DNA from: a virus | Length of the DNA: 64,000 nucleotides | Virus record (IMG/VR): IMGVR_UViG_3300023179_000001 | Span: 39,922-103,921 of that record | Strand: one strand, 5' to 3' | Shown here: in pieces, positions 1-64,000 of the stretch | Position numbering within the stretch: the stretch's first letter is position 1 | Layout: every line of letters starts with the position of its first letter | Notes under the pieces: model-generated | What the model saw: the letters and a program-made list of their open reading frames with translations, nothing else | The model's database searches: none | What the model was told of the DNA's origin: nothing | Translations under genes and position numbers: made by a program

Positions 1-694
1 GTTTAAACTCTTTAAAGTATTTATCTGCACCATAGTCGATTACGAATTGGGATTCTTTGGTGCTTTGGTTGTAGTCGAATCTCTCAACCATTTCCTTTTT
101 GTCTGGGATGATTCGTATAGTCGAAGCATCGACCGCAAGGAATGAATAGGGTTTACCATCGTTTCGGGGGACGATTTCAAAGTTGACCTGATCGAAGGTG
201 AGACTGTCTCTAGTGATTTTTCTTAGGAAAGTCTCAAAATCATCACGCCTTTTCATCTCTGGAGTGTCCTCAAAGTTTTCTGGAACCCCACAGTTTTGAA
301 TGAACTGTTCTATTTCTTTGATGCGTTTTTCTTCGGCCTTGGACGGGCTTTTATCATCATCTCTAAGTTTGATTTTAAAACCCAATGCGTATTTGTCTTT
401 GGCTACTCGTTTGAATGTAGCGACCTGATTGGTTCGTGTCTGAATGATTGATGCGACAATAGGATCTGCGTATGTGATTTGTCGGCATTTGTCGTAGGAA
501 AGGATTGAATACTTTTCTTTATATCCAAACGAGGTTTGGCCGTAGGCCAGTGGATCCACTAGGGACGATTTGGAATCGTAGGCTTGCCTGTCTGGAGTGA
601 GAAGACCTGCCTTCATCAACTCATAGCGAATCGGTAGGATTTCCTCTTTTACAAACTCTACCGATTTGGTTAGTGCGTCTTTTACGATTCCCAT
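1..694 (-). CDS. Phage portal protein (N-terminal part, cut by window edge)
   Basis: An open frame begins at ATG 694 and runs off the left edge, giving about 231 residues. The protein starts MGIVKDALTKSVEFVKEEIL and contains DPIVASIIQTRTNQV at about residues 80-95, the typical early signature of phage portal proteins. Portals form the dodecameric ring at one head vertex through which DNA is packaged and which joins the tail. It lies downstream of the large terminase and a head-type gene on the same strand, the usual head-block order. The C-terminal half is outside the window, so full length and clip/wing domains cannot be judged. Confidence 0.82.
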   Translation of the reverse strand, partial: MGIVKDALTKSVEFVKEEILPIRYELMKAGLLTPDRQAYDSKSSLVDPLAYGQTSFGYKEKYSILSYDKCRQITYADPIVASIIQTRTNQVATFKRVAKDKYALGFKIKLRDDDKSPSKAEEKRIKEIEQFIQNCGVPENFEDTPEMKRRDDFETFLRKITRDSLTFDQVNFEIVPRNDGKPYSFLAVDASTIRIIPDKKEMVERFDYNQSTKESQFVIDYGADKYFKEFK

Positions 695-713
695 TTCAAA
701 CCCCTAGTTCAAT

Positions 714-2297
714 CTAACATTCTACAGTAACGCCTTGCGTGGCATCAATCACTACCGAGCCGTCGTTTTCTGCATCTGCTTGAGATTGCATCATCTCAAT
801 CAGGGCTGCATCTGTTTCTGAAGTAGCCTTGATAACCTCACCGTTCATTTTGAGTTGTGATTTGTTGTACTCGTTTTTAACGGCTGGCTTAGACGGATCA
901 TCATACAGTGTGCCATTCTCATAGGCTTCTTTTACTTGCTCATCGAATCCTTTTTCGAGTGTTTTCCCAGTTGTGGTCTGCATCTCAACCGTTGCCTGTC
1001 CTGTTTGAACATAGGAATCAAGAGCCTTTTGATAGGCTTGATCTTGGTTTTGAACCGTTGCTTGTTGGATGGGATCAGCGTTTTGAGTCAATAACTCAGT
1101 GGCCTTATCTGCAAAGATATTCCCTGTCTTAGTTCCAAAGTTAAATACAATTCCACCTTTACCCATTGATCGAACAAACTGATAGGGGACTTGAGGTCTT
1201 TGAACCGTATTCTCGTGAACTCTTTTCAGCTTTCTCACATCTGTTTGATCAGAAATCATTTCGATTAGTGAATCTAAAGACTTATCAACTTTCTTTTTCT
1301 CTAGTTTCTCAGCGATTTTCTTATGCTGTTTCTCGTGAGCATCTAGTTTTTTATTTCCATCAAAATCAAATTTCTCGTCTTCTGCTTTCTTGGTGCAGGA
1401 ACCTTCGCTATAAGGTTTTTTACCTGGGGTTGGTTTATAGCCTTCCCAGCAGCGACCTTCTTTCTCACCTTTATCTACTTCTTTTAATTCTTTTTTCTGC
1501 TCTTTAGCTTCTTTTTTATCGTCCTTTTTGGATGGGGATTCGAGTACACCCACTAGCTTTTTATGCTCTGCAACGAACTTCTCTTTAGGCATTTTTACTT
1601 CTGCTTTGGAGATTTCGTCTAGTGCTTTTAAAAGCAGTTCTTCTTTTGATAAAGAACGCTCGACTTCTTCGACCTGATGATCAACATCGGCTAGAGGCAT
1701 TTCTTTTCCGTGAAATTCTTCACCGTGTTGTTTATCTAGTTCTTCAATGCGTGGCTGCTTGCGTTTTTCTTGCTTGGGAGTCCGTAAAATCACCATCATC
1801 GTGGGAGTAGACAATTCAACTGAGCCTTTGTTGATTTGATCGTCTAGTCTGTCTCTGGATGATTTTTCCATGCCTTGACGTGTAGGTAGGTGATTAGAAA
1901 CTTTTTCTGTGTCGATTGTGGATTGCTCTGATTTTACGAGAGAAGGTGCGTCACCTACTGTAAATCCTAAAGATGATAGTTGATCCTTTTTCATATTAGC
2001 CTCTGACTTTTTAGCTGGTTTATTAGTAGGCCACAAATCCCTGCAAGCCCAATATCCAGGTTTTGTTTTATCTGTCTTTTCAGAACAGTTGTGTCGTGCT
2101 CTAAAATTCTTTTTAGCCCCCTCGGAGTAGTTATGCTTATAGTTCGTATCTCCGTAGTGAACTGTTTTTACATTTCCCGTCGAAGGATCTTTAACGTAGA
2201 CCTTTTTCTTTTTCCCAGGTCTATCACTCTGCATGGGTTTATTGAGAGGCTTATCAGCCTTCTCAATAATTTCTTCTAATAGTTCTTTAATCTTCAT
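714..2297 (-). CDS. Virion/head-associated protein with basic Cys motif, CWEGY motif and EF-hand loop
   Basis: About 527 residues. ATG 2297 is preferred over an upstream TTG (2306) because AGGA lies about 10 nt before it. Residues 28-90 hold a Lys-rich segment (KKKKVYVKDPSTGNVKTVHY) followed by a Cys/Trp motif ending GYWACRDLW. Residues about 283-301 hold CWEGYKPTPGKKPYSEGSC. Residues 311-322 (DFDGNKKLDAHE) fit a calcium EF-hand loop, with acidic or Asn residues at positions 1, 3, 5, 9 and 12. I recall similar mosaics in head-gene regions of other large phages, but the function is not established. The middle is charged and probably coiled-coil. It sits between the portal and the sigma factor, so a capsid assembly, scaffold or minor head role is inferred. 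Confidence 0.6.
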   Translation of the reverse strand: MKIKELLEEIIEKADKPLNKPMQSDRPGKKKKVYVKDPSTGNVKTVHYGDTNYKHNYSEGAKKNFRARHNCSEKTDKTKPGYWACRDLWPTNKPAKKSEANMKKDQLSSLGFTVGDAPSLVKSEQSTIDTEKVSNHLPTRQGMEKSSRDRLDDQINKGSVELSTPTMMVILRTPKQEKRKQPRIEELDKQHGEEFHGKEMPLADVDHQVEEVERSLSKEELLLKALDEISKAEVKMPKEKFVAEHKKLVGVLESPSKKDDKKEAKEQKKELKEVDKGEKEGRCWEGYKPTPGKKPYSEGSCTKKAEDEKFDFDGNKKLDAHEKQHKKIAEKLEKKKVDKSLDSLIEMISDQTDVRKLKRVHENTVQRPQVPYQFVRSMGKGGIVFNFGTKTGNIFADKATELLTQNADPIQQATVQNQDQAYQKALDSYVQTGQATVEMQTTTGKTLEKGFDEQVKEAYENGTLYDDPSKPAVKNEYNKSQLKMNGEVIKATSETDAALIEMMQSQADAENDGSVVIDATQGVTVEC

Positions 2298-2796
2298 TAG
2301 TTTCAATCCTAATATGAGTTATATCGATCTGCCCATACATATCGGTCAAACCCTTTTTAATTTTATTATTTAGCTCTTTTTCTGATTGAGCCCTGATGCT
2401 CTTCATCAACACTTGTTGCTCCGTCCCATCTTGTGTTGAAAAAGTGATTGAAGCATTGAATGTTTTTGTGGGCTCTTCTTTGTGCAGAATCTTATCTAAA
2501 TTACCTTTTTGTAAATCGTTTGAAAGTTCTTTTAGACCTTTGGTGAGATGAACGTACTTGTCGTAAAAATCATCTGTGGTTCTATAACCTTCAACCGAGT
2601 GACCTCGGCTTTCCCAATAAGATGTTTCATAAGGAATGAATCCACCTTCGGGCATCCATTTATAGTGTTGAGCGAAAGGAGAATCGGGGCCGACCACCAT
2701 GGGGTCTAAAGATATGGCTTTCTTTAGATCATTTTTCAGCCCCTTCTCTATCGTATCATCCAATAAAGCTGCTATCTCGTCCAGTTCCATTTTCAC
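2287..2796 (-). CDS. Hypothetical protein of head block
   Basis: 169 residues, not recognised. The start is GTG 2796 with GGAG about 7 nt upstream; an ATG two codons later has poorer spacing. The middle is rich in aromatic residues (HYKWMPEGGFIPYETSYW). The C-terminal half (about 105-169) looks like an alternating beta/alpha domain. Its 5' end lies within the end of the sigma-factor gene and its 3' end overlaps the next gene by about 11 nt, implying translational coupling between sigma factor and head genes. A structural or morphogenesis role is a guess from position only. Confidence 0.6.
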   Translation of the reverse strand: MKMELDEIAALLDDTIEKGLKNDLKKAISLDPMVVGPDSPFAQHYKWMPEGGFIPYETSYWESRGHSVEGYRTTDDFYDKYVHLTKGLKELSNDLQKGNLDKILHKEEPTKTFNASITFSTQDGTEQQVLMKSIRAQSEKELNNKIKKGLTDMYGQIDITHIRIETNED

Positions 2797-3439
2797 CGTC
2801 GTACTCCATTAAAGTAGGGATGCCTTCAACAAGTTCTATTTCGACATCGCATGAATCGCAATTAAAGTTTACCACGTTTTCGGATACACAGGTTTCTTCT
2901 AAACATTTTGGGCAAGCAAAAGCTACTAACTTAAATGATGCACCAAACCATTCGTGCACATCTGCTTTTATTTTTTTTAATACCTGTGATGCCCAACTCT
3001 GAGAAAACCCAAACTCTTCGGCTATCTCTTTTAGGTTATAACCTTGGAGTCGCTTTGTGAGAATGAGTTTTTCGGTCTGAGTTAGTTTTGAATTGTTGAT
3101 AAAGCTTGTCAAAGTAAGTTTTGATTCCATAGCTCTTTCGGTTGAGTATTTCTCTTCGATTTGAGAAAAATCAAAATCTATGGATTGAATAGGTCTTTTG
3201 TTTTTTAGACGCTCTGAGCCGATAAGCTTTCTAACCTCATCAAGTACGGCTCCTCGGATGCGGTAGTTTGCGTAGGTTTTAAACTTTACACCACGACTAG
3301 GATCGAATCTGGTTAAGCACTGAGCATAGCCTTCAAACCCTGCGCTCATTAGTTCGTTTAAATCTAATTTATGTAATCTTTTCTCTTTGACGGTTCTAAG
3401 AACAACTATCTTAATCCACTGGACAATCCTGTTATCCAT
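2756..3439 (-). CDS. FliA-like RNA polymerase sigma factor with C-terminal zinc ribbon
   Basis: About 227 residues. ATG 3439 has AGGTG just upstream; GTG 3445 is an alternative. Residues about 28-72 match sigma-70 region 2 of the FliA/SigF type (FDPSRGVKFKTYANYRIRGA followed by VLDEVRKL). Residues about 118-158 form a region-4 helix-turn-helix (LKEIAEEFGFSQSWASQVLK). After region 4 come two Cys pairs (CPKC near 176-179, CDSC near 194-197), a zinc-ribbon tail not usual in bacterial sigma factors. It should redirect host RNA polymerase, probably to late promoters given its place between terminase and head genes. It overlaps the next gene by about 40 nt. Confidence 0.85.
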   Translation of the reverse strand: MDNRIVQWIKIVVLRTVKEKRLHKLDLNELMSAGFEGYAQCLTRFDPSRGVKFKTYANYRIRGAVLDEVRKLIGSERLKNKRPIQSIDFDFSQIEEKYSTERAMESKLTLTSFINNSKLTQTEKLILTKRLQGYNLKEIAEEFGFSQSWASQVLKKIKADVHEWFGASFKLVAFACPKCLEETCVSENVVNFNCDSCDVEIELVEGIPTLMEYDGENGTGRDSSFIG

Positions 3440-3490
3440 AGACACCTGATCAAAATTAGATACACCGCAATCTTACGGTGAATTGGGAGT

Positions 3491-3712
3491 TTATTCTTTG
3501 CTACGTTGGATTTTTGTGGCCTGTGGTTTCTGGGTGCCGCCTCTATCTGCCATTGCTGGTTCAAAAGAAACTGTCTCACCTTCATCTAAAACTCTGAATT
3601 CTCCAAGAGGAGCTTCGATCTTAGAATAGTGAGCGAAGTAGTCCTTATTGTCCTCGCCCTTGATAAAGCCAAAACCCTTTTTTACGTCGAACCAAATTAC
3701 TTTTCCCACCAT
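3491..3712 (-). CDS. Cold-shock domain protein (CspA family)
   Basis: 73 residues, a single cold-shock OB-fold domain of normal family length. RNP1 reads KGFGFIKG (about 12-19) and RNP2 reads DYFAHYS (about 24-30; usually VFVHFS), followed by the typical G-E-x-V-x-F-E strand. Family members bind single-stranded RNA or DNA and act as RNA chaperones or antiterminators. It lies directly upstream of the sigma-factor gene on the same strand, so a role in phage transcription or translation control is plausible. The Val-to-Asp-Tyr start of RNP2 is slightly divergent. Confidence 0.9.
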   Translation of the reverse strand: MVGKVIWFDVKKGFGFIKGEDNKDYFAHYSKIEAPLGEFRVLDEGETVSFEPAMADRGGTQKPQATKIQRSKE

Positions 3713-3755
3713 AGACTAAAATTCTAACTTAAAACTAGAAGCGCACAACTCTTAT

Positions 3756-4631
3756 TTAAGTGAAATCATCTTTTTTGAAATAGATATTCCAAATATCCAA
3801 CCAATCATCCACTTCAACAAAGCTGCATCCTAGCTTCGACACTTCGGGTCTTTCTTTATCAAATTTATTCTTTTCATCTCTTAAAATAATTTCGTCTGGA
3901 GTTAGAATTGTTCTACCCCAGTTTGCGACACTGACATTTCCTTCTGGAGCGCAGTGATGGATTTTTGAGCCTTCTTCACTGAATAGGACATCAAGAGAGT
4001 TTGCGAGGGTAAAGGCAAGCCATCGGGTAGGTGTTGGAGTAACTAGATTCTGAGGTAGAGAGATAGGTCTTTTCTTGTTAGATATAATCTTTCCAGGGAA
4101 TGTTCTCCAAGGCTTGTGGAACCCGTAAAGCGATCCCACTCGAATGATAGCTCTGTTAGGAATATTCGAGGTCAAAATTTTTATTTCCATCTCAAGCTTT
4201 TGTTTGGCGTATTCGGACTTGGGTGATGATGTATAACTTTCTGGATTTGATGGACTCTTCTCATCAGCGCAGTAATCTGTTGAAAAGAATATAATGCGTG
4301 TCGTTGCAGGTAAATCGTAGTTCAGAGTGATAGGGAGAGTTTGGTTTAGATATTTAGCAGTTTCGTGGGTGCTGGCTGTTGGTTTAGCTTCTTCTACTGA
4401 GCCGCCTCCAACTGCAATCCAGACGCAATCTGGTGCTAGGTCTCTAACCGTGTCGAAGGTGATTAGATCTTTGAAGTTTAGTCCTTCGGATCTGGATAAG
4501 AGAATTGCTCCGTTGCCGTTGGCTGATAGTTCGTGTTCTAAATCTTTCCCCAGGTTTCCTGCGCCCAAAATAACGTGCTTCATGTGTGCCCCAAGGTAAG
4601 CGTTTAGCTTTTCGATATTGATGAATCTCAT
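3756..4631 (-). CDS. NAD(P)-dependent epimerase/reductase, RmlD-like SDR
   Basis: Up to 291 residues. The Rossmann motif HVILGAGNLGKDLE starts near residue 19. ATG 4583 (MKHVILGAGNLG) would give a classical N-terminus, but ATG 4631 abuts the stop of the preceding gene (TAA-ATG), so coupling may favour it. FSTDYCAD (about 125) and SEYAKQKLEME (YxxxK catalytic pair) are typical extended-SDR sites, followed by RVGSLYGF. The family makes or reduces nucleotide-sugars such as dTDP-4-keto-6-deoxyhexoses. It is far from the RmlB/RmlC genes at 60 kb but could complete the same pathway. Substrate is not determinable. Confidence 0.7.
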   Translation of the reverse strand: MRFINIEKLNAYLGAHMKHVILGAGNLGKDLEHELSANGNGAILLSRSEGLNFKDLITFDTVRDLAPDCVWIAVGGGSVEEAKPTASTHETAKYLNQTLPITLNYDLPATTRIIFFSTDYCADEKSPSNPESYTSSPKSEYAKQKLEMEIKILTSNIPNRAIIRVGSLYGFHKPWRTFPGKIISNKKRPISLPQNLVTPTPTRWLAFTLANSLDVLFSEEGSKIHHCAPEGNVSVANWGRTILTPDEIILRDEKNKFDKERPEVSKLGCSFVEVDDWLDIWNIYFKKDDFT

Positions 4632-4826
4632 TTAGCATTTTAATAGTTCTACAATCTTATCGAAAGTCTTTCGTTTTATCTGAACCGCAGTGCTTCTTGC
4701 TTTTAGGTCTACGATGACCAAGACATCGTTGTTGTATAGCACTGCAACATTGTCGTTAATTTCTTTGAAATTGGTCAACTCCTGATCTTTCTTTGAAATT
4801 TTCTTTTTGGACTTTTTATTTCTCAT
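4632..4826 (-). CDS. Small basic hypothetical protein
   Basis: 64 residues with a Lys-rich N-terminus (MRNKKSKKKISKK) then a compact alpha/beta-like segment. It overlaps the terminase stop by 4 nt (ATGA-type coupling) and its own stop directly precedes the next ATG. This tight packing supports it as real. No family recognised; a nucleic-acid or terminase-associated role would be only a guess. Confidence 0.5.
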   Translation of the reverse strand: MRNKKSKKKISKKDQELTNFKEINDNVAVLYNNDVLVIVDLKARSTAVQIKRKTFDKIVELLKC

Positions 4827-6304
4827 ACAAAATCAAAGCTGATTCCTGAGTTACGGGATGCTTCTACTGCGAGCCAAAGACTCATAACCATGTCATCGTG
4901 AGAACCAAGTCCTTGGAGTTTCCCATCGACAAAGGTGAAGCATTTAAGCTCGTTTAATAGAAGATCGGTGATTTCCCTATCTCTTTCAGTTTTCCTTGGG
5001 ATTACAAATTTCCTGTTCTCAAATAAGATTTGAAGCGATGGTACGCCATCTTCCATCGAGTGTTTTCTTCTGGCAGTGGTTGTAAAGCCTTCAATGGGTA
5101 AATCAGTTCTTCTTACCATCTCGTCTCTAAAGACCTTTTGGAATGCGTTATCTTCAACATAGATGCGTTGAGGCTTGTATAAGTGATACACGTTGTTCAC
5201 TTCTCTTAATTGATCTGTGAGGGACATCCCTTTCTTTCTTCTTATGTCTAATAGCCACTTATTTCCTGAGTTATCGACCCCTAGTGTCGTTATTACTGTG
5301 TAGTCGGCACCAACGGATGACGAGATTGCTAAATCCACTCCCGTAAAGACCTGAAGCTCTGCTCTATCTGATTTGGTGAGTTGGTTTGGCATCTCATACT
5401 CAAAATCGAAACAGGGCTGTAAAATCTTTTCAGGAAATAGGGATGAATCATCTGAGATGGGGGTGACTAGGTATTCACGTCCGAACCTAGTTGAACCCAC
5501 TTCCTGCTTTCTTTTGAGCAGGGTTTCAAGACTATAGCGAGTAGGCCAGAGTGCTTTATTATTTCGGATAGCTGGGAATTCAGCGAATTTATACGCTTGG
5601 TTGTGTCGTAGTTCTGAGTATAGGTCTTTTTGATGCAGTGGAGTGCCAACGACAACTAGCTGCCCATGAGGGATTAACATAGGCGTAATAGCTGAGAAAA
5701 AATAATCAATCTGTCTCTGTCTCGTGACCTCAGAAAACATCGTTTCATCGTTTAGAATATCATCGCATACGATAAAAGCAGGATGGGCTCCACGAGTCGA
5801 TTGCCCATAACCCCTGGCCCTGATTCTGACACCGTTTGAGCATCTAATCTCTGTTTTATTGTTCCACGATTCTTTAGCTGCTGGAATGAGCCACTGAAGC
5901 TTTTCGTTGGATTCAATCTCCATCTTAACGAATTCAAGAAGTTTAATTGCCTGTTCTGTGGTGTTTGAAAAGATGTAACCCACTGAAAACTTAGGCATTG
6001 ATCTAAAGTCCGTTCCCTGTGGCATGGGTGGAACCCAGTTGTAGTAGGCTCTCCAGATAATAAAAGCTAGGGAGAAAAAATAGGATTTCCCATGATCTCG
6101 TGAAGCTAAGATGGCGAGTTTTTTATGCTTTGCTACCAGTGCTGACCATTCTCGGTGGTGATCTGCTATCTCCGCTCCCAAGATGTCTTCAGCAAACGTC
6201 GCCAGGTCTGCTCGTCTTAGCACATCATCAGACAAGAGATTGCCAATGAGATTCATTCTCTCATCTAGTGGCAGATCAATCAGTGATTTCTGTGCAGTTA
6301 GCAT
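4823..6304 (-). CDS. terL: Terminase large subunit
   Basis: 493 residues, normal length. ATPase domain: Walker A ASRDHGKS (67-74), Walker B FIVCDD (177-182), and a coupling segment VVVGTPLHQKDLYSEL (about 217-232). RNase H-like nuclease domain: VFTGVDLAISS with Asp near 324, IYVEDNAFQ with Glu near 384, and GSHDDMVMSLWLA with Asp 470/471, the three acidic metal sites expected. This is the motor that cuts concatemers and pumps DNA into the prohead through the portal. It overlaps the upstream methyltransferase by 7 nt and the downstream small gene by 4 nt, so the block is probably one transcript. Confidence 0.95.
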   Translation of the reverse strand: MLTAQKSLIDLPLDERMNLIGNLLSDDVLRRADLATFAEDILGAEIADHHREWSALVAKHKKLAILASRDHGKSYFFSLAFIIWRAYYNWVPPMPQGTDFRSMPKFSVGYIFSNTTEQAIKLLEFVKMEIESNEKLQWLIPAAKESWNNKTEIRCSNGVRIRARGYGQSTRGAHPAFIVCDDILNDETMFSEVTRQRQIDYFFSAITPMLIPHGQLVVVGTPLHQKDLYSELRHNQAYKFAEFPAIRNNKALWPTRYSLETLLKRKQEVGSTRFGREYLVTPISDDSSLFPEKILQPCFDFEYEMPNQLTKSDRAELQVFTGVDLAISSSVGADYTVITTLGVDNSGNKWLLDIRRKKGMSLTDQLREVNNVYHLYKPQRIYVEDNAFQKVFRDEMVRRTDLPIEGFTTTARRKHSMEDGVPSLQILFENRKFVIPRKTERDREITDLLLNELKCFTFVDGKLQGLGSHDDMVMSLWLAVEASRNSGISFDFV

Positions 6305-6774
6305 TGAGATATTGTAACTCCCTGTGGCAAATGCTTTGGATTTGGATTGATTCGATAAAAAATCAAAGCAGATCCAAAAGGCACTCCATTCCTCATCGGA
6401 TTATTCTTATCTAAATAATTAACCCGCTTGCGAATGATGTGAACTTTGGCGTGCGGGAGAATCCACTTCTGCCAGGTGTCAGTTTCCATGTTTGAGGCTT
6501 TATAAATCGCAATGATTTGGTTTTTGGATTGGGCTGCTTTTTGAAAAAACTGATTAGCTTTAGAAAAAGGGGGATTGAGCCAAGCTATTCCCTGAATTTC
6601 GTCCCAGTTCTGTTTGAGTGAATTATCAGCTTTCGTGAAACATTGCTTTGCTTTAGCGTTTTCTTTTGTGGCCGCAAGATCAAAGGAGAGGGGATAGAAG
6701 AGTTTGATTCTAGTTATCAACTCCTGTGGTGTTTCCCACTCATCGCTTTTTGAACCCTTATAGATTGAAAGCAT
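6298..6774 (-). CDS. Phage Dam-type N6-adenine DNA methyltransferase
   Basis: 158 residues matching the compact phage DNA N-6-adenine-methyltransferase family. DEWETPQELI at the N-terminus, FDLAAT (SAM region), then the catalytic NPPF motif in IAWLNPPFSKANQFF, and a C-terminal GVPFGSALIFY strand. Enzymes of this family methylate adenine in phage DNA, usually to evade restriction. It sits between a second methyltransferase and the terminase, with a 7-nt overlap into the latter, so modification may be expressed together with packaging. Target site cannot be read from the sequence. Confidence 0.85.
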   Translation of the reverse strand: MLSIYKGSKSDEWETPQELITRIKLFYPLSFDLAATKENAKAKQCFTKADNSLKQNWDEIQGIAWLNPPFSKANQFFQKAAQSKNQIIAIYKASNMETDTWQKWILPHAKVHIIRKRVNYLDKNNPMRNGVPFGSALIFYRINPNPKHLPQGVTISQC

Positions 6775-6779
6775 TTTAA

Positions 6780-8192
6780 TTAAGCCTTATCCTGAATGGG
6801 TGTCTTGATGCTGAAAGCCTTTTTCAACTTCTCTCGCTTGGCTTCTTTCTTTTCATTGATTTGATCAAGTAGCTTTTTGGTTTGAGTGATTCTGGCTTTA
6901 CAGATTTCAAAGTATTCAGCTTCTTTTTCAATTCCAATAAATCCAAAGCCTTCTTTGAGGGATGCGACACCAGTTGTTCCTGAGCCCATGAACGGGTCTA
7001 AAACAATGCCGTTCGATGGAGTGATTAGCCGTGTCAAGTAGCGCATGAGTTTGATGGGCTTTACGGTTGGATGGTGATTGCCAGCCCTCTCTCGGCCATC
7101 ATGATCTGGAAATTTTCCTGATAAATCAGGGCTATTTGGCCTTGCATCGCTGCGTTTTTTTAGTTGAGTGAAAGTATCCAAACCAGCATTTCTTTCGCCT
7201 GATGATATTTTAGCGCAGTAAAAAAAGCGTGATGCTCCAGTTGGCAAATCGGGCTGATAATATCTAGGCTTCCCAAGAGTGCTTCCAGCTTTGCCAAACA
7301 CTTTGTTTTCTACTCGTGGCTGACCAGTTAATTCGCCAGTTTTACATGGGCCACTTTGATCATTTAATAATTTCACTGCACATTCATCGGTGCATTGATC
7401 TTCTTTACACTCTGCATCGTGCGATAAAACTAGGTTTGAGGGAAATCGGCCTTGAGTCGCCTGAATATACGGGGCTCGATTTGAAGTCTTGTAGCCAGAA
7501 GGAGAATTGTAGTCAGTTTTGTTTATTCCCCTTCCAGCTTGTAGCTTCTCTTCTGTCCCAATTCTACTCCCATCAATATTTATTCCCCCTGTCCCATGCT
7601 TCAATACATTTAATGCGACACTTTTTTCTTCAATGGGCTTTCGGATTAAAAACCAGAATTCGACTGCGGGCTTTAGTGCTGTACCCCATCCATCCCACTG
7701 CTTTGCTTCATCTGTAGCTGGAGCGGTAATGTCCATTGTTGTTTTGCCCTGAGCCCACGGCCTTTCCCATCCTTCATTGCACTTTGTTGCACTGGGTGTT
7801 TTTTTAATTGTTAAAACAATTTCTCTTTCCGATCCCTGCATTTTATCTATAGCTTTTGAAATATCTAAAGACTTCGGGAAGCCTTGCCCGAATAAATGAG
7901 AAACCACGTCCCTCACTTCAAAGCCAGAATTCTCAAGAGCCATCCCCGTCCAATGCGAAGTCCTTGGAATAGCCCACACAAGCCCATGGGCTCCTGGTTT
8001 TAAAACACGCCTACATTCTTTCATCACTTTACTTAACCATAAGATCCAAAGATCCCTGTGGCCTTTATCTTCATCCCACCCTTTACCCATAAAAGCTATT
8101 CCTGCTGGCGGATCTGACACCAGGGAATCCACTGAATTATCTGGAAGTGATTTTAGAACCTGTAGGCAATCGCCTTTAAGTAGCTTTATCAT
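6780..8192 (-). CDS. DNA methyltransferase, N4/N6 class, with DPPA catalytic motif
   Basis: 470 residues. Circularly arranged amino-methyltransferase: catalytic motif IV at the N-terminus (SDPPAGIAFMGKGWD, about 26-40), a long target-recognition middle, then HPTVKPIKLMRYLTRLI and motif I LDPFMGSGTTGVAS near the C-terminus, i.e. a beta-class order. The usual DPPY/SPPY is DPPA here; I recall this variant in other phage methylases, so it is probably functional. A Cys-rich stretch (about 255-275) may bind metal. It follows the candidate small terminase with a 17-nt overlap and precedes the Dam-type enzyme. Confidence 0.85.
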   Translation of the reverse strand: MIKLLKGDCLQVLKSLPDNSVDSLVSDPPAGIAFMGKGWDEDKGHRDLWILWLSKVMKECRRVLKPGAHGLVWAIPRTSHWTGMALENSGFEVRDVVSHLFGQGFPKSLDISKAIDKMQGSEREIVLTIKKTPSATKCNEGWERPWAQGKTTMDITAPATDEAKQWDGWGTALKPAVEFWFLIRKPIEEKSVALNVLKHGTGGINIDGSRIGTEEKLQAGRGINKTDYNSPSGYKTSNRAPYIQATQGRFPSNLVLSHDAECKEDQCTDECAVKLLNDQSGPCKTGELTGQPRVENKVFGKAGSTLGKPRYYQPDLPTGASRFFYCAKISSGERNAGLDTFTQLKKRSDARPNSPDLSGKFPDHDGRERAGNHHPTVKPIKLMRYLTRLITPSNGIVLDPFMGSGTTGVASLKEGFGFIGIEKEAEYFEICKARITQTKKLLDQINEKKEAKREKLKKAFSIKTPIQDKA

Positions 8193-9087
8193 TACTTTCC
8201 TCTGAAGTTGTTGATTCTAAAGACTTTTTTTCTCTTCTATAGTTTATAAATTCTAAGATTTGATCGTATGATAGCTGCTGGGCAAGCTGCTCAACATGGG
8301 TGACACCTGGATTGCCTGGCTGCTGAATATTGATTTGCAGGTTGTTCTGTATAACCTGCTCGCTCTTCATCTGGTTAATCTTTTCAATCAGTTGGGCCAT
8401 CCCACTTTCATCGTTTGGAAGTCCCATCGCCCTTCTATAAATCTGTTGAGCTTTCTCAATCGCTGTTGCCAAGTTCATGATGTCAGAACTTCGTAGTGGC
8501 AATACGGTTCTCTTTACGTTGCCGTCCTTGTCTGTCTTTACTATTTCGATGCTGCCGTTTGATAGCATTTCGATTGCACGAGCTAATGCTATATTGGCTC
8601 CACTGATATGACGCTCTTGATTCTCTGCGATTAAATCGACCTGTCTCTTTACTAAATCGCTAGTAATCCCATCTAACAATTTTTCTCTTTCAGCATCCCA
8701 CTCAGGCTTAGGAGCATGAACCATGATTTGATTGTATTGCTTATGTGAAAGACCTCGAACATTGATTAGATAATCTCTGATTGATGTTGATGAATACTTC
8801 GTTGCCCATTCCACTTTCAATAAATGCGTTGCCCAGCCAGTTAAATCCTGACCACCTATTTCTAACAGCGATTCCTTCGTAACCACTTTATCTGCGGAAA
8901 TATCTAAAACAGCGTGCATTGGTTTATCTGCTTCAGTGTATTCCACTTGCACTGGCTCGCTTGTTTCAACTATCATTTCTTCAGGCACTTCATCTGCGAT
9001 ACGAAACGCATCTAAAATTCTTTTTTCTTTTTCTTCTTTGTTCTTTTTAGCGATGCCCTGTATTTTTTTCTTGTCTCTATGTGTCAT
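8176..9087 (-). CDS. Candidate terminase small subunit / DNA-binding protein
   Basis: 303 residues from ATG 9087; a GTG at 9138 extends it by 17 residues, and neither start has a good Shine-Dalgarno. The N-terminus is very basic (THRDKKKIQGIAKKNKEEK), the middle has a helix-rich part resembling a helix-turn-helix (YSSTSIRDYLINVRGLSHKQ), and the C-terminus is Gln/Asn-rich then coiled (SYDQILEFINYRREKK). It is the first gene of the block leading through two methyltransferases to terL. Position and predicted helical DNA-binding character suggest a terminase small subunit, but no diagnostic motif was seen. Confidence 0.5.
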   Translation of the reverse strand: MTHRDKKKIQGIAKKNKEEKEKRILDAFRIADEVPEEMIVETSEPVQVEYTEADKPMHAVLDISADKVVTKESLLEIGGQDLTGWATHLLKVEWATKYSSTSIRDYLINVRGLSHKQYNQIMVHAPKPEWDAEREKLLDGITSDLVKRQVDLIAENQERHISGANIALARAIEMLSNGSIEIVKTDKDGNVKRTVLPLRSSDIMNLATAIEKAQQIYRRAMGLPNDESGMAQLIEKINQMKSEQVIQNNLQINIQQPGNPGVTHVEQLAQQLSYDQILEFINYRREKKSLESTTSEESNDKAT

Positions 9088-9189
9088 AATATGATTGAGT
9101 ATGAAATGATAATACCACTGATTTTTCTGATTTTTCACCTAATTTAAGCGAGTGATTTGATTCACCGATAAAGTAGTAGGAGAACAGGC

Positions 9190-9390
9190 ATGAGAATAAA
9201 TCTAAAAAGCACCGATGAAATTGAAAGGTTTGAAACTGAAGTAAGCTTTAAGTCAGAGCAATGGGAAGATGTATGCGATAGGTTTTTAAGTTTCTTACAA
9301 GGTTGTGGCTACAATCTGAAAGGTGAAGATTTGGCTAATTACTTTAGTGAGCAGTATCTTTTTTCTCGTGGGAAGAGCTTAGAAGAGTAA
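9190..9390 (+). CDS. Small acidic hypothetical protein on the opposite strand
   Basis: 66 residues with a strong ribosome site (TAGGAG, about 8 nt before the ATG). It is a lone plus-strand gene between minus-strand blocks and diverges from the candidate small terminase. The sequence is acidic and helical (DEIERFETEVSFKSEQWEDV). No family recognised. Its stop abuts the stop of the next minus-strand gene. Strand isolation and a good ribosome site suggest a separately controlled small regulator, which is inference. Confidence 0.55.
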   Translation: MRINLKSTDEIERFETEVSFKSEQWEDVCDRFLSFLQGCGYNLKGEDLANYFSEQYLFSRGKSLEE

Positions 9391-9645
9391 TCAATCAATC
9401 CACTCTGTCTCATCAATTTTGGTTTCAATTAACGCATCAAGTTGTTTTTGATCTTGGTCTGAAAGCTGAACATCGCTGAGCATCTCTGTCCTAACATCAT
9501 CCAATAGCCATGCTCCTACTCCTCTATTCCCATCTGCGTCTGAGCCGTAGCTAGGATCGTAAACGCAAAGGACTTCGATGCTTACAGGGATTTTTTGGTT
9601 TGATAGTTCAAAAATGAACTCTTTTTTGGTTTGGATTCTTTTCAT
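9391..9645 (-). CDS. Small acidic hypothetical protein
   Basis: 84 residues from ATG 9645, chosen because AGAGGAG lies about 10 nt upstream; the open frame extends further but without a ribosome site. Contains VLCVYDPSYGSDADGNRGVGAWLLDD and an acidic C-terminal half. Unrecognised. It follows the zinc-binding small gene closely on the same strand. Confidence 0.55.
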   Translation of the reverse strand: MKRIQTKKEFIFELSNQKIPVSIEVLCVYDPSYGSDADGNRGVGAWLLDDVRTEMLSDVQLSDQDQKQLDALIETKIDETEWID

Positions 9646-9650
9646 AAAGT

Positions 9651-9941
9651 CTAATCTCCTCTTTGCTTGGAAACCTTTTCCCACGCCAATTCTGCCGCAT
9701 TGCCGAACTGTTTTTTGTATTCAAAGAACTGTTCTACTTTTGTAAATTTGTGGATGACTTTGTAACATCTATCGCAAACGCAGATTGCATGATCATCCCA
9801 GCCTAGAGTATCAGTCAAAGGGTGCCCCTTGGGATCGACCCCAGCACTCTTTCCACAGCAATAGCATGGATTAACCAATCCATACCTGCCCTTGCTTCTA
9901 TATTCTTTGTCTTGTCGGACTCTTTGTTTTCTGGTTCTCAT
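9651..9941 (-). CDS. Small HNH-like or zinc-binding protein (two CxxC pairs)
   Basis: 96 residues. Very basic N-terminus (MRTRKQRVRQDKEYRSKGR), then CYCCGK (about 27-32) and CVCDRCYKVIH (about 54-64). The Cys pairs suggest one zinc site; the layout recalls zinc-ribbon or HNH-type small phage proteins, but the catalytic His-Asn-His pattern is not evident. A nucleic-acid-binding role is likely, exact role unknown. Confidence 0.55.
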   Translation of the reverse strand: MRTRKQRVRQDKEYRSKGRYGLVNPCYCCGKSAGVDPKGHPLTDTLGWDDHAICVCDRCYKVIHKFTKVEQFFEYKKQFGNAAELAWEKVSKQRGD

Positions 9942-10000
9942 TTTGGAAATTCCTATATTGAATACTTACTGCTACCAGTTCTCAATCGCTGAATAGTTAC

Positions 10001-10504
10001 TTATGCCGATTCTTTTTCGATAGCCAGTTTGAGCTTATTTTCTAAACTCTGTAGGTAATTCACTTCAGCTTCATTTCCGGCCTTAAAGTAAAAGGTTTTT
10101 TTATCTTTGGTAAAGTTGAGAAGTTTCTCCAGATCATAGATAGTCAGTTTTGTTTTACGATACAGTCTTTTTTTATCATTTGAACCGTCCTTTCTTACGA
10201 ATCTTAGGAAATTGAGCATTCTTTTAATTTCTTCAATGGGGGTTTTTACACTGTTTCTTTTATTGAGTCCGATTAGAATACCGTTTCCTAAGAAGGGCTG
10301 GTGCGCTCCTTTGACTAGGAAACCTGATTCATAACCCTTAAAGAGTCCCTCTTCATCGCAGAAGAATGTATCTCCATTATTGAGTTGGTGAGCCGCCTCT
10401 ATGTATCCACCTACTGCTTTTTGAGCAAACGATAGGGATTCGTGTTCTTGGATTTCGGCTTCTGTAACTTCGCAAGTTTCTGAGTTAATGAGATATACCT
10501 TCAT
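10001..10504 (-). CDS. DUF3846-like phage protein
   Basis: 167 residues with AAAGGAG 8 nt before ATG 10504. The first 95 residues follow the DUF3846 pattern: MKVYLINSETCEVTE, then AVGGYIEAAHQLNNGDTFFC, DEEGLFKGYESG and GNGILIG. The C-terminal part (100-167) is basic and helical. DUF3846 proteins are common in phages and plasmids without a known function. First of a run of small minus-strand genes. Confidence 0.65.
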   Translation of the reverse strand: MKVYLINSETCEVTEAEIQEHESLSFAQKAVGGYIEAAHQLNNGDTFFCDEEGLFKGYESGFLVKGAHQPFLGNGILIGLNKRNSVKTPIEEIKRMLNFLRFVRKDGSNDKKRLYRKTKLTIYDLEKLLNFTKDKKTFYFKAGNEAEVNYLQSLENKLKLAIEKESA

Positions 10505-10521
10505 TTGGGTTACTCCTTTAA

Positions 10522-10761
10522 TTAAATTGAATACTTATCAATAACCGCTTGGATTTCTTCTGTGAGTTTTTCGAGATCCACATAAGAAACGGCAGCCTTT
10601 AGTTCAATTTCGATTTCCGTGTCCAGCAGTGGAGTGTCTGGGAATCTCTCAGCGATTGCCGTCCCTTTTAGATTGCGAGTTGTAATAGATACTTTGGCGT
10701 ACTTTCGAGAGCATCCGATATTGTGATACCCCTCTGCAAAGCATTCGCTACATTTATTCAT
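10522..10761 (-). CDS. Small Cys-containing hypothetical protein
   Basis: 79 residues. N-terminal CSECFAEGYHNIGC (about 4-17) offers three Cys and one His, a possible zinc knuckle, followed by beta-like strands and a C-terminal helix. ATG 10761 follows an AAAGGA ribosome site at a somewhat long distance and overlaps the upstream gene by 8 nt. Unrecognised. Confidence 0.5.
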   Translation of the reverse strand: MNKCSECFAEGYHNIGCSRKYAKVSITTRNLKGTAIAERFPDTPLLDTEIEIELKAAVSYVDLEKLTEEIQAVIDKYSI

Positions 10762-10981
10762 GGGAGTTTTCCTTTGTCACCTTATCTGCAAACTCTTCGT
10801 CGTAATCTCTTTCGTCCAAGGCTTCTGGATCATAGTTCAGCTTGGCTTGGAGTTGCCTTAATCGCTCGATATAACTTCTTTGAACTGAAATTCTCCACTG
10901 TGCGTCCTTAATTTCATCGCTTGCGGCTGACACGAGCATTTCAAAAGTGTTTGCCTTTTTTTGATCGTTTAAGTTTTTCAT
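10754..10981 (-). CDS. Small coiled-coil hypothetical protein
   Basis: 75 residues, almost entirely helical and charged (SVQRSYIERLRQLQAKLNYD), ending with an acidic tail. GAGGTCAAAG precedes the ATG. It overlaps neighbours on both sides by 4-8 nt, so it belongs to the operon starting from the promoter near 11260. Unrecognised. Confidence 0.5.
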   Translation of the reverse strand: MKNLNDQKKANTFEMLVSAASDEIKDAQWRISVQRSYIERLRQLQAKLNYDPEALDERDYDEEFADKVTKENSHE

Positions 10982-11220
10982 CTTTGACCTCGGATTCTGC
11001 TAACGCATTCTAGGACTACTGAGGACAAAACCACGTTTTGATGAACAGTGCCCGAAAGAATCGCTTGTCTTTCGTTTTCGTATTTGGAGCCCTGAAAAAA
11101 CGCAATCAACTCTTCTCGCATAACCTTAACCGCAATCTCCATATTGCTTTGATTGATTACACCAGACTGAGCCACTGCGACCATCAACCCGTTTGCCAAT
11201 TTTTTGATTTCTCGTTCCAT
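10978..11220 (-). CDS. Small hypothetical protein, first gene of repressor-type promoter operon
   Basis: 80 residues from ATG 11220, preceded by TTGGAGGAAAA; the longer open frame upstream would run through the promoter element. Mainly helical (MEREIKKLANGLMVAVAQSG). It is the first gene downstream of the 39-nt promoter/operator-like element at 11243-11281 and overlaps the next gene by 4 nt. Function unknown. Confidence 0.55.
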   Translation of the reverse strand: MEREIKKLANGLMVAVAQSGVINQSNMEIAVKVMREELIAFFQGSKYENERQAILSGTVHQNVVLSSVVLECVSRIRGQR

Positions 11221-11242
11221 TTTTCCTCCAATCTCAATCCCA

Positions 11243-11281
11243 CAATTACATAGTATCACAATGTAACACACTGCATCAAGG
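11243..11281 (-). promoter_or_regulatory. Promoter with inverted-repeat operator, copy A
   Basis: On the minus strand: TTGATG, an 18-nt spacer, then TACTAT, with the near-palindrome CAGTGT-gtt-ACATTG between them. It is 35/39 identical in the same register to 12819-12857. The palindrome covers the spacer, where a repressor would block RNA polymerase. The small ribbon-helix-helix gene directly beside it (11288-11431) is the obvious candidate regulator, by inference. Confidence 0.6.
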
Positions 11282-11287
11282 GATCAA

Positions 11288-11431
11288 TTATGAAGATTGT
11301 GAAGGTTTTTCTGCCTGAAGGAGAATGTGCCTGACATAGTTGGAAAGAGACCTATTCTGCTTATCCGCTTGTTTCTTGAGCTTTGCTAGAAGCTCTTTCT
11401 CTAGCCGCACATGAATGATTGTTGTTTTCAT
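11288..11431 (-). CDS. Ribbon-helix-helix (Arc/CopG-like) transcriptional regulator, 47 aa
   Basis: Starts MKTTIIHVRLEKELLAKLKK and ends ILLQAEKPSQSS. An N-terminal beta strand with alternating residues (TTIIHVRL), a first helix (EKELLAKLKKQADKQN), then RSLSNYVRHILLQ as second helix: the Arc/CopG/MetJ fold at the usual minimal length. AAGAGGTCGTT precedes ATG 11431. RHH dimers bind short inverted repeats with the beta ribbon. It lies immediately upstream of operator-like element 11243-11281 and between the two copies of that element, so it may repress both promoters. Overlooked easily because of its size. Confidence 0.75.
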   Translation of the reverse strand: MKTTIIHVRLEKELLAKLKKQADKQNRSLSNYVRHILLQAEKPSQSS

Positions 11432-11440
11432 AACGACCTC

Positions 11441-12061
11441 TTAATGGTCAATCTCTTTGACCACTTTTTCTGTGTGTACTTTTTGAGCAATAGCCCTAGC
11501 TTCACTTTGCTTTTTATATCGCATTAAACGCTCGCTAATCTTATCTTCAGTGAATTGGGTGGGGTACTCATCGCCAAGCTTTTCCACGACCTCATACCAG
11601 TCTGGAGTACCACTCTCTATTGAACTACTAGAACCTTCAACCGCCAAGATGACCTCTGCGGTGTTGGCATCAACTAATCGCAAAAATTGAACGCACTGTT
11701 TGGATAATCGCTGAGTGAATAGGCTTTGCTTCAGGTAGCAATCAACATGAGGGACTAAAATGGCTCCGACCCCGTATAACTGTCCCCATTGAGCCCATTT
11801 CTGTTCATCCGAGAATCGGTCTGAATCATTGCGATGCTCCCTGTCCTGCTCCTTTTTAATCGCTGAAAAGCCATCTTTGCGGTCGATCACTGTCCACTTA
11901 TCAGCTTTAACCAGAGCAGTTTGGAGCCTAACGTGTTGTGCCTCATCGACCTTATCGGGATCGACCATCAATCTCATGTTTTTATCGCTATAACGGGTTC
12001 TCACTTCGGTCGAACTACAAGCTGAGAGCAAAACCAAGCCTATTACAATAAAAGTGTTCAT
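11441..12061 (-). CDS. Lipoprotein with CsgG/LpoB-like features
   Basis: 206 residues from ATG 12061, which has a near-perfect AAGGAGGTGCAT ribosome site. Signal peptide MNTFIVIGLVLLSAC with lipobox LSAC; Cys 15 should be lipidated. The mature part reads like the CsgG/LpoB fold: KADKWTVIDRKDGFSAIKKE, then QLYGVGAILVPHVDCY and FLRLVDANTAEVILAVEGSS. CsgG relatives are outer-membrane lipoproteins of secretion or wall-synthesis systems; this match is by pattern and uncertain. In a phage it could act at the infected cell envelope. The gene is followed closely by the RHH gene. Confidence 0.65.
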   Translation of the reverse strand: MNTFIVIGLVLLSACSSTEVRTRYSDKNMRLMVDPDKVDEAQHVRLQTALVKADKWTVIDRKDGFSAIKKEQDREHRNDSDRFSDEQKWAQWGQLYGVGAILVPHVDCYLKQSLFTQRLSKQCVQFLRLVDANTAEVILAVEGSSSSIESGTPDWYEVVEKLGDEYPTQFTEDKISERLMRYKKQSEARAIAQKVHTEKVVKEIDH

Positions 12062-12074
12062 ATGCACCTCCTTA

Positions 12075-12494
12075 TCACCAAGAAGCACGATAATAATAAT
12101 CCATCCGTTTATCGAGGCTGGATATTATCTCGATAGTTTTCCTTAAATCTTCAAAGTAATACTCATCTACGTCCGTTGAACCGAAAAAAAAGCCCTCTGT
12201 GGGCGGCAGTAGGGAAGCGTCTTTGGTTTTTAGTACCTTTTTACAAAGCGATTGTAGTTCAAGCAGCTTGCTATAAGGCACATAATACTCTTTGCAATCG
12301 TCATTACCGTCTTGGACTTGATCGACGAACCATTTGTGAATCATATTCGCCTTTCTCCAATAGCCCACCTCTTCAACAATGTATGAAACTTTTTCGACAT
12401 CTACAGATTTTGATTTTTGTAGCAGCAATTTTAGCTCTAAATTGTCCGAATACTTAACATAGGTTCTTTTGTGTAAATACATATCCAATCCCAT
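12075..12494 (-). CDS. Conserved phage hypothetical protein (MGLDMYLxKRTYVK family)
   Basis: 139 residues starting MGLDMYLHKRTYVK, with EEVGYWRKANMIHKWFV in the middle and GFFFGSTDVDEYYFEDL near the C-terminus. I recall this triad from a widespread phage/plasmid family of unknown function. Aromatic and His residues are conserved-looking, suggesting a small enzyme or binding fold. AGGAGGTCGTT precedes ATG 12494. It overlaps the leader of the lipoprotein gene. Confidence 0.7.
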   Translation of the reverse strand: MGLDMYLHKRTYVKYSDNLELKLLLQKSKSVDVEKVSYIVEEVGYWRKANMIHKWFVDQVQDGNDDCKEYYVPYSKLLELQSLCKKVLKTKDASLLPPTEGFFFGSTDVDEYYFEDLRKTIEIISSLDKRMDYYYRASW

Positions 12495-12503
12495 AACGAC
12501 CTC

Positions 12504-12806
12504 CTATAAGTGTGTATAAAGACCTGTAACCTCAGTAAAAATGATTTGAAGATCCTCTGCGTAAACGTCTTCAAACTTCTTAATTTCCTTTAAAATCCCT
12601 TTAGCGCAGTAGATGAAGGTCATTTCGTACAAGTCCTTCCCGTAGTTGTATTCGATTTTAATTAGGTTAATCCTGGTTGAATTGCGGCCTATTTTAAAGA
12701 ACAGTCCCTTTTCTGAGCCCACAAAGTTTTTGGCTCCCGTCATCGCTATAAACCGATTACCGCCTAGTTGGGAAAGGATTGTTTTGGCTATTGTTAAGTC
12801 ACTCAT
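12504..12806 (-). CDS. Conserved phage hypothetical protein (GGNRFIAMTGAKNF family)
   Basis: 100 residues from ATG 12806 with GGAGGAAAT just upstream. Contains TILSQLGGNRFIAMTGAKNF (about 7-26) and ends VTGLYTHL, both typical of a common phage/mobile-element family of unknown function. It is the first gene after promoter copy B and heads the short operon continuing to the lipoprotein and RHH genes, so it is likely part of an RHH-autoregulated unit. Confidence 0.7.
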   Translation of the reverse strand: MSDLTIAKTILSQLGGNRFIAMTGAKNFVGSEKGLFFKIGRNSTRINLIKIEYNYGKDLYEMTFIYCAKGILKEIKKFEDVYAEDLQIIFTEVTGLYTHL

Positions 12807-12818
12807 ATTTCCTCCATC

Positions 12819-12857
12819 CAATTACATACTAACACAATGTAACACATTGCGTCAAGG
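12819..12857 (-). promoter_or_regulatory. Promoter with perfect inverted-repeat operator, copy B
   Basis: Minus strand: TTGACG, 18 nt, TAGTAT, then TGTAATTGG and the ribosome site. The spacer contains the perfect palindrome CAATGT-gtt-ACATTG. The 39-nt block is 35/39 identical to 11243-11281 and lies at the same kind of distance from a gene start. This repeat of both promoter and operator argues for shared control of two operons. Confidence 0.65.
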
Positions 12858-12895
12858 AGAATCAGTGAACGTAATTCACTAATTGAATGATACTG

Positions 12896-13138
12896 CTATT
12901 TTCGGTGCAGGAGGGTGACTGTTTTGATTGTGCTTTTAAGAACGGTGTGAGAGTCGATGTTGGTGTAATCCGTTTCATCTGTGAGCCAGGAAGCCAAATA
13001 ATAGGCATCCTTGTCTTCATTTATAATCTCTCCAATCGCTCGGCATACGACTGGTGGAACCATCCCACCTGTGGTGCAAACATGATCTAGGAAAGTGATT
13101 TCAACCAAATTTCCTTTTTTTAACAAATTCTTTTTCAT
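12896..13138 (-). CDS. Small hypothetical protein
   Basis: 80 residues, mainly beta (KKGNLVEITFLDHVCTTGGM, then AYYLASWLTDETDY). Its ATG overlaps the phosphoesterase stop (ATGA). A short hairpin AGTGAA-cgtaa-TTCACT at 12866-12882 lies past its stop and may be a weak terminator. Function unknown; coupling suggests co-expression with the phosphoesterase. Confidence 0.5.
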   Translation of the reverse strand: MKKNLLKKGNLVEITFLDHVCTTGGMVPPVVCRAIGEIINEDKDAYYLASWLTDETDYTNIDSHTVLKSTIKTVTLLHRK

Positions 13139-13887
13139 GGTTGGTATACCGTATTGTTGAAGAAGGCCGAGTAAACCCCTTTACGCATTTGCAGTGACAC
13201 CAACTGATGATAAAAAGTTCCGTTTTGTTTGTGATATGTGATTCCAAATCCGTGAGTCCAATCGCTAATGTCGAGTATGTACTCCGCAGCTTTTAGCTGA
13301 TTGCCAAGCCAGCCGATGTTGAGGCCAACAAAATCATCTCCATGGGCATTTTGGATGTGATACTCCTGAATTTTGTGAGTGTGCCCAAAAATAACAGAGC
13401 TTCGAAATTTTTTAACCATCGCTGCTGCTGGGTTTTCTCCTGCCCTGGAACCATGGACACAAACTAGATTTCCAATTTTATACATCCCCGACTGCCCGTA
13501 AGGGACATACAGAATGTCTTTTGGAAGGCCCATGATTTCTTCGTTCTTAAAGATTCCAGCAAGCTTCGGTGCGTGGTTTGCGATATAAGAAATTAAACGC
13601 CTTTCGTGATTTCCTTCGAGATAGACAACTTTTTTGTGAGGCACTGTACTCAACAAATCATCTAACGCTCCTCTTGCCTCAGACATTTCGTCTTTCCAAG
13701 TTTTCCAATCCATCATAGGGTCTTTAACGTGACGAGAGACCGAATAGTAGTCGAAAAAATCTCCGTGAATTATGACTTCTGATGGTTTCAGATCTTTGCC
13801 AATATCGAGAAGAATTTTCCAAGCTGCTTTATTGACAAACGGGTGGTGACAATCTGAAACGTGTAATACTCTTTTTAGAAGAGACAC
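13135..13887 (-). CDS. Calcineurin-like metallophosphoesterase
   Basis: 250 residues. GTG 13887 is the start, with GGAG 6 nt upstream. Metal-binding motifs in order: SDCHHP (D-x-H, about 11), HGDFFD (about 40), EGNHERRL (about 90), VCVHGSR (about 145) and FGHTHK (about 170), the full two-metal phosphoesterase set. Members hydrolyse phosphoesters, from nucleic acids to nucleotides and proteins; the substrate is not readable. Upstream are a CTTGGGGAAA element (13924-13933) and an AT-rich TATAAC box. Distinct from the gp47-type nuclease at 20902-21909. Confidence 0.85.
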   Translation of the reverse strand: MSLLKRVLHVSDCHHPFVNKAAWKILLDIGKDLKPSEVIIHGDFFDYYSVSRHVKDPMMDWKTWKDEMSEARGALDDLLSTVPHKKVVYLEGNHERRLISYIANHAPKLAGIFKNEEIMGLPKDILYVPYGQSGMYKIGNLVCVHGSRAGENPAAAMVKKFRSSVIFGHTHKIQEYHIQNAHGDDFVGLNIGWLGNQLKAAEYILDISDWTHGFGITYHKQNGTFYHQLVSLQMRKGVYSAFFNNTVYQP

Positions 13888-13977
13888 ATTTTACTCCAGA
13901 CTTTTGGTTGTTATAGTTTTTGATTTCCCCAAGAAACAAACAAATTGTACTGAAAGCGAACCAAAAAACGAGACACA

Positions 13978-14217
13978 CTACGTCTTTTTACTTTTGGTTC
14001 TGGTTTCCAATCTCATTTTTTTAATAAGATCTGGAGGTGTTGCCATCGTATCTTGATAAATAAGAACCTGACACTCTCGATCTTCTTTATCAACAAACTC
14101 AAATTTTACTGAAAAGTAGAACTTGTCCTCTCCCTTCGTAATCGTTACGAATTCAGGAGATTCTTTTTCGATATACTGCATCAGCATATACAGATCAGCA
14201 GTTTTAATTTTTATCAT
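13978..14217 (-). CDS. Small hypothetical protein behind CTTGGGGAAA element
   Basis: 79 residues, beta-rich centre (FYFSVKFEFVDKEDRECQVL) and a basic tail. The ATG follows CTTGGGGAAATTGA, one of five copies of that sequence in the window; no ordinary Shine-Dalgarno is present. Unrecognised. Confidence 0.5.
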   Translation of the reverse strand: MIKIKTADLYMLMQYIEKESPEFVTITKGEDKFYFSVKFEFVDKEDRECQVLIYQDTMATPPDLIKKMRLETRTKSKKT

Positions 14218-14265
14218 TCAATTTCCCCAAGTTTGAACAATAAACTTGAACAATAGCCTTATCGG

Positions 14266-14376
14266 TTACTTCTTTTTCTTTCTAAGCAACCAAGCCGCAA
14301 GGCCAGTAACAGCACTGCCGACGGCAGCACCAACACCAAAAATTACCAAGGGGACAATCGCCAAATCACTCATCAT
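14266..14376 (-). CDS. 36-aa single-pass membrane micropeptide
   Basis: Starts MMSDLAIVPLVIFGVGAAVG and ends AAWLLRKKKK: a Gly/Ala-rich transmembrane helix (about 7-31) with a positively charged end, so the C-terminus probably stays cytoplasmic. TTGGAG lies about 8 nt before the ATG pair. Size and design resemble small phage membrane proteins such as holin-like or accessory peptides; no function can be assigned. It flanks the N4-type methyltransferase gene, as does the micropeptide at 15108-15218. Confidence 0.55.
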   Translation of the reverse strand: MMSDLAIVPLVIFGVGAAVGSAVTGLAAWLLRKKKK

Positions 14377-14410
14377 GGGGTTCTCCAATAAGGTTGTACA
14401 TATAACTTTG

Positions 14411-15127
14411 TCACACTATTTTGGTTTTCTCAATTCTCTCTTTCATCCAAGTACAATATTGTTTGCTTATGTCGCAGGTTATAAAATTGCGTCCCAATGC
14501 CTTTGCTACTGCGGCTGTTGTGCCACTACCACCAAACGGATCAAAGACCAAATCTCCTTTATTTGTGCAAGCATCTATAGCTCTGCCTGGTAAATCTATA
14601 GGGAATGGCGCAGGGTGTTTGGATTTCTGTACCGTAGATGCAGTCCACACTGATTTCACCGAAGTTGTGAAAAGGTTTTTATCTCCAAAAACCCAAATCA
14701 TCTCGTGAAAATAAATAATTTTGTTTTTAGGGAAAGGAATAGCGTTTGGCTTATCCCAAACTATCTGACCAATAGCCTTCTTGGGATCAACTCCATAAGA
14801 TCGCTCAAATTGCTTGGATGGAACATTCCAGAATACCAACCCAGACTTTTCACAAAGCAGTTGTAACCACTTCTCATACGTTTCTTCGGGGACGAAAGCG
14901 TCGTCGTGATTGTCGTACTCTTTGTAACGAAAACGAAACTCACGGGGCAAATGACTTTTTGTAGGAGTTTCTGCGCTCATCACTTTACCCACACCGTAAG
15001 GCGGTGACGTAAACGTAAGCCTTGGCCTACACTGCATCTTTTGAAGAACACCCTCTATCGAGCCATGAATGACGCAATTTAACTGGTGCCCATCCCACTC
15101 CTGTAAGCTAAAAATTGGGACATTCAT
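14411..15127 (-). CDS. DNA methyltransferase with TSPPY motif, probably N4-cytosine
   Basis: 238 residues from ATG 15127; an in-frame TTG extends it by 6 residues. Motif IV TSPPYGVGK (about 41-49) precedes motif I LVFDPFGGSGTTAAVAK (about 197-213), a beta-class layout. SPPY rather than DPPY favours N4-methylcytosine, known for this family, but N6-adenine cannot be excluded. DLPGRAIDACT lies before motif I. Its 5' end overlaps the membrane micropeptide gene by 20 nt, and a ParB-like gene is just upstream, a common phage pairing. Confidence 0.82.
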   Translation of the reverse strand: MNVPIFSLQEWDGHQLNCVIHGSIEGVLQKMQCRPRLTFTSPPYGVGKVMSAETPTKSHLPREFRFRYKEYDNHDDAFVPEETYEKWLQLLCEKSGLVFWNVPSKQFERSYGVDPKKAIGQIVWDKPNAIPFPKNKIIYFHEMIWVFGDKNLFTTSVKSVWTASTVQKSKHPAPFPIDLPGRAIDACTNKGDLVFDPFGGSGTTAAVAKALGRNFITCDISKQYCTWMKERIEKTKIV

Positions 15128-15218
15128 TAGAAAAAGCAAACACAAATGCAGCCAAAAACAAAACCGTGGCGGCTAAAGTTAGAACCACCACGGTAGATAA
15201 TTCCTCTTCACTCATCAT
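15108..15218 (-). CDS. 36-aa single-pass membrane micropeptide
   Basis: MMSEEELSTVVVLTLAATVL then FLAAFVFAFSNECPNF: acidic N-terminus followed by one hydrophobic helix (about 8-29). AGGAAC about 11 nt upstream is a modest ribosome site, and the ATG overlaps the ParB-like stop, giving coupling. Its 3' end overlaps the methyltransferase start. It is a counterpart of the micropeptide at 14266-14376 by size and MMS start, but the sequences are not clearly homologous. Confidence 0.5.
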   Translation of the reverse strand: MMSEEELSTVVVLTLAATVLFLAAFVFAFSNECPNF

Positions 15219-16006
15219 AAGTTAAGTTCCTCAAATCCTTCGTCTTCAATAACCGTGTCAATATCCGTGCTCTCGTCCACTTGGGCCAGAAGCTTTTGGA
15301 TCAGTCCTTGTTCTTCAACCTTTTCCATAAGCACAAATACTGCCTCAGAAAGATTGTCGCCAACTCTCCAGCTTTTGTTTAATCGCTTTGCCAATGGTGC
15401 TATCATGCTGTTGAAAGAATCAAAAACATCTCTGTTCAAAACAATAACCGCAGTAGATTCTTCACCCAATGCGGTCTTCAGTCTTTCCAAATCAACTGGT
15501 GCCGTTTCTAATTCTAAATCTTCGGTGACTCTTTCGGCCTCGATAATTGCGTTTTTTAAAAGAGTATCAACGTACTGTGGAGTAAATCCATAATCCGCAA
15601 TCTGCTTTGTGGTGCAATCTTTCAAAGCTGTTCTTAGCTTTTCTTCAACCCAACTCGCATAAGTGTTGTTTGAATCGTACAGAATAGCCCTTGCTTCCGC
15701 TTCGCTTACAGATTCGTACACAACTGGGAGAACACTTTTTTCTTTCCCATGATTAAATTCAAATCCCTCTTCAATTAGCTCTCTGACCGCAAGCAATCTG
15801 TGGTTTCCAGCAAGCACTGTATTGTGTTTTTTCTTGTTGGTTGATTTCCAAACCAGAATGGGTTGATAAAAGCCCTTGCTCCTAATGGACTCTTTCAACT
15901 GTTCCAATCTTTCCTTGGAAATAGTGCGTGGGTTTTCATCGTAAAACTTTAACGATCCCACACTTACATAATCAGATACTTCGCAAAGAGTTACTTGAGT
16001 GCTCAT
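15215..16006 (-). CDS. ParB/Srx-fold nuclease-like protein
   Basis: 263 residues. N-terminal ParB-like domain: YDENPRTISKERLEQLKESI (about 23-42), GFYQPILVW, then VLAGNHRLLAVRELI (about 64-78), the nucleotide-binding strand-helix. The middle (about 110-155) is a helix-rich KorB-like part (KQIADYGFTPQYVDTLL). Phage relatives are commonly next to DNA methyltransferases and may be CTP-dependent DNA binders or weak nucleases; partition is unlikely with no ParA. It precedes the micropeptide and methyltransferase and overlaps the gene upstream by 4 nt. Confidence 0.8.
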   Translation of the reverse strand: MSTQVTLCEVSDYVSVGSLKFYDENPRTISKERLEQLKESIRSKGFYQPILVWKSTNKKKHNTVLAGNHRLLAVRELIEEGFEFNHGKEKSVLPVVYESVSEAEARAILYDSNNTYASWVEEKLRTALKDCTTKQIADYGFTPQYVDTLLKNAIIEAERVTEDLELETAPVDLERLKTALGEESTAVIVLNRDVFDSFNSMIAPLAKRLNKSWRVGDNLSEAVFVLMEKVEEQGLIQKLLAQVDESTDIDTVIEDEGFEELNL

Positions 16007-16254
16007 ATTTCTACAATCTCCTTCTCGCCCTTGCCCTTGGCATCATGAATGGCAAGCATTTCTCCATCATTTAGCTGAACTCTAATTACTAGCTGATTCG
16101 ACTCATAGCCGATCTTAAAATCTGTCTCAGGCAAGTAATCCAAATTCTGCAAATGAATTTTATTCCCAGCACGATAGGCAACAACCAAACCGTTTTCTAC
16201 ATCTGGGGTTGATTCAATCTCTTTTAGTTTTCCAACCTGAAATAGCTTTTTCAT
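16003..16254 (-). CDS. Small hypothetical protein
   Basis: 83 residues, mostly beta strands (FKIGYESNQLVIRVQL, then GEMLAIHDAKGKGEKEIVEI). Overlaps both neighbours by 4 nt. Not recognised; operon membership suggests a link to the ParB/methyltransferase unit. Confidence 0.5.
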   Translation of the reverse strand: MKKLFQVGKLKEIESTPDVENGLVVAYRAGNKIHLQNLDYLPETDFKIGYESNQLVIRVQLNDGEMLAIHDAKGKGEKEIVEI

Positions 16255-16601
16255 TCGTGCTTTTTCCCATGAGTGTCTTGATCAAGTCCTCTATCCTTCA
16301 TGTATTCAGCATCAGGTCTTTCAGACTTTTGAATGTTGTCTGTCTCTTCTGGATGCTGGAATAACAGGTCTTGTTGTTGTGGATCTGTGGTAACTGACTT
16401 TTCTTCTGTACCGTTCATTTCTTCTCCTTCGATATAGCCCAGGATCTCCATGGACTTGTGTAAAATCTTACACCCTCTCTCATAGATTTCATCCGATGAT
16501 TCTTTAAAGAAATCGAGCTTGAAATCAACGTGATTCATGGTGTCAGTATCTTCAATTCTAATTCTAAAACTTCTTTTGGGTTCTAAAACATCTTCGTTCA
16601 T
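16251..16601 (-). CDS. Acidic hypothetical protein
   Basis: 116 residues. N-terminal half is strand-like (FRIRIEDTDTMNHVDFKLDF), the rest is polar, Gln/Glu-rich and probably disordered, with a His/Lys tail. Four-nt overlaps at both ends. No family recognised. Confidence 0.45.
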   Translation of the reverse strand: MNEDVLEPKRSFRIRIEDTDTMNHVDFKLDFFKESSDEIYERGCKILHKSMEILGYIEGEEMNGTEEKSVTTDPQQQDLLFQHPEETDNIQKSERPDAEYMKDRGLDQDTHGKKHE

Positions 16602-17131
16602 GCAGTCTCCTGTGGCAGATCAACTCTAGCCTTGGCTTTTAAAATATCTACTGAGAATTTAAGCTTGGTATCTTTTACTGTCGCTTCAAACTCTAGGTTT
16701 TTGGTTCCAACCTTTTTGCCTATCAACTCGTGCTCAAAGACAACCGTGTTTGAGCCAGCCCTTAAAACAAAGTTCTCATCTGATATTTTATTTTCTGAGT
16801 TCGACACATCTGTTGCCGTGTAGTTAACCCACACGGTATCACCCAACTGGACTGTCTCTTCTTCTGTTTTTTTCCTGAGCCCAAGTTTTTCATCCATCCC
16901 AGTTTCAAAAACATCTGAAGTAAAGACATTGGCCTTCTCGCAAAGCTCTTTTAACGTGTCAATTTTGGCATCGTAAGACTTTAGAACAATCAAAATTTGA
17001 GTTAATAACTTATGTTGAGATAATACCCTGCCATCGAGATCAGAGATTTTTTCCGATACATCTCTAACCTGTTGGTTTCTGTGTTGCAGAGCCTTATTCA
17101 TCTCTGCGGTGCGTTTGCTTTTGCTGCTCAT
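16598..17131 (-). CDS. Coiled-coil protein with FKBP-like C-terminal domain
   Basis: 177 residues from ATG 17131, which has GGAGGAAGTAC in front; an upstream in-frame ATG lacks a site. Residues about 10-75 form a coiled coil. The C-terminal part (LGDTVWVNYTATD, LRAGSNTVVFEHELIGKKVG, then LEFEATV) follows the order of FKBP/trigger-factor peptidyl-prolyl isomerase domains (G-D-x-V, L-G-x-G-x-x-I-P-x-F-E, x-G-K-x-V-G), but the active-site aromatic and Ile positions are changed. So a chaperone-like or assembly fold without certain isomerase activity is inferred. Confidence 0.55.
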   Translation of the reverse strand: MSSKSKRTAEMNKALQHRNQQVRDVSEKISDLDGRVLSQHKLLTQILIVLKSYDAKIDTLKELCEKANVFTSDVFETGMDEKLGLRKKTEEETVQLGDTVWVNYTATDVSNSENKISDENFVLRAGSNTVVFEHELIGKKVGTKNLEFEATVKDTKLKFSVDILKAKARVDLPQETA

Positions 17132-17522
17132 GTACTTCCTCCAGTTCTTCTTTAAAAGCGACCGCATCAATTACGGTCTGTGTGTTTTCAAAATAATTAC
17201 TTCGATAGTATTCGGCTATCGCAGACAAGAAGTCCTCTTTGCATGGGTGAGAGGCTTTTTTATTCCCTGAGAAATAAAAAAGAATAGATCTCACCATTGG
17301 CAAATACTGAGTCTCATCCTTTACCATCTCCTGCCAATGCGGAGCCTTTTCTTTGTACTCATCTGCAAAGAACTCCAAAAACGATTTCTGATAAAACGAC
17401 GGAATCTTCTCAAACAACTCTATTGTTTTTAGAAAATAAAAGTTTGCTTTTTCGTCATTCAATAAAGAAACAATTTTTGAAAGTGCTCTTTTAGCCAAAA
17501 TCTTATCCGATGATGCTTGCAT
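17094..17522 (-). CDS. Helical hypothetical protein
   Basis: 142 residues from ATG 17522, or 160 from ATG 17576; neither start has a clear ribosome site and the longer one would overlap the upstream gene by about 74 nt. Helix-rich and aromatic (IPSFYQKSFLEFFADEYKEK). It overlaps the FKBP-like gene by 38 nt. Unrecognised. Confidence 0.45.
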   Translation of the reverse strand: MQASSDKILAKRALSKIVSLLNDEKANFYFLKTIELFEKIPSFYQKSFLEFFADEYKEKAPHWQEMVKDETQYLPMVRSILFYFSGNKKASHPCKEDFLSAIAEYYRSNYFENTQTVIDAVAFKEELEEVHEQQKQTHRRDE

Positions 17523-17694
17523 GGCTGTGGCTCGTGTTCCTGCTTGCGATTGCTCCGACCGTTTCACGAGTGGCATCGACTTTATCTTCGAGTGCCTCGA
17601 TCTTGGTAGCCAAGTTTAAAAGAATCTCAACCGTTGCGGTCTTGATTTCTTCGACGCTATTCATTTCCTGAATTGCTAGTATTTGATCTTTCAT
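17503..17694 (-). CDS. Small coiled-coil protein
   Basis: 63 residues from ATG 17694, preceded by AGGGGGAACAA. Heptad-like stretch VEILLNLATKIEALEDKVDA suggests an oligomerising coiled coil. The longer frame upstream lacks support. Unrecognised. Confidence 0.45.
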   Translation of the reverse strand: MKDQILAIQEMNSVEEIKTATVEILLNLATKIEALEDKVDATRETVGAIASRNTSHSHASIIG

Positions 17695-18014
17695 TTGTTC
17701 CCCCTGTCTATGTAAATCAAAACTTTCCAGTTCTCTGGTGTCACTTCTTTGCATCTACTTTCTGCCAGCCGTAACCAAACCTTGTGAAGCTTCTCAAGCC
17801 GTTTGTGGTTTGCCCACCACTTTAAACTGACTGCTATAAAAACTCTATTAGTCGCAGAGTCCACTTTTATCTTTACTTTGTCAAAGGCTCTCGTAGTCGT
17901 AACCACTGCACCAAACATTAAAAACGTCACCTGTTCTGCCATCTCACTAGCAGAAGAAATTTCGGTAGAAATGTTATTCAACGAATCTCTCAAGTTTTCA
18001 GGATTAAAGTCCAT
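17691..18014 (-). CDS. Hypothetical protein
   Basis: 107 residues: a helical N-terminus with a hydrophobic stretch (QVTFLMFGAVVTTT) and a basic strand/helix C-terminus (FIAVSLKWWANHKRLEKLHK). Overlaps both neighbours slightly. Function unknown. Confidence 0.5.
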   Translation of the reverse strand: MDFNPENLRDSLNNISTEISSASEMAEQVTFLMFGAVVTTTRAFDKVKIKVDSATNRVFIAVSLKWWANHKRLEKLHKVWLRLAESRCKEVTPENWKVLIYIDRGNK

Positions 18015-18480
18015 GAATTCTATCCAAAAAAGTAGTCAAATTAAACCGCCCCTTAGTACCCTGGATAAACTCGTGGTTTACAAGATCCTTGGCCTTGACG
18101 GTGTGCTCCAAAAAGTATGATCCCCACTGTTCCCAATCAAAAACAATCAACCTGTTCTCTCGTTTGAAAACGCCTTCTGGCTTGATTCGCACGTTAAGCA
18201 AAACAAAACTCTTAGCACCTGCTTTGACGGCCTCGGTTAGATGCAAAAACTGGGAGCCTCGAATCTGAGTTTTCCCAAAAGCTTGCCACTTTTTAATCTG
18301 CTTTAGTTCTAAAAGAACCGCTCGTCCGTTGACGCTGGCTATGATGTCGCAAGGCTTCTCTGCTGTGAATCTAGTCCTAGCCATCGTCCAACTCGTAGGA
18401 TTATCTGGAATCTTGTAACACCACACGTTTAGCTCTCGAAGCGAGCGCATGATTTCACTAGCAAAAATTGACTCACGCAT
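18004..18480 (-). CDS. RecU-like Holliday junction resolvase / PD-(D/E)XK nuclease
   Basis: 158 residues. Early Glu (RESIFASEI), then EKPCDIIASV (metal-binding Asp near 45) and AVLLELKQIKKW (E-x-K near 57-59), the PD-(D/E)XK core in RecU order, with a downstream helix (LTEAVKAGAKSFVLLNVR). RecU-type enzymes cut four-way junctions; in phages they resolve recombination intermediates and branched DNA before packaging. It lies directly downstream of the gp46-like gene with an 8-nt overlap, which fits a recombination operon. Confidence 0.75.
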   Translation of the reverse strand: MRESIFASEIMRSLRELNVWCYKIPDNPTSWTMARTRFTAEKPCDIIASVNGRAVLLELKQIKKWQAFGKTQIRGSQFLHLTEAVKAGAKSFVLLNVRIKPEGVFKRENRLIVFDWEQWGSYFLEHTVKAKDLVNHEFIQGTKGRFNLTTFLDRIHGL

Positions 18481-20245
18481 GGTTCGCTATCCTCGAAATT
18501 CCGTGCTTTTTTTGAATAAGCATAGTGTTATCAAACATCCCCTTAAGACTTGCGTCGTGATCAATAACGTAAACCGCTTTGTCTCGGCCCAGTTGTTTTA
18601 TGAGAGAAAAGAACTGCCTTCGCCCCTGATCGTCGAGATAGTTACTCTGCTCATCAAAAATAAGGAAATTGAAACTCGATTCATAATATTCACTCATGAT
18701 CTCTGCAAGTCCCATATCTACTGAGAGCGAAATTCTACGTTTCTCACCACCTGAGTAAGCGGCATAAGGAATAGATTGCCCATCTGTAATAATTGAACAA
18801 TCAAATTTCTCTCTGATTTCTCCAGTTTTAAGCTTCTTCTGCGTGTCAAATGTAACAGCCACAGAACCCGACGTGAGCGTGTTGAGATATTTATTAGCTT
18901 TAGAAGTGAGACTTGAACAAATCAAATCGAATACAAAACTCTTGATCCCAGAGTCACCGAAAGCTTGAACCCAGAAAGATACGAGAGGCAAATCATTCTT
19001 GGCTCTTTCAATCGAAGATTCAATCTGAGACATCTTATCCAATATCTTATTTTGACGCTCTTGCTCTTTAGCCTTCAACTCCATTACTGGATTTTTGGAA
19101 TTGGTTAACTCCTGAATTTCATTTTCCAGTGTCAGAATTTGACCTGCGGTGATTCCTCTTGCTGTTTGTTTCTCCTGAACCGCAGCAATCTGGCTGCGGA
19201 TCTGGATCATCTTTTCATCTAACTTTTCAATCTTCTCCTTGGCTCTTTCTTTTAGAGATTCCAAATCTTTCAGGAGCGCATCCAGCTTTGCAGCTTCCTT
19301 TTCAACGTGCTGGTTTCTCCATTCAGTATCGTTAGGCCAAGGCTGGTTACAGGTAGGACAATTATCCCCAGTCTTTTTTCTGCTATTGATTTCTCGAATA
19401 CTCATCTTGATTTCTAATATTTTAGAATCAATCGAATCGTACCTGTGCCTTGCCTCTGCCTTTTTAGTAGTACACTTGTCTTTTAGGATTTTAAGCAATG
19501 AAGTGTCCTCTACCACAATAGACTTTAACTTCTCATTGCAATCTACCAATCTTGAACCAAGCAGCTTTATCCTGTCTGCTCTCTCTAATTCCCATGCCTT
19601 TTCTTGATCTTCAAAGTGAGCGTCCAAGTCCTCAATCTGATGCGACCTGAGAATGTCCAAGTCTCTCTCTGATTTTTGAATCTCTAGCTCTAACTCTTTT
19701 TGTTTGTCTTTGGCTTTTTGTTGATAACGCTCGTAATTGATTCGCATTATCTTAGATAGGATTTCTTTCTGAGCCTTGTTGCCAGAATCCACAAAGTTGA
19801 ACGTATTACCCTGGGCAAACAACACAGTACAGGTAAACAGATCGTAATCCAAAGAAAACTCGCTGCAAATCCACTCTTCTGTCATCGAAATAGTGCCGTA
19901 CTCGATGGTGTCTTCGTTCTTCTTTACAATGAGTCTGTCGCCAAACTCCTTGTGTTTCCTGTACCGTGAGATCGTATAGCGGTTTCCTAAATGATTGATT
20001 CCAAGAACCACTGAACAATTCTTTTTATTTCTTCTATTAACTACTTCGTCGGCTTTGAGACCTCTGGTTGTTTTCCCAAACAAGGCCCAAGCAATACCAT
20101 CAACGAAACTGCTTTTGCCACATCCATTCGATCCCCCTTCGTCGAGATTCTCTCCAGTAACTAAGATAGCTCCAGGTTGTACGGTATAACTTTGAGACTC
20201 CCCAAACGATAAGAAATTAGAAATGGTGATAGTCTTTAAATCCAT
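18473..20245 (-). CDS. SbcC/Rad50-like ATPase (T4 gp46 type)
   Basis: 590 residues. N-terminal Walker A GSNGCGKSSF (about 38-47), long coiled coil interrupted by the zinc-hook NCPTCNQPWP (about 295-304), ABC signature YSGGEKRRISLS (about 496-507) and Walker B FLIFDEQSNYLDD. With gp47 it forms the ATP-driven nuclease that resects ends for recombination-dependent replication. T4 gp46 has nearly the same length. It is separated from the gp47-like gene by two small genes, unlike the direct adjacency of T4. Confidence 0.92.
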   Translation of the reverse strand: MDLKTITISNFLSFGESQSYTVQPGAILVTGENLDEGGSNGCGKSSFVDGIAWALFGKTTRGLKADEVVNRRNKKNCSVVLGINHLGNRYTISRYRKHKEFGDRLIVKKNEDTIEYGTISMTEEWICSEFSLDYDLFTCTVLFAQGNTFNFVDSGNKAQKEILSKIMRINYERYQQKAKDKQKELELEIQKSERDLDILRSHQIEDLDAHFEDQEKAWELERADRIKLLGSRLVDCNEKLKSIVVEDTSLLKILKDKCTTKKAEARHRYDSIDSKILEIKMSIREINSRKKTGDNCPTCNQPWPNDTEWRNQHVEKEAAKLDALLKDLESLKERAKEKIEKLDEKMIQIRSQIAAVQEKQTARGITAGQILTLENEIQELTNSKNPVMELKAKEQERQNKILDKMSQIESSIERAKNDLPLVSFWVQAFGDSGIKSFVFDLICSSLTSKANKYLNTLTSGSVAVTFDTQKKLKTGEIREKFDCSIITDGQSIPYAAYSGGEKRRISLSVDMGLAEIMSEYYESSFNFLIFDEQSNYLDDQGRRQFFSLIKQLGRDKAVYVIDHDASLKGMFDNTMLIQKKHGISRIANHA

Positions 20246-20568
20246 TTTAACTCCAAACGCATCCTCACTGTGCCTCTGTACTTTACCTTCTCTGTTTTTA
20301 AAATCTCTCGATACAGTGAGGCAATTTCCTTATCGCTTTTTGCATAGGCAAACCTGTTGGCCCACCTCTGCCTGAACTGTATTAAATCTTTTTCTGTTCT
20401 GGCCCTGTACCTAATCAACCCAAAACGTGAATTGATATAAAAACACTTATCTCTCTGTGACCACTTAAATTCAGGGATAACGTGATGCTCTACAATCTGC
20501 TCTTTGATCTTAGTCTTTACCCAACTAGCAACACACCCTGATGCTTTGATTGCCCAATGCTCTTTCAT
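20236..20568 (-). CDS. Small basic hypothetical protein
   Basis: 110 residues, basic and aromatic (FKWSQRDKCFYINSRFGLIR), likely alpha/beta. It overlaps gp46 by 10 nt and the zinc-ribbon gene by 4 nt, inside the recombination operon. Unrecognised; possible nucleic-acid binding from charge only. Confidence 0.5.
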   Translation of the reverse strand: MKEHWAIKASGCVASWVKTKIKEQIVEHHVIPEFKWSQRDKCFYINSRFGLIRYRARTEKDLIQFRQRWANRFAYAKSDKEIASLYREILKTEKVKYRGTVRMRLELKWI

Positions 20569-20918
20569 TTTTCATTAAGCCTATCCTTGATTCTCTTAGC
20601 CTCTCCAGAAATCAAAGCCTCATTTACTACCCTCTCGCCAAACTTGTGCTTCACATCATCCAACTCTTTTTTCATAAATCTTTCTCTGAAAGACTTTTGC
20701 ATCCGTTCTATGTTGTGCTGATCTGTGTCTTTCCCAAACTTGGTCGAAGGAGCTTTTAGCCAGACTCGCTCCAACTCCGATTCTTCGCAGCTAGGGCAGG
20801 TAAAAACTCCACTGGTAGCAGCAGTTCTCTGCTCTTCTGTGTCACATCCTCTTAAATCCACGCTTCGTTCTTCGTAGTAGTTACAGATAGGACAAAGTAA
20901 ATCAATGAGCCGAATCAC
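20565..20918 (-). CDS. FmdB-like zinc-ribbon protein
   Basis: 117 residues starting at GTG 20918, chosen because GGGAG precedes it; the upstream ATG has none. LLCPICNYYEERSV and FTCPSCEESELERVW give two CxxC pairs in the FmdB order (CPxC ... CPxCxxxxLxRVW). The C-terminal half is helical and charged. FmdB-like proteins are small zinc-ribbon regulators of uncertain role. The GTG lies inside the gp47 3' end. Confidence 0.65.
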   Translation of the reverse strand: MIRLIDLLCPICNYYEERSVDLRGCDTEEQRTAATSGVFTCPSCEESELERVWLKAPSTKFGKDTDQHNIERMQKSFRERFMKKELDDVKHKFGERVVNEALISGEAKRIKDRLNEK

Positions 20919-21909
20919 AGAACTCCCTCCCCACATCTAAAAGTTTCTTTTTGTCTCCATTAAATCCAACAAACTCAACGTATTTCTGCATCAATCCAGA
21001 GATGTTGTGCCTATCTTCTATCTTCAGTCGTGACGTAAACTTTTCTTCAACCTCACGCTCAAGCTTCAGGGAAGCTGCTGAAAGTTTTAAGTCTTCTTTC
21101 CTAAAAGATAGTGCGTGTTCGGAATCTCCCTTTACTTTTACTCTGACAAAATCTCTGTCTGTGTACTCACCTTCGCCCTTGATAACTCTTTTACCATTCT
21201 CATCCCAAGTGACTTCGACTTCGTAGTGCTTGGGAGTCCCAACGATCTCTTCAAACCAGATCTCTTTGCTTTCGGTATCGAACAAGAGCACCCCCTTGAT
21301 CTGATCCATCTCTCCGAAATTTTGTTGAAAAGGCGAACCGATATAATGCAGGTTCCCGATGGAGTTTCTATGGTGATAATGCCCTGAGAAAACCTGGTCA
21401 AAATCTGATAACCATTCAATCGGAATTCCGTCGGTATCAATGTTTGTATCATTTCTTTTAGCACCTTTTATCCCCCAATGTACTACTGCGGTTTTGCACT
21501 TTTTCAACTTGCTGCTTTTCAAATACTTTTGAATCTCATCCGCTTTTAGATAAGGGAAAAAAGCAATGTCTGAGCAAACCTTTGGCTTATCAACTACCAT
21601 CCAACCAAACTTTTCAAAAACTTTCATGGGGTGAACCAGTCCTCCCCTGTCCTCTTGATCGTGATTTCCTACGATGATTACTTGCTTTAACCCAGCTTCG
21701 TGCCACTCGATGAAACACTTAGACGCTACGTCGAGACAAGAAGTAGGAATCACACCTCTGGTATTGAAAGAGTCGCCTCCGTTGATTATCAAAACCTTGT
21801 TTGATTTTGACAACTGAACAGCCCTCTCTTTAACCCAATCCAAAACGTACTTACAGGTATCAAGTCGCTCTGGGCGTAAATGCAAATCTGAATACATTAA
21901 AAGAATCAA
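20902..21909 (-). CDS. SbcD/Mre11-like nuclease (T4 gp47 type)
   Basis: 335 residues. Phosphoesterase motifs: YSDLHLRP (D-x-H, about 6), NGGDSFNTR (about 43), IIVGNHDQED (about 78), AVVHWGIKG (about 142) and SGHYHHRNS (about 175). It is the nuclease half of the gp46/47 end-resection complex. C-terminal region (about 230-335) contains a charged part likely to bind gp46. The last codons hold the GTG of the zinc-ribbon gene. Confidence 0.92.
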   Translation of the reverse strand: MILLMYSDLHLRPERLDTCKYVLDWVKERAVQLSKSNKVLIINGGDSFNTRGVIPTSCLDVASKCFIEWHEAGLKQVIIVGNHDQEDRGGLVHPMKVFEKFGWMVVDKPKVCSDIAFFPYLKADEIQKYLKSSKLKKCKTAVVHWGIKGAKRNDTNIDTDGIPIEWLSDFDQVFSGHYHHRNSIGNLHYIGSPFQQNFGEMDQIKGVLLFDTESKEIWFEEIVGTPKHYEVEVTWDENGKRVIKGEGEYTDRDFVRVKVKGDSEHALSFRKEDLKLSAASLKLEREVEEKFTSRLKIEDRHNISGLMQKYVEFVGFNGDKKKLLDVGREFCDSAH

Positions 21910-22208
21910 TGTACCATCCCATCATCTTCTTCTTTGTAGTTTGGTAACAAAGAAGTTTGCAATCTATCCAACGCAGCATCGTCATGACAATGCTCAATAA
22001 AGCTAAACAACAACGCCTCAAGTGCTTCGACTCTTCTGGTAAAAACAGGAGTAATGTCAGCATCCCAAAACTTCATGTTGATAACCGAGTATCCCTCTGC
22101 CAAGAATGGATGATTGGTTTCATCAAAAGTTTTGACGATTTCTTTATACTTTTTATAAATAAACTCTGTCGCTGGACTCATTTTCTTACTCGAATTCTTC
22201 TTCTTCAT
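21906..22208 (-). CDS. Hypothetical protein between uvsX and gp47
   Basis: 100 residues, basic N-terminus (KKKNSSKKM), then helices (ATEFIYKKYKEIVKTFDE and RRVEALEALLFSFIEHC). Overlaps the recombinase gene by 23 nt and gp47 by 4 nt. Unrecognised; a recombination accessory role is suggested only by position. Confidence 0.5.
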   Translation of the reverse strand: MKKKNSSKKMSPATEFIYKKYKEIVKTFDETNHPFLAEGYSVINMKFWDADITPVFTRRVEALEALLFSFIEHCHDDAALDRLQTSLLPNYKEEDDGMVH

Positions 22209-23205
22209 CTAAATCCCCTGACACAATTTTTGTAGGCAAAGATAAAAAATCTGGAATCGGCTCCACCTGTCTGTCGAACACAAATCCCTTGGCATCTAAA
22301 ACAAATTCACCAGACTGAAATGGAGTACCCACATGGTTTTTTACAGTTTCCATCTTGGTCTTGATTCCACACCACGGATCGCCTGTTTTACCGCCCTGCG
22401 CTCTGACTTTCCCGATTTGAGTAAACTCCAGTCGAATGGCACTGTAATACTTTGGAGCATAGCCGCCCTTAGCTTGGGTTTTCTTTCCAAAGGTTACACC
22501 TATTTTCGTGGAGATTTGATTGCTCATCACAAAGGCGATTGCGTTATCTGCAATGAGCCCTTGCGTTCTTCTCATAAGAACCGTGATTGCTGCGGCTTGA
22601 TCGGCAGCGAAGTCCCCTCTACGTTCATCTAATTCTTTAGCACAAGGAGTAGCCCCAAGAGAATCCCATACCACCAAAGCTGGACGAGTCCCGATCTTTT
22701 TATTCTTCTTTTGAGCCGACTTAATACTTTGGACGACATCATGTAAATACTCTCCTACTTGTTCAATAGTTTTCGGGTGCCTGATTATAATTCGCCTAAT
22801 ATCAACTCCCATGTACTCGGCTCTCTTCAGGTCAAACTTTCGTTCGGACAAAAAGAGAAACACGATTCCACCTTGAAGCTGCATTTGGCGCATTACTTCA
22901 CAGAGAAAGCTGGTTTTTCCTGCATCGGGCGGCCCGAAAACTTCTGTAATTAAACCACACGGAATTCCATCAGCACAGAGTACCTTTTGAAATTCTGGGT
23001 GTAGTTTAACCCAAGCTGTAGGACGCAAGGCAGAATCGCTGGTAGATTCTGGTACAAAAAGACCTTCACCATCTGAAATGCGCTTGGCCTCTGCCACAAC
23101 CGAGTCAAAGAAATCATCGTCGCTTACGGTTTTGGTTTCAACCACTGTCTCAGTAGCCTTTGGCTTATATCTTTTTCTTTCTTTGCCTGTGTTGGTAGTT
23201 ACCAT
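22186..23205 (-). CDS. RecA/UvsX-family recombinase
   Basis: 339 residues. Walker A GPPDAGKTS (about 89-97), Walker B ALVVWDSLGA (about 176-185), a Q-containing L2 region (MSNQISTKIGVTFGKKTQAKGG, in which the last residues resemble the DNA-binding loop) and an acidic C-terminal tail DLDEEEEFE. It forms filaments on single-stranded DNA and drives strand invasion, repair and recombination-primed replication. The acidic tail recalls RecA regulation. Neighbouring SSB and gp46/47 complete the pathway. Confidence 0.9.
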   Translation of the reverse strand: MVTTNTGKERKRYKPKATETVVETKTVSDDDFFDSVVAEAKRISDGEGLFVPESTSDSALRPTAWVKLHPEFQKVLCADGIPCGLITEVFGPPDAGKTSFLCEVMRQMQLQGGIVFLFLSERKFDLKRAEYMGVDIRRIIIRHPKTIEQVGEYLHDVVQSIKSAQKKNKKIGTRPALVVWDSLGATPCAKELDERRGDFAADQAAAITVLMRRTQGLIADNAIAFVMSNQISTKIGVTFGKKTQAKGGYAPKYYSAIRLEFTQIGKVRAQGGKTGDPWCGIKTKMETVKNHVGTPFQSGEFVLDAKGFVFDRQVEPIPDFLSLPTKIVSGDLDEEEEFE

Positions 23206-23420
23206 TTATCATCGCCCTCGTTTTCAAATCGAGATGGGATGTGTTCACGAACCTTTTTCTCCAGAGCAACATCAACAAATTCTGCAATTCGTTTGAGTGC
23301 TTGCTCTGGAGTTTCTTCTGCTCTCACATCGCTCGACATTGACACATGGAAATCAGCAGATTCGTAATTTCCCATATTTACTTTCATTCCTGCTGAATAA
23401 CTGATTCTGTCCTGCTCCAC
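23199..23420 (-). CDS. Small conserved phage protein (SYSxGxKVNxGNYESA family)
   Basis: 73 residues from GTG 23420, with AGGAGG 5 nt upstream formed by the end of the SSB gene. The core SYSAGMKVNMGNYESADFHVSM and a C-terminal helix (LKRIAEFVDVALEKKV) recall a small phage family found near replication genes; function unknown. Overlaps the recombinase start by 7 nt. Confidence 0.6.
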   Translation of the reverse strand: MEQDRISYSAGMKVNMGNYESADFHVSMSSDVRAEETPEQALKRIAEFVDVALEKKVREHIPSRFENEGDDKW

Positions 23421-23429
23421 CAAATCCTC

Positions 23430-24332
23430 CTAAAAATCTAGATCGTCGTCATCGTCACCCAAGTCTTTGGATAAACGAGCGATTTCTTCATCCATATCCA
23501 GATCATCTTCTGTGGTTACAGGAGCCGCTTTTTTAGTAGCTGCTGCTCTGGCAGTTTCGGCTTTCGCCTTGGCAGTCACAGTTGTTGTTTTGGCCGTAGC
23601 CTTGGTTGTTGTTTTTGTCTCTTCTTCATTCCACTCGTCTGTGCTCGTGTTGTCGAACTCTTCATCGGAGTCCCCATCAACGAGTCCTAAAGCTTTCTTC
23701 ATATCGTCAACGCCCGACTTGTCGTAGTATTTTTCGATAGGCTCCATATCCTCAATCATTGCCATCGCCTTAGCTGGCACTTCGCTTTCGCTTGCTAGAG
23801 GAATGATTTGATATTCCACTGCCATGCGACCAGCTTTGGCTGGGTTTTTACCTTTGGTGAGTTTAAAATCTCGGCCTTCCTTTAGAGAAAACACGTTACC
23901 GAAATCTCCGAAGTAGCTCCACACCTGCTTATGAACCGTAGTGGGCATCATGTATGGTTGTACGCATTTTTGAGAATAGTTTAGAATATTCGCAATCGCC
24001 ACTTTCCTTGGACGGTAAGCAAAAGCAGCTTCTTTCTTACCTTCTTTCAAAAGCTCATCGTACTTTTGACAGAATGGGCAAGTGCTACCTGCTTCTCTAT
24101 CTCTTTCGCATCGCACATTGTATCCTTTGCCACTAGCCGTAGAAACAAAGTGAACTAGAATCTCATGAAAAGGCTCTTTGTCGCTTTTCATATCTAGGTT
24201 ATCAATGTGAGGTAGAATTCTGATTTTTTGATCCCCATCTTGAGGTTTGAACCAGTTGATTTTTTCGTATCCTTGTTTGGTTTGAGAAAGAACTCTGTCC
24301 TTCTTAGCCATCATTTTATCCATGAATGTCAT
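23430..24332 (-). CDS. Single-stranded DNA-binding protein, T4 gp32-like
   Basis: 300 residues. Core: KINWFKPQDGDQKIRILPH (about 24-42), VHFV, then a Cys-rich zinc site CERDREAGSTCPFCQKYDEL (about 75-94), followed by QVWSYFGDFGNVFSL; this matches gp32-type SSB architecture. A Thr/Ala/Lys-rich linker (about 235-275) leads to an acidic tip DLGDDDDDLDF, the protein-partner tail typical of SSBs. Coats ssDNA at the fork and during recombination. GGAGGAAATCTA precedes the ATG. Confidence 0.85.
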   Translation of the reverse strand: MTFMDKMMAKKDRVLSQTKQGYEKINWFKPQDGDQKIRILPHIDNLDMKSDKEPFHEILVHFVSTASGKGYNVRCERDREAGSTCPFCQKYDELLKEGKKEAAFAYRPRKVAIANILNYSQKCVQPYMMPTTVHKQVWSYFGDFGNVFSLKEGRDFKLTKGKNPAKAGRMAVEYQIIPLASESEVPAKAMAMIEDMEPIEKYYDKSGVDDMKKALGLVDGDSDEEFDNTSTDEWNEEETKTTTKATAKTTTVTAKAKAETARAAATKKAAPVTTEDDLDMDEEIARLSKDLGDDDDDLDF

Positions 24333-25120
24333 TAGATTTCCTCCAATTTAGTGAATAGTTTTTCTGACAGATCCAATGTTGTGTTAAGGCTCTCTGCAAG
24401 CTTTACAATTTGCTCTTCTGCTTGCAACAAATCATCCGAATCCAAAAGTGCTGGCAAATTATCATTTAAGTAATCCACACGAGCCTGAATTCTGCCTACC
24501 AAATCCAAATTCTTCTTCGGTGCAGATGAAGACATTTCAAAAATATCATCCGCATCTTCGATGTCGGTGTTGTCTAGGTTTGCATCGTCGTAATCAGTAT
24601 CCAATTCATCATTAGACAAATCAGCTACCAACGATTTTTCTAGCACATCGGGATGCACTCTAGAAAAGTCGTTGTCCTTTGGTTTCGCTTTGGTTTTGAT
24701 CTTTTCCACAAGCGTATGAAAGGAGAGTTTTTCATCAAGCAATTCCTTCTTCAATCGAGAAACTTCTGCTGCTGGCAATCTATCTTTCGCTGATACAATT
24801 CGGTAGCAGGACTCGTAAGCTGGTAACTTAAAAGCCTCATCCTTTTCCAATCTGTTTTCAATGGGCTCGTACCACTCCTCTACAATAAGAGAGAGTTTTA
24901 GAAGAGTTTTCTCATTGATTGTTGGATATTCTTTTTGGCACCACTCTTTAAAAGAGTCGTGACCTTCAACTTCGTAGCTTCTGCTTTCTTTGATTAGAGC
25001 CACTGCCTTAGCAAATTGCCACCAGCTACGGGCCATATTCCCATAGTGATTTCTGGCAACAACGATCAGATCCCTACCTCTTTCCTTGACGCTATTTTCT
25101 ATTTTTTCGATGACGCTCAT
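24332..25120 (-). CDS. Hypothetical replication-region protein
   Basis: 262 residues. N-terminal helical domain (about 10-130) with MARSWWQFAKAVALIKESRS and FKEWCQKEYPTINEKTLLKL, resembling DNA-associated helical domains; an acidic linker (about 175-200: DNTDIEDADD); and a C-terminal coiled coil. It shares one base with the SSB start (TAATG). It lies between SSB and the UvsY candidate, so it may be a loader or mediator, but no family is recognised. Confidence 0.5.
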   Translation of the reverse strand: MSVIEKIENSVKERGRDLIVVARNHYGNMARSWWQFAKAVALIKESRSYEVEGHDSFKEWCQKEYPTINEKTLLKLSLIVEEWYEPIENRLEKDEAFKLPAYESCYRIVSAKDRLPAAEVSRLKKELLDEKLSFHTLVEKIKTKAKPKDNDFSRVHPDVLEKSLVADLSNDELDTDYDDANLDNTDIEDADDIFEMSSSAPKKNLDLVGRIQARVDYLNDNLPALLDSDDLLQAEEQIVKLAESLNTTLDLSEKLFTKLEEI

Positions 25121-25569
25121 CTTCGCTCCTCTGTTCTTCGATTACTGCATTTTGTTTGAATCAAGTCTTTTTTCTTAGCAAGTGAATCTGCAAACACCTT
25201 TAAAACTTTTCTGTCGTGATCAAGTCTTAATAACTTATCTTTATAAAGTTTGTATTTTGGTTCGGATCTTACCAATGCCTTCATCTGATTTTCTGTGTAT
25301 GGCTTTAGCTTTGACTCACTCTGCTTGATTTCTTCTTCTCGCTGCTTAAAAAGTCTTGCTTCAAGCTCTGCTTGCCAATTCTCAAATGAAAACTTTAGCC
25401 GTTCGTAGCGATCTTCTGCCTTCTCAGAAAGAACTGCGATATATCCATAAGTGTATGCAGCATGATCTACTTCGTAATCCAAATCGTTTGTAATTTTAAG
25501 GCTCTTTTCCAGATTGATTTCTACGTTGTCTGGTAAAAGACCTTCGATTTCGACTACAAGGTTTTTCAT
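25117..25569 (-). CDS. Candidate UvsY-like recombination mediator
   Basis: 150 residues, nearly all helical: EKAEDRYERLKFSFENWQAE, then LKPYTENQMKALVRSEPKYK and RKVLKVFADSLAKKKDLIQ. Length and the E-x-x-I/M-K-x-x-V ... Y ... L ... L-x-x-F pattern resemble mediator proteins of the UvsY type in other phages, which load UvsX onto gp32-coated DNA. The same operon holds UvsX and gp32 equivalents. Assignment rests on pattern and context. Confidence 0.45.
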   Translation of the reverse strand: MKNLVVEIEGLLPDNVEINLEKSLKITNDLDYEVDHAAYTYGYIAVLSEKAEDRYERLKFSFENWQAELEARLFKQREEEIKQSESKLKPYTENQMKALVRSEPKYKLYKDKLLRLDHDRKVLKVFADSLAKKKDLIQTKCSNRRTEERR

Positions 25570-25781
25570 GTTGAATGTCTGCTAGGACAAAGGATTCTTA
25601 CTCTTGCACAAGTTAAAAGAATCTGGGCTCCATCCCATCTCACACCCACAACTACATCGTCATTGAAACAACTATTGTAGGCGTAATACCGATTGGACAT
25701 CATCGCTTCGCACATCTCGAAGCGACCACCAACATCAGGAAGCGGAAAAACCCCTAGCGAGGCCAAAATAAGTGAAAACAT
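25566..25781 (-). CDS. Small exported or membrane-linked Cys-rich protein
   Basis: 71 residues. N-terminal MFSLILASLGVFPLP looks like a short signal or anchor, followed by several Cys (FEMCEAMM, YNSCFND, LLTCARVRILC). AAGGAGAATTT precedes ATG 25781. It is the first gene after promoter element 25801-25831. Unrecognised; disulfides in the periplasm are possible. Confidence 0.5.
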   Translation of the reverse strand: MFSLILASLGVFPLPDVGGRFEMCEAMMSNRYYAYNSCFNDDVVVGVRWDGAQILLTCARVRILCPSRHST

Positions 25782-25800
25782 AAATTCTCCTTTTGTTACA

Positions 25801-25831
25801 GTTATACAAATCAGGCAGGATTTTTTAGCAA
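25801..25831 (-). promoter_or_regulatory. Repeated promoter-like element, copy 1
   Basis: On the minus strand TTGCTAAAAA, 11 nt, TTTGTATAAC, about 20 nt before a gene start with a good ribosome site. The same two decamers with the same 11-nt gap occur at 29681-29711. TTGCTA to TATAAC is 19 nt, long for sigma-70; TAAA to ATAA is 18 nt, close to FliA-type spacing. It probably drives the recombination/SSB operon. Confidence 0.6.
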
Positions 25832-25838
25832 ATTATTT

Positions 25839-28800
25839 TTATAAAAATCTAATAAGGTGAGCTTCGACTGCGTTTTGTTTTGCACGGAAATCTGATTTGA
25901 CACCCTGCACCTCTACAATCGAACCTTCTTTGAGGTTTTCGTGGTGCTTTAAATAGTTTTCAGGAAACACCGTGACATCGAGTAGCTCGTCGGAATCTTC
26001 AATAGTAAGAAACGCCATCGGCTCATTGTTTTTAGTTCTTATCACTCTTATATCTGACACCATGCCGCCAACAATCACAACATCTCTAGGGGCGTATTCT
26101 CTTAACTCTGACTCGGTTATCACCATGGGACTGAAATCTCTCACGGTCTTTATGGACTTTTCAAAAAAACCAATCGACTTGTAAAAAGCCATCATCAGTT
26201 CTGTATCTGAGATATTTCTCTTTCTTTTCTTCGGCCCTGCTTTTTTCTTGGCGTTGCTGAGATCCACAAGCGTATGCAGTAAATCCCTTCGATCACCAAA
26301 TACGTCCATAGTGCCAGACAAAATAAGAGACTCCATATTGTTGTACTTAACTTTTGCCTTGTTGACTCTTTTATAGAAATCATAAAAATCCTTGTACGGT
26401 TGACCAGCCACGATTGCTTCAGCGCATCCTTCTCCAACGCTTTTCACAGACTGAAGAGAGAAAATAACCTTATCATCTTCTACAACAAACTCTTTCTTGG
26501 ATTTGTTTATATCAGGCAAAACAAATTCAACTCCCATTCGAAGAGCAGCCCTTCTGTTTAGGAGCATTTCATCAATAGCGTTTTTGCGAATGTCCCAATC
26601 TATTTGAGCAGCCCAAAAGTGTGTCGGATGATAGACTTTAAAATACTGAGAGATATAGGCCAGAACCGAATAAGCAGCAGAATGGGATTTGTTGAAACTA
26701 TAAGAACTGGCCTTCTCCAGTTGATCCCAAAGCTTTGTAGCCTCTACTTCTGAAACTTTCTCTTTCGCTCCTTCGATGAATCTGTTTTTGAATTTAGAAA
26801 GCTTCTCTTTATCTTTTTTTCCTAAAGCACTTCTAATCACATCTGATTCGACTAGGGAGATTCCACCGATCTTGTGGATGATGGACATAAACTGCTCTTG
26901 GAATACGCAAACTCCATAAGTGGTTTTTAAAACTTCTCTCACATCGGGATGAACGTAGCTCACTTTTTCTCTGCCATGTTTTCTATCGCAGTATTGAGTG
27001 TGCCATCCGTTTTCAAGGCACCCTGGGCGAAACAGAGCGTTTGCTGCAATTAAATCATCCAATCGTGTTGGCTTAATTTGTTTGAGTAATTCTTGCATCC
27101 CCTCAGAAGCAAACTGAAACACACACTCGGTCTTTCCTGTTTGAAACATTTTCCAAATTCTTTTATCTGGATTTGCTTTTTCACGGCCCATGATTTCAGC
27201 AACGTAATTCTCTTTTGTGATTCCTTCTGGCTTTGCGTTTTCGATACAAAAACGAATCACATCGTATTCTTTGAGTCCCAGAATATCCATTTTCATGAAG
27301 CCCTGAGCAATCAGGTATTTATCCTCCGCTTGGGTTGTGACCATGCGAGTCCCATCTTCACTAGAGACTTGGGTTTTAAGTGGCGTGATGTCCCCAATCT
27401 TTTCACTACAAATCAGTACACCTGCTGGATGTACGCCCTGAGACTTAATAGAGCCGTTGATTTCTTTTACTGCGAAGTAAAAGTTTCTATTCTCTTTAAA
27501 GAGTTTTAAAAGCTTAGGATCGCTATTTGCGGCTGCCCTTGGATCTTGAGCCTCATCCTTTTCCAAATCTAGCTTTGTAGTAATGGACAATAGCTCTTGC
27601 TGGGTTCCAACCCCAAAAGCTTTTCCAAAATCAATGATAGAGGTTTTTAATCTGATTCGACCGTAGGTGCCGATTTCTGATACGCAATCTTTACCATACT
27701 TTTGGTAGATGTACTGTTTGATTTCGTTTCTTCTCTCGCTCTCAAAATCCAAATCAATATCGGGAAGCTCTCCTGATACGCAGCGATTCTCGTTTAAAAA
27801 GCGTTCAAAAATTAAATCGTATTCAATCGGATCGATCTTTACGATTCCTAAGATGTAGGAGATTAAACAGCCAGCAGCAGACCCACGACCAATCCCAGAG
27901 TAAATACCCTTACGATTAGAGAACAGAATAAGATCCCACACAATAAGAAAATAATCGTGTAAACGATACTTCGAGATAACATCGAACTCCTTTTTGAATC
28001 GCTCTATGTAAACCTCTTTCGGTGCATTTAGCTTACCAGAGTCGATCAGCTTTTTTAATGAGTGTCTGCTCAATGCCTTAAAGAACTCGAACGAAGAACT
28101 AAACTTTTTAGAGCCAGAAACGTCAAAGCTTGGCAGATACCTTTTGTTTTTGGGAAACTCAAAATTCTTGCACTTATCCACAATCTCTAAACTTCTCTCA
28201 ATCCCCTCTTTTAAGAAAGACTCTTCGATGTATTCATGGTTGTTTCTAAAAGTCTCATAGATGTCCTCACCGCTCTTAAGCCACAGGGAATCACACCCTC
28301 TATCCTTGTTGAAGGTCGCACTATCTGAAGCGATGCTAGAGTTTTTACTCAAACCCCTCCACTGCATCTCTTTTATCTTTCTCTGCAAATCTGCGTGTTC
28401 GGGAAGGATGTAATGGCAATCGTTTGTAACGATTTGCTGAAACCCTACTTCTTTTCTGAGCGTATAGAGAGATTCGTTAATCATCTTCTGAGAACAAAAC
28501 TCACCCTCTTCGGATTGATTTAAAGTTTGATGCGGTTGAAACTCCACATAAAAATCAGAACCAAAAATCTCAACCATTCTTTTGAACTGGTTGAGTAGCC
28601 CCAGTCCCTCATCGCCCCGCTTTTGTTTCCACACTTCGGTTGAGAGAATCCCGCCCTGACACGCTGAAAGGCAAATAAGACCATCTCGGTGTTTTTTAAG
28701 CCACTCCAACCCAATTCGTGGCCTGTAATAAAATCCATCTTGGTAAGACAGTTGAGAAAGACGGCAGAGGTTTTTCCAACCCTCAAAGTTTTTAGCAAAT

Positions 28801-29063
28801 AGAATTAAGTGCGAGCTTCTTCTGTTCTTTGGAGTTTTGTCTAATGGGTTTTCTGTAAAGTAAAACTCAACTCCCAGAATTGGGAGAATCCCTTTATTCT
28901 TTGCCTCTTGATAAAAGGGCAATAGATTACTCATGGTTCCATGATCAGTTAAACCTGCGGCCTTGTAGCCCTTCGTGTGATAGGCTTCAATCCATCGTTT
29001 AGGAGTGAATAGCCCATCTGCGATTGAAGCATCTGAGTGGCAGTGAAGGTGGACGAAATTCAC
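25839..29063 (-). CDS. dnaE: DNA polymerase III alpha subunit (DnaE family)
   Basis: 1074 residues, slightly shorter than bacterial DnaE. Start is GTG 29063, inside the end of the kinase gene. PHP domain: HLHCHSD (5-11) and LTDHG (38-42). Polymerase domain: GRGSAAGC (392-399), PDIDLDFE with catalytic Asp 435/437, and a later KMDILGLKEYDVI for the third Asp. Then FNKSHSAAYSVLAY, a helix-hairpin region and a C-terminal OB domain (about 1000-1060). It copies the phage genome in place of a family-B polymerase. No proofreading subunit, clamp or clamp loader is seen in the window, so host factors or genes outside are needed. Confidence 0.95.
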   Translation of the reverse strand: MNFVHLHCHSDASIADGLFTPKRWIEAYHTKGYKAAGLTDHGTMSNLLPFYQEAKNKGILPILGVEFYFTENPLDKTPKNRRSSHLILFAKNFEGWKNLCRLSQLSYQDGFYYRPRIGLEWLKKHRDGLICLSACQGGILSTEVWKQKRGDEGLGLLNQFKRMVEIFGSDFYVEFQPHQTLNQSEEGEFCSQKMINESLYTLRKEVGFQQIVTNDCHYILPEHADLQRKIKEMQWRGLSKNSSIASDSATFNKDRGCDSLWLKSGEDIYETFRNNHEYIEESFLKEGIERSLEIVDKCKNFEFPKNKRYLPSFDVSGSKKFSSSFEFFKALSRHSLKKLIDSGKLNAPKEVYIERFKKEFDVISKYRLHDYFLIVWDLILFSNRKGIYSGIGRGSAAGCLISYILGIVKIDPIEYDLIFERFLNENRCVSGELPDIDLDFESERRNEIKQYIYQKYGKDCVSEIGTYGRIRLKTSIIDFGKAFGVGTQQELLSITTKLDLEKDEAQDPRAAANSDPKLLKLFKENRNFYFAVKEINGSIKSQGVHPAGVLICSEKIGDITPLKTQVSSEDGTRMVTTQAEDKYLIAQGFMKMDILGLKEYDVIRFCIENAKPEGITKENYVAEIMGREKANPDKRIWKMFQTGKTECVFQFASEGMQELLKQIKPTRLDDLIAANALFRPGCLENGWHTQYCDRKHGREKVSYVHPDVREVLKTTYGVCVFQEQFMSIIHKIGGISLVESDVIRSALGKKDKEKLSKFKNRFIEGAKEKVSEVEATKLWDQLEKASSYSFNKSHSAAYSVLAYISQYFKVYHPTHFWAAQIDWDIRKNAIDEMLLNRRAALRMGVEFVLPDINKSKKEFVVEDDKVIFSLQSVKSVGEGCAEAIVAGQPYKDFYDFYKRVNKAKVKYNNMESLILSGTMDVFGDRRDLLHTLVDLSNAKKKAGPKKRKRNISDTELMMAFYKSIGFFEKSIKTVRDFSPMVITESELREYAPRDVVIVGGMVSDIRVIRTKNNEPMAFLTIEDSDELLDVTVFPENYLKHHENLKEGSIVEVQGVKSDFRAKQNAVEAHLIRFL

Positions 29064-29662
29064 CTGTAAAATTCCCTTCTAAAAATACTTCGTTGAGATA
29101 GGTTTGCGGCCCGAATGCTGCTTAGACCAAAATCAATTTCAGTCAATACATCTTTAAAATCCTGAGCCATAGTAGTTCTAATCAAAGGAATTCCAATCCC
29201 ATCTGTAATTTCTTGATAGATTTCTGATTGCAGATTGATTTCTTCATCTGTGATAACCACATCTGGGTTTTTGAGTTTGCTTCTATTATGGGCATTGATT
29301 TTATCAATTTCCAAAAAGATAACGCAATCGGGGAGCGGCAAACGATCTAACACATAGCTCCTAAAGAGCCTGATTAAATTGTAATCTGATTTTGAAATTC
29401 TATGAGTTTTTAAAAGATACTCTGGAAAGAAGTCCACACTATCTATTGCACTTCTAATTGTGAGCGCATTTTCAAAGACCGCTTCTTTGTGAGCAACGTG
29501 ATGCTGCTCCATGCGCTTAGTTAAAATCTCTAACTCTTTTTGCAGCGAAGTTTCTACCGATGTTGGTGCAAAGCTACAATCTTTATACCGATGGTTGGTT
29601 ATAAGATGATCTGCCACAGCCCTTTTCCCTGAGCCATCCGCTCCAATGATTGAAACCCACAT
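29060..29662 (-). CDS. Deoxynucleoside/thymidylate kinase-like P-loop protein
   Basis: 200 residues. P-loop IIGADGSGKRAV at residues 5-16: the expected Ser/Thr after GK is Arg. The rest fits nucleotide kinases: SYVLDRLPLPDCVIFLEID (about 110-128) and a lid-like part with HNRSKLKNPDVVITDEE. It likely supplies dNTP precursors, or has lost activity. AAAGGAATAATTT precedes the ATG, and promoter element 29681-29711 is directly upstream. Stop overlaps the DnaE GTG, so kinase and polymerase are translationally coupled. Confidence 0.6.
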   Translation of the reverse strand: MWVSIIGADGSGKRAVADHLITNHRYKDCSFAPTSVETSLQKELEILTKRMEQHHVAHKEAVFENALTIRSAIDSVDFFPEYLLKTHRISKSDYNLIRLFRSYVLDRLPLPDCVIFLEIDKINAHNRSKLKNPDVVITDEEINLQSEIYQEITDGIGIPLIRTTMAQDFKDVLTEIDFGLSSIRAANLSQRSIFRREFYR

Positions 29663-29680
29663 AAATTATTCCTTTATAGG

Positions 29681-29711
29681 GTTATACAAACTGGAAGCAA
29701 ATTTTTAGCAA
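29681..29711 (-). promoter_or_regulatory. Repeated promoter-like element, copy 2
   Basis: Minus strand TTGCTAAAAA, 11 nt, TTTGTATAAC, then AAAGGA and the kinase ATG. Same decamers and gap as 25801-25831, with further AT-rich similarity upstream. Probably the promoter of the kinase-polymerase operon. Confidence 0.6.
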
Positions 29712-29712
29712 T

Positions 29713-29796
29713 TTATTTTAAAGAGTAGTAAAGAAAAAGGGCATAAACCGAGATAAGTCCTAGAACTATCAGAAAATTGTCTGGATGATTCTTCAT
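29713..29796 (-). CDS. 27-aa membrane micropeptide
   Basis: MKNHPDNFLIVLGLISVYAL then FLYYSLK: a single transmembrane helix. Its ATG overlaps the TGA of the frame carrying the C5-methyltransferase C-terminus (ATGA), which suggests translational coupling to that former gene. No ordinary ribosome site. Function unknown. Confidence 0.4.
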   Translation of the reverse strand: MKNHPDNFLIVLGLISVYALFLYYSLK

Positions 29797-30103
29797 TTTA
29801 GGTTGAGCAAGATTTTAAATGCTTTTTTGGCTTGAATTGGAACCACCGCATTCCCAAGGCGTTTAATGCGCTCCACTCTAAGGGGAACCCCATTAGCCAC
29901 TCTACCCACGTTGGGTTCAACTGACCACCAGCTATTGTCGCTAGGGTCGTACTGTTCCTTTCCAGTGATAAGAGAACACCTTGAGCGTGTTTGTCCGCTT
30001 CACAGTAAGCGATGGTCTTAACCCAATCTTTGAGGGCGATTGACAATCCCCCAATACCGCTAAACAGATCCAAGCCATTCAATTTCCTATTATCATTTAC
30101 CAA
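29793..30103 (-). pseudogene. C5-cytosine DNA methyltransferase relic (deleted and frameshifted)
   Basis: One frame encodes the N-terminal SAM motif I, NGLDLFSGIGGLSIAL, and CEADKHAQGVLLS. The catalytic PCQ (IV), ENV (VI) and QxRxR (VIII) motifs are absent, so most of the gene is deleted. A second frame (-1 relative to the first) carries the family C-terminus: WWSVEPNVGRVANGVPLRVE then RIKRLGNAVVPIQAKKAF, ending at TGA 29793-29795. The best ATG (30096) is also out of frame by one base; only TTG starts exist in the motif I frame. It cannot make an active enzyme. The first frame runs on and by itself reads LNPTWVEWLMGFP. Confidence 0.75.
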
Positions 30104-30186
30104 AACTTTTTAATTAAAGTGATGCAAGCGACAACTCCAGTAATAATCATAACAGACCAGTAAACCAGTTGTGCTTTCTGCATCAT
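30097..30186 (-). CDS. 29-aa membrane micropeptide
   Basis: MMQKAQLVYWSVMIITGVVA then CITLIKKFW: one transmembrane helix with a basic end. ATG 30186 lies just after the stop of the next upstream gene; only a weak GAAG precedes it. Its TAA is directly followed by the ATG that once probably started the methyltransferase. Function unknown. Confidence 0.4.
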   Translation of the reverse strand: MMQKAQLVYWSVMIITGVVACITLIKKFW

Positions 30187-30188
30187 GT

Positions 30189-30557
30189 TCATACTTCGCC
30201 TGCCAAACGACCACTTATTATCTTGTGTTTCCAAGGAGCATCGGACATTCGGATTTTGATGTCTGGATTAACAGACTCGAAAGTTCTTTTATCTAACTCT
30301 TTCCATTCCCCATAACATACCCACTCGACTCCGAGCTTTTTAATATCTCTTACGATCTTTTTGTATCTCACAAGACAGTAGGGACAGTTCATTCTGCCCT
30401 GATGAAGAATGTTGGGTTTTTTATCCAACTTAGAATAAATCCTTGCTCCGCACAGAGGTCTTTCTTTGTTGTTCTCAACAAATCCAAAATGGAATCTTCT
30501 TCCGTTTCTTCTTCCCACGATTAAAAACAAAGTTTTAGGATCTGGTTGTAACCTCAT
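30189..30557 (-). CDS. Hypothetical protein with CPYC motif
   Basis: 122 residues. Basic, with PLCGARIY (about 34-41) and MNCPYCLVRYKKI (about 56-68), possibly a zinc site made of three Cys, then WVCYGEWKELDKR. Overlaps the upstream gene by about 23 nt. Unrecognised. Confidence 0.5.
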   Translation of the reverse strand: MRLQPDPKTLFLIVGRRNGRRFHFGFVENNKERPLCGARIYSKLDKKPNILHQGRMNCPYCLVRYKKIVRDIKKLGVEWVCYGEWKELDKRTFESVNPDIKIRMSDAPWKHKIISGRLAGEV

Positions 30558-30786
30558 TCTTCTTTTTCCTTCTGCTAGGCTTTTTGATTTGTTTGATTTC
30601 TTTTTCCTTATTACCGTAAGATTTGATGGTGAGCATCTGTTTTTTTGAATGTTTTTTTAAAACATCGCCATGAACTAAAAAGAATCTCCCACGAACCTCG
30701 GTAAGAGATTTGATCTGCAAATCGGTAAGCTCTTTTTCGTACTTAAGCCCTGATAATGGGCAAAAGCATTTGACCAGTTTTTTCAT
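30535..30786 (-). CDS. Small basic hypothetical protein
   Basis: 83 residues with N-terminal CFCPLSG and a strongly basic C-terminus (KQIKKPSRRKKKNE). Likely nucleic-acid binding by charge. It is the first gene after the terminator at 30805-30849, so a promoter must lie in the short gap before it. Unrecognised. Confidence 0.45.
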   Translation of the reverse strand: MKKLVKCFCPLSGLKYEKELTDLQIKSLTEVRGRFFLVHGDVLKKHSKKQMLTIKSYGNKEKEIKQIKKPSRRKKKNEVTTRS

Positions 30787-30804
30787 TTGTAAAAAAGAAT
30801 ACTA

Positions 30805-30849
30805 ACAAAAAGAAGGGGAAGTAAACCTGTTTTAGAGATTTACTTCCCC
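30805..30849 (-). terminator. Rho-independent terminator of the papain-like gene
   Basis: Perfect 11-bp stem GGGGAAGTAAA / TTTACTTCCCC (30815-30825 and 30839-30849) with a 13-nt loop. On the minus strand it is followed by TTCTTTTTG. It separates the protease gene from the small-gene operon downstream. Confidence 0.75.
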
Positions 30850-30953
30850 TGTATGGCATGAATAAAGCATCACTAATCTTGGGGAAAAGTGTTGTAAATA
30901 GCTTTAGGGTATTTCTAGCTACATTTTTTCAAATTTCAATAACTATTTTATTT

Positions 30954-31808
30954 TTACTCTTCTTTTTCCAAGACCGAGTAGGCAGCTTCGACACCTATCT
31001 TGTCACAACCAAAAGGCATAAGAGCGTAACCCTTATCTCCCCATTTAGCTCCCCAAGAGTTTCTCATGATCCAATTTCCTTTGTTATCCCAACCAACGAG
31101 ATTGACCATGTGATTGACCCCTTTGTAACCACAACCCTTCATCACTCCACCCTTGTAACCATCCCATCTGGAGTTGGCTCCTACCGCAACACTCAAATAC
31201 CCGTAGTGAAGAATTGCTGCTTTCATTTCTTCTACCGTAGGAGATTTGTTGGAGCTACCAAGGTTATAAAAAGAAATCGGTTTAATTGCCCTTGGTTTGC
31301 CTTCTCTTCTGCATTTCATGGTACGAGCTTCGTATGGATAATCCGATTGAAGGGCGAGCCCATATTTCGTTAAATAGGGGCCAGCGAAGTTACCTCCGTT
31401 ACACCCATACCAATCTTTATCGCAATCAACTATTTCTTGTTCGCTAAATTGCAATTCTTTTTTATCAAAGATTACACCCAACGATTCTAGATTCGCCACG
31501 GTCGAGAAACTCCAACAAGAACCGCAGGAGCCCTGATTTTTAACTGGAAGATCTACCCCGATGGCACGCCAATCAAAGCTTTCAGGGAGATTTCTAACTT
31601 GAGGAGCAGGTTTGAAAGGTGCTCCATCAACTAATCCGTGACCATTATGCGTTTTAATATAACCCGTTGCGTATTTTGTTGGGGAATTGATTGAAGTAAT
31701 ATCGATGTACTCATACTCCGTGTACTCTGCTGGGGCAGTGGATCTTCCGCACCCCAGTAGAGTTAAATGCAATACAATACTCATAGCTAAAAAAAGATAG
31801 TTCTTCAT
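30954..31808 (-). CDS. Papain-family (C1) cysteine protease lipoprotein
   Basis: 284 residues from ATG 31808, with GGAGGCAAAA in front. Lipoprotein signal MKNYLFLAMSIVLHLTLLGC (Cys 20 lipidated). Catalytic set intact: oxyanion Gln 92 and Cys 98 in VKNQGSCGSCWSFSTVANLE, His 233 in VNHMVNLVGW, Asn 250 in RNSWGAKWGDKG. Further papain hallmarks are the SEQEIVDCD and GCNGG motifs. The stretch before the catalytic domain is short (about 55 residues), so no full cathepsin propeptide. It would act at the periplasmic or outer-membrane face. It is monocistronic, with its own terminator. Confidence 0.9.
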   Translation of the reverse strand: MKNYLFLAMSIVLHLTLLGCGRSTAPAEYTEYEYIDITSINSPTKYATGYIKTHNGHGLVDGAPFKPAPQVRNLPESFDWRAIGVDLPVKNQGSCGSCWSFSTVANLESLGVIFDKKELQFSEQEIVDCDKDWYGCNGGNFAGPYLTKYGLALQSDYPYEARTMKCRREGKPRAIKPISFYNLGSSNKSPTVEEMKAAILHYGYLSVAVGANSRWDGYKGGVMKGCGYKGVNHMVNLVGWDNKGNWIMRNSWGAKWGDKGYALMPFGCDKIGVEAAYSVLEKEE

Positions 31809-32077
31809 TTTTGCCTCCGTGTTCACCTCCTTTCGGCATTCCGTCGCATCACCCCTAACGCAGCTACCCATAAGTAATACGGTACAACCTTTGTTGCACC
31901 GAGCCTTGAGTCCTTCCCCAAAAACCCCTAAAACACTTTCCAATCTAAAAACAGATTTAAAGGGCAGAGGCTTTCATTGAAGGTTTGCACCCCAAGCCCT
32001 TTTAAAAAACAGGAGAGATTAGCCGTAAAAAGCCCTCTCAAGAAACTTTCAAATAACGGGGTTCGTTTAGATTCAAA
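31809..32077 (-). other. Intergenic region at transcription polarity switch
   Basis: No convincing gene. Minus-strand leader of the protease carries two ribosome-site-like boxes (AAAGGAGG and GGAGG). A 7-bp inverted repeat AAAGGGC/GCCCTTT (31959-31965, 31996-32002) could form a hairpin. Genes to the left run leftward, genes to the right run rightward, so promoters for both are expected and an origin is possible; no iterons seen. Confidence 0.4.
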
Positions 32078-32794
32078 ATGATTGTGGTTGAAACTAAAAT
32101 GAAGGGTAAAAGGGAAGCAGTTGAGTTTATACATCTGCCAGAGAGTTACCCAACGTGGACACAAAAATCCTCCCCGATGAGATTAGCGAGACTAGAAATC
32201 GCTAACCAAGGTAATCCTATCTATCCTGTGTTAAAGAACTTAAATGCCGTGGATTCTAGTAGAGAAGTAGACGCTACAAAGATTTATCCTTGTAACTCCT
32301 ACTTTTCAAACGAATGGACTAACAACCAAGTTTCCACCCTTCATTCGACGGTGATAAACCACCATTCGGTGCGCCCTGTTAAGCAACACCCGTACAGAAA
32401 GCTGAGAAAAGCATTTTTGGGAAGAGAACATCTGCACTTCAGATTCAAAGCGACGAGTAGGATTCAAATAGCCCCACTGCTACCATATCCAAAACAATTT
32501 AGTTTTGGAGTAGGATTGAAAAATGCTGCGCTCCAAGGTGTTAAACCACTTCTCCTACTTGGAGCCTCTGCTTTGTTTATCAAAGTATCTGGTTATCTTT
32601 ACAACCTGAGTGCCATTGCCACTGGATTAACACTCCCCACTGATGCCAGCAGAATAATTCAACCCTATACAGCAATGCTTACTAAAGCAGTTGCTATCAC
32701 TTACATCACTCTTATAATCAGCAGTAATATGATCAGTAATGATCTTCTAAGATCAATAAACAGATTAAATACTATGATTATCTGTTTTATCTAA
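32078..32794 (+). CDS. Possible membrane protein, uncertain
   Basis: An open frame of 238 residues with no ribosome site. The N-terminal 135 residues look soluble and of mixed composition; the C-terminus has two hydrophobic stretches (PLLLLGASALFIKVSGYLY and AMLTKAVAITYITLIIS). Its length makes chance less likely, and no minus-strand gene competes. It would be the first gene of the rightward block. The 3' end runs into a palindrome-rich stretch (GATCTTCTAAGATC). No family recognised. Confidence 0.4.
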   Translation: MIVVETKMKGKREAVEFIHLPESYPTWTQKSSPMRLARLEIANQGNPIYPVLKNLNAVDSSREVDATKIYPCNSYFSNEWTNNQVSTLHSTVINHHSVRPVKQHPYRKLRKAFLGREHLHFRFKATSRIQIAPLLPYPKQFSFGVGLKNAALQGVKPLLLLGASALFIKVSGYLYNLSAIATGLTLPTDASRIIQPYTAMLTKAVAITYITLIISSNMISNDLLRSINRLNTMIICFI

Positions 32795-32872
32795 TACATT
32801 TTAGATAACAGTTTCATTTCCCTTCAACCTCGAAGAAGGGCAACAAAGAGTAAAGAGTAATAAGGCAGTGGT

Positions 32873-32983
32873 ATGCAAGAAATAACCATCTACCAAGATA
32901 CAGGAAAGAGAACACCTAAACAAAAGCTAGTATTTGCCCTAAAGCGTTTGAAATCTAAGATTCAAAGCATTATAGGTTTTTGA
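32873..32983 (+). CDS. 36-aa basic micropeptide coupled to methyltransferase gene
   Basis: MQEITIYQDTGKRTPKQKLV then FALKRLKSKIQSIIGF. AAGGCAG lies about 8 nt before the ATG, and the TGA is directly followed by the ATG of the next gene. Basic amphipathic C-terminal helix. May be a leader peptide for coupling or a small protein. Confidence 0.4.
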   Translation: MQEITIYQDTGKRTPKQKLVFALKRLKSKIQSIIGF

Positions 32984-33505
32984 ATGATCAAACTTCATCT
33001 AGGCTGTGGGCCACATTTATTTGCTGGGTGGGATAATTTGGATTTAAGCCCCGCTCCAGGCGGCATACGCCACGATTTAACAAAACCCCTTTTATATCCC
33101 GATAGCAGTGTCTCATTTATTTTTACTGAGCACTTCATTGAACATTTGGATAGAGAAGTGGCCTTTTCGTTTTTATGCGAATGCAAACGAGTAATGAAGA
33201 ACGATGCGGTGCTCAGATTATCAACTCCTGATCTAGCCGTACTGGTAGAGGATTACCGCTTAGGTCGAATTAACAGATGGAGTAGCGTGTGGAATCCAAA
33301 AAACAAATGCCAGATGCTAAATGGCGGTATGCGCTTGTGGGGGCACAAGTATGTTTTTGATTTAGAAGATTTAGAAAGCCTAATTCGTGAGGTTGGATTT
33401 GGGAAAATAAGCAAGAAAGCCCACTCCGAATCCGATTTTGATGAATTAAAAAACAGAGAGAAGCGCAGCTATATGGGAGATTTGATTTTGGAAGTTCAAA
33501 AATGA
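32984..33505 (+). CDS. Class I SAM-dependent methyltransferase
   Basis: 173 residues. Motif I IKLHLGCGPHLFAGWDNLDL (2-21) with the acidic strand end, then FTEHFIEHLDREVAFSFLCE and RVMKNDAVLRLSTPDL (motif post II/III). This short Methyltransf_11-like type is common near glycosyltransferases and may methylate a sugar or small molecule; substrate unknown. Translationally abuts the upstream micropeptide. Confidence 0.75.
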   Translation: MIKLHLGCGPHLFAGWDNLDLSPAPGGIRHDLTKPLLYPDSSVSFIFTEHFIEHLDREVAFSFLCECKRVMKNDAVLRLSTPDLAVLVEDYRLGRINRWSSVWNPKNKCQMLNGGMRLWGHKYVFDLEDLESLIREVGFGKISKKAHSESDFDELKNREKRSYMGDLILEVQK

Positions 33506-33560
33506 AAGTGCGAATGTATAACCTGAAGTTATATCGTACAACTTTTAAAGAGGTGAACAA

Positions 33561-33776
33561 ATGACCTTGCCAGATGAAAGAACAAGAGCGGTTTTGTATA
33601 CCAGAGATTTTCTTTTAAAACTTTTAGATCCAAAAAAAACACCTAAAGTGCCAAGGCTGATACGAAAAGAGGCACTAAGATTGCTGAGACATTATCCAAC
33701 TCTGCTAGATTTAAAACTTTGTTTAAAAAAAGGTGCAAAGATTTTTGGCAAGATAAAAGAGCTTACTAAAATTTAA
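33561..33776 (+). CDS. BPSL0761-like small protein
   Basis: 71 residues beginning TLPDERTRAVLYTRDFLLKL, followed by IRKEALRLLRHYPTLLDL. This pattern (PDERTRA ... LLRHYP) matches a small family of unknown function widespread in bacteria and phages. AAAGAGGTGAACAA precedes the ATG. The stop shares a base with the ATG of the helicase gene (TAATG). Confidence 0.65.
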   Translation: MTLPDERTRAVLYTRDFLLKLLDPKKTPKVPRLIRKEALRLLRHYPTLLDLKLCLKKGAKIFGKIKELTKI

Positions 33777-35131
33777 TGCAAATCTGTTTGAAAATAGGAA
33801 ATGCGAAATCGCAGGTGATTGCCCCTGTGGGCATCATCACCGAACTAAGAGAACAGGTCTGCTCCTACTCCAACGAACAAACCCTTTATGCAGCCCAAGG
33901 GATTCCCTACTGGGATGGGAAAATCAGATTGATGAATCTGAAAGGGGTATTCCCCACAGGACTAGCGCACCAAGTCGTAGATTATCTAAAAACCAAAGGT
34001 CACAAAGTTGTAGCCAAGGATTACCGTGTGCGGCCAAACGCCCACAGTTACTTTCCAAAGCTCAATGCACCTCTTACCCCTCGTTACTATCAAAACGAGT
34101 CCCTAGAGGTTTCTAAACAAAAATCTAGGGGGGTTTTTAAAATCTGCACAGGTGGGGGAAAAAGTTTTACGAGTGCGATGATCATTGCTGATAAAAAAGT
34201 AAGAACGCTTATGGTAGTTCCAAACCTAAGCCTCAAAGATCAGCTTCTCAAAGATTACATCTCGTGGTTCGGTAAAGCTTCAGTTCACACAGATATTAGA
34301 AGTGATGCTCCCATCATCGTTTGCAATTTCCAAAGATTGATGAAGATGCCGCCTAAGTTATTTGAAAAATTCGAGATGCTCATGATCGATGAATTCCATC
34401 ACTCGGCCAGTGGGAGCTATCAGAAAATCAATAAATACTGCAACAATGCCTACTACCGCTACGGGTTTACAGGCACGTTTTTAAGATCCGATGGTTCGGA
34501 TATGGAAATGCATGGGGTGCTTTCCAAAGTTATTTATGAGGTTACTACTTCAGACCTGATTGAGCAGGGGTTTTTGGTTAGACCAGAAATCAATATCATC
34601 AATTTCAACCCAAACCTAGGGATTCCCTACAATACCAGATACGACCAAGCCTACTCGTACTTGGTTAAGTCCAAACACTTCGCAGATATTGTGTCACAAA
34701 TAGCGATTCAGAAAATCAAAGAGAACAAGCAAACGATTATTCTTACCAGAAGAGTTGAGCATGGGAGACTTTTAGCCAAACAAATTCCTGATGCAGTTTT
34801 TTTATCTGGTGCTGATCAATCTCAATATCGTGAAAGAATCAAAAAGGATTTCAACGAAAAGAGAATCCGTTGCATCGTAGCTACCGAAATCTTTGGCGAA
34901 GGGGTGGACATCCCAACGATTGATGTTTTGATAAATGCCAGAGCCCAGAAAACAGAAATCCAAACCATCCAGGGAATCGGCAGAGCCCTACGACTAGCAC
35001 CAGGAAAAGAGAAAGCTGAAATTTACGATTTCATGTTCTTAGGCCAAAGGCATTTGGAGAACCATTCTCTTGAACGTGTTGCAACGTATAAAAAAGAACA
35101 AGCCTTCATTCTGAAAAATATTTCATTTTGA
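33776..35131 (+). CDS. UvsW-like superfamily 2 DNA helicase
   Basis: 451 residues. RYYQNESLEVSKQKSRGV (Q-motif-like), Walker A CTGGGKSFTS (about 123-132), Walker B LMIDEFHHSAS (about 201-211), motif III GFTGTFLRSD, and in the second RecA domain EIFGEGVDIPTIDVLI and IQGIGRALRL (motif VI). T4 UvsW unwinds R-loops and remodels forks, switching from origin to recombination-dependent replication. The coupled overlap with the BPSL0761-like gene puts it at the start of the plus-strand replication operon. Confidence 0.9.
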   Translation: MQICLKIGNAKSQVIAPVGIITELREQVCSYSNEQTLYAAQGIPYWDGKIRLMNLKGVFPTGLAHQVVDYLKTKGHKVVAKDYRVRPNAHSYFPKLNAPLTPRYYQNESLEVSKQKSRGVFKICTGGGKSFTSAMIIADKKVRTLMVVPNLSLKDQLLKDYISWFGKASVHTDIRSDAPIIVCNFQRLMKMPPKLFEKFEMLMIDEFHHSASGSYQKINKYCNNAYYRYGFTGTFLRSDGSDMEMHGVLSKVIYEVTTSDLIEQGFLVRPEINIINFNPNLGIPYNTRYDQAYSYLVKSKHFADIVSQIAIQKIKENKQTIILTRRVEHGRLLAKQIPDAVFLSGADQSQYRERIKKDFNEKRIRCIVATEIFGEGVDIPTIDVLINARAQKTEIQTIQGIGRALRLAPGKEKAEIYDFMFLGQRHLENHSLERVATYKKEQAFILKNISF

Positions 35132-35214
35132 CCTAGAGTGTCGTTAGATCGTTGTTGCCAGAGAAAAATTGATCACTTAAAACCGTTTCACCGCTTGGGG
35201 AAAAGAGGGTTGAA

Positions 35215-35703
35215 ATGGATATTGCAAGTAGTGAAATCACACGCCTACTTAATTTTTATGTTTATCGCTACACACGAAAATTTCCAAATCACAGTTTAAC
35301 GAAAGATGATTTGCTTTCTGAAGCGAGACTTGCGGCACTCTTCGCAGTTAGAACTTATAGCAAGAAGAAACAAACCAAACTAACAACCTATATTTTTTCT
35401 TGTGTGAGAAATCACTTTATCAATCTTTCTAAAAAAGAAAGAGCCAATAGACTGATTTACTGCGATCCCCAAGACCTACCCGAAGTGGCGGTTCGAGATC
35501 CTAGTCACGATTACGATGCACAAGAGATGCTTAAAAAGATTTTAAACAAAGATGAGATGGGAGTTTTTTATGATTACATTATTGAAGGGAAAACGCTGAA
35601 AGAAATTTCTGAGGATAAGAGGATTGAAGTATGGAAGGTTCACAGAAGTTTTACCCGCATCGTTCAAAACTACAAATCAATCGCAAAGAGCCTACAGCCA
35701 TAA
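35215..35703 (+). CDS. Second sigma-70-family sigma factor
   Basis: 162 residues. Region 2: SLTKDDLLSEARLAALFAVR (about 25-44) and TKLTTYIFSCVRNHFINLSK (about 53-72). C-terminal helix-turn-helix: IIEGKTLKEISEDKRIEVWK (about 122-141). Short ECF- or gp55-like architecture without region 1 or 3. It probably directs middle or late phage promoters. GAGGGTTGAA precedes the ATG, and a CTTGGGGAAA element is 12 nt before it. Located upstream of the helicase/primase genes. Confidence 0.75.
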   Translation: MDIASSEITRLLNFYVYRYTRKFPNHSLTKDDLLSEARLAALFAVRTYSKKKQTKLTTYIFSCVRNHFINLSKKERANRLIYCDPQDLPEVAVRDPSHDYDAQEMLKKILNKDEMGVFYDYIIEGKTLKEISEDKRIEVWKVHRSFTRIVQNYKSIAKSLQP

Positions 35704-36122
35704 CGATTGATCAGGTAGAAAGAATTAAGATGCTGCATGAAAGAGCTACTAAGAAAGTTCTGTTTGCTGCGAAAACAAAAACAGTGAGTAGTGGCGATGC
35801 AAAAAAGTTTAGGGAAAGAGTGTTTGCCTTGAATGACTTTTTAAAATGTTGGAATGATTGGAGGCATTTCTATTTTGAAGCCCCTCCTGTCTCCATTAAA
35901 ACCAAATCACAACTCACGGCCTGTGAGAACATTGTTCAAAAAATTAAAGACCAGAACTACAACATGAGTTTATTCATTGCTTGTGTTCATAAGGCTTATC
36001 AAAAACGAAAGTTTAGGCCCGAATTCAATGCGTGTCTTTATCAAGGAGATGAATATTACGAAAAGCTTTACGATTCGGTGATGGCTGATATTCAACTTAG
36101 GGAGTACGAGGACAATGCCTGA
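35631..36122 (+). CDS. Hypothetical protein before helicase; possible helicase loader
   Basis: 163 residues from ATG 35631, which has AGAGG about 9 nt upstream and overlaps the sigma gene by 73 nt; ATG 35730 is an alternative. Helical and aromatic (LNDFLKCWNDWRHFYFEAPP, then MSLFIACVHKAYQKRKFRPE). It ends 8 nt inside the DnaB/gp41 gene. T4 places its loader gp59 apart, but phage loaders often precede the helicase, so the role is a guess. Confidence 0.5.
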   Translation: MEGSQKFYPHRSKLQINRKEPTAITIDQVERIKMLHERATKKVLFAAKTKTVSSGDAKKFRERVFALNDFLKCWNDWRHFYFEAPPVSIKTKSQLTACENIVQKIKDQNYNMSLFIACVHKAYQKRKFRPEFNACLYQGDEYYEKLYDSVMADIQLREYEDNA

Positions 36123-37482
36123 GATAGAGTTTAGTTTTAGCGAGTCTTTTCAGGATTCTATGATTGCCCTCATGCTAACCGATGTAGGGTTTTGCAAAAA
36201 AACTCTCTCCTATATTCCAAAGGATAGGCTCTATTCTGAAAAACAGAAGTATCTGTTCTCTCAGATCCAAAGAAAAATGGATAAGGATGGGACTTTGCTT
36301 TCGTATATTGAGGCAGAAGATTCCCTAAAGCGTATTGATAAAATCAAACGTGGCCCACTTAAAAAGTATTTGAAGTTTATCTATCACTTAAATCTCGAAG
36401 ATAGGGACTACATCAAGGAAAAGCTCACCGAGTACGCAAAGAAGAATGCGTTTATTTCCGTTTTTATGGGGGCACAAACACTTTGGAATTCAAAGAAGTA
36501 TGGCGATGCCTACGAGAAGACGTTTCAGGGGATTACAGAGCTATATTCCATAGATTTCAGAGATGATGCGATAGTTCGTTTAAAAGATTTTGAGGACATC
36601 CGAATCAACCATGTGCTTGCAAACATGGATAACGAGAAAAGAATTCCAACCAGAATTGAGGATTTGGATAACATTCTTCGTGGGGGACTTGAAAAAGGCG
36701 AGCTAGGAATATTACTTGCCGAGCCCAAGAAGGGGAAATCTTTAGGGCTCCTTCACATGGGATGCGCAGCACTGATGTCTAGGTCTGGCCGTGTCGCCCA
36801 CTTTGTTTTAGAAGGCACCACAACCCAATCGGTTCTGCGCTACCAATCGAGACTTTCTGGAATCAGGTATCACGATCTTGAAAAAGACAATCTGACAGAC
36901 AAGCAGAGAGAAAGATTGGCTGAGTTAGATAAGCTCTATCTCAACAGGCTAGACCTCATTCCGTTTAATAAACATTGGGAGTACAGCGTTGGAGATGTTG
37001 AGGCCAAAATCAAAGAGCTAGAATCCGTGGGCAGAAAACCCGATGTCGTTATCATCGACTATGCGGATCTCCTAAAATCCAAGCACAGGGAAAAAGAAAA
37101 ACGATTTGAGCAAACAGAGGTTTATAGGGACATCAAAAGACTTGCGATGATAAAAGATGTCGCTATCTGGAGTGCGACACAAGCCCAGCGTCCCAAAGAT
37201 GCTCCTGATGTTGTAGGGATTTTACGAGCGCAGCACGTTTCGGAAAGCTATGAGAAGGTTAGGATTGCAGATTTGATTATCACGCTCAATCAGACTCCTA
37301 ACGAAAAGAAGCAGGGACTCCTAAGATTCCATATAGATATTTACCGCTCCTCGGATTCAGACAAAACGGTTTTTCTCTTAGTTGATTTTGAGCGCATGAT
37401 TTTCGCATCCCCAAAAGGTGGAGCCGCAGATAGAAAGAACGATTTGAGCTTCCCTTGGATGCTTGAAAAGAAAAGACGATGA
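36115..37482 (+). CDS. Replicative DNA helicase, DnaB/T4 gp41 family
   Basis: 455 residues. N-terminal helical domain (about 1-150), then the RecA-like domain: IEDLDNILRGGLEKGELGIL before Walker A AEPKKGKS (about 202-209), Walker B PDVVIIDYADLLKS (about 303-316), ATQAQRPKDA (H3-type motif with Gln) and a C-terminal arginine-finger region IDIYRSSDSDKT. It unwinds the duplex ahead of the polymerase and works with the primase encoded immediately downstream (4-nt overlap). Confidence 0.92.
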   Translation: MPEIEFSFSESFQDSMIALMLTDVGFCKKTLSYIPKDRLYSEKQKYLFSQIQRKMDKDGTLLSYIEAEDSLKRIDKIKRGPLKKYLKFIYHLNLEDRDYIKEKLTEYAKKNAFISVFMGAQTLWNSKKYGDAYEKTFQGITELYSIDFRDDAIVRLKDFEDIRINHVLANMDNEKRIPTRIEDLDNILRGGLEKGELGILLAEPKKGKSLGLLHMGCAALMSRSGRVAHFVLEGTTTQSVLRYQSRLSGIRYHDLEKDNLTDKQRERLAELDKLYLNRLDLIPFNKHWEYSVGDVEAKIKELESVGRKPDVVIIDYADLLKSKHREKEKRFEQTEVYRDIKRLAMIKDVAIWSATQAQRPKDAPDVVGILRAQHVSESYEKVRIADLIITLNQTPNEKKQGLLRFHIDIYRSSDSDKTVFLLVDFERMIFASPKGGAADRKNDLSFPWMLEKKRR

Positions 37483-38453
37483 AATTCCCAGGGTTTGATA
37501 TTGGTCTCTTTCTTCAAGAGAGAAGCAAAGAGTACAAGGTTCATGAAAATTACTCTCACTTGGAGTACGCAACGAACTGCCCGATGTGTGTCGAGCGTGG
37601 GGAGCCTACGCCTGATCATAAGAAGAAACTTTGGATAAATCCCAAGACTGGATACTACCTCTGCTACCGATGCAGTTGGACGGGGGACTTGGTTGATCTC
37701 ATTCGAGCCTTTGACAAGTGCTCGATGGGTTCTGCAATAAAAATACTTCAGGGCAAACCTCTTGATCCAATGGAGAATTTAAACCTTCATCTTGAGATTG
37801 AGCACTACGACTTGGATGAGGAGAGACAAGAGCTTAAAGAGATTGAGCTTCCCTACGGTTACAATCCTATTGTGAAAAATCACGCTTATCTTATCGAGCG
37901 TGGAGTCCCCTTCGAGTACGCAGTTGATCACGAATGGGGTTTGAGCGATGCAGGATTCACGAAAGATAGGCTCATCGTGCCTACGTTCATGGATTCTAAG
38001 ATAGTTTTCTGGCAAGCAAGAGCTACTTGGGACGATCCTGACAACGATGATTTTAAAAAGGTTTTAAACCCCGTAGGCGTTTCAGCAAGGCACGTTCTAT
38101 ACAACTACGATAACGCAATCGAGTTTGATGAAGTTATCATTGTCGAAGGCTTTATGGATGCCTGTAAAGTTGGAGAAGATGCAGTAGCTACGAATGGAAA
38201 GAACCTACATCCCCAACAAGTTGAGCATCTAGTAAATGCAGGAGTAAAAAAAGTTGTACTCATGTGGGATAGAGATGCGTGGGAGGATGGAGCTAGAAAG
38301 AAAAACAAACTCTCATCAATTCAAAGAGCTACCGATCTTCTAAGGCTTTGGGGAATCCAAGTCCGAGCCGTAAAAATGCCAGATGAAAAAGACCCAGGAA
38401 GTTATGAATATCACTCCGAAGAATTAAGAAATCTCATCGAAAAGGCGAAGTAA
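37479..38453 (+). CDS. DNA primase with zinc ribbon and Toprim (gp61/DnaG type)
   Basis: 324 residues. Zinc-binding Cys 34, 37, 62 and 65 (NCPMC ... YYLCYRCSWTGDLVDLI). Toprim core: VIIVEGFMDACKVGEDAVA (about 211-229) with the catalytic Glu, and VVLMWDRDAWEDG (about 261-273) with the D-x-D. Makes RNA primers for lagging-strand synthesis. Overlaps the helicase by 4 nt, the usual phage helicase-primase pairing. Confidence 0.9.
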   Translation: MKFPGFDIGLFLQERSKEYKVHENYSHLEYATNCPMCVERGEPTPDHKKKLWINPKTGYYLCYRCSWTGDLVDLIRAFDKCSMGSAIKILQGKPLDPMENLNLHLEIEHYDLDEERQELKEIELPYGYNPIVKNHAYLIERGVPFEYAVDHEWGLSDAGFTKDRLIVPTFMDSKIVFWQARATWDDPDNDDFKKVLNPVGVSARHVLYNYDNAIEFDEVIIVEGFMDACKVGEDAVATNGKNLHPQQVEHLVNAGVKKVVLMWDRDAWEDGARKKNKLSSIQRATDLLRLWGIQVRAVKMPDEKDPGSYEYHSEELRNLIEKAK

Positions 38454-38538
38454 CTTCACATCACCGATTAAAGATCGTTTCAGATTGTACCGAATAGATT
38501 AATGCAGCGTATTAAGCTGCGCTCGAAAGGACAACTAA

Positions 38539-39246
38539 ATGAAGTTAATTATATCAATCTTAACCCTGTGCACTTTGTGCTTCGGCACAGATTACACAAT
38601 AGAAATCCATGGGGATGGAAACTACACCCGTGGAGATCAAGAAGCGGCTGAAGAAACCGCTTATCAGTTAGAACGTGAGATGCAAACCCTTCAAGGGATT
38701 GCGTATCACTCAAACACATCAATCAAAGCAATTATCAAAATCGCATCTAAGAATCTTAGAAGGCGTGGGCACTTCACAACTGCCAACGAGATTGAGCGAG
38801 GTTGGGATCGCTTTGATGGCAAGTTGATTAAATTAGCTCAAAACCAAGGAGATGTTGCAAATAGGAATATAGGAGATTTTGAACCACTTGTTCAGTGGCT
38901 TAGTGATGCTTACGAAAAGATTGAATCAAAGCTAGGGTATCAACTCTGTGTCGCTTTGAGACTCAGTGATCTTAAAACCATCAATCACGGCTTAGTTGTG
39001 GTCTTTAGACCATGCAAGTACGGGTACGATGAGTTTTATAAACACTTTGCTACAAACGATCCAAAGTACCGATCCCTTCTCCCAGTTGTGTCCTACTGGT
39101 CAACCGTCATCGGTTGTTCAATCGGGACATACGGGATTGGCTACTTTTTTATCTGCTCACCAGCAGGGATGTTGGTTGAATTCGTCGTGGATAAAAAGGT
39201 CGCACCTTGGCTTGCACCTAAGATTTACAATTCAGTTTGTAACTAA
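38539..39246 (+). CDS. Exported or membrane-anchored hypothetical protein
   Basis: 235 residues. Signal peptide MKLIISILTLCTLCFG, likely cleaved after Gly 16 or lipid-free. The mature part has a helical centre (QEAAEETAYQLEREMQTLQG) and a hydrophobic stretch near 190-210 (IGCSIGTYGIGYFFICSPAG). GAAAGG precedes the ATG. Upstream is the short inverted repeat GCAGC-gtattaa-GCTGC. Four Cys may form disulfides in the periplasm. No family recognised; an envelope role such as superinfection control would be a guess. Confidence 0.6.
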   Translation: MKLIISILTLCTLCFGTDYTIEIHGDGNYTRGDQEAAEETAYQLEREMQTLQGIAYHSNTSIKAIIKIASKNLRRRGHFTTANEIERGWDRFDGKLIKLAQNQGDVANRNIGDFEPLVQWLSDAYEKIESKLGYQLCVALRLSDLKTINHGLVVVFRPCKYGYDEFYKHFATNDPKYRSLLPVVSYWSTVIGCSIGTYGIGYFFICSPAGMLVEFVVDKKVAPWLAPKIYNSVCN

Positions 39247-39259
39247 CAGGAGAGCTAAC

Positions 39260-39661
39260 ATGGAAAAATTCAAAATTCTAAAGAATGGATTAGTTCAAGG
39301 AGGTGATGCTGAATATGAATTTGATGGCAATAATAAGATTGCTTATTCCGCTAGTATTAAGGTTGGTGTGGGATTTTTGGCTAAAACCTATTCTCGCAAC
39401 GGGGAGGTTTTGCTTGACGATCCCTCGCTTATGTTGTCACAAAATCTCAAACCTGAAATCGAAAAACAATTCGGGCCGCTTAAAATCAAAGCGGTCAAAA
39501 AAGAAAATGAAATAGTGCTTTGTGAATTAAAAGCAGAAAATCTTTCTGGAGAAGCCTTTGTAAGCACGTTGGAAAGGTTTATTTCTGTGCTGAGAGCCAA
39601 GTTTGAAGTTTCGGTATCAGGATTGGATTTAATGATTGAACTAGAAAGGTCTAGCGAGTGA
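39260..39661 (+). CDS. Hypothetical protein
   Basis: 133 residues from ATG 39260, with AGGAGAGCTAAC upstream; the longer overlapping frame is not credible. Beta-rich N-terminus (KIAYSASIKVGVGFLAKTYS) and mixed C-terminus. Last gene before a strong terminator, and probably coupled to the exported protein gene. Confidence 0.55.
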   Translation: MEKFKILKNGLVQGGDAEYEFDGNNKIAYSASIKVGVGFLAKTYSRNGEVLLDDPSLMLSQNLKPEIEKQFGPLKIKAVKKENEIVLCELKAENLSGEAFVSTLERFISVLRAKFEVSVSGLDLMIELERSSE

Positions 39662-39702
39662 CCTTTTTATTGTGATACAATAAAAAAGAGTATAGGAAGC
39701 TA

Positions 39703-39747
39703 GGGCCAATCTTCCTTGGAAGTGGGGGGTTGGCCCGTTTATTTTTA
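39703..39747 (+). terminator. Rho-independent terminator
   Basis: Stem GGGCCAA / TTGGCCC (39703-39709, 39730-39736) with a nested CTTCC/GGAAG hairpin, followed by GTTTATTTTTAG. Ends the rightward operon; a leftward gene may end here too. Confidence 0.75.
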
Positions 39748-40035
39748 GTAACACCTTGGCTCTGACAACAAACTTCTAATCTCTTCAATGCTGCGCTTAT
39801 GCAGCCTATTTCTTAAATGAATCAAATCCGCTTCGGTGACGGATGGAAATTCTGTTTGGTAATTTTTTAAAACCTGATCTATTAAAAACACCTTCTCCAA
39901 GCATATTAACTCTGATTCCTCTTTACTAATCGTTATAGGTTCTTCCACTGGTTCTATCCTTATTTTAGATATTTGGTTGGATTTATGGACGTGATCGAAA
40001 AGGCCAAAAGCATGGGAAAGGTTATACCATATCAC
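39745..40035 (-). CDS. Uncertain small hypothetical protein
   Basis: Up to 96 residues, beginning with GTG and lacking a ribosome site. The C-terminal 65 residues (IRIEPVEEPITISKEESELI onward, then a helical RNRLHKRSIEEIRSLLSE) look protein-like. The start is unclear, and it could be a fragment. It converges on the terminator at 39703-39747. Confidence 0.3.
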   Translation of the reverse strand: MIWYNLSHAFGLFDHVHKSNQISKIRIEPVEEPITISKEESELICLEKVFLIDQVLKNYQTEFPSVTEADLIHLRNRLHKRSIEEIRSLLSEPRCY

Positions 40036-40097
40036 TTAACGCTGTGCAATAAGAATGTTATTTTTGATCCTGATTTGGTGATTGGATAATTCTTGTT

Positions 40098-40169
40098 TTA
40101 CGGACCCTGTTTTTTAACTACTTCTGCCATCCGAAGGATCTCTAATGTTTTTGTTTGGCTCACCATCAT
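40098..40169 (-). CDS. 23-aa putative micropeptide after ligase
   Basis: MMVSQTKTLEILRMAEVVKK then QGP. Very strong ribosome site (GGAGGAGG) made by the ligase 3' end, with ATGATG overlapping the ligase stop. Amphipathic helix. Too short for homology; it may be a coupled peptide. Confidence 0.35.
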   Translation of the reverse strand: MMVSQTKTLEILRMAEVVKKQGP

Positions 40170-41149
40170 CCTCCTCCAAATTTATTTCTCTGATTTCTCA
40201 CTTTGGACTTTAAATCCTGTTTGAGTTTTTCACTGGTAACTGTTTTTGGATTTAAGTCTTCTCTGAATCTGTAAAAAGTGGGGTGCCTCAACCTCCCTAC
40301 AGGATTGTCTGAGGAGCGTTTTGAGACTTGGATTTCGTGGGCGAAAATGTCTACAACTTTCCCAATAAATTTCTCAGGATTTTTCGCCATCTGATTTCTC
40401 ATCGCATCGTCAAACCCAGATGCGAACCCGATCTCTACTAATTTGTCTTCGTGGTACACTGATAGGGCGATTGCTCCCACACTCCCTGAATATTTCCCAT
40501 TCCCAGACTTGAAACCACTGATAACGCAGGAAACATCGTAACTCTTTTTCATCTTGGCCCAACCAATCCCATAACCCATTCGCAAATCTTTGATGATCAG
40601 ACCTTCACCACCCTTGCCCACAACTTCTTTAAAATACGATTCAATGTCACCTTGGACTTGAGCGATTGCTTTGACAAACTCGTTATTCATCTCTGCTACA
40701 ACGTACTCAAGAATTTTTCTTCTATCTGCGAGAGATTTTCCTCTCACATCTATGCCTCTAAAACTCATTACATCGAAAACGTGGTAAACAACCTTTCCAT
40801 ACTGTTCTTGTTTTTGGATTGCGAGCGCAGGGCCAGAATTCATCACGGAGTTGGTTTGAAGAAAATTCTCTGCCATGATCTCCCCATCCAGCACAGTCCC
40901 CTCTAACCCTGAGTAAGACTGTGCTGTGATGTGAGGAACATTTTTAGTTCGATCAACGTGCTTATCATCTATCTCGGATACCCTGCGAGATAACAAAGCA
41001 TTGGGAGAATTGCGTTCGTATGGATCTCCACCTATGTATAGGACATAGCGAGATCCATCCAATTTTTCTTCAGCTACCAAATAATCTTTTTCAAAATTAT
41101 CTGGTAGTTTCGCAGTACAACGTGATGGGGGCATTAGTTCAAACTTCAT
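40166..41149 (-). CDS. ATP-dependent DNA ligase
   Basis: 327 residues. Motif I EEKLDGSR with adenylated Lys 29, motif III LDGEIMAE (about 91-98), YHVFDVMSF (IIIa region), motif IV GEGLIIKD (about 187-194) and motif V WAKMKK (about 203-208), followed by an OB-fold C-terminus. Compact phage/Lig-type enzyme without a BRCT or zinc domain. Seals nicks in lagging-strand synthesis and repair. It follows a 211-residue unknown gene with a 2-nt gap; the preceding bases CTTGGGGAAATAGTT belong to the five-copy element. Confidence 0.92.
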   Translation of the reverse strand: MKFELMPPSRCTAKLPDNFEKDYLVAEEKLDGSRYVLYIGGDPYERNSPNALLSRRVSEIDDKHVDRTKNVPHITAQSYSGLEGTVLDGEIMAENFLQTNSVMNSGPALAIQKQEQYGKVVYHVFDVMSFRGIDVRGKSLADRRKILEYVVAEMNNEFVKAIAQVQGDIESYFKEVVGKGGEGLIIKDLRMGYGIGWAKMKKSYDVSCVISGFKSGNGKYSGSVGAIALSVYHEDKLVEIGFASGFDDAMRNQMAKNPEKFIGKVVDIFAHEIQVSKRSSDNPVGRLRHPTFYRFREDLNPKTVTSEKLKQDLKSKVRNQRNKFGGG

Positions 41150-41151
41150 AA

Positions 41152-41787
41152 CTATTTCCCCAAGATTTTAGATAACTCATCGTGAGCAGAAGTTTTTTTA
41201 GATTTTGCCACGATTGCTCTTGCCTTCTCAGCCGCTTCCTTTTTGTGCTTTTTTTCAACTGGTGCTACTACTGGAGCGGCTTGTGCTGGAGCTTCGACAG
41301 ATTGTTCGACCGTTGCCTCAAGCAATGGAGAAAAAGCATCTAAGCATTTGGCCTTGAAGTCAGAATTCGCACGAAACTCTAAGTACAACTTAGGATCGTT
41401 AGGAATAATAACTTTGTCTAAAGAGCTTTTTGGCAAACTCTCTTTAAGCTTTGTGGTGGAAAAAGTGGCAAGGGCAACAAGCGATTCGATGGTGATCACT
41501 CCATCTTTGACTAGCTGAACCAAAGCGTCTGTATCCACTTTGTCTGCCGACATAGACTTGTAGGTTATAAGTCCATAGTTTGTTGGCACACCTTCGCTAG
41601 TTTTGATGTCGATCCCATCTGTGTTTTCTTGCAGATAGGTTTCGAGTTCTTTTTTCCCATCATCAAAAAGACCTTTGGAAATACTAGAGATTTGTTGCAT
41701 GGTAAAAATGCCACAGACCTTGCTTTCCATTGGTTCGGGGAATGTTAGTATTGATGCCGTTTTTGGTTCTTTTGGTTTGATTGCCAT
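41152..41787 (-). CDS. Hypothetical protein of ligase operon
   Basis: 211 residues from ATG 41787, with AAAGGAGCTATT upstream. The N-terminal two thirds look globular (IFTMQQISSISKGLFDDGKK); then an Ala/Pro/Val linker (about 168-185) and a Lys/Ala-rich basic tail. The design resembles histone-like or packaging-linked tails, but no family is recognised. First gene of the leftward ligase operon; its leader shares 18 nt with that of the CobS-like gene. Confidence 0.5.
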   Translation of the reverse strand: MAIKPKEPKTASILTFPEPMESKVCGIFTMQQISSISKGLFDDGKKELETYLQENTDGIDIKTSEGVPTNYGLITYKSMSADKVDTDALVQLVKDGVITIESLVALATFSTTKLKESLPKSSLDKVIIPNDPKLYLEFRANSDFKAKCLDAFSPLLEATVEQSVEAPAQAAPVVAPVEKKHKKEAAEKARAIVAKSKKTSAHDELSKILGK

Positions 41788-41792
41788 AATAG

Positions 41793-41846
41793 CTCCTTTG
41801 TTTTGGCTTACAATTACTATTATACACAATGCGTTATAAATAGCAA
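41793..41846 (-). promoter_or_regulatory. Leftward promoter and shared leader
   Basis: Minus strand TTGCTA, 16 nt, TATAAT (41841-41846 and 41819-41824), then TAAGCCAAAACAAAGGAG (41793-41810), which includes the ribosome site. That 18-mer is identical to the leader at 43377-43394 on the other strand. Confidence 0.65.
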
Positions 41847-41893
41847 TATCCAAGAGTTAAGTCTTTATTATTCTGTATGATTTTGTATGAAAT

Positions 41894-41932
41894 TTGCAAT
41901 ACAAAGTGTTATGGTATAACATGGTAGTCAAT
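41894..41932 (+). promoter_or_regulatory. Rightward promoter of the deacetylase cassette
   Basis: TTGCAA, 15 nt, then TATAACATGGTAGTCAA. The same arrangement with 15-nt spacing occurs at 43342-43379 (TATAACATAGTAGTTAA). The short spacing and conserved downstream bases suggest a special promoter or operator class. Confidence 0.55.
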
Positions 41933-41945
41933 AAGTGAGGTTTTT

Positions 41946-42137
41946 ATGCACAAATGTATCGTGTGTGACGACGAAAGACTAAAAAAAGTAGGTGATAAGG
42001 TTAGCGGTGCCTATACCGATTATACAGACGATGTGGACTTAGAAGAGCTAGTTCGCACAATCGCTGAAGGCTTGGGTATAGAAGTTACCGATTCAGAAAT
42101 AAGTAGCATTGCGTATCACGTTGCTACCAGAGGTTAG
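41946..42137 (+). CDS. Small acidic hypothetical protein
   Basis: 63 residues. CIVCDDERLKK at the N-terminus, then very acidic (YTDYTDDVDLEELVRTIAEG). First gene of the cassette, with GTGAGG before the ATG. Possibly a metal-binding or regulatory partner of the deacetylase-fold protein encoded 6 nt downstream; unrecognised. Confidence 0.5.
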   Translation: MHKCIVCDDERLKKVGDKVSGAYTDYTDDVDLEELVRTIAEGLGIEVTDSEISSIAYHVATRG

Positions 42138-42143
42138 GTTAGT

Positions 42144-43043
42144 ATGATTAAGGTTTTTTACAATCCACTTCAGAGTGCTGAGAAAAACAATAGCTTTTCT
42201 CCTTCTGCTTCCAAGCCAAGGCTCGTTGCAGACGTTTTTTCTCAATTCCCTTCTGTAAAAATTGAAGAATGTTTTTCCCCAATCTCTATCTCTGCCCTTT
42301 GTCGTGTTCACGATCCCAAGTACGTCAAAGGAGTTCTTGATTGTAAAATCAACAATGGCTTTGGCAATCGATTGCCAGAAATTGCCAAGACTTTACGATG
42401 GACTTCTGGCTCTATGTACGCTGCTGCCAAGTGTGCTATTCGCAAAGGCGTTGCAGTATCTCTGACATCTGGATTCCATCATGCTTCTTATGACCACGGT
42501 TCTGGATTTTGCACTTTCAACGGCCTTATGGCCGCAGCCGTCAAGTTACTCGATCAAGGCCATTCTAAGATTGGTATTCTTGACCTCGATGCCCATTACG
42601 GGGACGGCACTGAGAACATCATCAAGACTCTTGGCCTTGAAAATAAAATTTCCCATTACACTTTCGGCAGAGAGTTTTATCGCTTTGATTCTGAGCGACA
42701 GTGGCTTAACTCTTTAGAGCAAGCTATCATTGATAAATTTTCAGATTGCGATGTTGTACTCTACCAAGCTGGTGCCGATCCGCACATCGACGATCCGCTT
42801 GGCAAAATGCTGACCACTGAAGCCATGCGAGAGCGTGATCAGATCGTTTTTAGAACCTGCAAGGCCCACAAAATACCAGTGGCTTGGAATCTTGCTGGGG
42901 GTTATCAACAGCCTATTGAAAAAGTGTTAGAGTTACACGCCAACACTCTTATTGAGTGTGTTTTAGTTTTTGAAAAAACAAAAAAACGTCCTTCACGCCT
43001 TCGCCTAAAAGATGTGTGGATACCAATAAAACCAATGTATTAG
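42144..43043 (+). CDS. Histone-deacetylase-fold (AcuC/HDAC superfamily) enzyme
   Basis: 299 residues. All catalytic features are present: GFHHASYDHGSGFCTFNG (His 112/113), LDLDAHYGDGT (zinc ligands Asp 149 and His 151), YQAGADPHIDDPLG (ligand Asp 212), and AGGYQ with the transition-state Tyr near 254. Bacterial relatives deacetylate acetyl-polyamines, acetoin-pathway products or acetyl-lysine. A phage copy could alter host protein acetylation or polyamine pools for DNA packing; this is inference. Length is slightly short of bacterial AcuC (about 340-375). Expressed from the promoter at 41894-41932. Confidence 0.88.
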   Translation: MIKVFYNPLQSAEKNNSFSPSASKPRLVADVFSQFPSVKIEECFSPISISALCRVHDPKYVKGVLDCKINNGFGNRLPEIAKTLRWTSGSMYAAAKCAIRKGVAVSLTSGFHHASYDHGSGFCTFNGLMAAAVKLLDQGHSKIGILDLDAHYGDGTENIIKTLGLENKISHYTFGREFYRFDSERQWLNSLEQAIIDKFSDCDVVLYQAGADPHIDDPLGKMLTTEAMRERDQIVFRTCKAHKIPVAWNLAGGYQQPIEKVLELHANTLIECVLVFEKTKKRPSRLRLKDVWIPIKPMY

Positions 43044-43052
43044 GAGCTACTT

Positions 43053-43316
43053 ATGAGAAGACAAAGAGATGACAAACCAAGACTGTTTACGATGAAACTT
43101 TCAAGCTTTCATTGGACTTGCATTGAGGCAGTTAAACGAGCTATGGAAGTAGATAGTTTGTCTGTGGATAGTGTGACCTATTCCCATTCCGTTGAGACTC
43201 TGATCAACCTTGGGATGAAGGCATTTGCGAAGATGTACGACAGGCAGTTAAAAGAGGTTAATTTTGACTACGAGAAGCAAAAAACAGAGCTAACCAAAAA
43301 GATAGCCTCTAAGTAG
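43053..43316 (+). CDS. Small hypothetical protein
   Basis: 87 residues. Basic N-terminus (RRQRDDKPRLFTMKLSSF), then helices and a Lys-rich end. Only 9 nt after the deacetylase stop, with GGAGCTACTT before the ATG, so same operon. Unrecognised. Confidence 0.5.
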   Translation: MRRQRDDKPRLFTMKLSSFHWTCIEAVKRAMEVDSLSVDSVTYSHSVETLINLGMKAFAKMYDRQLKEVNFDYEKQKTELTKKIASK

Positions 43317-43341
43317 CTAATAATAATACAGAATAATATAG

Positions 43342-43394
43342 TTGACATACTGAGTATGATGATATAACATAGTAGTTAAGCCAAAACAAAGGAG
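43342..43394 (+). promoter_or_regulatory. Promoter and leader of the AAA+/VWA operon
   Basis: TTGACA (43342-43347), 15 nt, TATAACATAGTAGTTAA, then TAAGCCAAAACAAAGGAG ending 8 nt before the ATG. Shares promoter core with 41894-41932 and leader with 41793-41810, so one factor could regulate all three. Confidence 0.6.
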
Positions 43395-43402
43395 TAACTA
43401 CT

Positions 43403-44449
43403 ATGAGAGATCGAAAGCGTTTAACCTGTAAGATTTGTGCCTACAAGTCAGATAATCTAGTACCACACATAGAATCAAAGCATCAGGACTTGGGCGAAGA
43501 TGCTCTAGTAGCCTACATGGAAAAATATGAGTGTGATGTTGTTGATGTCGTTGTCGAATCGCACGAAGGGCCAGAAATTTGTGGTATTCCACTAGCACTC
43601 GGCCACTTGCCAGAATTATCTCCTCAACTAGATTCTGCTTATAAGTTCGAACTAGCCATTCATGGCGACATTGTAATGGATATTATTGAAAACAAGCCTG
43701 TAATGATTACTGGTCACGCTGGTACAGGCAAATCAACCACGATTGAACAAATCGCAGCCAGAACAAAGCAGGGCGTTATTCGAGTTGAGTGTAATCACGA
43801 TATGTTGAGCAGCGACCTGATGGGAAACTGGAAGGTTTCTAACGGCTCGATGGAATGGGTTTACGGGCCACTCCCAAAAGCAATGAAAGAAGGGTTGTGG
43901 TTGATCTTGGACGAAATCGACTTTGCTCCAGCAGGGGTTTTGTCCCTACTTAATGAAGTTCTCGAACCAAACGGGAATCTCAAAATCAAAGAAAACGGAT
44001 ACGAGCAAATCACGCCACACAAAAACTTTAGGATCTTTGCTACTGCGAATACCGCAGGTGCAATGCAGAATTTCCGTCATCTGTACCAAGGTACAAATAT
44101 CATGAATGAGGCTTTCTTGGATCGGTGGAGAATTCATGTTTACGACTACCCCACAGAAGATCGTGAAGTTCAGATTTTATTGTCTAAAACCAATCACAGA
44201 GAGTCTTTGGCTAGATCGATTGTTAGAGTAGCAAATCTGATTAGAGATGCTTTTAAGAATGAAGAAATTTCAACCACGATGGGAGTTAGGAGAGTTTTGG
44301 ATTGGGCAGATCTAATGATTCGCCACAACGATCCACTGCGAGCCGCTCAAATTGCAATCTTTTCAAAAGTACCCAAAGAAGATGCCGAGGTAATCAGGGG
44401 AATCATTCAAAGAACTGTAGCTCCTGAATCGACAAGGGGGACTTTATGA
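43403..44449 (+). CDS. CobS-like AAA+ (MoxR-type) ATPase with N-terminal zinc finger
   Basis: 348 residues. N-terminal C2H2-like finger (Cys 9, Cys 12, His 22, His 27). AAA+ core: Walker A GHAGTGKST (104-112), Walker B LWLILDEID (166-174), sensor 1 FRIFATANT, arginine finger region AFLDRWRIHVYDYP. Named after the CobS cobalt-chelatase subunit, but phage versions are not linked to cobalamin genes. MoxR-type ATPases usually work with a VWA protein to remodel or mature a target. It overlaps the VWA gene by 4 nt. Confidence 0.88.
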   Translation: MRDRKRLTCKICAYKSDNLVPHIESKHQDLGEDALVAYMEKYECDVVDVVVESHEGPEICGIPLALGHLPELSPQLDSAYKFELAIHGDIVMDIIENKPVMITGHAGTGKSTTIEQIAARTKQGVIRVECNHDMLSSDLMGNWKVSNGSMEWVYGPLPKAMKEGLWLILDEIDFAPAGVLSLLNEVLEPNGNLKIKENGYEQITPHKNFRIFATANTAGAMQNFRHLYQGTNIMNEAFLDRWRIHVYDYPTEDREVQILLSKTNHRESLARSIVRVANLIRDAFKNEEISTTMGVRRVLDWADLMIRHNDPLRAAQIAIFSKVPKEDAEVIRGIIQRTVAPESTRGTL

Positions 44450-46131
44450 AAAACTCACTTGAATCATCACTTGAAAAGATTGGTCGTATTTTAGCCAGAC
44501 AATACAACATCGAAGTTGTGTTTGAAGGCAATCAAGCTAAAACAGATGGTAAAAAAATCTATCTACCCAACTTTCCAGAAATTTCAGAAGAATTAGGTGC
44601 AGACCTGAACGCATATCTTGATCATGAAGTAGCTCACTGCAAATTTACAAACTTCCCTGTAATGAAGGGCTGTAAAACAGGGTTTCACGCAAATCTTCTC
44701 AATGCTACCGAAGATGTCAGAATCGAAGCAGAGATGATCAAGGAATATCCTGGTACAAAGTTTCACTTAGACGCTTTGAATTCTAAACTAACCAAAAACA
44801 TTTATAAGGCTAGGGCTAAGGGACATTACCCATACCCTGTCAGAATCATCTTTGATGTCCGAGACATCATGTTGGGCAAAACACCAGTGGTTGAAGATGA
44901 TATTAAGCAATACATTGATCTGATTAGAGAAGACGCTGTAAGTCTTAGAGATTGCAAATCAACCGAAGATATTTTTCGGGTTACAGAAATAATCTGCAAC
45001 AAAATTAGCGGTGCGGTTGAAAAGCAAAAGCAGCAACAAAAGCCAGAACAGTCAGAGCCAGAATCATCTGAACCAAAAAAGAATAAGTCCAAGCTAAGTC
45101 AATCAGAGCAGGATTCAATGGTTAGAGACTCTGTGCAGTCCAGCAAAGACAAGTTTGATAGATATACGATGGATGTTCACTCAATGATCGACAAATCCAT
45201 TAAGCAGAGCGAAAAAGAAAACAAACAAAAATACAAACTTGGGTTTAGCAAAAAACCATACGTCCCTGCCACAACTCGGTTTGACAAAATTACAGACCAC
45301 TCTGGCAAAGGGAATCAGTCAGAATACCTAGAATTAAAAAAACAAATTTCCAAGATTGTATCTCCCATACGCAATGCGTTTGAGAAATCACTCAAGGTAA
45401 AAGAAAACTCTAGATGGCATCTTGAAAAAGAACGTGGCTCAGTATCAGGACGAACCATGTATCGCACTTTCACAGATCCTTCTTACAATAGAATTTTCAA
45501 AAGCCTAACAAAGCAAGAAACCAAAGATGTGGCAGTATCAATCCTTATTGATCTTAGCTTGTCTATGAAGGGTGACAAATTGCAAATTGCCAAACAAGCC
45601 GCAATAGCCATGGGTGAAGCCCTGAAGTCACTCGACATACAGTTTGAGGTTTTAGGGTTTAGTTCAGTCTACAATGCTGAATTGCATAGGCTCTCAAAGC
45701 TAAACCGATGGTCTTGGAAATCTTTTGCCAGAAGCACAGAAGCCTTAGACCTTCGTGTTTTTAAAAGCTTTGAGACAACATCGATGAACGGGATTACGAA
45801 CCTTCGCACAGGCCAAGAGAATCCAGACGGTGAGTGCCTAGCTTGGGCAGCAAAGCGTTTGACCACCAGAAAAGAAAAAAGAAAAATTTTAATCGTATTA
45901 AGCGATGGTCAACCGTACACTCAGGACACTGATACTGGCATCTTGTGTAATGACCTGAAAAATCGTATAGCTAAAATAAAGAAGTCAGGCATAGAGTGTG
46001 TTGGGATTGGTATTCTAACAGACTATGTTAGAGAGTATTATCCAGAGCACGTTATAATCTCAAACTTAGAAGAGCTACCACAACAAGCTCTTAAAAAGAT
46101 TACTACGATGCTTTTGAGGGCAGTGGCATGA
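44446..46131 (+). CDS. CobT-like VWA-domain protein with HExxH motif
   Basis: 561 residues. Near the N-terminus HEVAH (60-64) is followed by NATED (86-90), a spacing compatible with a gluzincin-type zinc site. A polar Gln/Glu/Ser/Lys linker spans about 190-265. The C-terminal VWA domain has the MIDAS motif DLSLS (369-373) in VAVSILIDLSLSMKGDKLQI, plus later Thr/Asp sites (NGITNLRTG, LSDGQP). No chelatase partners (CobN) are present. With the AAA+ protein it probably forms a remodelling or metalloprotease machine; the target is unknown. Confidence 0.8.
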   Translation: MKNSLESSLEKIGRILARQYNIEVVFEGNQAKTDGKKIYLPNFPEISEELGADLNAYLDHEVAHCKFTNFPVMKGCKTGFHANLLNATEDVRIEAEMIKEYPGTKFHLDALNSKLTKNIYKARAKGHYPYPVRIIFDVRDIMLGKTPVVEDDIKQYIDLIREDAVSLRDCKSTEDIFRVTEIICNKISGAVEKQKQQQKPEQSEPESSEPKKNKSKLSQSEQDSMVRDSVQSSKDKFDRYTMDVHSMIDKSIKQSEKENKQKYKLGFSKKPYVPATTRFDKITDHSGKGNQSEYLELKKQISKIVSPIRNAFEKSLKVKENSRWHLEKERGSVSGRTMYRTFTDPSYNRIFKSLTKQETKDVAVSILIDLSLSMKGDKLQIAKQAAIAMGEALKSLDIQFEVLGFSSVYNAELHRLSKLNRWSWKSFARSTEALDLRVFKSFETTSMNGITNLRTGQENPDGECLAWAAKRLTTRKEKRKILIVLSDGQPYTQDTDTGILCNDLKNRIAKIKKSGIECVGIGILTDYVREYYPEHVIISNLEELPQQALKKITTMLLRAVA

Positions 46132-46412
46132 AGATAACAAAAGAATCTTTGAAAAAGTTTTGTGATGAAAATAAGATTTTTTATCACAAGTCGGCAAGTG
46201 TTGATTATCTAAAGGCTGCAATTTTTCGCTTTGCGTCTAATGGGAAAAGGTCTTCATCCAAATCTTGTTTTGGGTTTTGGGAAGAAGACAACAGTGAATG
46301 TTCGATGTGCTCTTATGAAGAAAAGTGTTTTAAATTGTCCATGGGCGAGGACAAAAAAAAGTACGATAGAGTTGTGGCGAAGTCTTTGAAACAACTCGAA
46401 GAATGGGTTTGA
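46128..46412 (+). CDS. Small Cys-containing partner of the VWA gene
   Basis: 94 residues. Basic N-terminus, then SKSCFGFWEEDNSECSMCSY and EKCFKLS: four Cys in a C-x11-C-x2-C-x6-C array, possibly a zinc or iron-sulfur site. Overlaps the VWA stop by 4 nt (ATGA), so it is the third member of the operon, which ends at the terminator 46461-46491. Unrecognised. Confidence 0.55.
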   Translation: MKITKESLKKFCDENKIFYHKSASVDYLKAAIFRFASNGKRSSSKSCFGFWEEDNSECSMCSYEEKCFKLSMGEDKKKYDRVVAKSLKQLEEWV

Positions 46413-46460
46413 GGATGTAACCTTTGTTTTGGCGAATAACGGTAGCTCATCCTCAAAATG

Positions 46461-46491
46461 CTGGCCTTTGGGATCTTTTCCCAAGGGCCAG
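46461..46491 (+). terminator. Terminator hairpin of AAA+/VWA operon
   Basis: 13-bp stem with one G-T pair (CTGGCCTTTGGGA / TCCCAAGGGCCAG), followed by TTCTTG. An outer pair GAGGAT/ATCCTC (46412-46417, 46450-46455) precedes it. The short T run makes it a moderate terminator. Confidence 0.6.
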
Positions 46492-46536
46492 TTCTTGAAG
46501 TGTCAGATTTCCTCTGATAGTTTTAAAAAATCCCAA

Positions 46537-46878
46537 ATGGAATTTACTCACGACATTAAAAACGAAGCCGCTAGTGTGCTCAAAGCTTTTCGGATTTCTC
46601 CATTCGAAAGAAACAGGGTAAGGCTACTTGTAAAACTTGCTCGAAGGCACTCTAGGCTTGCAGAAACCCTTTCGATTAAAACAAAGCTATCAGAAAAACA
46701 GAACCGAGAAATGCTAGAAATTAAAAATCAAATCAAAGATTTATGTAAATGTTTTGATTTATTTGTCGATTTTGAAATACGCCCGAACGGGTGGACGGTT
46801 AGGCTACTAAATAAACAAAAAACCATCTTTAATTTTAAAGGAGGATCGAGTAATGGATATGGAGTCGGAAAATCTTAG
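46537..46878 (+). CDS. Basic helical hypothetical protein
   Basis: 113 residues from ATG 46537; starts further upstream would lie in the terminator hairpin. Helical and basic (FERNRVRLLVKLARRHSRLA), with a beta-like C-terminus. No clear ribosome site. Unrecognised. Confidence 0.4.
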   Translation: MEFTHDIKNEAASVLKAFRISPFERNRVRLLVKLARRHSRLAETLSIKTKLSEKQNREMLEIKNQIKDLCKCFDLFVDFEIRPNGWTVRLLNKQKTIFNFKGGSSNGYGVGKS

Positions 46879-47128
46879 GCGAGAGTGGATTATCAAGAGA
46901 AAAAGGATGTGTGGCATGAATGGCGAAGAACTAAAATCAACGTATAAAAAAATTATCGTGCTTATGGATCAAGCAAATGATTTAATTGTGAAAATGATTG
47001 AAGAAAACAGATTGCTAAGAGATAGGCTTTTAGAAGCGGAGCATCAGTTGAGGCTCACCAAGGCGCAACAATATGCCAATCAGGAAAACCACAGATCGAC
47101 AGAAAGAGGATTGGATTTTGGCAAATAA
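46853..47128 (+). CDS. Coiled-coil hypothetical protein
   Basis: 91 residues with AAAGGAGG 8 nt before ATG 46853. Long amphipathic helix (ANDLIVKMIEENRLLRDRLL onward). Overlaps both neighbours. Probably oligomerises; unrecognised. Confidence 0.5.
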   Translation: MDMESENLRREWIIKRKRMCGMNGEELKSTYKKIIVLMDQANDLIVKMIEENRLLRDRLLEAEHQLRLTKAQQYANQENHRSTERGLDFGK

Positions 47129-47276
47129 GGACTTTGTTCAAAACAACCACATTGCAGCCGTCTACGAAAAAATGCAAAAAGACGGGTTATACTCTACAAC
47201 CTACTCACTAAAAGATGCCTACATGGGATTAGAGCATCGCATAGAAAGAGCTTTCTCAAAAAAAGAAAAGGAATAA
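47073..47276 (+). CDS. Small basic hypothetical protein
   Basis: 67 residues, charged and helical (KEDWILANKDFVQNNHIAAV, then GLEHRIERAFSKKEKE); the N-terminal third resembles a helix-turn-helix, without certainty. Overlaps the preceding gene by 56 nt and ends in the terminator at 47273-47302. Confidence 0.45.
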   Translation: MPIRKTTDRQKEDWILANKDFVQNNHIAAVYEKMQKDGLYSTTYSLKDAYMGLEHRIERAFSKKEKE

Positions 47277-47302
47277 CACCAAGAGTTAGTGTTATACTTT
47301 TT
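47273..47302 (+). terminator. Possible weak terminator
   Basis: Stem ATAACAC / GTGTTAT (47273-47279, 47289-47295) followed by ACTTTTT. AT-rich, so weak; it may also hinder ribosome loading on the glycosyltransferase start 3 nt later. Confidence 0.4.
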
Positions 47303-47304
47303 CA

Positions 47305-48348
47305 ATGAGGAAAAAACTCTTAGTTTTCGCTCCGCATCCCACAGATGCAACCTCGTTTTACAGGGCTTATGGCCCTCTCTCTGTTCTCACGAGACAATAT
47401 GATTTTGAGATGCAGGTTGGCGGCGAGGTCAACTGGAGCGTGTTATGCTTTGTTGATGCCCTTTTTCTTCAACGCCCTTGGAATGCCACTCATCTAAATA
47501 TTATTAAAATGGCCAAATCCAATAACAAAAAAGTTTGGGTTGATTACGACGATGATTTGTTCGCAGTGCCTTTTGAAAACAGGGCCTATCCACTCTATTC
47601 TCAAAAATCTGTCAGAGACATAGTGGTTTCCATGCTTGGTATTGCGGATTTTGTTACCGTTTCTACAAAAGCCTTAAAAGAAAGAATGGTTCAAGTTTTG
47701 CTCGCTGCTTTCGGGGAAAATGCAAATACAGACAAAGTGAAAGTAGTACCCAACGCCTACAACGAAATGTTTGCGAAAGACAGGCGTGAAGTAAAAGCCC
47801 AGTCTAAACAACTTCTGTGGCGTGGTAGCAACACTCACGACAAAGATTTGATGCTCTACACTTCTGCTTTAAAAGAAACCTACAAAAAGCACATGGAAGA
47901 ATGGGAAATAAATTTTATTGGACAACCATTCTGGTACACCGTTGAAGTGATGACCTCTATTCCAAATCTTCCACAGAAGAGGCTGTTTTTAACTAAAGCC
48001 CTAGATCATGCTGATTACTGGAGATACCTAAACAGGTTAAATCCTGCTTTAGTGTTTGTGCCTCTGTGGGATTGTGCTTTTAACAAATCCAAATCCAATA
48101 TTGCATGGATTGAAGGACTTCACGGTGGTGCTGCTTGTCTCGCTCCAGATTGGGAAGAGTGGAGAAGACCTGGGATTATCAACTTTAAAAACCAACAAGA
48201 ATTTGCAACAAAACTCGATGCCGTCTTAAAAGGTGAGGTAGACACTCTGAAGCTTTACCACGAAGGATGGGAGTACGTTCAAGATGTACTGACACTAAAG
48301 AAAGTAAATGAAAAGCGAATGGAAATCCTACAGCAAATGTGGGACTAG
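47305..48348 (+). CDS. GT4-like glycosyltransferase
   Basis: 347 residues. N-terminal domain KKLLVFAPHPTDATSFYRAY with FLQRPW and WVDYDDDLFAVP (about 80-91), then TVSTKALKERM and VKVVPNAYNEMF (hinge), and a C-terminal domain with LLWRGSNTHDKDL and SNIAWIEGLHGGAACLAP (donor-binding E). This layout fits GT-B glycosyltransferases in large phages. Could modify DNA, virion or host glycan; acceptor unknown. Converges with the dnaJ gene (4-nt overlap). Confidence 0.75.
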   Translation: MRKKLLVFAPHPTDATSFYRAYGPLSVLTRQYDFEMQVGGEVNWSVLCFVDALFLQRPWNATHLNIIKMAKSNNKKVWVDYDDDLFAVPFENRAYPLYSQKSVRDIVVSMLGIADFVTVSTKALKERMVQVLLAAFGENANTDKVKVVPNAYNEMFAKDRREVKAQSKQLLWRGSNTHDKDLMLYTSALKETYKKHMEEWEINFIGQPFWYTVEVMTSIPNLPQKRLFLTKALDHADYWRYLNRLNPALVFVPLWDCAFNKSKSNIAWIEGLHGGAACLAPDWEEWRRPGIINFKNQQEFATKLDAVLKGEVDTLKLYHEGWEYVQDVLTLKKVNEKRMEILQQMWD

Positions 48349-49154
48349 AGTTTTCTCTTAATAATTCTCTCAAAAGCAGTTTCAAACTCTTTATCTGGAT
48401 CGGGCTTTTCTTCCCAGTTGATGTCTAGCCCTTGCCAAAAATCTTCTGATTTTAGCTGAGTGGGATTTGGGAAAACTGGAATCGGTAGAGCAATGTGATC
48501 ACCCTTCTCAACTACTCCACAGTTTTTAATAACAATCGCATCTTTGGGTTGAGTCCCTGGCCGCACCCATGTGGTCTTTAAACCGTACATGGTTTGCACT
48601 TGGATTTCTCCCCCTTTGAGCATCGTTTCTAGTGGTACTTTTTCTTCTGTAAAAACATTCATGCCTTCCATTTTAAATCTAGGACTTGGTTGGGGGACGA
48701 TGAAAACGATCATGTCTCCATAGACATCGCCCATTTTCATTCCCTTTTTCTCAAACTTCATTTCTATGCCTCTCTGAGTGCCTGGAGGGATTTCTATAAA
48801 AACAGACACAATATCCTCTTGCTCTTTCTTTAGAGCCTCTCCAAAGCCGTTTAATTCGATTTGGTTGTAGGCTATAGAATAGGACTTGCCGAAGAAACAA
48901 TCCTCAAACCTAATGTGCTGAGTTATGTTGATGTGAAGCCCTTGGCGCTTATCTTTTCGATACGCTGCTTCACGGTAGCTTGGATCGGTGAGCATTTTAA
49001 ATGCGTTCATCACCTCAACAAACTTTTCTTGATCCCCACCTTTGTCTGGATGATGCTCGTTACATTTAATGCGCCACGCCTTTTTCAACTCTTCTGCGGA
49101 GTAGTTTCTCCCAGGCTCAAGTCCTAAGATTTTTAAATATTCATTTAAGTTCAC
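48345..49154 (-). CDS. DnaJ-type co-chaperone without zinc domain (CbpA-like)
   Basis: 269 residues from GTG 49154 (GGAGAAATTTAA upstream). J domain 1-65 with HPD at 35-37 and AFKMLTDPSYRE. A C-terminal DnaJ substrate-binding domain follows (VSVFIEIPPGTQRGIEMKFE, then ALPIPVFPNP); the Cys-rich zinc region of DnaJ is missing, as in type II Hsp40s. Phages may use it to recruit host DnaK for replication-complex remodelling or virion folding. It is a single-gene leftward unit with its own promoter. Confidence 0.9.
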   Translation of the reverse strand: MNLNEYLKILGLEPGRNYSAEELKKAWRIKCNEHHPDKGGDQEKFVEVMNAFKMLTDPSYREAAYRKDKRQGLHINITQHIRFEDCFFGKSYSIAYNQIELNGFGEALKKEQEDIVSVFIEIPPGTQRGIEMKFEKKGMKMGDVYGDMIVFIVPQPSPRFKMEGMNVFTEEKVPLETMLKGGEIQVQTMYGLKTTWVRPGTQPKDAIVIKNCGVVEKGDHIALPIPVFPNPTQLKSEDFWQGLDINWEEKPDPDKEFETAFERIIKRKL

Positions 49155-49194
49155 TTAAATTTCTCCGATAATAAATATGTAGTAGCGACTGCAC

Positions 49195-49223
49195 TTATAA
49201 TCTAAATCTAATTTCAGGCACAA
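49195..49223 (-). promoter_or_regulatory. Promoter of dnaJ-like gene
   Basis: Minus strand TTGTGC (49218-49223), 17 nt, TTATAA (49195-49200), ideal sigma-70 spacing, about 40 nt before the GTG start. The overlapping plus-strand TATAAT (49196-49201) may serve the endolysin gene. Confidence 0.45.
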
Positions 49224-49229
49224 TTAAAT

Positions 49230-49961
49230 ATGTCTAAAGATAAAGATCATCGGCCATCCGAGTCTGAACCTGGACACCTATTTATGTGGCATCCACAGGC
49301 GATTATTTCTCCTGATCGTATGCAGACCAGAGGAATATATGCCAATGGATACCCAGAAGGTGCTGTAATCCATTATACTGCTGGCCCGTATAAAAATGGG
49401 GTCAAAGATGCGTTAGATTGCATCAAAGAAGGAATTGCGAATGAATATACCTATCTATGCATCGCATCAGATGGAACCATTGTTCAAGCGCACCCATTGA
49501 ATGAGTGGGGATACCACGCTGGCAAATCCTACTGGGCAGGACTTGGAAGCTCACTTTCATCTAAACTCATTGGTATTGAAATCTGTTCTGCTGGAAAAGT
49601 AGAACTAGAGAACAGTGTTTGCAAATCTTGGTGGGGAGAAGTCATACCCAATGATCAGGTTAGGTTTGTAGATGAAACTCATGGATGTGAAAAGGGTTTT
49701 TACCATGCCTTCACCCTAGAGCAAGAAAGATCCCTCTGGGCACTACTCGTTTGGCTCTATGAAAATGATCCACAAAGAAGATTCAGATTTGAAAATGTAT
49801 TGGGACATCACGAGATTGCTGGCACTACGACTACCACAAAGACCAGAAGGAAATTTGATCCAGGTGGATCGCTATCACTTTCTATGGAAATGTTTAGAAA
49901 TGGGCTTCTATTCCATTCAGAAGAAAACCTTGCAGATGGGTTTAACGGCTACGAGAATTAG
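49230..49961 (+). CDS. N-acetylmuramoyl-L-alanine amidase endolysin (Amidase_2)
   Basis: 243 residues. GAVIHYTAGPYKNGVKDALD (zinc His near 49), YLCIASDGTIVQAHPLNEWG, KLIGIEICSAG (catalytic-region Glu), and a late NVLGHHEIAG ... KFDPGG (second zinc His). This is the peptidoglycan amidase that frees progeny. No signal peptide, so it needs a holin. The N-terminal about 30 residues are polar without a binding domain. Its 3' end overlaps the leftward lipoprotein gene by 20 nt. Confidence 0.88.
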   Translation: MSKDKDHRPSESEPGHLFMWHPQAIISPDRMQTRGIYANGYPEGAVIHYTAGPYKNGVKDALDCIKEGIANEYTYLCIASDGTIVQAHPLNEWGYHAGKSYWAGLGSSLSSKLIGIEICSAGKVELENSVCKSWWGEVIPNDQVRFVDETHGCEKGFYHAFTLEQERSLWALLVWLYENDPQRRFRFENVLGHHEIAGTTTTTKTRRKFDPGGSLSLSMEMFRNGLLFHSEENLADGFNGYEN

Positions 49962-50358
49962 GTTTTTCAACCTTCTGCAATCTATTAAAGACCTGCTTAA
50001 TCTTTTCAAATTCACACTTGGAGTTTTCATTACAAAGCTGCTGGATTGCTATTTTCATTCTGGTGAAATCTTCTGAGGATGTGCATAATGATGGGCCTTT
50101 GGCCTCATTGATTGGGGTTTTTGGATCATCCACTTGAGCTTCAAGGAATCTTATAAACTCCTTATTATTCATGTTCCTATTTCTATCTGAAACTGCATTT
50201 TGGCAAATAGCTCCATAAATGCCTGTGGAAGCGCACCACTCAATATCTGGAATCACAACCTTGGTGGAACACCCATTAAGGCAAAGAATACCGAACCAAG
50301 AAAGCCATCCTACGCTTTGCAAGATCGAGTGCTTTTTGTTTTTCTTCTTCACTGGCAT
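49942..50358 (-). CDS. Lipoprotein, candidate outer-membrane spanin
   Basis: 138 residues. Basic N-terminus, hydrophobic SVGWLSWFGILCLNGC with lipobox LNGC (Cys 30), mature part with four further Cys pairs (EWCASTGIYGAICQNA, LCNENSKCEFEKI) and helices. The gene begins 83 nt inside the preceding membrane-protein gene in another frame, the embedded arrangement typical of Rz/Rz1. It is longer than classic o-spanins and lacks a Pro-rich stretch, so spanin function is inferred from context. Confidence 0.55.
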   Translation of the reverse strand: MPVKKKNKKHSILQSVGWLSWFGILCLNGCSTKVVIPDIEWCASTGIYGAICQNAVSDRNRNMNNKEFIRFLEAQVDDPKTPINEAKGPSLCTSSEDFTRMKIAIQQLCNENSKCEFEKIKQVFNRLQKVEKPNSRSR

Positions 50359-50614
50359 TTTCCTGTTCTAGTTTTTTTAAATTTTCTAATTCTTTATCAA
50401 AGGCTTTTTGATTGGTTTCACTGATGAATTCAAACTTGTAAAAAGTAATTAGTTCTTTTTGATAATCGTAAAACATCTTAGCAAATCTGGTGATTAGTTC
50501 TGTAGTTAAAATCCCTAGCGGCCCGAATCCGAGAATAGGAACCGCTAGGAATAAACGTCTAATCACTTCTTTGACGATGACATCAAAGACTAGAGATTTG
50601 AATATATCTTCCAC
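50276..50614 (-). CDS. Membrane coiled-coil protein, candidate inner-membrane spanin partner
   Basis: 112 residues. Hydrophobic FLAVPILGFGPLGILTTELI (about 22-41), then a charged helix (FDKELENLKKLEQENASEEE). It overlaps the lipoprotein gene in another frame and shares one nucleotide with the holin-like gene stop. Inner-membrane spanins have one N-terminal helix and a periplasmic coiled coil, which fits broadly; alternative is another lysis accessory. Confidence 0.5.
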   Translation of the reverse strand: MEDIFKSLVFDVIVKEVIRRLFLAVPILGFGPLGILTTELITRFAKMFYDYQKELITFYKFEFISETNQKAFDKELENLKKLEQENASEEEKQKALDLAKRRMAFLVRYSLP

Positions 50615-51057
50615 TATTTCTTAGCTTTTTTCTTAGGCTTCACTGCTTGAAGTGCAGGAGCAGGTGCAGGCTGTGGCATCAACTCTTTGTAAAGAGAGTG
50701 CAAGAACACCTGAATTGCTGCAAGAGTTGATGAGTGAGCCAAGGCAGAGCCCCAGCTAATTCCTTCTGCTCTTAATGCAGCAACACCACCCACTAGAGAC
50801 AAAAAGCTGACTGCGAGTAGTCGCCATTTACCAGTTTTTTCACCAATGATTTTCACAACTGCTGGTGTTCTTAGTAGAAGCATTACAGCTTGTACTGCGA
50901 CACCAACCACTGCGAGAAGTCCCAGTTCGCCTTTAGTTAGATCAACAATGATTTTTCCCCATTCTTCTGGAGTAGGAGGAAGCACATCTGCCACTTCCGC
51001 TAGGGCAACAACCGAAGTCCCAAGCAATAGAGTTAGAAATAGTTTAGTTTTAGTCAT
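50614..51057 (-). CDS. Holin-like membrane protein
   Basis: 147 residues from ATG 51057 (AGGGGG upstream; ATG 51063 adjacent). Signal-like TKLFLTLLLGTSVVALAEVA, then GLLAVVGVAVQAVMLLLRT and LLAVSFLSLVGGVAAL as helices, another weak one (AIQVFLHSLY), Pro/Ala linker and a KPKKKAKK tail. Position beside spanin candidates and endolysin suggests a holin, without direct proof. Confidence 0.55.
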   Translation of the reverse strand: MTKTKLFLTLLLGTSVVALAEVADVLPPTPEEWGKIIVDLTKGELGLLAVVGVAVQAVMLLLRTPAVVKIIGEKTGKWRLLAVSFLSLVGGVAALRAEGISWGSALAHSSTLAAIQVFLHSLYKELMPQPAPAPALQAVKPKKKAKK

Positions 51058-51067
51058 TATCATCCCC

Positions 51068-51322
51068 CTAAGTTTTATCCTGTTTTTGATCTAGTTTATC
51101 CATGATCTTGGAGAACATCTCCTTGATCTCTCTTGAAAGCTCTTTGAAATCATCTCGCCTCGCATAGATTTCGGGCAAGTTCTGTTCAATCTCTTTCAAA
51201 TCTTTACTCAAGTTTTTTTGAGCGTCCCACAGAGCGTGAACAACCCATCCTGAAACTGTCCCTGCAATAGCAAAGGCCAAGTTTAAAAAGAATTGCATCT
51301 CTGAATTCACTAATGCACCCAT
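51068..51322 (-). CDS. Small single-TM coiled-coil phage protein
   Basis: 84 residues. FFLNLAFAIAGTVSGWVVHA transmembrane helix (about 11-30), then LWDAQKNLSKDLKEIEQNLP and ARRDDFKELSREIKEMFSKI. This TM plus LWDA ... IExxLPExY pattern is common in phage lysis regions. Could be a holin partner or an i-spanin; it is a rival to the 50276 product for the latter role. Confidence 0.6.
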   Translation of the reverse strand: MGALVNSEMQFFLNLAFAIAGTVSGWVVHALWDAQKNLSKDLKEIEQNLPEIYARRDDFKELSREIKEMFSKIMDKLDQKQDKT

Positions 51323-51361
51323 TGTCTCACCTATTTATAAGTTTTTACTAAACCCAGTGCG

Positions 51362-52090
51362 TTATTTCCTTTTTTCTTGGGGTTTGCCTGCTGCAAGCCA
51401 AGTTTTAAAATCCCCATCCCAAACTTTTAAAATTGCATGAGCCCATTTGTATAAAACATAATCCTTATCGTGATGAAGTCTTAGATGATCAGATTCGGTG
51501 TACTCTGGCAGAAAAACCCATTCTTTGCCTCTGAGCTTATCAAACATTTCCATCTCTAAAAGCCCATAAAATGCTCTAGGTTCTGTTAATCCCACTTCAT
51601 CTAGCCATGGGATATACCAAGCACAAACCGAGTTAACTACGGCCCTTTTAGTGCGCCATAAAGTGATATTATCAACAACTCTCTCTTCGTAGCCTCTTGC
51701 TTTTAATTCAACAAGACTTCGTGGATTCCCTAACGTACTCCATACAACGGTAGGATTTATAACTTTCGTTAGCGCAGTGTCCCATCCAATCCTATTGGGA
51801 AAGCTATCTGGATCGTATCCAATAACGATTTCTGAGCCTTTGGCCTTGGACAATAAATAATTTACTCCGTTGTGAAGTCCTAGGTTTTTTCCTGCGTCAA
51901 AAAGCTCTGCCCCGTAGTCTTTGCAGATGGCTTTTAGGTTGTCCCTATTTTCTTTTTCATTTAAAGGGTAATGTTGATCTAATACCAAGTGCTTCCATTC
52001 TGCTGTTTTCGTTGCATAAAGCTGCTTAAATGATTCAGAAATAATTCTCCAATTCATAAAGCCTAGGGTGACCACGCAAATTTTACTCAT
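51362..52090 (-). CDS. Family 2-like (GT-A) glycosyltransferase
   Basis: 242 residues from ATG 52090 (GGAGGAAACAAAC upstream). KICVVTLGFMNWRIISESFK, LDQHYPLNEKENRD, AGKNLGLHNGVNYLLSKAKG, then IVIGYDPDSFPNRIGW with the metal-binding D-x-D (about 93-97), and FYGLLEMEMFDKL. Typical GT-A fold with donor Asp residues. Lies between lysis genes and the acetyltransferase/aminotransferase genes, so it may transfer the modified sugar made by that group. Confidence 0.8.
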   Translation of the reverse strand: MSKICVVTLGFMNWRIISESFKQLYATKTAEWKHLVLDQHYPLNEKENRDNLKAICKDYGAELFDAGKNLGLHNGVNYLLSKAKGSEIVIGYDPDSFPNRIGWDTALTKVINPTVVWSTLGNPRSLVELKARGYEERVVDNITLWRTKRAVVNSVCAWYIPWLDEVGLTEPRAFYGLLEMEMFDKLRGKEWVFLPEYTESDHLRLHHDKDYVLYKWAHAILKVWDGDFKTWLAAGKPQEKRK

Positions 52091-52144
52091 GTTTGTTTCC
52101 TCCAATTACGATATTCTTACATGAGAAACCAGAATAGGATACCT

Positions 52145-52753
52145 ATGGCATTTTTAACTAGAGAAGAATTGTTTTTAGTTGGTTTTAAAAGAATGGGCTC
52201 GAAAGTCCTCATCGACAGAAGCGTTATTGTCATGGGGGCAGAAGAAATCGAGATTGGTGATAATGTCAGAATTGATGCTGGTTGTATCATCATGTGCCTC
52301 AAAGGTTATTTAAAGTTAGGTCACAACATCCACATTGCAGCAGGTGTCACTCTTTCCTGTGCAGGTGGAATCTCCATTGGCGACAACTGCACTATCAGTT
52401 TTAAATCCACACTCATTTCATCCTCGGATGATTTCAGTGGTGATTATCTCATTGGCCCTCAAAATCCTCGTGATCTTATCAATGTCACTCATGCTCCAAT
52501 CAAAATGAAAAATCACTCTCATGTTACCGCCCATTGTCTTGTGATGCCTGGCACTACTTTTGGACAAGGGGCCGTTTTGGGTGCTATGAGCCAAACTAGA
52601 ACTAATCAGAAAATCTCCCCTTGGACATTCGCTTGGGGTAATCCAGCAGAAGAAAAAAAGAAACGCAAGCGAGGCGTATTAAAGCTGATTGATACATCGG
52701 TATCTTCTGGCCCAGAAAGTAGCGAACCAGAAGAAGATGAAGAATCTATTTAG
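52145..52753 (+). CDS. Left-handed beta-helix (hexapeptide) acyltransferase
   Basis: 202 residues from ATG 52145 (AGGATACCT upstream). FLTREELFLVGFKRMGSKVL, then repeated [IV]GDN hexads (IEIGDNVRIDAGCIIM, GISIGDNCTISF) and HVTAHCLVMPGTTFGQGAVL, ending with GNPAEEKKK. Sugar O- or N-acetyltransferase type. It is a single plus-strand gene inside a leftward region and converges on the aminotransferase gene (8-nt overlap). Together they could build an acetamido sugar. Acidic tail of unknown role. Confidence 0.85.
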   Translation: MAFLTREELFLVGFKRMGSKVLIDRSVIVMGAEEIEIGDNVRIDAGCIIMCLKGYLKLGHNIHIAAGVTLSCAGGISIGDNCTISFKSTLISSSDDFSGDYLIGPQNPRDLINVTHAPIKMKNHSHVTAHCLVMPGTTFGQGAVLGAMSQTRTNQKISPWTFAWGNPAEEKKKRKRGVLKLIDTSVSSGPESSEPEEDEESI

Positions 52754-53789
52754 TTCTAAGAGCGCATTTTACAGCATCAACAACTTGCATAGCCTCAGAC
52801 ATAGAAACATCACTCGGTAAAGCAATACAATCTCTCATCGACTCATCGCTAAAACCAACTCTATCAATATGAGCTAATCCTGGCATTGATGATAAAAGTG
52901 GATAATAACTTTTAGCCTGAATTCCCATTTTCAAAAGCTTCTGCTCAAGTCCTCTGGACTTTGGGAGTTTTATCACGCAAAGACTTGTGTGCTTTACCCC
53001 ATCTGGTGTGGTCGCATTTAGTTCATTCTCATAAAAATCAACAGTGGCATTTTTGTTTTCAATTCTTTCAAATACCCTGTCCAAATTTCTTTTCTCAAGC
53101 ATTTGAAGAATAAGGGCGCACTTTAGTTCATCAACTTTAAGATTTCCCCCAGTATCATCAAGAATACTTCTATCTTCTGGGTTGGTGTAAAAGTTGATAA
53201 TTTGTTGTGCCCGTTTCCACATTTTTAAATCAGGCAATACGACACAGCCGCCTTCTCCTACTGAGAAGTTTTTAGTGGCATGAAACGAATAACATCTTGG
53301 ATTGATGGTGTCTGGGAATCTCCCAAAGCTACCTGCGAAATCATAGACCAAGGGTTTTTTTAGTTCCACTGAAAGAGTCTCAAACTCCATCACATCAACA
53401 TCGTAACCAAAAGGAGATACGACAATCGCCATATCCCACTCTGTCCAATGCTTTTTTAATTCTTTGATTGAAATAACCCAGTTTTTATCAACTGGAAAAA
53501 GAACAGGAATTGCTTGTGCTGCGATTACAGCAAGTAAAGTACCTGAGTGAGTGTAATCTGGTAGAGCTACTCTTTTCCCTTTGGCGTTCATGGTTGAGAG
53601 TGCTGCGTGAATAGCCGTAGTGCCAGAAGTGGTGGGTAGAGCTTCGCCCTTCATTAGAACTGACAATTTTTCTACTGAATCGTAGAAAAGCTTTCCAAAG
53701 TTGGAGTAAACATTGTGTTCGTGACAAACAGAAAACAATTTTTCTACTTCAGAAAGACTTGGAAAGTATGGTCTTAATAATGGAATCAT
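52746..53789 (-). CDS. DegT/DnrJ/EryC1-type sugar aminotransferase
   Basis: 347 residues from ATG 53789, which shares a base with the fibre gene stop. MIPLLRPYFPSLSEVEKLFS start, TTSGTTAIHAALSTM (PLP phosphate site, about 48-62), VVSPFGYDVDVMEF, and the PLP Lys in CYSFHATKNFSVGEGGCVV (about 164-182), then ELKCALILQMLEKR. These enzymes aminate keto-sugar nucleotides. The likely substrate would be the dTDP-4-keto-6-deoxyhexose from the RmlB product encoded 7 kb away. Confidence 0.85.
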   Translation of the reverse strand: MIPLLRPYFPSLSEVEKLFSVCHEHNVYSNFGKLFYDSVEKLSVLMKGEALPTTSGTTAIHAALSTMNAKGKRVALPDYTHSGTLLAVIAAQAIPVLFPVDKNWVISIKELKKHWTEWDMAIVVSPFGYDVDVMEFETLSVELKKPLVYDFAGSFGRFPDTINPRCYSFHATKNFSVGEGGCVVLPDLKMWKRAQQIINFYTNPEDRSILDDTGGNLKVDELKCALILQMLEKRNLDRVFERIENKNATVDFYENELNATTPDGVKHTSLCVIKLPKSRGLEQKLLKMGIQAKSYYPLLSSMPGLAHIDRVGFSDESMRDCIALPSDVSMSEAMQVVDAVKCALRTK

Positions 53790-54844
53790 TATAGCTCTGC
53801 TATTAAAGCTGCGTTGTCGATTGTTCCCCAATAAACAGAATTATTACTAAGCGAACCAGATATGCTAAGACTGAGATCCACGGTGCTACTGCCCATGGCA
53901 GACACGGAATGATTTGACCCGCTTACAGAAACATTGGTTCCGTCATATCTATAAAGCTGACCAACGCTACCAGAAAAAATGGGGAGTGATCTCAAGCTAC
54001 AGGCTATACTTAAAGGAGAAACAACCGTAGTTGAACTTGTTGCAGCAAAAAAACATCTGCTCATTGATACTTTTTGATAGTACCTTTGGCACATCGACAA
54101 TTCTTGAGAATAAAGTCTTCTTTCAAATGGTGTTGCATAAGAACCTTCTTCAAGCTGCACTCCAGTAATTTGCCAAGTGGCATTTGTTGATCCGATAATA
54201 GAAGTCGATCCCACGGCTGACACCAAATTTGAAGAAGTCCAAGAGCCAGCCACACCAATATAAGACGATCCTACGCCCAAGCCGAAATTCACTTTGATCC
54301 CAACTCCATTGTCTTTAACCCACGATCCAGTAGTATCCCCAGAAATAGTAATCAACTTTTTTTCCCAAACATTTTCAGAAAAGACCACATAGGCGAAAGG
54401 ATAAGAACGGGTGTCAGAGTTGTTTTCTAAAGAGCCGCCAAAGGTGCCGATTCTATTGCTTCTCACCCAAAAAGATAAAGTTACCGATTTCGCTGTTGAG
54501 TTTCCAAAACCAAAATCAATTACGTTGTATCCTTCAATGCGTTGCTGCACCATGCAGTACTGATTTGCAGACAAACTGTTGTCTTGTATGGTGGTAGTAA
54601 ATTTAATAGATTGATAAAATCCTTCTGGTGCTTCTTCCACCTGTTCTGCGATCATGGTTCCATCAGTACTGTTCCAAGCACGAAATCGGTCTACCACAAA
54701 TACACCACTAGAACCCAAAGTTACTGGAGTGCCAGCGTTTCTTTGATCAATTTCCATAGCACCATTGATAATTCTGTTTCTAAATCCTAATGGCCCATTT
54801 TCCCAAACTTTTACTAATTCATTTTGTACTTTTGTTAGTGCCAT
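53789..54844 (-). CDS. Tail fibre or receptor-binding-type protein
   Basis: 351 residues. GFRNRIINGAMEIDQRNAG near the N-terminus and ATWQITGVQLEEGSYATPFE, then RRLYSQELSMCQRYYQ: these are hallmarks of a common phage fibre/tip module with a carbohydrate-binding-like beta sandwich. The C-terminal Ser-rich beta part (about 260-351) is probably the variable tip. Directly follows the giant fibre gene on the same strand. Confidence 0.8.
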   Translation of the reverse strand: MALTKVQNELVKVWENGPLGFRNRIINGAMEIDQRNAGTPVTLGSSGVFVVDRFRAWNSTDGTMIAEQVEEAPEGFYQSIKFTTTIQDNSLSANQYCMVQQRIEGYNVIDFGFGNSTAKSVTLSFWVRSNRIGTFGGSLENNSDTRSYPFAYVVFSENVWEKKLITISGDTTGSWVKDNGVGIKVNFGLGVGSSYIGVAGSWTSSNLVSAVGSTSIIGSTNATWQITGVQLEEGSYATPFERRLYSQELSMCQRYYQKVSMSRCFFAATSSTTVVSPLSIACSLRSLPIFSGSVGQLYRYDGTNVSVSGSNHSVSAMGSSTVDLSLSISGSLSNNSVYWGTIDNAALIAEL

Positions 54845-54847
54845 AGT

Positions 54848-57800
54848 TTAGTTTCCAATCCTAACTATTTGTAGTAGATTTGTTCCAGCCTGAGTAGACA
54901 AATCCCTAGACGATCCTTCGTTGTGCTGTGCGTGAATATAGAAAGTTTCTCCAGCCAACATTTGTAATAAAATAGTTCCACCAACGCCCAAAGCATTAGT
55001 GTATCCCACAGATGGCACAAACACTGGTGGATAATAGGCATCCGAACCTTTAACTACTCTTAGAGATTTGGCCGAAACAGACCAAGCTGCGGAAGAGAAA
55101 AAAACATTGCAGCTTACTTGATATTTTCCGCTCACGGGTGCCGTAAAAGTAGTTCCATTCCAAGCGTTATGTGTGTCGAAATTTTTAGTGGCAAACGGCA
55201 CACCGGACAGACCTCCTCCGGCAGGAATGGATGTTCCAGCAGTATTGGTATAAGAGCAAGCCACAGTCTCACTCGCAGCAATCGTTGATGGGCCAGAGAT
55301 TCGTTCAATATTTACTACGTTGTAATAGGTTCCACCAGCGACACCATAAACGGTTCCTGTTTGACCAGAATAAACCTGTAGAGTGTCTCCAGCATTACAA
55401 TTCACAAGACCAGAAAAAGACACCACATTGCTATGAGCAGTTGTCATGTAATGAGTTCTTGTACCGTTTTTAGAAAGCTGGATGTCTGAGGCCACGCTTG
55501 TATAAGCAGATCCAGAAACTTTATAGTATCCAGGTACAGGAGCTTTAAAAACCCAAGAACCTACCCCAGTAGTTACAGCATTGTGAGTATCAAAAAACTT
55601 TCCATCATAGTTTATGCACGAAGCACCTACTGTAACACTTGATGCAACATAATAGCTTGCAGCCACAACTCTAGTATCTGTGTCGCTGGACATTTGGACT
55701 GTGGAAGACCAGCCAGTAATCGGTATTAAAGCTCTAACTGTTACCACATCTCCACTGGCAAATGCCACTGGCATTCCAGATTTAAAAACATCATTTGAGT
55801 TGGCAGAGGAGTGAAATGTTATTTGTGATGAACTTGCTCTGTATGGAGACAAAACGTATCTAATATTTGTAGAATAATCTATAAAGTAACCAGACCCGCC
55901 CAACGCAGAATTCCCGTAAAATTCGGTTCCCTTGTTTCCATCTATCGTAATTCCAGTTAAATCAAGTCTTAATGCTGCCGTGCTTGTAGTAGCAGTCGTA
56001 GACCCAACATTTAACGATGCTTCAATTTCTAAAGAATCTCCGACTCTTCTCGATTTATAAGCTGCGGTGCCATTGCCCAAAGAAGTTAAAGACCCCGACC
56101 ACGCAACCCTCGTTTCAGTGGCCCAATCAGTTACCGGAGCACCATATTGAACTGTTTGTGGGCCCACTACAACATTATCTATTCCTAAAACATAAGCAGA
56201 TGCGCTTGTTGAAGCCACATGGAATATAAGACGATAGCTTGTGCCCGTTGCTGAAGTTTGAAATGTTGCAATGTGTTTGTTTTTAATTCCACTAGCAACA
56301 TTTTGAACTGTATAGCCAGCAGGTTGAATGATTTGAGAATTAGTTACATCGTAAATGTAAGTCGTTACATCGCCATCAGCGTAGGTTCCACTAACTACTT
56401 CATAATCAAAAGTGATGGTTAAAACCTTGGCCTGATCTGCTTTTTCAATGGTGAATGGATAAGAAACGCCCTGTCCTTGAGAATTTGCAGCCGTTTTTGT
56501 TAATCTAAAACTTGCAACGCCCCTTATTGGAGAAGAAGTAGATCGTGTCCATGTCAGTGTCGCAGCACCGCCAGTACCGTCCACGGGCATCGCCACTGCG
56601 CCATCGTTGTAGGTAGACCATCCTGCGGTGTCCACTTCGGCAGATCCGTTGGCAATATATCCAGCAGAAAATTTGTTTGTTACATCGCTTGCAAGTTTCG
56701 CAAAGCTGACCGAGCCATCTGCGAGCTTTTCTCCAGTAACATTTAAATCTTTAATTTTTACTGTGCTTACTGTGTCATCGCCTGGGACATTTATATCTAG
56801 TGGCTCGCCACTCACTACTTCGATGTTTGATTCTCCAACTGGGGGAGCTTCATCGAAGGTAATGGTTGAACCAAAAATTGTGTAACTGTTTTTGGATTGA
56901 TAAACACCAGAAATATAAACTTGGACATTGGCTTCAACTGATGGAATTGTGCTTAGGGTAAATGATTTTGTAACCCCATCGCCTGTGAAAACATCAGTAG
57001 TGAGATTTCCACCTCTAGTATTTCCAGTTGGAACTGCGAATGGCCCTGCGACTCTGGATAGAGAGAAGTTGGCTTTTTGAGTATTATTAAAAGTGGCTCC
57101 AGTGCCCTCTTGCAATACTCTAATGTCTACTGTTTGACCTGCTTTAAGATTTACAGCTTTTACGTTTACAGAAGAAGATGAAGTCAAAGCAATGGTAAAA
57201 GGTGTTGCTGTAAATCGAACATGATAAGCAACAGCCACGTTTGCGGGTCTGGTTTCTGATCCTGTTCGTGGTGTGCCATTGGTGCCATCTGATACTGGAA
57301 CATCTGTTGTTACAGCAGGATAATAGTCGGCTCCCCAGTTTCCACTACCCACTTCGTTACCACCGCCAGAAACTCCATTATAAGTGGGTGCATTGTGCTT
57401 GTGGCCCTGCATCTGATCGCCCTGCTTTGTGCCCAAAGCACCAGTGTATGTAATTCCACCAATCGTTTGAGAGCCAGTGCCTCTTAAAAATACCCCACGC
57501 AAATCTGGAATATTGAAAGTTGTGGTACCATTGCCAGCACCGTAAGTGGTGCCGATCGATGCAAACAAATCTGCATAAGTTGTTCTGCTGACTGCGCTAC
57601 CATCAGCGTACAGACATCCACTTGGAGGAGTAGCACTGCCAGTGGCAATGATTTCACCTACTGGGCCTTGAACACCAGGAGATGCAGAAAACGCTTGGCC
57701 TCTTGCTTTTTCAACACCATCAACGAAAACAGAAGCTACTAATTTTTCCCCAGCAGCATAGGTCGCAGTAGTAGAAACAGTAGCAGTAATGTCGTAAAGA

Positions 57801-59956
57801 CCTGGGACTTGGACAGTGTAGGTTCCAGAACTGTAGCCTCCTAAGCTATCAGTTGTAACTGTATCAAAAGCCACTTTATTAAATGTATTCGAAAGAGTAC
57901 CTGATTGATTTCCTTCAACCAGGAGTCCCACTGTGCTTTCGGCAGCAGCCACAGATGGTGGGCCAGAGACACGTTGAATAGAAATATAATTGTCAGTAGC
58001 AGAAGTGCTTAGGCTCTTTGCGACAGACTCACCATGAGCAAGTCTTACGTCAATCCACTCTCCTGCAAGTAAACTTAAAGAAGTTGATCCAGAAATAGAA
58101 AGAGAATCAACCGAAGCAGACCAGCCAGCGATTGCCGCCGATGCGAAAAATGTAAAATCAACACCAACACCCAAAATTTGATTTCCAGCCAATTCTGAAG
58201 TAGCAGAGTAAGTTGAATCGTTATATTTTGAAAAAGTAAAATACGCATATCCAGATCGAACCGTAACCGACACTGGAGATCTGTTTGCGTCGAGCCTAGC
58301 ACCTTCGCCAACCAAATATGTTGTAGAACTTTGGTAGGTGTCTGAGCTTGCGATAAGACCAGAAGGAAAGCCAATTCGCATTTCAGATGCCGTAACAGTC
58401 CCAGAAGCGAACCGCCCTCTAACTTCTAAATTTCCACCGTTTCTTCTCCAATAAATACCTTTAGAAGTGATTGTGCCAACACCAGCCGTTACCGATGGTG
58501 TATAGCTCTGCCACTCAGTAACAATCGGGGTGACTCGTTTGGATTGCATAAGAGAATGTTTGTCATTCTTCTTATACAAATACATTGAGACATCGTTTGG
58601 AGTTGTGAAAGTGCTAATAGCAAAGTTTGCAGAACACTCAATTTGATAGAGTCCACTGACAGGGGCAGTAAATTTCCATTCAGGAGAAGTAGAAACATTG
58701 GTTAGAGTTTCAGATTCTCTAGTTGGAAAAGATAAACGAGTGGGTGTCGCACCAGAGGCAATAGATTGGCCAGCAGTTGAGCTATATCTTGCTCCGATTT
58801 GTGTGTAGGAGCCAAAGTAAACAGATTCGTTTTTTACAGAGATAGAATCAAAAGCTATTGAGTATGCTTGCGTAGAGGCAGACGCAACGTGGAAAACTAA
58901 AGCATAGCTTGTGACAGAACTATCTGTTTGGAATGAAGCCATGTGGCTCATTGTTTTTCCAACTGAACCAGCAGAAATCAGATGTGCTCCTGGCTGGACA
59001 ACCACAGGGGTTCCAGTTGGATCTTGAATAATATAAACAGACAAATCCCCAGTCTCAAATGTCCCAGAGAGAAGCTCATAATCAAAACTTATAACTAATT
59101 GCTTTGCCAGATCGCCACGCTCAACGGAAAACTGATAAGCAACGCCTTCGCCTCTTCTGTTTGCAGCATCTTTTACGAAATTAAAATCCGAAACTCCACG
59201 GATTGGAGAAGTGGTTGATCTTTCCCAAAGAATAGATGCGCTACCGCCAACTCCATCTTCGGGAGCAGAAGCCACTGCATCTTTGTATTTTACCCATCCA
59301 AGAGAATCAAACTCAGCATCAGGATTTGAAATGTAATTAGGTCTTAAAGATGTACCAGCACCGCCTGAGCCAGAACCTTGGCCTACGTTGTAAATTCTTG
59401 GTGATCCTGAAACAGAGTTTTCAATAATGCTTGTAGCACTGCCAGCAGTTTTATAAGCAGTCGCAGCAGTGGCCTGTAAATCAATCCAGCCAATAGGAAT
59501 GTTGACACTGGTAGAAGGAAAAAGGCTTCCAGCGTTTGCAAGTCCTGCAAGGGTGGCACTTGCATCAGACCATTGGGCTTTGATTTCACCATTACTTTTT
59601 AAAGAAAGAGCGAGCCTTCTGTATTGTCCAACCGTAGTTGTAGGGAAAGTTAAGCTATCAAAAGTAGCTCCAGTAGTGGCACCAGTCTGAAAATTGATTG
59701 TAGTTAGAGGGACAGTGGGGACATTGCTTTGAGATGGAGGCGAGCTAACCGCAGTTCCATCTGCTTTGGTGACAGTGTTTGATTCAATGTTTAGCTTGGC
59801 ATCAGAGGGGTTTGACGCAAATAACCTCAAAGGAGAATTGAAGTTAGTATCAAAACCAGAAAGAATATCCTTAGTATCTGTATTTGCAGCTTTTCTTGAG
59901 ACTGGTAATGCTGCTGCATTTACCGATTGATCATTTTGAATCTTAGTTCTGCCCAT
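54848..59956 (-). CDS. Giant tail fibre with duplicated modules and collar domain
   Basis: 1702 residues, GAGGTTTAAGA before ATG. Two related beta-sandwich modules at about 209-389 and 1099-1275 (each with SPIRGV, GVxYxF, ITFDYE and FHVAS). A phage tail collar domain at about 779-853 (SGCLYADGSAVSRTTYADLF, NIPDLRGVFLRG, MQGHKH). At least four C1q-like strands of the form F-x-A-P-V-x-G-x-Y (e.g. FTAPVSGLYQ, FKAPVPGYYK, FTAPVSGKYQ). Built by repeated domain duplication and probably trimeric; binds host glycan. Confidence 0.88.
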   Translation of the reverse strand: MGRTKIQNDQSVNAAALPVSRKAANTDTKDILSGFDTNFNSPLRLFASNPSDAKLNIESNTVTKADGTAVSSPPSQSNVPTVPLTTINFQTGATTGATFDSLTFPTTTVGQYRRLALSLKSNGEIKAQWSDASATLAGLANAGSLFPSTSVNIPIGWIDLQATAATAYKTAGSATSIIENSVSGSPRIYNVGQGSGSGGAGTSLRPNYISNPDAEFDSLGWVKYKDAVASAPEDGVGGSASILWERSTTSPIRGVSDFNFVKDAANRRGEGVAYQFSVERGDLAKQLVISFDYELLSGTFETGDLSVYIIQDPTGTPVVVQPGAHLISAGSVGKTMSHMASFQTDSSVTSYALVFHVASASTQAYSIAFDSISVKNESVYFGSYTQIGARYSSTAGQSIASGATPTRLSFPTRESETLTNVSTSPEWKFTAPVSGLYQIECSANFAISTFTTPNDVSMYLYKKNDKHSLMQSKRVTPIVTEWQSYTPSVTAGVGTITSKGIYWRRNGGNLEVRGRFASGTVTASEMRIGFPSGLIASSDTYQSSTTYLVGEGARLDANRSPVSVTVRSGYAYFTFSKYNDSTYSATSELAGNQILGVGVDFTFFASAAIAGWSASVDSLSISGSTSLSLLAGEWIDVRLAHGESVAKSLSTSATDNYISIQRVSGPPSVAAAESTVGLLVEGNQSGTLSNTFNKVAFDTVTTDSLGGYSSGTYTVQVPGLYDITATVSTTATYAAGEKLVASVFVDGVEKARGQAFSASPGVQGPVGEIIATGSATPPSGCLYADGSAVSRTTYADLFASIGTTYGAGNGTTTFNIPDLRGVFLRGTGSQTIGGITYTGALGTKQGDQMQGHKHNAPTYNGVSGGGNEVGSGNWGADYYPAVTTDVPVSDGTNGTPRTGSETRPANVAVAYHVRFTATPFTIALTSSSSVNVKAVNLKAGQTVDIRVLQEGTGATFNNTQKANFSLSRVAGPFAVPTGNTRGGNLTTDVFTGDGVTKSFTLSTIPSVEANVQVYISGVYQSKNSYTIFGSTITFDEAPPVGESNIEVVSGEPLDINVPGDDTVSTVKIKDLNVTGEKLADGSVSFAKLASDVTNKFSAGYIANGSAEVDTAGWSTYNDGAVAMPVDGTGGAATLTWTRSTSSPIRGVASFRLTKTAANSQGQGVSYPFTIEKADQAKVLTITFDYEVVSGTYADGDVTTYIYDVTNSQIIQPAGYTVQNVASGIKNKHIATFQTSATGTSYRLIFHVASTSASAYVLGIDNVVVGPQTVQYGAPVTDWATETRVAWSGSLTSLGNGTAAYKSRRVGDSLEIEASLNVGSTTATTSTAALRLDLTGITIDGNKGTEFYGNSALGGSGYFIDYSTNIRYVLSPYRASSSQITFHSSANSNDVFKSGMPVAFASGDVVTVRALIPITGWSSTVQMSSDTDTRVVAASYYVASSVTVGASCINYDGKFFDTHNAVTTGVGSWVFKAPVPGYYKVSGSAYTSVASDIQLSKNGTRTHYMTTAHSNVVSFSGLVNCNAGDTLQVYSGQTGTVYGVAGGTYYNVVNIERISGPSTIAASETVACSYTNTAGTSIPAGGGLSGVPFATKNFDTHNAWNGTTFTAPVSGKYQVSCNVFFSSAAWSVSAKSLRVVKGSDAYYPPVFVPSVGYTNALGVGGTILLQMLAGETFYIHAQHNEGSSRDLSTQAGTNLLQIVRIGN

Positions 59957-59991
59957 TCTTAAACCTCTGTTTTCCTATATCGGCAATAGGC

Positions 59992-60546
59992 TTATTTTTT
60001 GAACCTCAACCACTCAGTTAGTGGAGGCAGCTTCTCGTCTTTAGAACTCAAAACCGGATTGATGTTCTGTGGAAAGAATTTCTTGATTTCTAGCGAATCC
60101 CATCTGGCACCTCCATCATACTTTGGTTGATAATAAGTAGTGCAATCATACTCCACGATTGCGACATCCGAAAGGGTTAGAAACCCATGCAGACATCCTG
60201 GTGGAACGTAGATCGCATTTAGTTTTTTATAATCGAGTTCTACGGCATAACCTTTCATGAACGTAGAACTCATAAGCCTTGCGTCAAAAACTACATCCCA
60301 AACTTTTCCATAAAGACAGGTAACAAGTTTCCCCTGTGGTTTAGACCACATGGAGTGCATACCTCTTAAAACATTTTTTTTAGATAAAGATACGTTTCGT
60401 TGAACGAATTTCTCTTCAAAATCACAAGCCCTAAATAGCTCTGAGAAATGTCCTCTTTGATCTGAGTAAACTTCTCTTTCTAGCGTATAGCAGTTTGTAA
60501 TAGGGGTTGTTTCACGACATTCCATAAGTTCTTTGCTCTCTAACAA
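59992..60546 (-). CDS. rfbC: dTDP-4-dehydrorhamnose 3,5-epimerase (RmlC)
   Basis: 184 residues, usual length. SDQRGHFSELFRACDF, QRNVSLSKKNVLRGMHSMW (catalytic His), GKLVTCLYGKVWDVVFDARL, YVPPGCLHGFLTLSDVAIVE and YQPKYDGGARWDS: the RmlC cupin pattern. Converts dTDP-4-keto-6-deoxyglucose to the L-lyxo isomer. It follows the RmlB gene by 25 nt, so both form one operon. RmlA is not in the window. Confidence 0.88.
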   Translation of the reverse strand: MLESKELMECRETTPITNCYTLEREVYSDQRGHFSELFRACDFEEKFVQRNVSLSKKNVLRGMHSMWSKPQGKLVTCLYGKVWDVVFDARLMSSTFMKGYAVELDYKKLNAIYVPPGCLHGFLTLSDVAIVEYDCTTYYQPKYDGGARWDSLEIKKFFPQNINPVLSSKDEKLPPLTEWLRFKK

Positions 60547-60571
60547 GTTTATTTTAAATGGAATACCAGAT

Positions 60572-61549
60572 TCAACCCCCTTTAAATTCTACCAAATAAT
60601 AATCCACTGTCTTTAAAAGATTTTCATGCAAGTTTGGAGAAGGTTTCCATCCTAACGCCTTGAGTTTATCGCAGTTGATCGCATAACGTTTATCATCAGT
60701 GGGCCTATCGTTCGTAAACTCAATATCTAATTCTAAACCCTTATGTCTTTCTTTCATCGCATCAAAAACAGAATTGATGATACTCAGGTTTGTTTTTTCA
60801 CACTCACCGCCAATGCAATACTTTTCCCCTGTCACGCCACTGTGCGACAATAAGTACAGTGCTTCACAGTGATCATCCACCCAGAGCCAATCTCTGATGT
60901 TTTGTCCATTTCCGTAGACTCTAACTGGTTTTTTTCTTCTTAATCTCTGGATTGTTGCAGGAATGAGTTTTTCAAAGTGTTGATTAGGTCCAAAGTTATT
61001 AGAGCAATTAGTTACAATCGCAGGTACTCCATAGGTGTGAAAATACGATTGAACAATGTGATCGCTCCCAGCTTTTGTAGCAGAATAGGGACTTCGTGGT
61101 TTTACATTGGTTAGCTCAGAGAATGGATCCTCATCCATTTCCAGTTCTCCATAAACTTCATCTGTAGAAACGTGGATAAACCTTTTTGACTTATCTCCCT
61201 GCCAGAGTTGTCTAAACTCTTCTATTAAGTGAAAGGTTCCAAGTACATTAGTTGTAACAAAATCCTTTGGCCCAGCAATACTTCTGCAAACATGAGATTC
61301 AGCGGCTAAATGAAAAATAGCATCTGGCTTATGCTTCTGCATGGCCCTAGCCACTGCGAGATGATCACGAATATCTATAATCTCTTCTTGATAATTAATT
61401 TTATTATGGAATGCCCATTTTCTTAGAAAGGATGGATTTGCAGCGTAGGTTAGGGAATCGACTAGAACAACTTCTTTCCCCAGTTCTAAAAGATATTTAC
61501 AAAGATTGGAGCCAATAAAGCCGTAGCCCCCAGTGACCATGTACTTCAT
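60572..61549 (-). CDS. rfbB: dTDP-glucose 4,6-dehydratase (RmlB)
   Basis: 325 residues from ATG 61549 (GGGGG about 5 nt upstream). TGGYGFIGSNLC NAD site (5-16), HLAAESHVCRSIAGP, HVSTDEVYGELE (catalytic Thr-Asp-Glu), SPYSATKAGSDH (YxxxK), NNFGPNQHFEKLIP and RDWLWVDDHCEAL. First step from dTDP-glucose to 4-keto-6-deoxy sugars. A large inverted repeat (61561-61636) sits directly before its ribosome site and may control translation. Confidence 0.92.
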   Translation of the reverse strand: MKYMVTGGYGFIGSNLCKYLLELGKEVVLVDSLTYAANPSFLRKWAFHNKINYQEEIIDIRDHLAVARAMQKHKPDAIFHLAAESHVCRSIAGPKDFVTTNVLGTFHLIEEFRQLWQGDKSKRFIHVSTDEVYGELEMDEDPFSELTNVKPRSPYSATKAGSDHIVQSYFHTYGVPAIVTNCSNNFGPNQHFEKLIPATIQRLRRKKPVRVYGNGQNIRDWLWVDDHCEALYLLSHSGVTGEKYCIGGECEKTNLSIINSVFDAMKERHKGLELDIEFTNDRPTDDKRYAINCDKLKALGWKPSPNLHENLLKTVDYYLVEFKGG

Positions 61550-61560
61550 TGAATCCCCCA

Positions 61561-61636
61561 ATCCAATCGTCTTTTGAAACGATTTACTCAAATATTTATA
61601 AATTTTAATCTGAAACGCTTCAAGAAACGATTGGAT
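61561..61636 (-). repeat. Inverted repeat in rmlB leader
   Basis: Arms 61561-61586 and 61611-61636 pair in 21 of 26 positions, with a perfect outer 10 bp (ATCCAATCGT / ACGATTGGAT), around a 24-nt AT-rich loop. In the mRNA of the minus strand the stem ends about 12 nt before the rmlB start, next to the ribosome site. Confidence 0.65.
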
Positions 61637-61689
61637 CTTAAAATATATCGTATTTTTATTTTAATATCTAAAGAGCACTGCGTCTTTAA

Positions 61690-61809
61690 TTAGTGATGCT
61701 TGCAGTGATGATCACAGTGATGTTTGCAGTGATGATCACAGTGATGTCCAACCGAAGAACATCCGGCAATAAAAAATACCAAAGAGAATGCTAATAACAA
61801 CTTTTTCAT
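61690..61809 (-). CDS. 39-aa His/Cys-repeat lipoprotein, probable metal binder
   Basis: Signal peptide MKKLLLAFSLVFFIAGC with lipobox IAGC, so Cys 17 should be lipidated and the mature peptide just 23 residues: CSSVG followed by HHCDHHCKHHCDHHCKHH. Ten His and four further Cys, spaced as (H-H-C-[DK]) repeats, make a very strong predicted zinc, copper or nickel ligand. At DNA level it is a 24-bp tandem repeat (61693-61716, 61717-61740). GGAG is about 7 nt before the ATG. No relative recalled. Neighbours are fibre, tail-type and RmlB genes. Confidence 0.75.
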   Translation of the reverse strand: MKKLLLAFSLVFFIAGCSSVGHHCDHHCKHHCDHHCKHH

Positions 61810-61827
61810 ATACTTCTCCATTGTTAA

Positions 61828-62205
61828 TTATTCTTCTAAGATGCCGTCCAAGGCCATTACTTGTTCGGCACTTATTTTTATGTTTTCACCAAGATCCAGT
61901 ATCTTTATTTTTGGAACTTCCACTTCTACTTGCAATAAAGATTCTAATTCTTTTAAAAAATCACTTGTTTTTTCTTTGTCTACCGAATAAATCCCATCTG
62001 CGTTTTTACAAATCTCTCCTTTTTTGTTTTTCTTAGCAAACTTTTTAACAAGCTCTTGTCTCAGTTCTTCAAACTTCTTTTGCTCATCTTGAACAATTGA
62101 AGTTATTTTTTTTAACTTATAAGCAGCCAAAACTGGCAACTCAGCTTTTAATAATTTTTCAAATGAATTAGAAAATTTTGAATTTACTATCGAAGATAAT
62201 TTCAT
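61828..62205 (-). CDS. Conserved phage protein, DUF1617-like
   Basis: 125 residues. MKLSSIVNSKFSNSFEKLLK, ELPVLAAYKLKKITSIVQDE and EELRQELVKKFAKKNKKGEI, ending KISAEQVMALDGILEE. This order resembles a small helical protein family encoded in tail regions of many phages (DUF1617-like), function unknown. Its ATG follows GGAGAATTTTT. It may help tail assembly. Confidence 0.6.
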   Translation of the reverse strand: MKLSSIVNSKFSNSFEKLLKAELPVLAAYKLKKITSIVQDEQKKFEELRQELVKKFAKKNKKGEICKNADGIYSVDKEKTSDFLKELESLLQVEVEVPKIKILDLGENIKISAEQVMALDGILEE

Positions 62206-62246
62206 AAAAATTCTCCAAAAATATTTAATACTTTAAAAATAATAAT

Positions 62247-62401
62247 TCATTCTGATGATTTTTTCTATTCTATTGAGAGAAAAACTGATTTGCTATTACT
62301 TAGTTTTTATTATTTCTAAAAACTTAAACACTCCATAAATAAAAACAAAAAAAGTTACTATTCCGCTTACATGGTAGGTCATTCTGATGATTTTTTCTAT
62401 T
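62247..62401. repeat. 23-bp perfect direct repeat
   Basis: TCATTCTGATGATTTTTTCT plus ATT occurs at 62247-62269 and 62379-62401. The right copy lies in the N-terminus of the membrane micropeptide gene; the left copy is intergenic. Could reflect a past duplication or a recombination junction. Confidence 0.7.
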
Positions 62402-62406
62402 TCCAT
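62296..62406 (-). CDS. 36-aa membrane micropeptide
   Basis: MEIEKIIRMTYHVSGIVTFF then VFIYGVFKFLEIIKTK: one transmembrane helix with basic ends. The GGGAGG in front belongs to the terminator stem, so translation may depend on readthrough. Function unknown. Confidence 0.45.
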   Translation of the reverse strand: MEIEKIIRMTYHVSGIVTFFVFIYGVFKFLEIIKTK

Positions 62407-62436
62407 AAAAAAGAGCCTCCCCCGAAAGGGAGGCTC
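62407..62436 (-). terminator. Strong Rho-independent terminator of fibre gene
   Basis: Perfect 9-bp GC-rich stem GAGCCTCCC / GGGAGGCTC (62413-62421, 62428-62436), loop of 6, followed on the minus strand by TTTTTT. Ends the fibre transcript 15 nt after its stop. Confidence 0.85.
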
Positions 62437-62450
62437 CCCATTACATTATT

Positions 62451-64000
62451 TTAGTGAGCTAACCACATTGACAACGTGCTGTCCCAAATTAATTGGACAG
62501 ATTCGTAAGCAACCCCAAGGTTAAAACCACTGGCACCGTCAATGGTTTGCCCTGCGTTTGCAACGATGTTGATTGAACCCGCTCCAGATCCGTCTTTAAT
62601 AACGTGGAACTGACCGTCAACTGGACTAGCAGGCATAGTATAGACCACACCCGAGGCAGTTGCGATTTGATACGGCTCGCTGTTTGCGATTGTATAACTA
62701 GAGCTCTTTCTTACTTTTCGATAGGAAAGACCTCGTCCTAATACAGCGTGGTCGGTTTGTAACGCAAGTGGCAGCCTCTCAGTAGCATCACTTGAATTCC
62801 TTCGTAAATCAAACTTGATTTGAGTTTGATTGTTTGAAGAAGGATCGGTAAAGTTCGCAAAAACCATTTTTGCGTACCCTCGGCTCTCGCCAGCATCGGC
62901 TGGTCTTGATAGCGACCAGTCCACTGGTACTTCAGCGTTTTTCAGGAAATTTACTTTGTCGCCAAAGATTTCCATTACATCCACTCTTGAAGTTCCACCA
63001 GCAGCGGTAGCTTGGAATACCATCTTAGTTCCAGCAGCACCAGCACTGTGCTGTTCAACTGCGTTAGCTACGATTCTTGCCCGACCGCTGTTGTATGTGC
63101 TACCGTCCCATGCTCGGAATCCCAACTGCCCAACCATATCCCCGCTTGCTAAGTAGTCTGGAGTTCCAGCATTATCTCTTGATTTCTCAAGAGCAAGTAC
63201 AGGGCCGTTTCCAGCGGTATTGCTACTTAATCTTACCGAGCTTACTGGAGAAACTCCGGTGGCTCCATTTACCAAGAATGCTCTTTCAGAAGAAGACGAT
63301 GAGACAAAGCTTACTGAAGCTTTTCCATACATCTCAACTGACTTGTCACTGTTTATTTGCACCGCAGTGGCAAGCGTTGTTGAGCCGCTTGGTGTTACTT
63401 GGAATTGCATATAACCAGGAGCCGAAGTGTTAGTAAATGCATCGCTAGCTTTTACGATGATTTGCGCTGCATCTCGGAAAACTCCAGTATCTCCCATGCC
63501 GCCCCATGTGAAGCGACCAATAGAGTCGCCCGTTTGAACAGCAGAAGGACTTGCAAGGGTCCCTCTTGATTTTCTAAAAGAAAACCGATGCTGTGCGGAT
63601 GCGGTTTCTGAATATCTAACTCCAGCGATTCTTGGATCTGTGGTTGCGTCTGAATCTGCCACAACCCATAGGCTGTTATTATTATTTCCAGACATTTGGT
63701 CAACACTACCACCGCCAATTTGCAATCCGTAAGCAAGATATTCCTTATTTGGTCTATTTACTCCGACTGCACCGATATTCTTAGATGCGTCTGTTCCAAA
63801 AAGTAAATGCTCATTAATAGCTACGTTTTCAAGGTTGCTTAGAGATCTTGCAGCTTTGCCAGAAATCGTTGTCTCAAGACCTGTGATATCTGCTTCTGCG
63901 ACATCCATTCGACCTTCAAGACCTGTGATATCTGCTTCTGCGACATCCATTCGACCTTCAAGACCTGTGATATCTGCTTCTGCGACATCCATTCGACCTT
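62451..64000 (-). CDS. Tail fibre with N-terminal 14-residue coiled-coil repeats (5' end cut)
   Basis: 516 residues visible; the apparent start at 63992 is just a Met inside a repeat, so the gene continues beyond the window. The N-terminal part visible repeats MDVAEADITGLEGR (two heptads) in tandem, a trimeric coiled-coil shaft. The rest is a beta-rich head domain (about 60-510) with FRKSRGTL, SPSAVQTGDSIGRFTWGGMG and ALEKSRDNAGTPDYLASGDM, ending with a beta-structured tip SINIVANAGQTIDG. Probably a side fibre or baseplate tip. Confidence 0.75.
   Translation of the reverse strand, partial: GRMDVAEADITGLEGRMDVAEADITGLEGRMDVAEADITGLETTISGKAARSLSNLENVAINEHLLFGTDASKNIGAVGVNRPNKEYLAYGLQIGGGSVDQMSGNNNNSLWVVADSDATTDPRIAGVRYSETASAQHRFSFRKSRGTLASPSAVQTGDSIGRFTWGGMGDTGVFRDAAQIIVKASDAFTNTSAPGYMQFQVTPSGSTTLATAVQINSDKSVEMYGKASVSFVSSSSSERAFLVNGATGVSPVSSVRLSSNTAGNGPVLALEKSRDNAGTPDYLASGDMVGQLGFRAWDGSTYNSGRARIVANAVEQHSAGAAGTKMVFQATAAGGTSRVDVMEIFGDKVNFLKNAEVPVDWSLSRPADAGESRGYAKMVFANFTDPSSNNQTQIKFDLRRNSSDATERLPLALQTDHAVLGRGLSYRKVRKSSSYTIANSEPYQIATASGVVYTMPASPVDGQFHVIKDGSGAGSINIVANAGQTIDGASGFNLGVAYESVQLIWDSTLSMWLAH
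63874..63999 (-). repeat. Three exact 42-bp tandem repeats inside fibre gene
   Basis: Units 63874-63915, 63916-63957 and 63958-63999 are identical and each encodes 14 residues; more copies probably lie outside. In-frame unit size allows length changes without disrupting the gene. Confidence 0.9.

Follow-up and report, generated by a model that had tools for sequence, protein, structure and literature searches.

Two copies of a candidate promoter-operator and a small ribbon-helix-helix gene in the accessory island of an uncultured tailed phage

Arc of P22-type phages is the product of an autorepressing ribbon-helix-helix (RHH) gene, and its operator lies within the Pant promoter. The E. coli RHH protein RelB also autoregulates; it reads [A/T]TGT[A/C]A hexads that lie on one face of the DNA and overlap the -10 element (PMC2812701). 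The Omega repressor of plasmid pSM19035 is an RHH protein that controls several promoters via short repeated boxes in both direct and inverted orientation (reviewed in PMC4803016). Besides these regulators, T4-like phages have their own promoter/stem-loop cassettes, the PeSLs, which are repeated promoter blocks within a gene-swapping island (cited in PMC4503421). Here we compare these systems with a locus in which two copies of a promoter-like block flank a gene for a very small RHH protein.

The window, that is the whole stretch of 64,000 nucleotides analysed here, comprises bases 39922-103921 of an uncultured viral contig of 103,921 bases. Judging by its terminase, baseplate- and tail-like and replication genes, the source is a tailed phage. 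The two contig ends share one 42-nt coding tandem repeat (window 62451-63992, and L005 1-140 at the contig start), which suggests a circular or terminally repetitive contig with its cut inside this repeat. All real-looking genes between ~4.8 and 29 kb are transcribed leftwards; further on, the minus strand at 30954-31943 encodes a papain-like cysteine protease that carries a lipoprotein-type signal.

A sequence-only reading had reported two 39-nt blocks matching at 35 positions and a 47-residue RHH gene between them. The block coordinates, the match count and the RHH gene were all confirmed (Table 1). Both blocks read on the minus strand, like the genes around them, and the leftward order is P2, A100, B139, lipoprotein, RHH, P1, D80. 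Thus the RHH gene is the fourth and last gene behind P2, its start is ~1.4 kb downstream of P2, and three other genes also lie between the block copies. The genes behind both blocks have good Shine-Dalgarno sequences.

Table 1. Features of the P1/P2 locus in window coordinates
Feature	Position	Strand	Remarks
Terminator-like site, strong	15194-15163	-	upstream of island genes
Stem-loop	12860-12884	-	11-bp stem, no U-tract; just upstream of P2; z -3.3
P2, upstream block copy CCTTGACGCAATGTGTTACATTGTGTTAGTATGTAATTG	12819-12857	-	35/39 match to P1; 12 nt upstream of A100 start codon (12806)
P2 -35-like TTGACG	12855-12850	-	18-nt spacer to -10
P2 -10-like TAGTAT	12831-12826	-	TG-extended; after 18-nt spacer
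P2 dyad CAATGT-gtt-ACATTG	12835-12849	-	perfect; in spacer
P2 dyad TTACAT-N9-ATGTAA	12822-12842	-	perfect; covers spacer, -10 and slightly past
P2 10-bp tandem repeat CAATGTGTTA / CATTGTGTTA	12830-12849	-	9/10
A100	12504-12806	-	first gene behind P2; phrog_9437 family, no known function, widespread in phages
B139	12075-12494	-	second gene behind P2; weak match to phrog_7971, no known function, widespread in phages
Lipoprotein, 206 aa	11441-12061	-	clear lipobox LSAC-SS, read from sequence
RHH, 47 aa	11288-11431	-	fourth and last gene behind P2; passes the Pfam cut-off for NikA-like RHH; matches Arc-like PHROGs
P1, downstream block copy CCTTGATGCAGTGTGTTACATTGTGATACTATGTAATTG	11243-11281	-	35/39 match to P2; begins 6 nt past RHH stop; 22 nt upstream of D80 (11220)
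P1 -35-like TTGATG	11279-11274	-	18-nt spacer to -10
P1 -10-like TACTAT	11255-11250	-	after 18-nt spacer; TG before -10
P1 dyad CAGTGT-gtt-ACATTG	11259-11273	-	5/6 pairs, one arm altered
P1 dyad TTACAT-N9-ATGTAA	11246-11266	-	perfect
P1 10-bp tandem repeat CAGTGTGTTA / CATTGTGATA	11254-11273	-	8/10
D80, 80 aa	10978-11220	-	P1-proximal gene; no family; no homology to A100
Further small genes behind P1	10001-10981	-	75 aa, 79 aa, DUF3846 167 aa

We observed that the likeness of P1 and P2 is limited to the stretch from the -35-like hexamer through about +1 and drops steeply on either side. Three of the four differences fall outside the -35/-10 core, and most spacer bases are identical. When the whole contig was scanned with 10-base seeds for 39-mers paired in direct orientation, P1 and P2 were the sole pair matching at 35 or more of 39 positions outside coding tandem repeats, the latter being located near the contig ends. 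A third copy was not found in the phage, the best other 39-mer reaching only 25/39; a degenerate 23-mer built from the blocks matched twice in the window compared to no match in 100 shuffles. The possibility that P1 and P2 head duplicated genes was rejected, as the D80 and A100 products are not alike. Since these proteins differ, the repeated unit is the regulatory block alone, without its gene, and the confinement of the likeness to -35 through about +1 ahead of unrelated genes fits the block itself being kept.

The hexamer scores, 9/12 for P2 (TTGACG-18-TAGTAT) and 8/12 for P1 (TTGATG-18-TACTAT), are fair and no better than background. Matches to the promoter consensus numbered 22 in the region, compared to 26.5 expected from shuffles. 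Because such matches are no commoner than in shuffles, the promoter reading rests on the repeat, on the distance of 12-22 nt to the start codons and on the good Shine-Dalgarno sequences.

Between the -35-like and -10-like hexamers lie two kinds of dyad and a tandem repeat. The palindrome CAATGT-gtt-ACATTG, which the sequence-only reading had placed in both blocks, is exact in P2, while in P1 one arm reads CAGTGT. The tandem repeat follows a pattern common to both copies, CAnTGTGTTA/CATTGTGWTA. Read onward, the blocks show TGT three times at exactly 10-bp steps; the tandem repeats are candidate same-face half-sites for an RHH protein. Random 39-mers equalled the P2 repeat in 0.34% of cases and the P1 repeat in 3.2%. 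A dyad with 6-bp arms appeared in ~7% of random 39-mers and is weak evidence by itself. The repeat and the dyad were chosen after inspection and the two copies are not independent; therefore, the figures rank the candidate operators and prove none. The palindrome first proposed is imperfect in one copy, and the TTACAT-N9-ATGTAA dyad and the 10-bp tandem repeat are preferable as operator candidates.

Features of this kind do not name their binder, and the RHH protein is paired with the sites by proximity alone. The blocks could accordingly be the target of some other regulator, from the host or from the phage itself, acting as repressor or activator and, for example, timing a group of phage genes. 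With no further block copy in the phage, a general phage timing factor is unlikely. We regard binding by another protein as unlikely.

Membership of the small protein in the RHH (MetJ/Arc) superfamily was found by profile over the strand-helix-helix region. Its best Pfam match was PF21983, a NikA-like RHH family of plasmid mobilisation proteins, at 27.2 bits against a cut-off of 27. Nine further Pfam families, mostly of RHH type, matched below the cut-off, and the matches to antitoxin RHH families were weak. PHROG families named Arc-like repressor also matched. Relatives of the protein were not found in the viral contigs, the genome contigs or the phage and plasmid collections, and Arc was not listed at E <= 1 in a phmmer search of PDB sequences. 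An AlphaFold2 monomer model made from the single sequence, without an alignment, was one long helix (pTM 0.57) and uninformative. Within the contig this is the sole RHH_1 or NikA-like RHH gene detected, and it is bracketed by the only two block copies.

The NikA-like and antitoxin matches bear on a further explanation, in which the blocks are a non-promoter repeat, such as a recombination or replication site, and the RHH protein is a relative of relaxosome-accessory proteins or antitoxins. Against it, both copies immediately precede a gene in its own orientation, with a Shine-Dalgarno sequence before its start codon, the tested neighbours of the RHH gene had no relaxase, toxin or integrase match, and an Rfam search gave no match. 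We consider this explanation very improbable. The narrower proposal of a type II antitoxin was rejected: besides the lack of a toxin-family match among the neighbours, only ~6 residues follow the RHH-matched region.

The locus resembles the P22 Arc system in that a very small phage RHH protein is encoded in the unit that it would control and would have its operator inside a putative promoter. It differs in that the protein had no sequence match to Arc in the solved-structure set, the P2 unit contains no ant gene, and there are two blocks 1.6 kb apart whose operators are candidates by sequence alone. With RelB and relO (PMC2812701) it shares an RHH protein and, as candidates here, TGT-containing 6-bp half-sites on one DNA face overlapping the -10, and ATGTAA and its complement TTACAT fit the RelB hexad, by analogy only. 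However, the locus has no toxin gene, the protein has no C-terminal toxin-binding part, and the candidate half-sites are 10 bp apart compared to the 12-bp half-operators of relO. As in the Omega system, an RHH protein goes together with repeated boxes, and P1 contains one heptad, TATCACA, close to NATCACN; that plasmid system, however, uses contiguous 7-bp boxes, whereas here there is just one near-match heptad. P1, P2 and the RHH gene most likely make up a simple feedback circuit, and phages and plasmids already provide known examples of this kind.

We favour, with about even confidence for and against, an Arc- or RelB-like RHH feedback repressor that acts on two promoters, P1 and P2. The RHH gene belongs to the putative P2 unit by strand and close spacing, and no terminator-like site was listed on the minus strand from P2 to P1, the P2-to-RHH interval included. 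P1 and P2 carry features usual in RHH operators, namely a 10-bp same-face repeat and a perfect TTACAT-N9-ATGTAA. Points against this explanation are the broken palindrome of P1 and the ~1.4 kb that separate P2 from the RHH start. We infer promoter activity, co-transcription, RHH binding, repression and timing as follows. P1 and P2 would be two copies of one phage promoter-operator, from which host RNA polymerase would read A100-B139-lipoprotein-RHH (P2) and the D80 group (P1), both leftwards. As the last product of the P2 unit, the RHH protein would accumulate, and dimers of it would occupy neighbouring copies of the repeated TGT-containing half-sites, which extend over the -35/-10 spacer and the -10. 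Such binding would shut off P2 by negative feedback and P1 by co-repression.

The sequence-only reading had described an autoregulated switch controlling two small-gene operons, an interpretation that the present analysis supports in part. The position of the RHH gene at the end of the P2 unit, with no intervening minus-strand terminator-like site, fits an autoregulator. The word switch is too strong, as there is no second regulator, divergent promoter or mutual repression; the arrangement suggests at most negative feedback with co-repression of a second unit.

Searches with the terminase led to phages of matching gene order, including G001 (108 kb) and G005 (a 110-kb contig); identity was 58-65% in the terminase and 52-58% in PolIII. 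A terminase scan of genome contigs found no host. In one relative the alignment of the terminase query was split by ~1 kb in frame (L163 1168-3648 and 3645-6332); this insert is intein-like (HNG-type and FCSNGFISHN ends), and the neighbouring methyltransferase gene has similar in-frame inserts.

The blocks lie in an accessory island (~9.1-15.2 kb) flanked by a ParB-like gene on one side and the small terminase subunit on the other. Other genes fill this interval in G001 and G005, so its contents differ in the three related phages. The blocks, the RHH gene and the remaining cassette were not found in the relatives of the same gene order: the RHH_1 and NikA-like profiles detected an RHH gene in the window phage only, and a repeated non-coding block like P1/P2 was not seen in the islands of the relatives. 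Homologs of D80 were not found in viral contigs, nor were those of the lipoprotein in viral contigs and phages; the lipoprotein had a weak, sub-threshold CsgG match and its structure model was uninformative. Upstream of 155 matches to A100 and B139 homologs, no block-like sequence rose above background. An exact-motif scan of viral contigs gave two matches in unrelated settings, which were taken as chance. The RHH protein and the blocks are thus both present in this phage and neither was detected elsewhere, a pattern that agrees with a linked pair but is a single case.

Loose motif matches in G001 came to about the number expected by chance (~9 by our estimate). In the G001 island an antirepressor-like gene (L174 8681-9325) is preceded by TACATAGCGATGTAACACA, which loosely resembles TACATAGTATCACAATGTAACACA on the plus strand of P1 and may be chance; the near-match before this gene (L174 8643-8656) was indistinguishable from chance and was rejected. 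We also noted a C-terminal motif, F-x-x-x-L-x-x-[L/I]-stop, on many small proteins of G005 and G001 that are otherwise unlike one another, for example RDFESALKNL, KDFEDALKNL and SFMEDLKKI, far above a rough chance estimate (L184 14451-14726, 14733-15050, 15047-15451, 15448-15795, 15805-16281, 16278-16580 and 16577-16903; L174 7185-7454, 7461-7757 and 9322-9552; L176 1053-1292 and 4675-4947). The motif looks like a tag that accessory proteins have in common; no convincing case was seen in the window phage.

The setting in an island that is replaced at the same position in two relatives agrees with another explanation, namely that the blocks are duplicated early promoters for host RNA polymerase, without a dedicated repressor, spread by recombination as modules of a gene-swapping island, and that the RHH protein acts elsewhere. 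P1 and P2 are direct repeats 1576 bp apart that bound a four-gene cassette, which could therefore be lost or gained by recombination between the repeats. A stem-loop, possibly an attenuator or other binding site, precedes P2, and the PeSLs of T4-like phages offer a precedent for promoter/stem-loop cassettes (cited in PMC4503421). However, PeSL cassette membership was rejected, as there are just two copies and one stem-loop, which lacks a U-tract; PeSLs are also not known to include a regulator gene. The spacer is moreover conserved beyond the need of RNA polymerase, which a recent duplication would also explain. We regard unregulated duplicated promoters as possible but doubtful.

Returning to the RHH feedback repressor, a bolder version of it seems to us improbable. 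It would have an RHH protein without detectable close relatives control two promoters via a new half-site array, three TGT elements 10 bp apart, as a self-contained cassette that delivers a host-surface lipoprotein and is mobile by recombination between its operator-promoters.

If the RHH protein binds both blocks, the locus would be a minimal feedback circuit in an uncultured group of 104-110 kb phages. Its natural pair of operators, which differ at four positions, would then lend itself to testing how so small an RHH protein recognises DNA. Such a circuit would also show an accessory island of a phage bringing along a regulator of its own. The logic itself is well known.

Follow-up and report, generated by a model that had tools for sequence, protein, structure and literature searches.

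A His/Cys-rich lipopeptide gene kept in the tail-fibre clusters of two uncultured phages, with a possible role in envelope metal capture

The gene and its genomic setting

The window analysed here is the 64 kb at the end of an uncultured virus record of 103,921 bp, and its minus strand carries, at 61690–61809, an open reading frame of 39 codons plus stop whose product reads MKKLLLAFSLVFFIAGC|SSVGHHCDHHCKHHCDHHCKHH, the bar being placed after the lipid Cys. A first-pass annotation had described a 39-residue gene with a ribosome site and a lipobox, and all of these elements hold up. The Shine–Dalgarno heptamer GGAGAAG (61813–61819, minus strand) lies 3 nt 5′ of the MKK start. Residues 1–16 (61762–61809) form the predicted signal peptide, which the Pfam lipid attachment site model LPAM_1 recognizes at 20.4 bits, barely exceeding its cut-off of 20, and the lipobox IAGC (61759–61770) ends in the lipid Cys codon at 61759–61761, with Ser at +2. 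An alternative in-frame ATG at 61821, four codons upstream of MKK, would yield a 43-aa product. MKK is the likelier start because GGAGAAG is well spaced for it, because the upstream ATG overlaps this heptamer, and because a sister phage shares both site and start.

The mature chain (61693–61761) has, on translation, just the make-up first reported for it: 23 residues, of which ten are His and four are Cys besides the lipidated one, so that His and Cys together occupy 15 of the 23 positions (65%). In the phage's own proteins, His makes up 1.9% and Cys 1.1% of residues, against which this content has a binomial probability of ~5e-18, a figure that is indicative only, since the binomial assumes independent residues and a tandem repeat breaks that assumption. 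A better, empirical control comes from 2.8 Mb of loci scanned in six frames for a lipobox followed by an H/C-rich tail: only the window gene, its counterpart in the sister phage and two obvious frame artefacts were returned. The tail is encoded by a 24-bp tandem repeat with 12-bp half-units (61692–61747, no strand assigned), recovered by TRF and a repeat search, with 2.3 copies and 96% matches; the repeat is real, and its near-identical units fit the recent expansion proposed earlier.

The gene lies inside a tail-fibre cluster. The order in the window is a fibre-like gene truncated by the record end (62451–63998), a terminator-like hairpin, a 36-aa single-TM protein (62296–62406; 72% conserved in the sister), a 125-aa protein of PHROG 1401 just upstream of the lipopeptide (61828–62205; 77% identity), the lipopeptide itself, an RmlB-like NAD-dependent dehydratase as its downstream neighbour (60572–61591; Pfam GDP_Man_Dehyd, 78% identity), an RmlC-like gene and a 1702-aa fibre gene; all the features given coordinates here are on the minus strand. 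The 125-aa and 36-aa TM proteins form a conserved pair next to fibre genes in both phages, and in Xanthomonas phage X1 a tail fibre gene is followed by a gene for a distant relative of the 125-aa protein. A possible regulatory or terminator element, two 38-nt arms that are 74% complementary and have no spacer, lies at 61561–61636, immediately upstream of the RmlB-like gene.

The sister phage, IMGVR_UViG_3300023179_000017 (G001, 152 kb), was reached via the adjoining 125-aa gene. What it has in common with the window phage is mainly a fibre, sugar-nucleotide and lysis block (record ~87–104 kb; window 47–64 kb; G001 19–54 kb). Another relative, G002, is the one matched by the window phage's structural genes and by most of its replication genes; in G002, neither a match to the 125-aa gene nor a lipobox-plus-H/C ORF was found. 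Judged by gene content, this host-interaction block is swapped between phages by mosaic exchange, and the lipopeptide is part of it. In the window, a likely lysis set comprises an amidase on the plus strand (49230–49961, with PHROG lysis matches) and, on the minus strand (49942–51063), a lipoprotein (49942–50358), a TM/coil protein (50276–50614) and a hydrophobic holin-like protein (50614–51063); family support within the set is for the amidase only, the other roles being read from anatomy. The sister has a likely lysis set of the same make-up. Its amidase matches Pfam Amidase_2, and in both phages the lipoprotein of the set (138 aa with LNGC in the window, 113 aa with LASC in the sister) overlaps the TM/coil gene. 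Elsewhere in the window (43403–46131) stand adjacent CobS/CobT-like genes, one for an ATPase annotated as porphyrin biosynthesis and one cobaltochelatase CobT-like, as in many phages.

A second copy in the sister phage

A lipobox-ORF scan located the sister gene at L154:4759–4926 (L154 being G001:24000–43900), with the product MKKLFLALILAFAVTGC-NPMAHHECCHHEHHHCCEHHCKCEHHHCKHHHCECEHH. The GGAGAAG heptamer, its spacing and the MKK start are all identical to those of the window copy, and with an LPAM_1 score of 22.8 bits the sister also passes the cut-off, so that both copies carry a recognizable lipoprotein signal with lipobox and lipid Cys. Position +2 is Asn or Ser across the two copies. The sister mature chain is longer, at 39 residues, and holds 17 His and 10 Cys, that is, 27/39 (69%). 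Within its cluster, the gene is preceded by a terminator-like sequence and a 1053-aa fibre gene, and a 2284-aa ORF comes after it. The stretch 5′ of it (L154:4665–4745) holds, by eye, a strong terminator-like hairpin and an extended −10-like sequence, TGaTATAAT, and the gene looks as if served by its own promoter.

Frame-disrupting changes in a related phage, which the first-pass annotation had regarded as telling against the gene, were not seen: the sister keeps the frame, the start, the lipobox and the His/Cys tail despite diverged DNA. Across the 17 codons of the signal peptide and lipid Cys, ten residues are identical, with six of these ten codons differing silently, and the remaining signal-peptide changes are mostly between hydrophobic or small residues. 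The two mature regions have no 12-base word in common. Their His codons are CAT and CAC in a ratio of 5:5 in one copy and 2:15 in the other, and the 24-bp repeat of the window stands against a degenerate 36-bp array in the sister. Both tails consist of His and Cys interspersed with D, E or K, and both terminate in HH. Because no 12-base word is shared and most of the identical residues are encoded by silently different codons, what is kept is the protein and not the DNA repeat. Similarly, the closely matching His+Cys shares, maintained despite unrelated DNA words and differing repeat periods, argue that composition is under selection. Common descent of the two genes is likely, since they share N-terminus, ribosome site and gene neighbourhood, while strict homology of such low-complexity tails is beyond proof. 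Taken on its sequence, this is a real, conserved and unusual small gene with two known members.

The second copy came from a composition scan, and the viral-contig pattern scans showed no third member. A protein search with the window lipopeptide did not return the sister gene in G001, and its other negatives therefore mean little; that composition scanning alone found the second copy indicates that similarity searches overlook such genes. In IMG/VR, whose 2.9 million contigs were scanned four times with exact fixed patterns, no third lipoprotein turned up, nor was there one among the matches listed for a fixed-pattern scan of 84,980 genomes of bacteria and archaea. HHC-repeat patterns hit 24 viral and at least 117 bacterial stretches, with no short lipoprotein among the matches listed and nearly all of these low-complexity or in the wrong frame. 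HHCKHH occurred in 58 stretches and HHC[DE]HH in 94, and the sister, which is the positive control for HHCKHH, was the sole lipoprotein among them. A gapped lipobox-plus-CxHHC scan of viral contigs produced four matches, none with the motif in frame, and missed the pattern-bearing sister, so it is no valid negative; in ~760 bacterial genomes from two groups, with nearly the same set covered by two class-level searches, the gapped pattern gave three matches, all spurious on translation. In tblastn searches of phages, the window copy met only signal-peptide matches in Gordonia phages and the sister none, and blastn of both genes against phages and plasmids returned short partial matches only. 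Neither copy matched a metallothionein family in Pfam, and PDB held nothing relevant to the sister. Pfam, PHROGs, PDB, phages, plasmids, viral contigs and bacterial genomes thus together yielded no third member within the scope of these searches. No characterised phage protein was matched, in keeping with the first reading that no comparable one was known, and a literature search on phage metal-binding or His-rich lipoproteins found nothing pertinent. Close look-alikes are rare in the searched collections; His/Cys lipoproteins with other spacing may exist.

Possible roles in the infected cell

We favor, with a probability of roughly 0.55, the explanation that the gene encodes a lipid-anchored accessory peptide, about 65–70% His+Cys, that would serve as a metal chelator in the outer membrane or envelope of the infected cell and thereby alter its surface or periplasm. 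The precursor would be processed by Lgt, LspA and Lnt. Under the E. coli Lol rule, Ser or Asn at +2 leads to outer-membrane sorting, and the lipopeptide would follow that route if the rule, which may not be the host's, applies. Once anchored, the short flexible chain could bind soft transition metals (Zn, Ni, Cu or Fe) in a multivalent fashion, and of the resulting changes to the infected cell, superinfection exclusion would be the leading specific role. Metal binding as such is very plausible from the composition. Chelation also seems likelier than one folded interface, because it is the composition, not the sequence, that is kept. Nine of the Cys in the sister are non-lipid, and since this number is odd, at least one must stay unpaired within a single chain; oxidation of Cys in the periplasm may nevertheless count against the chelation reading.

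The closest biochemical analogues would be Helicobacter Hpn and the His/Cys-rich tail of HspA, which bind and sequester nickel (PMC4671568). Hpn, Hpn-2 and the HspA C-terminal extension are nickel-binding chains, likewise short and rich in His or in His and Cys, and in this composition comparable to the 15/23 and 27/39 metal-ligand residues that dominate the lipopeptides; unlike the latter, they belong to cytoplasmic cellular proteins without a lipobox, and sequence kinship is not claimed (PMC4671568). If the chelator explanation is true, a repeat peptide made of nearly nothing but metal ligands would work on a different principle from the known small phage lipoproteins, which blind receptors via folded contacts: it would capture metal at the envelope. 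Phage infection would then be linked to envelope metal homeostasis, a connection so far discussed mainly for tail-fibre iron. The gene is small, so that a single plasmid and one peptide made by synthesis would suffice for its study. More tentatively, the two copies could represent a new class of phage factors for host takeover or exclusion: metallothionein-like lipopeptides that act by chelating transition metal at the outer membrane, are selected for their His/Cys composition alone and evolve through repeat turnover.

How much of this could be superinfection exclusion of a familiar kind? Made in the infected cell, the lipopeptide might act like T5 Llp, T1/phi80 Cor and Rtp45: from a site beneath or on the outer membrane, its His/Cys tail would block the receptor that the phage itself uses, which could be a transporter for a metal or a siderophore. 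This would be the leading specific form of the explanation that we favor, not its opposite; as a claim in its own right, it is somewhat doubtful. All of these proteins are short phage-encoded outer-membrane lipoproteins, the location being predicted for the lipopeptides from Ser/Asn at +2. In T5, llp comes directly downstream of pb5, the gene for receptor binding, and its product is periplasmic (PMC9586334); llp and its kin stand next to receptor-binding or tail-tip genes (PMC9586334, PMC12685063), much as the lipopeptide genes stand beside fibre genes in both phages. Rtp45 is comparably small at ~6 kDa, with a disulfide Cys30–Cys38 (PMC12685063). However, the sequences of Llp, Cor and Rtp45 are complex and folded, with a single disulfide reported (Cys11–Cys58 in Llp), whereas the lipopeptides are His/Cys repeats of 23–39 residues. 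Compared with those proteins, the mature window chain is short; it is also of low complexity and unlikely to fold, whereas Llp and Rtp45 work via folded contacts. The one direct similarity, a weak match to Cor (PHROG 1119, E 0.034), is carried mainly by the signal peptide and does not extend to homology of the mature part, and for this reason we do not place the lipopeptide in the Cor family, although it may function as such proteins do.

Alternatively, the peptide may be an envelope metal buffer that resembles metallothionein and holds periplasmic Zn, Cu or Ni, either protecting the cell or starving envelope metalloenzymes, with receptors left untouched. The retention of an extreme His/Cys content while the sequence changes speaks for such a buffer, as does the nickel sequestration by Hpn and the HspA tail. 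Yet no metal-related gene was seen adjoining, the position in a fibre cluster would go unexplained, and the Cys may be oxidised; we regard this reading as unlikely. SmtA-type bacterial metallothioneins are small metal binders containing Cys and His; they show no Pfam match to either copy, and the lipopeptides differ from them in being, by prediction, secreted and lipidated.

Very short lipoproteins act in lysis in other phages and in colicin plasmids, a precedent for reading the product as an outer-membrane lysis lipoprotein of the o-spanin or lysis-protein type. Rz1-type o-spanins are very short phage outer-membrane lipoproteins, and Rz1 itself is proline-rich and overlaps the i-spanin gene, whereas the lipopeptide phages have a separate likely spanin-type pair. 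Since each phage has a likely lysis cassette elsewhere, complete with a lipoprotein and in the window ~11 kb from the His/Cys gene, a lysis role is improbable.

Least probable are the two remaining readings. Repeats can yield odd open frames, and a 12/24-bp tandem repeat region could be a DNA repeat or RNA element open by chance; in the sister, however, the DNA and the repeat period differ while start, ribosome site, lipobox and His/Cys content are all retained, a behaviour not expected from a DNA or RNA element, and RNA of the region folds no more stably than shuffled sequences do (z −1.0), so that we regard this as very improbable. It is just as hard to credit the peptide with a structural role as a metal binder within or close to the virion fibres, such as the fibre-chain stabilisation suggested in the first-pass annotation: the gene neighbourhood is all that favors it, together with the HxH iron sites of phage fibres such as T4 gp37 and that of Alteromonas phage R22Y (PMC11705849), whereas the signal peptide would export the product away from cytoplasmic virion assembly, and the three window fibre proteins scanned contain one HxH motif in total.

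The fibre-like gene at the record end harbors an exact 42-bp tandem repeat (window 63874–64000; GRMDVAEADITGLE), and the record break may have occurred within it.
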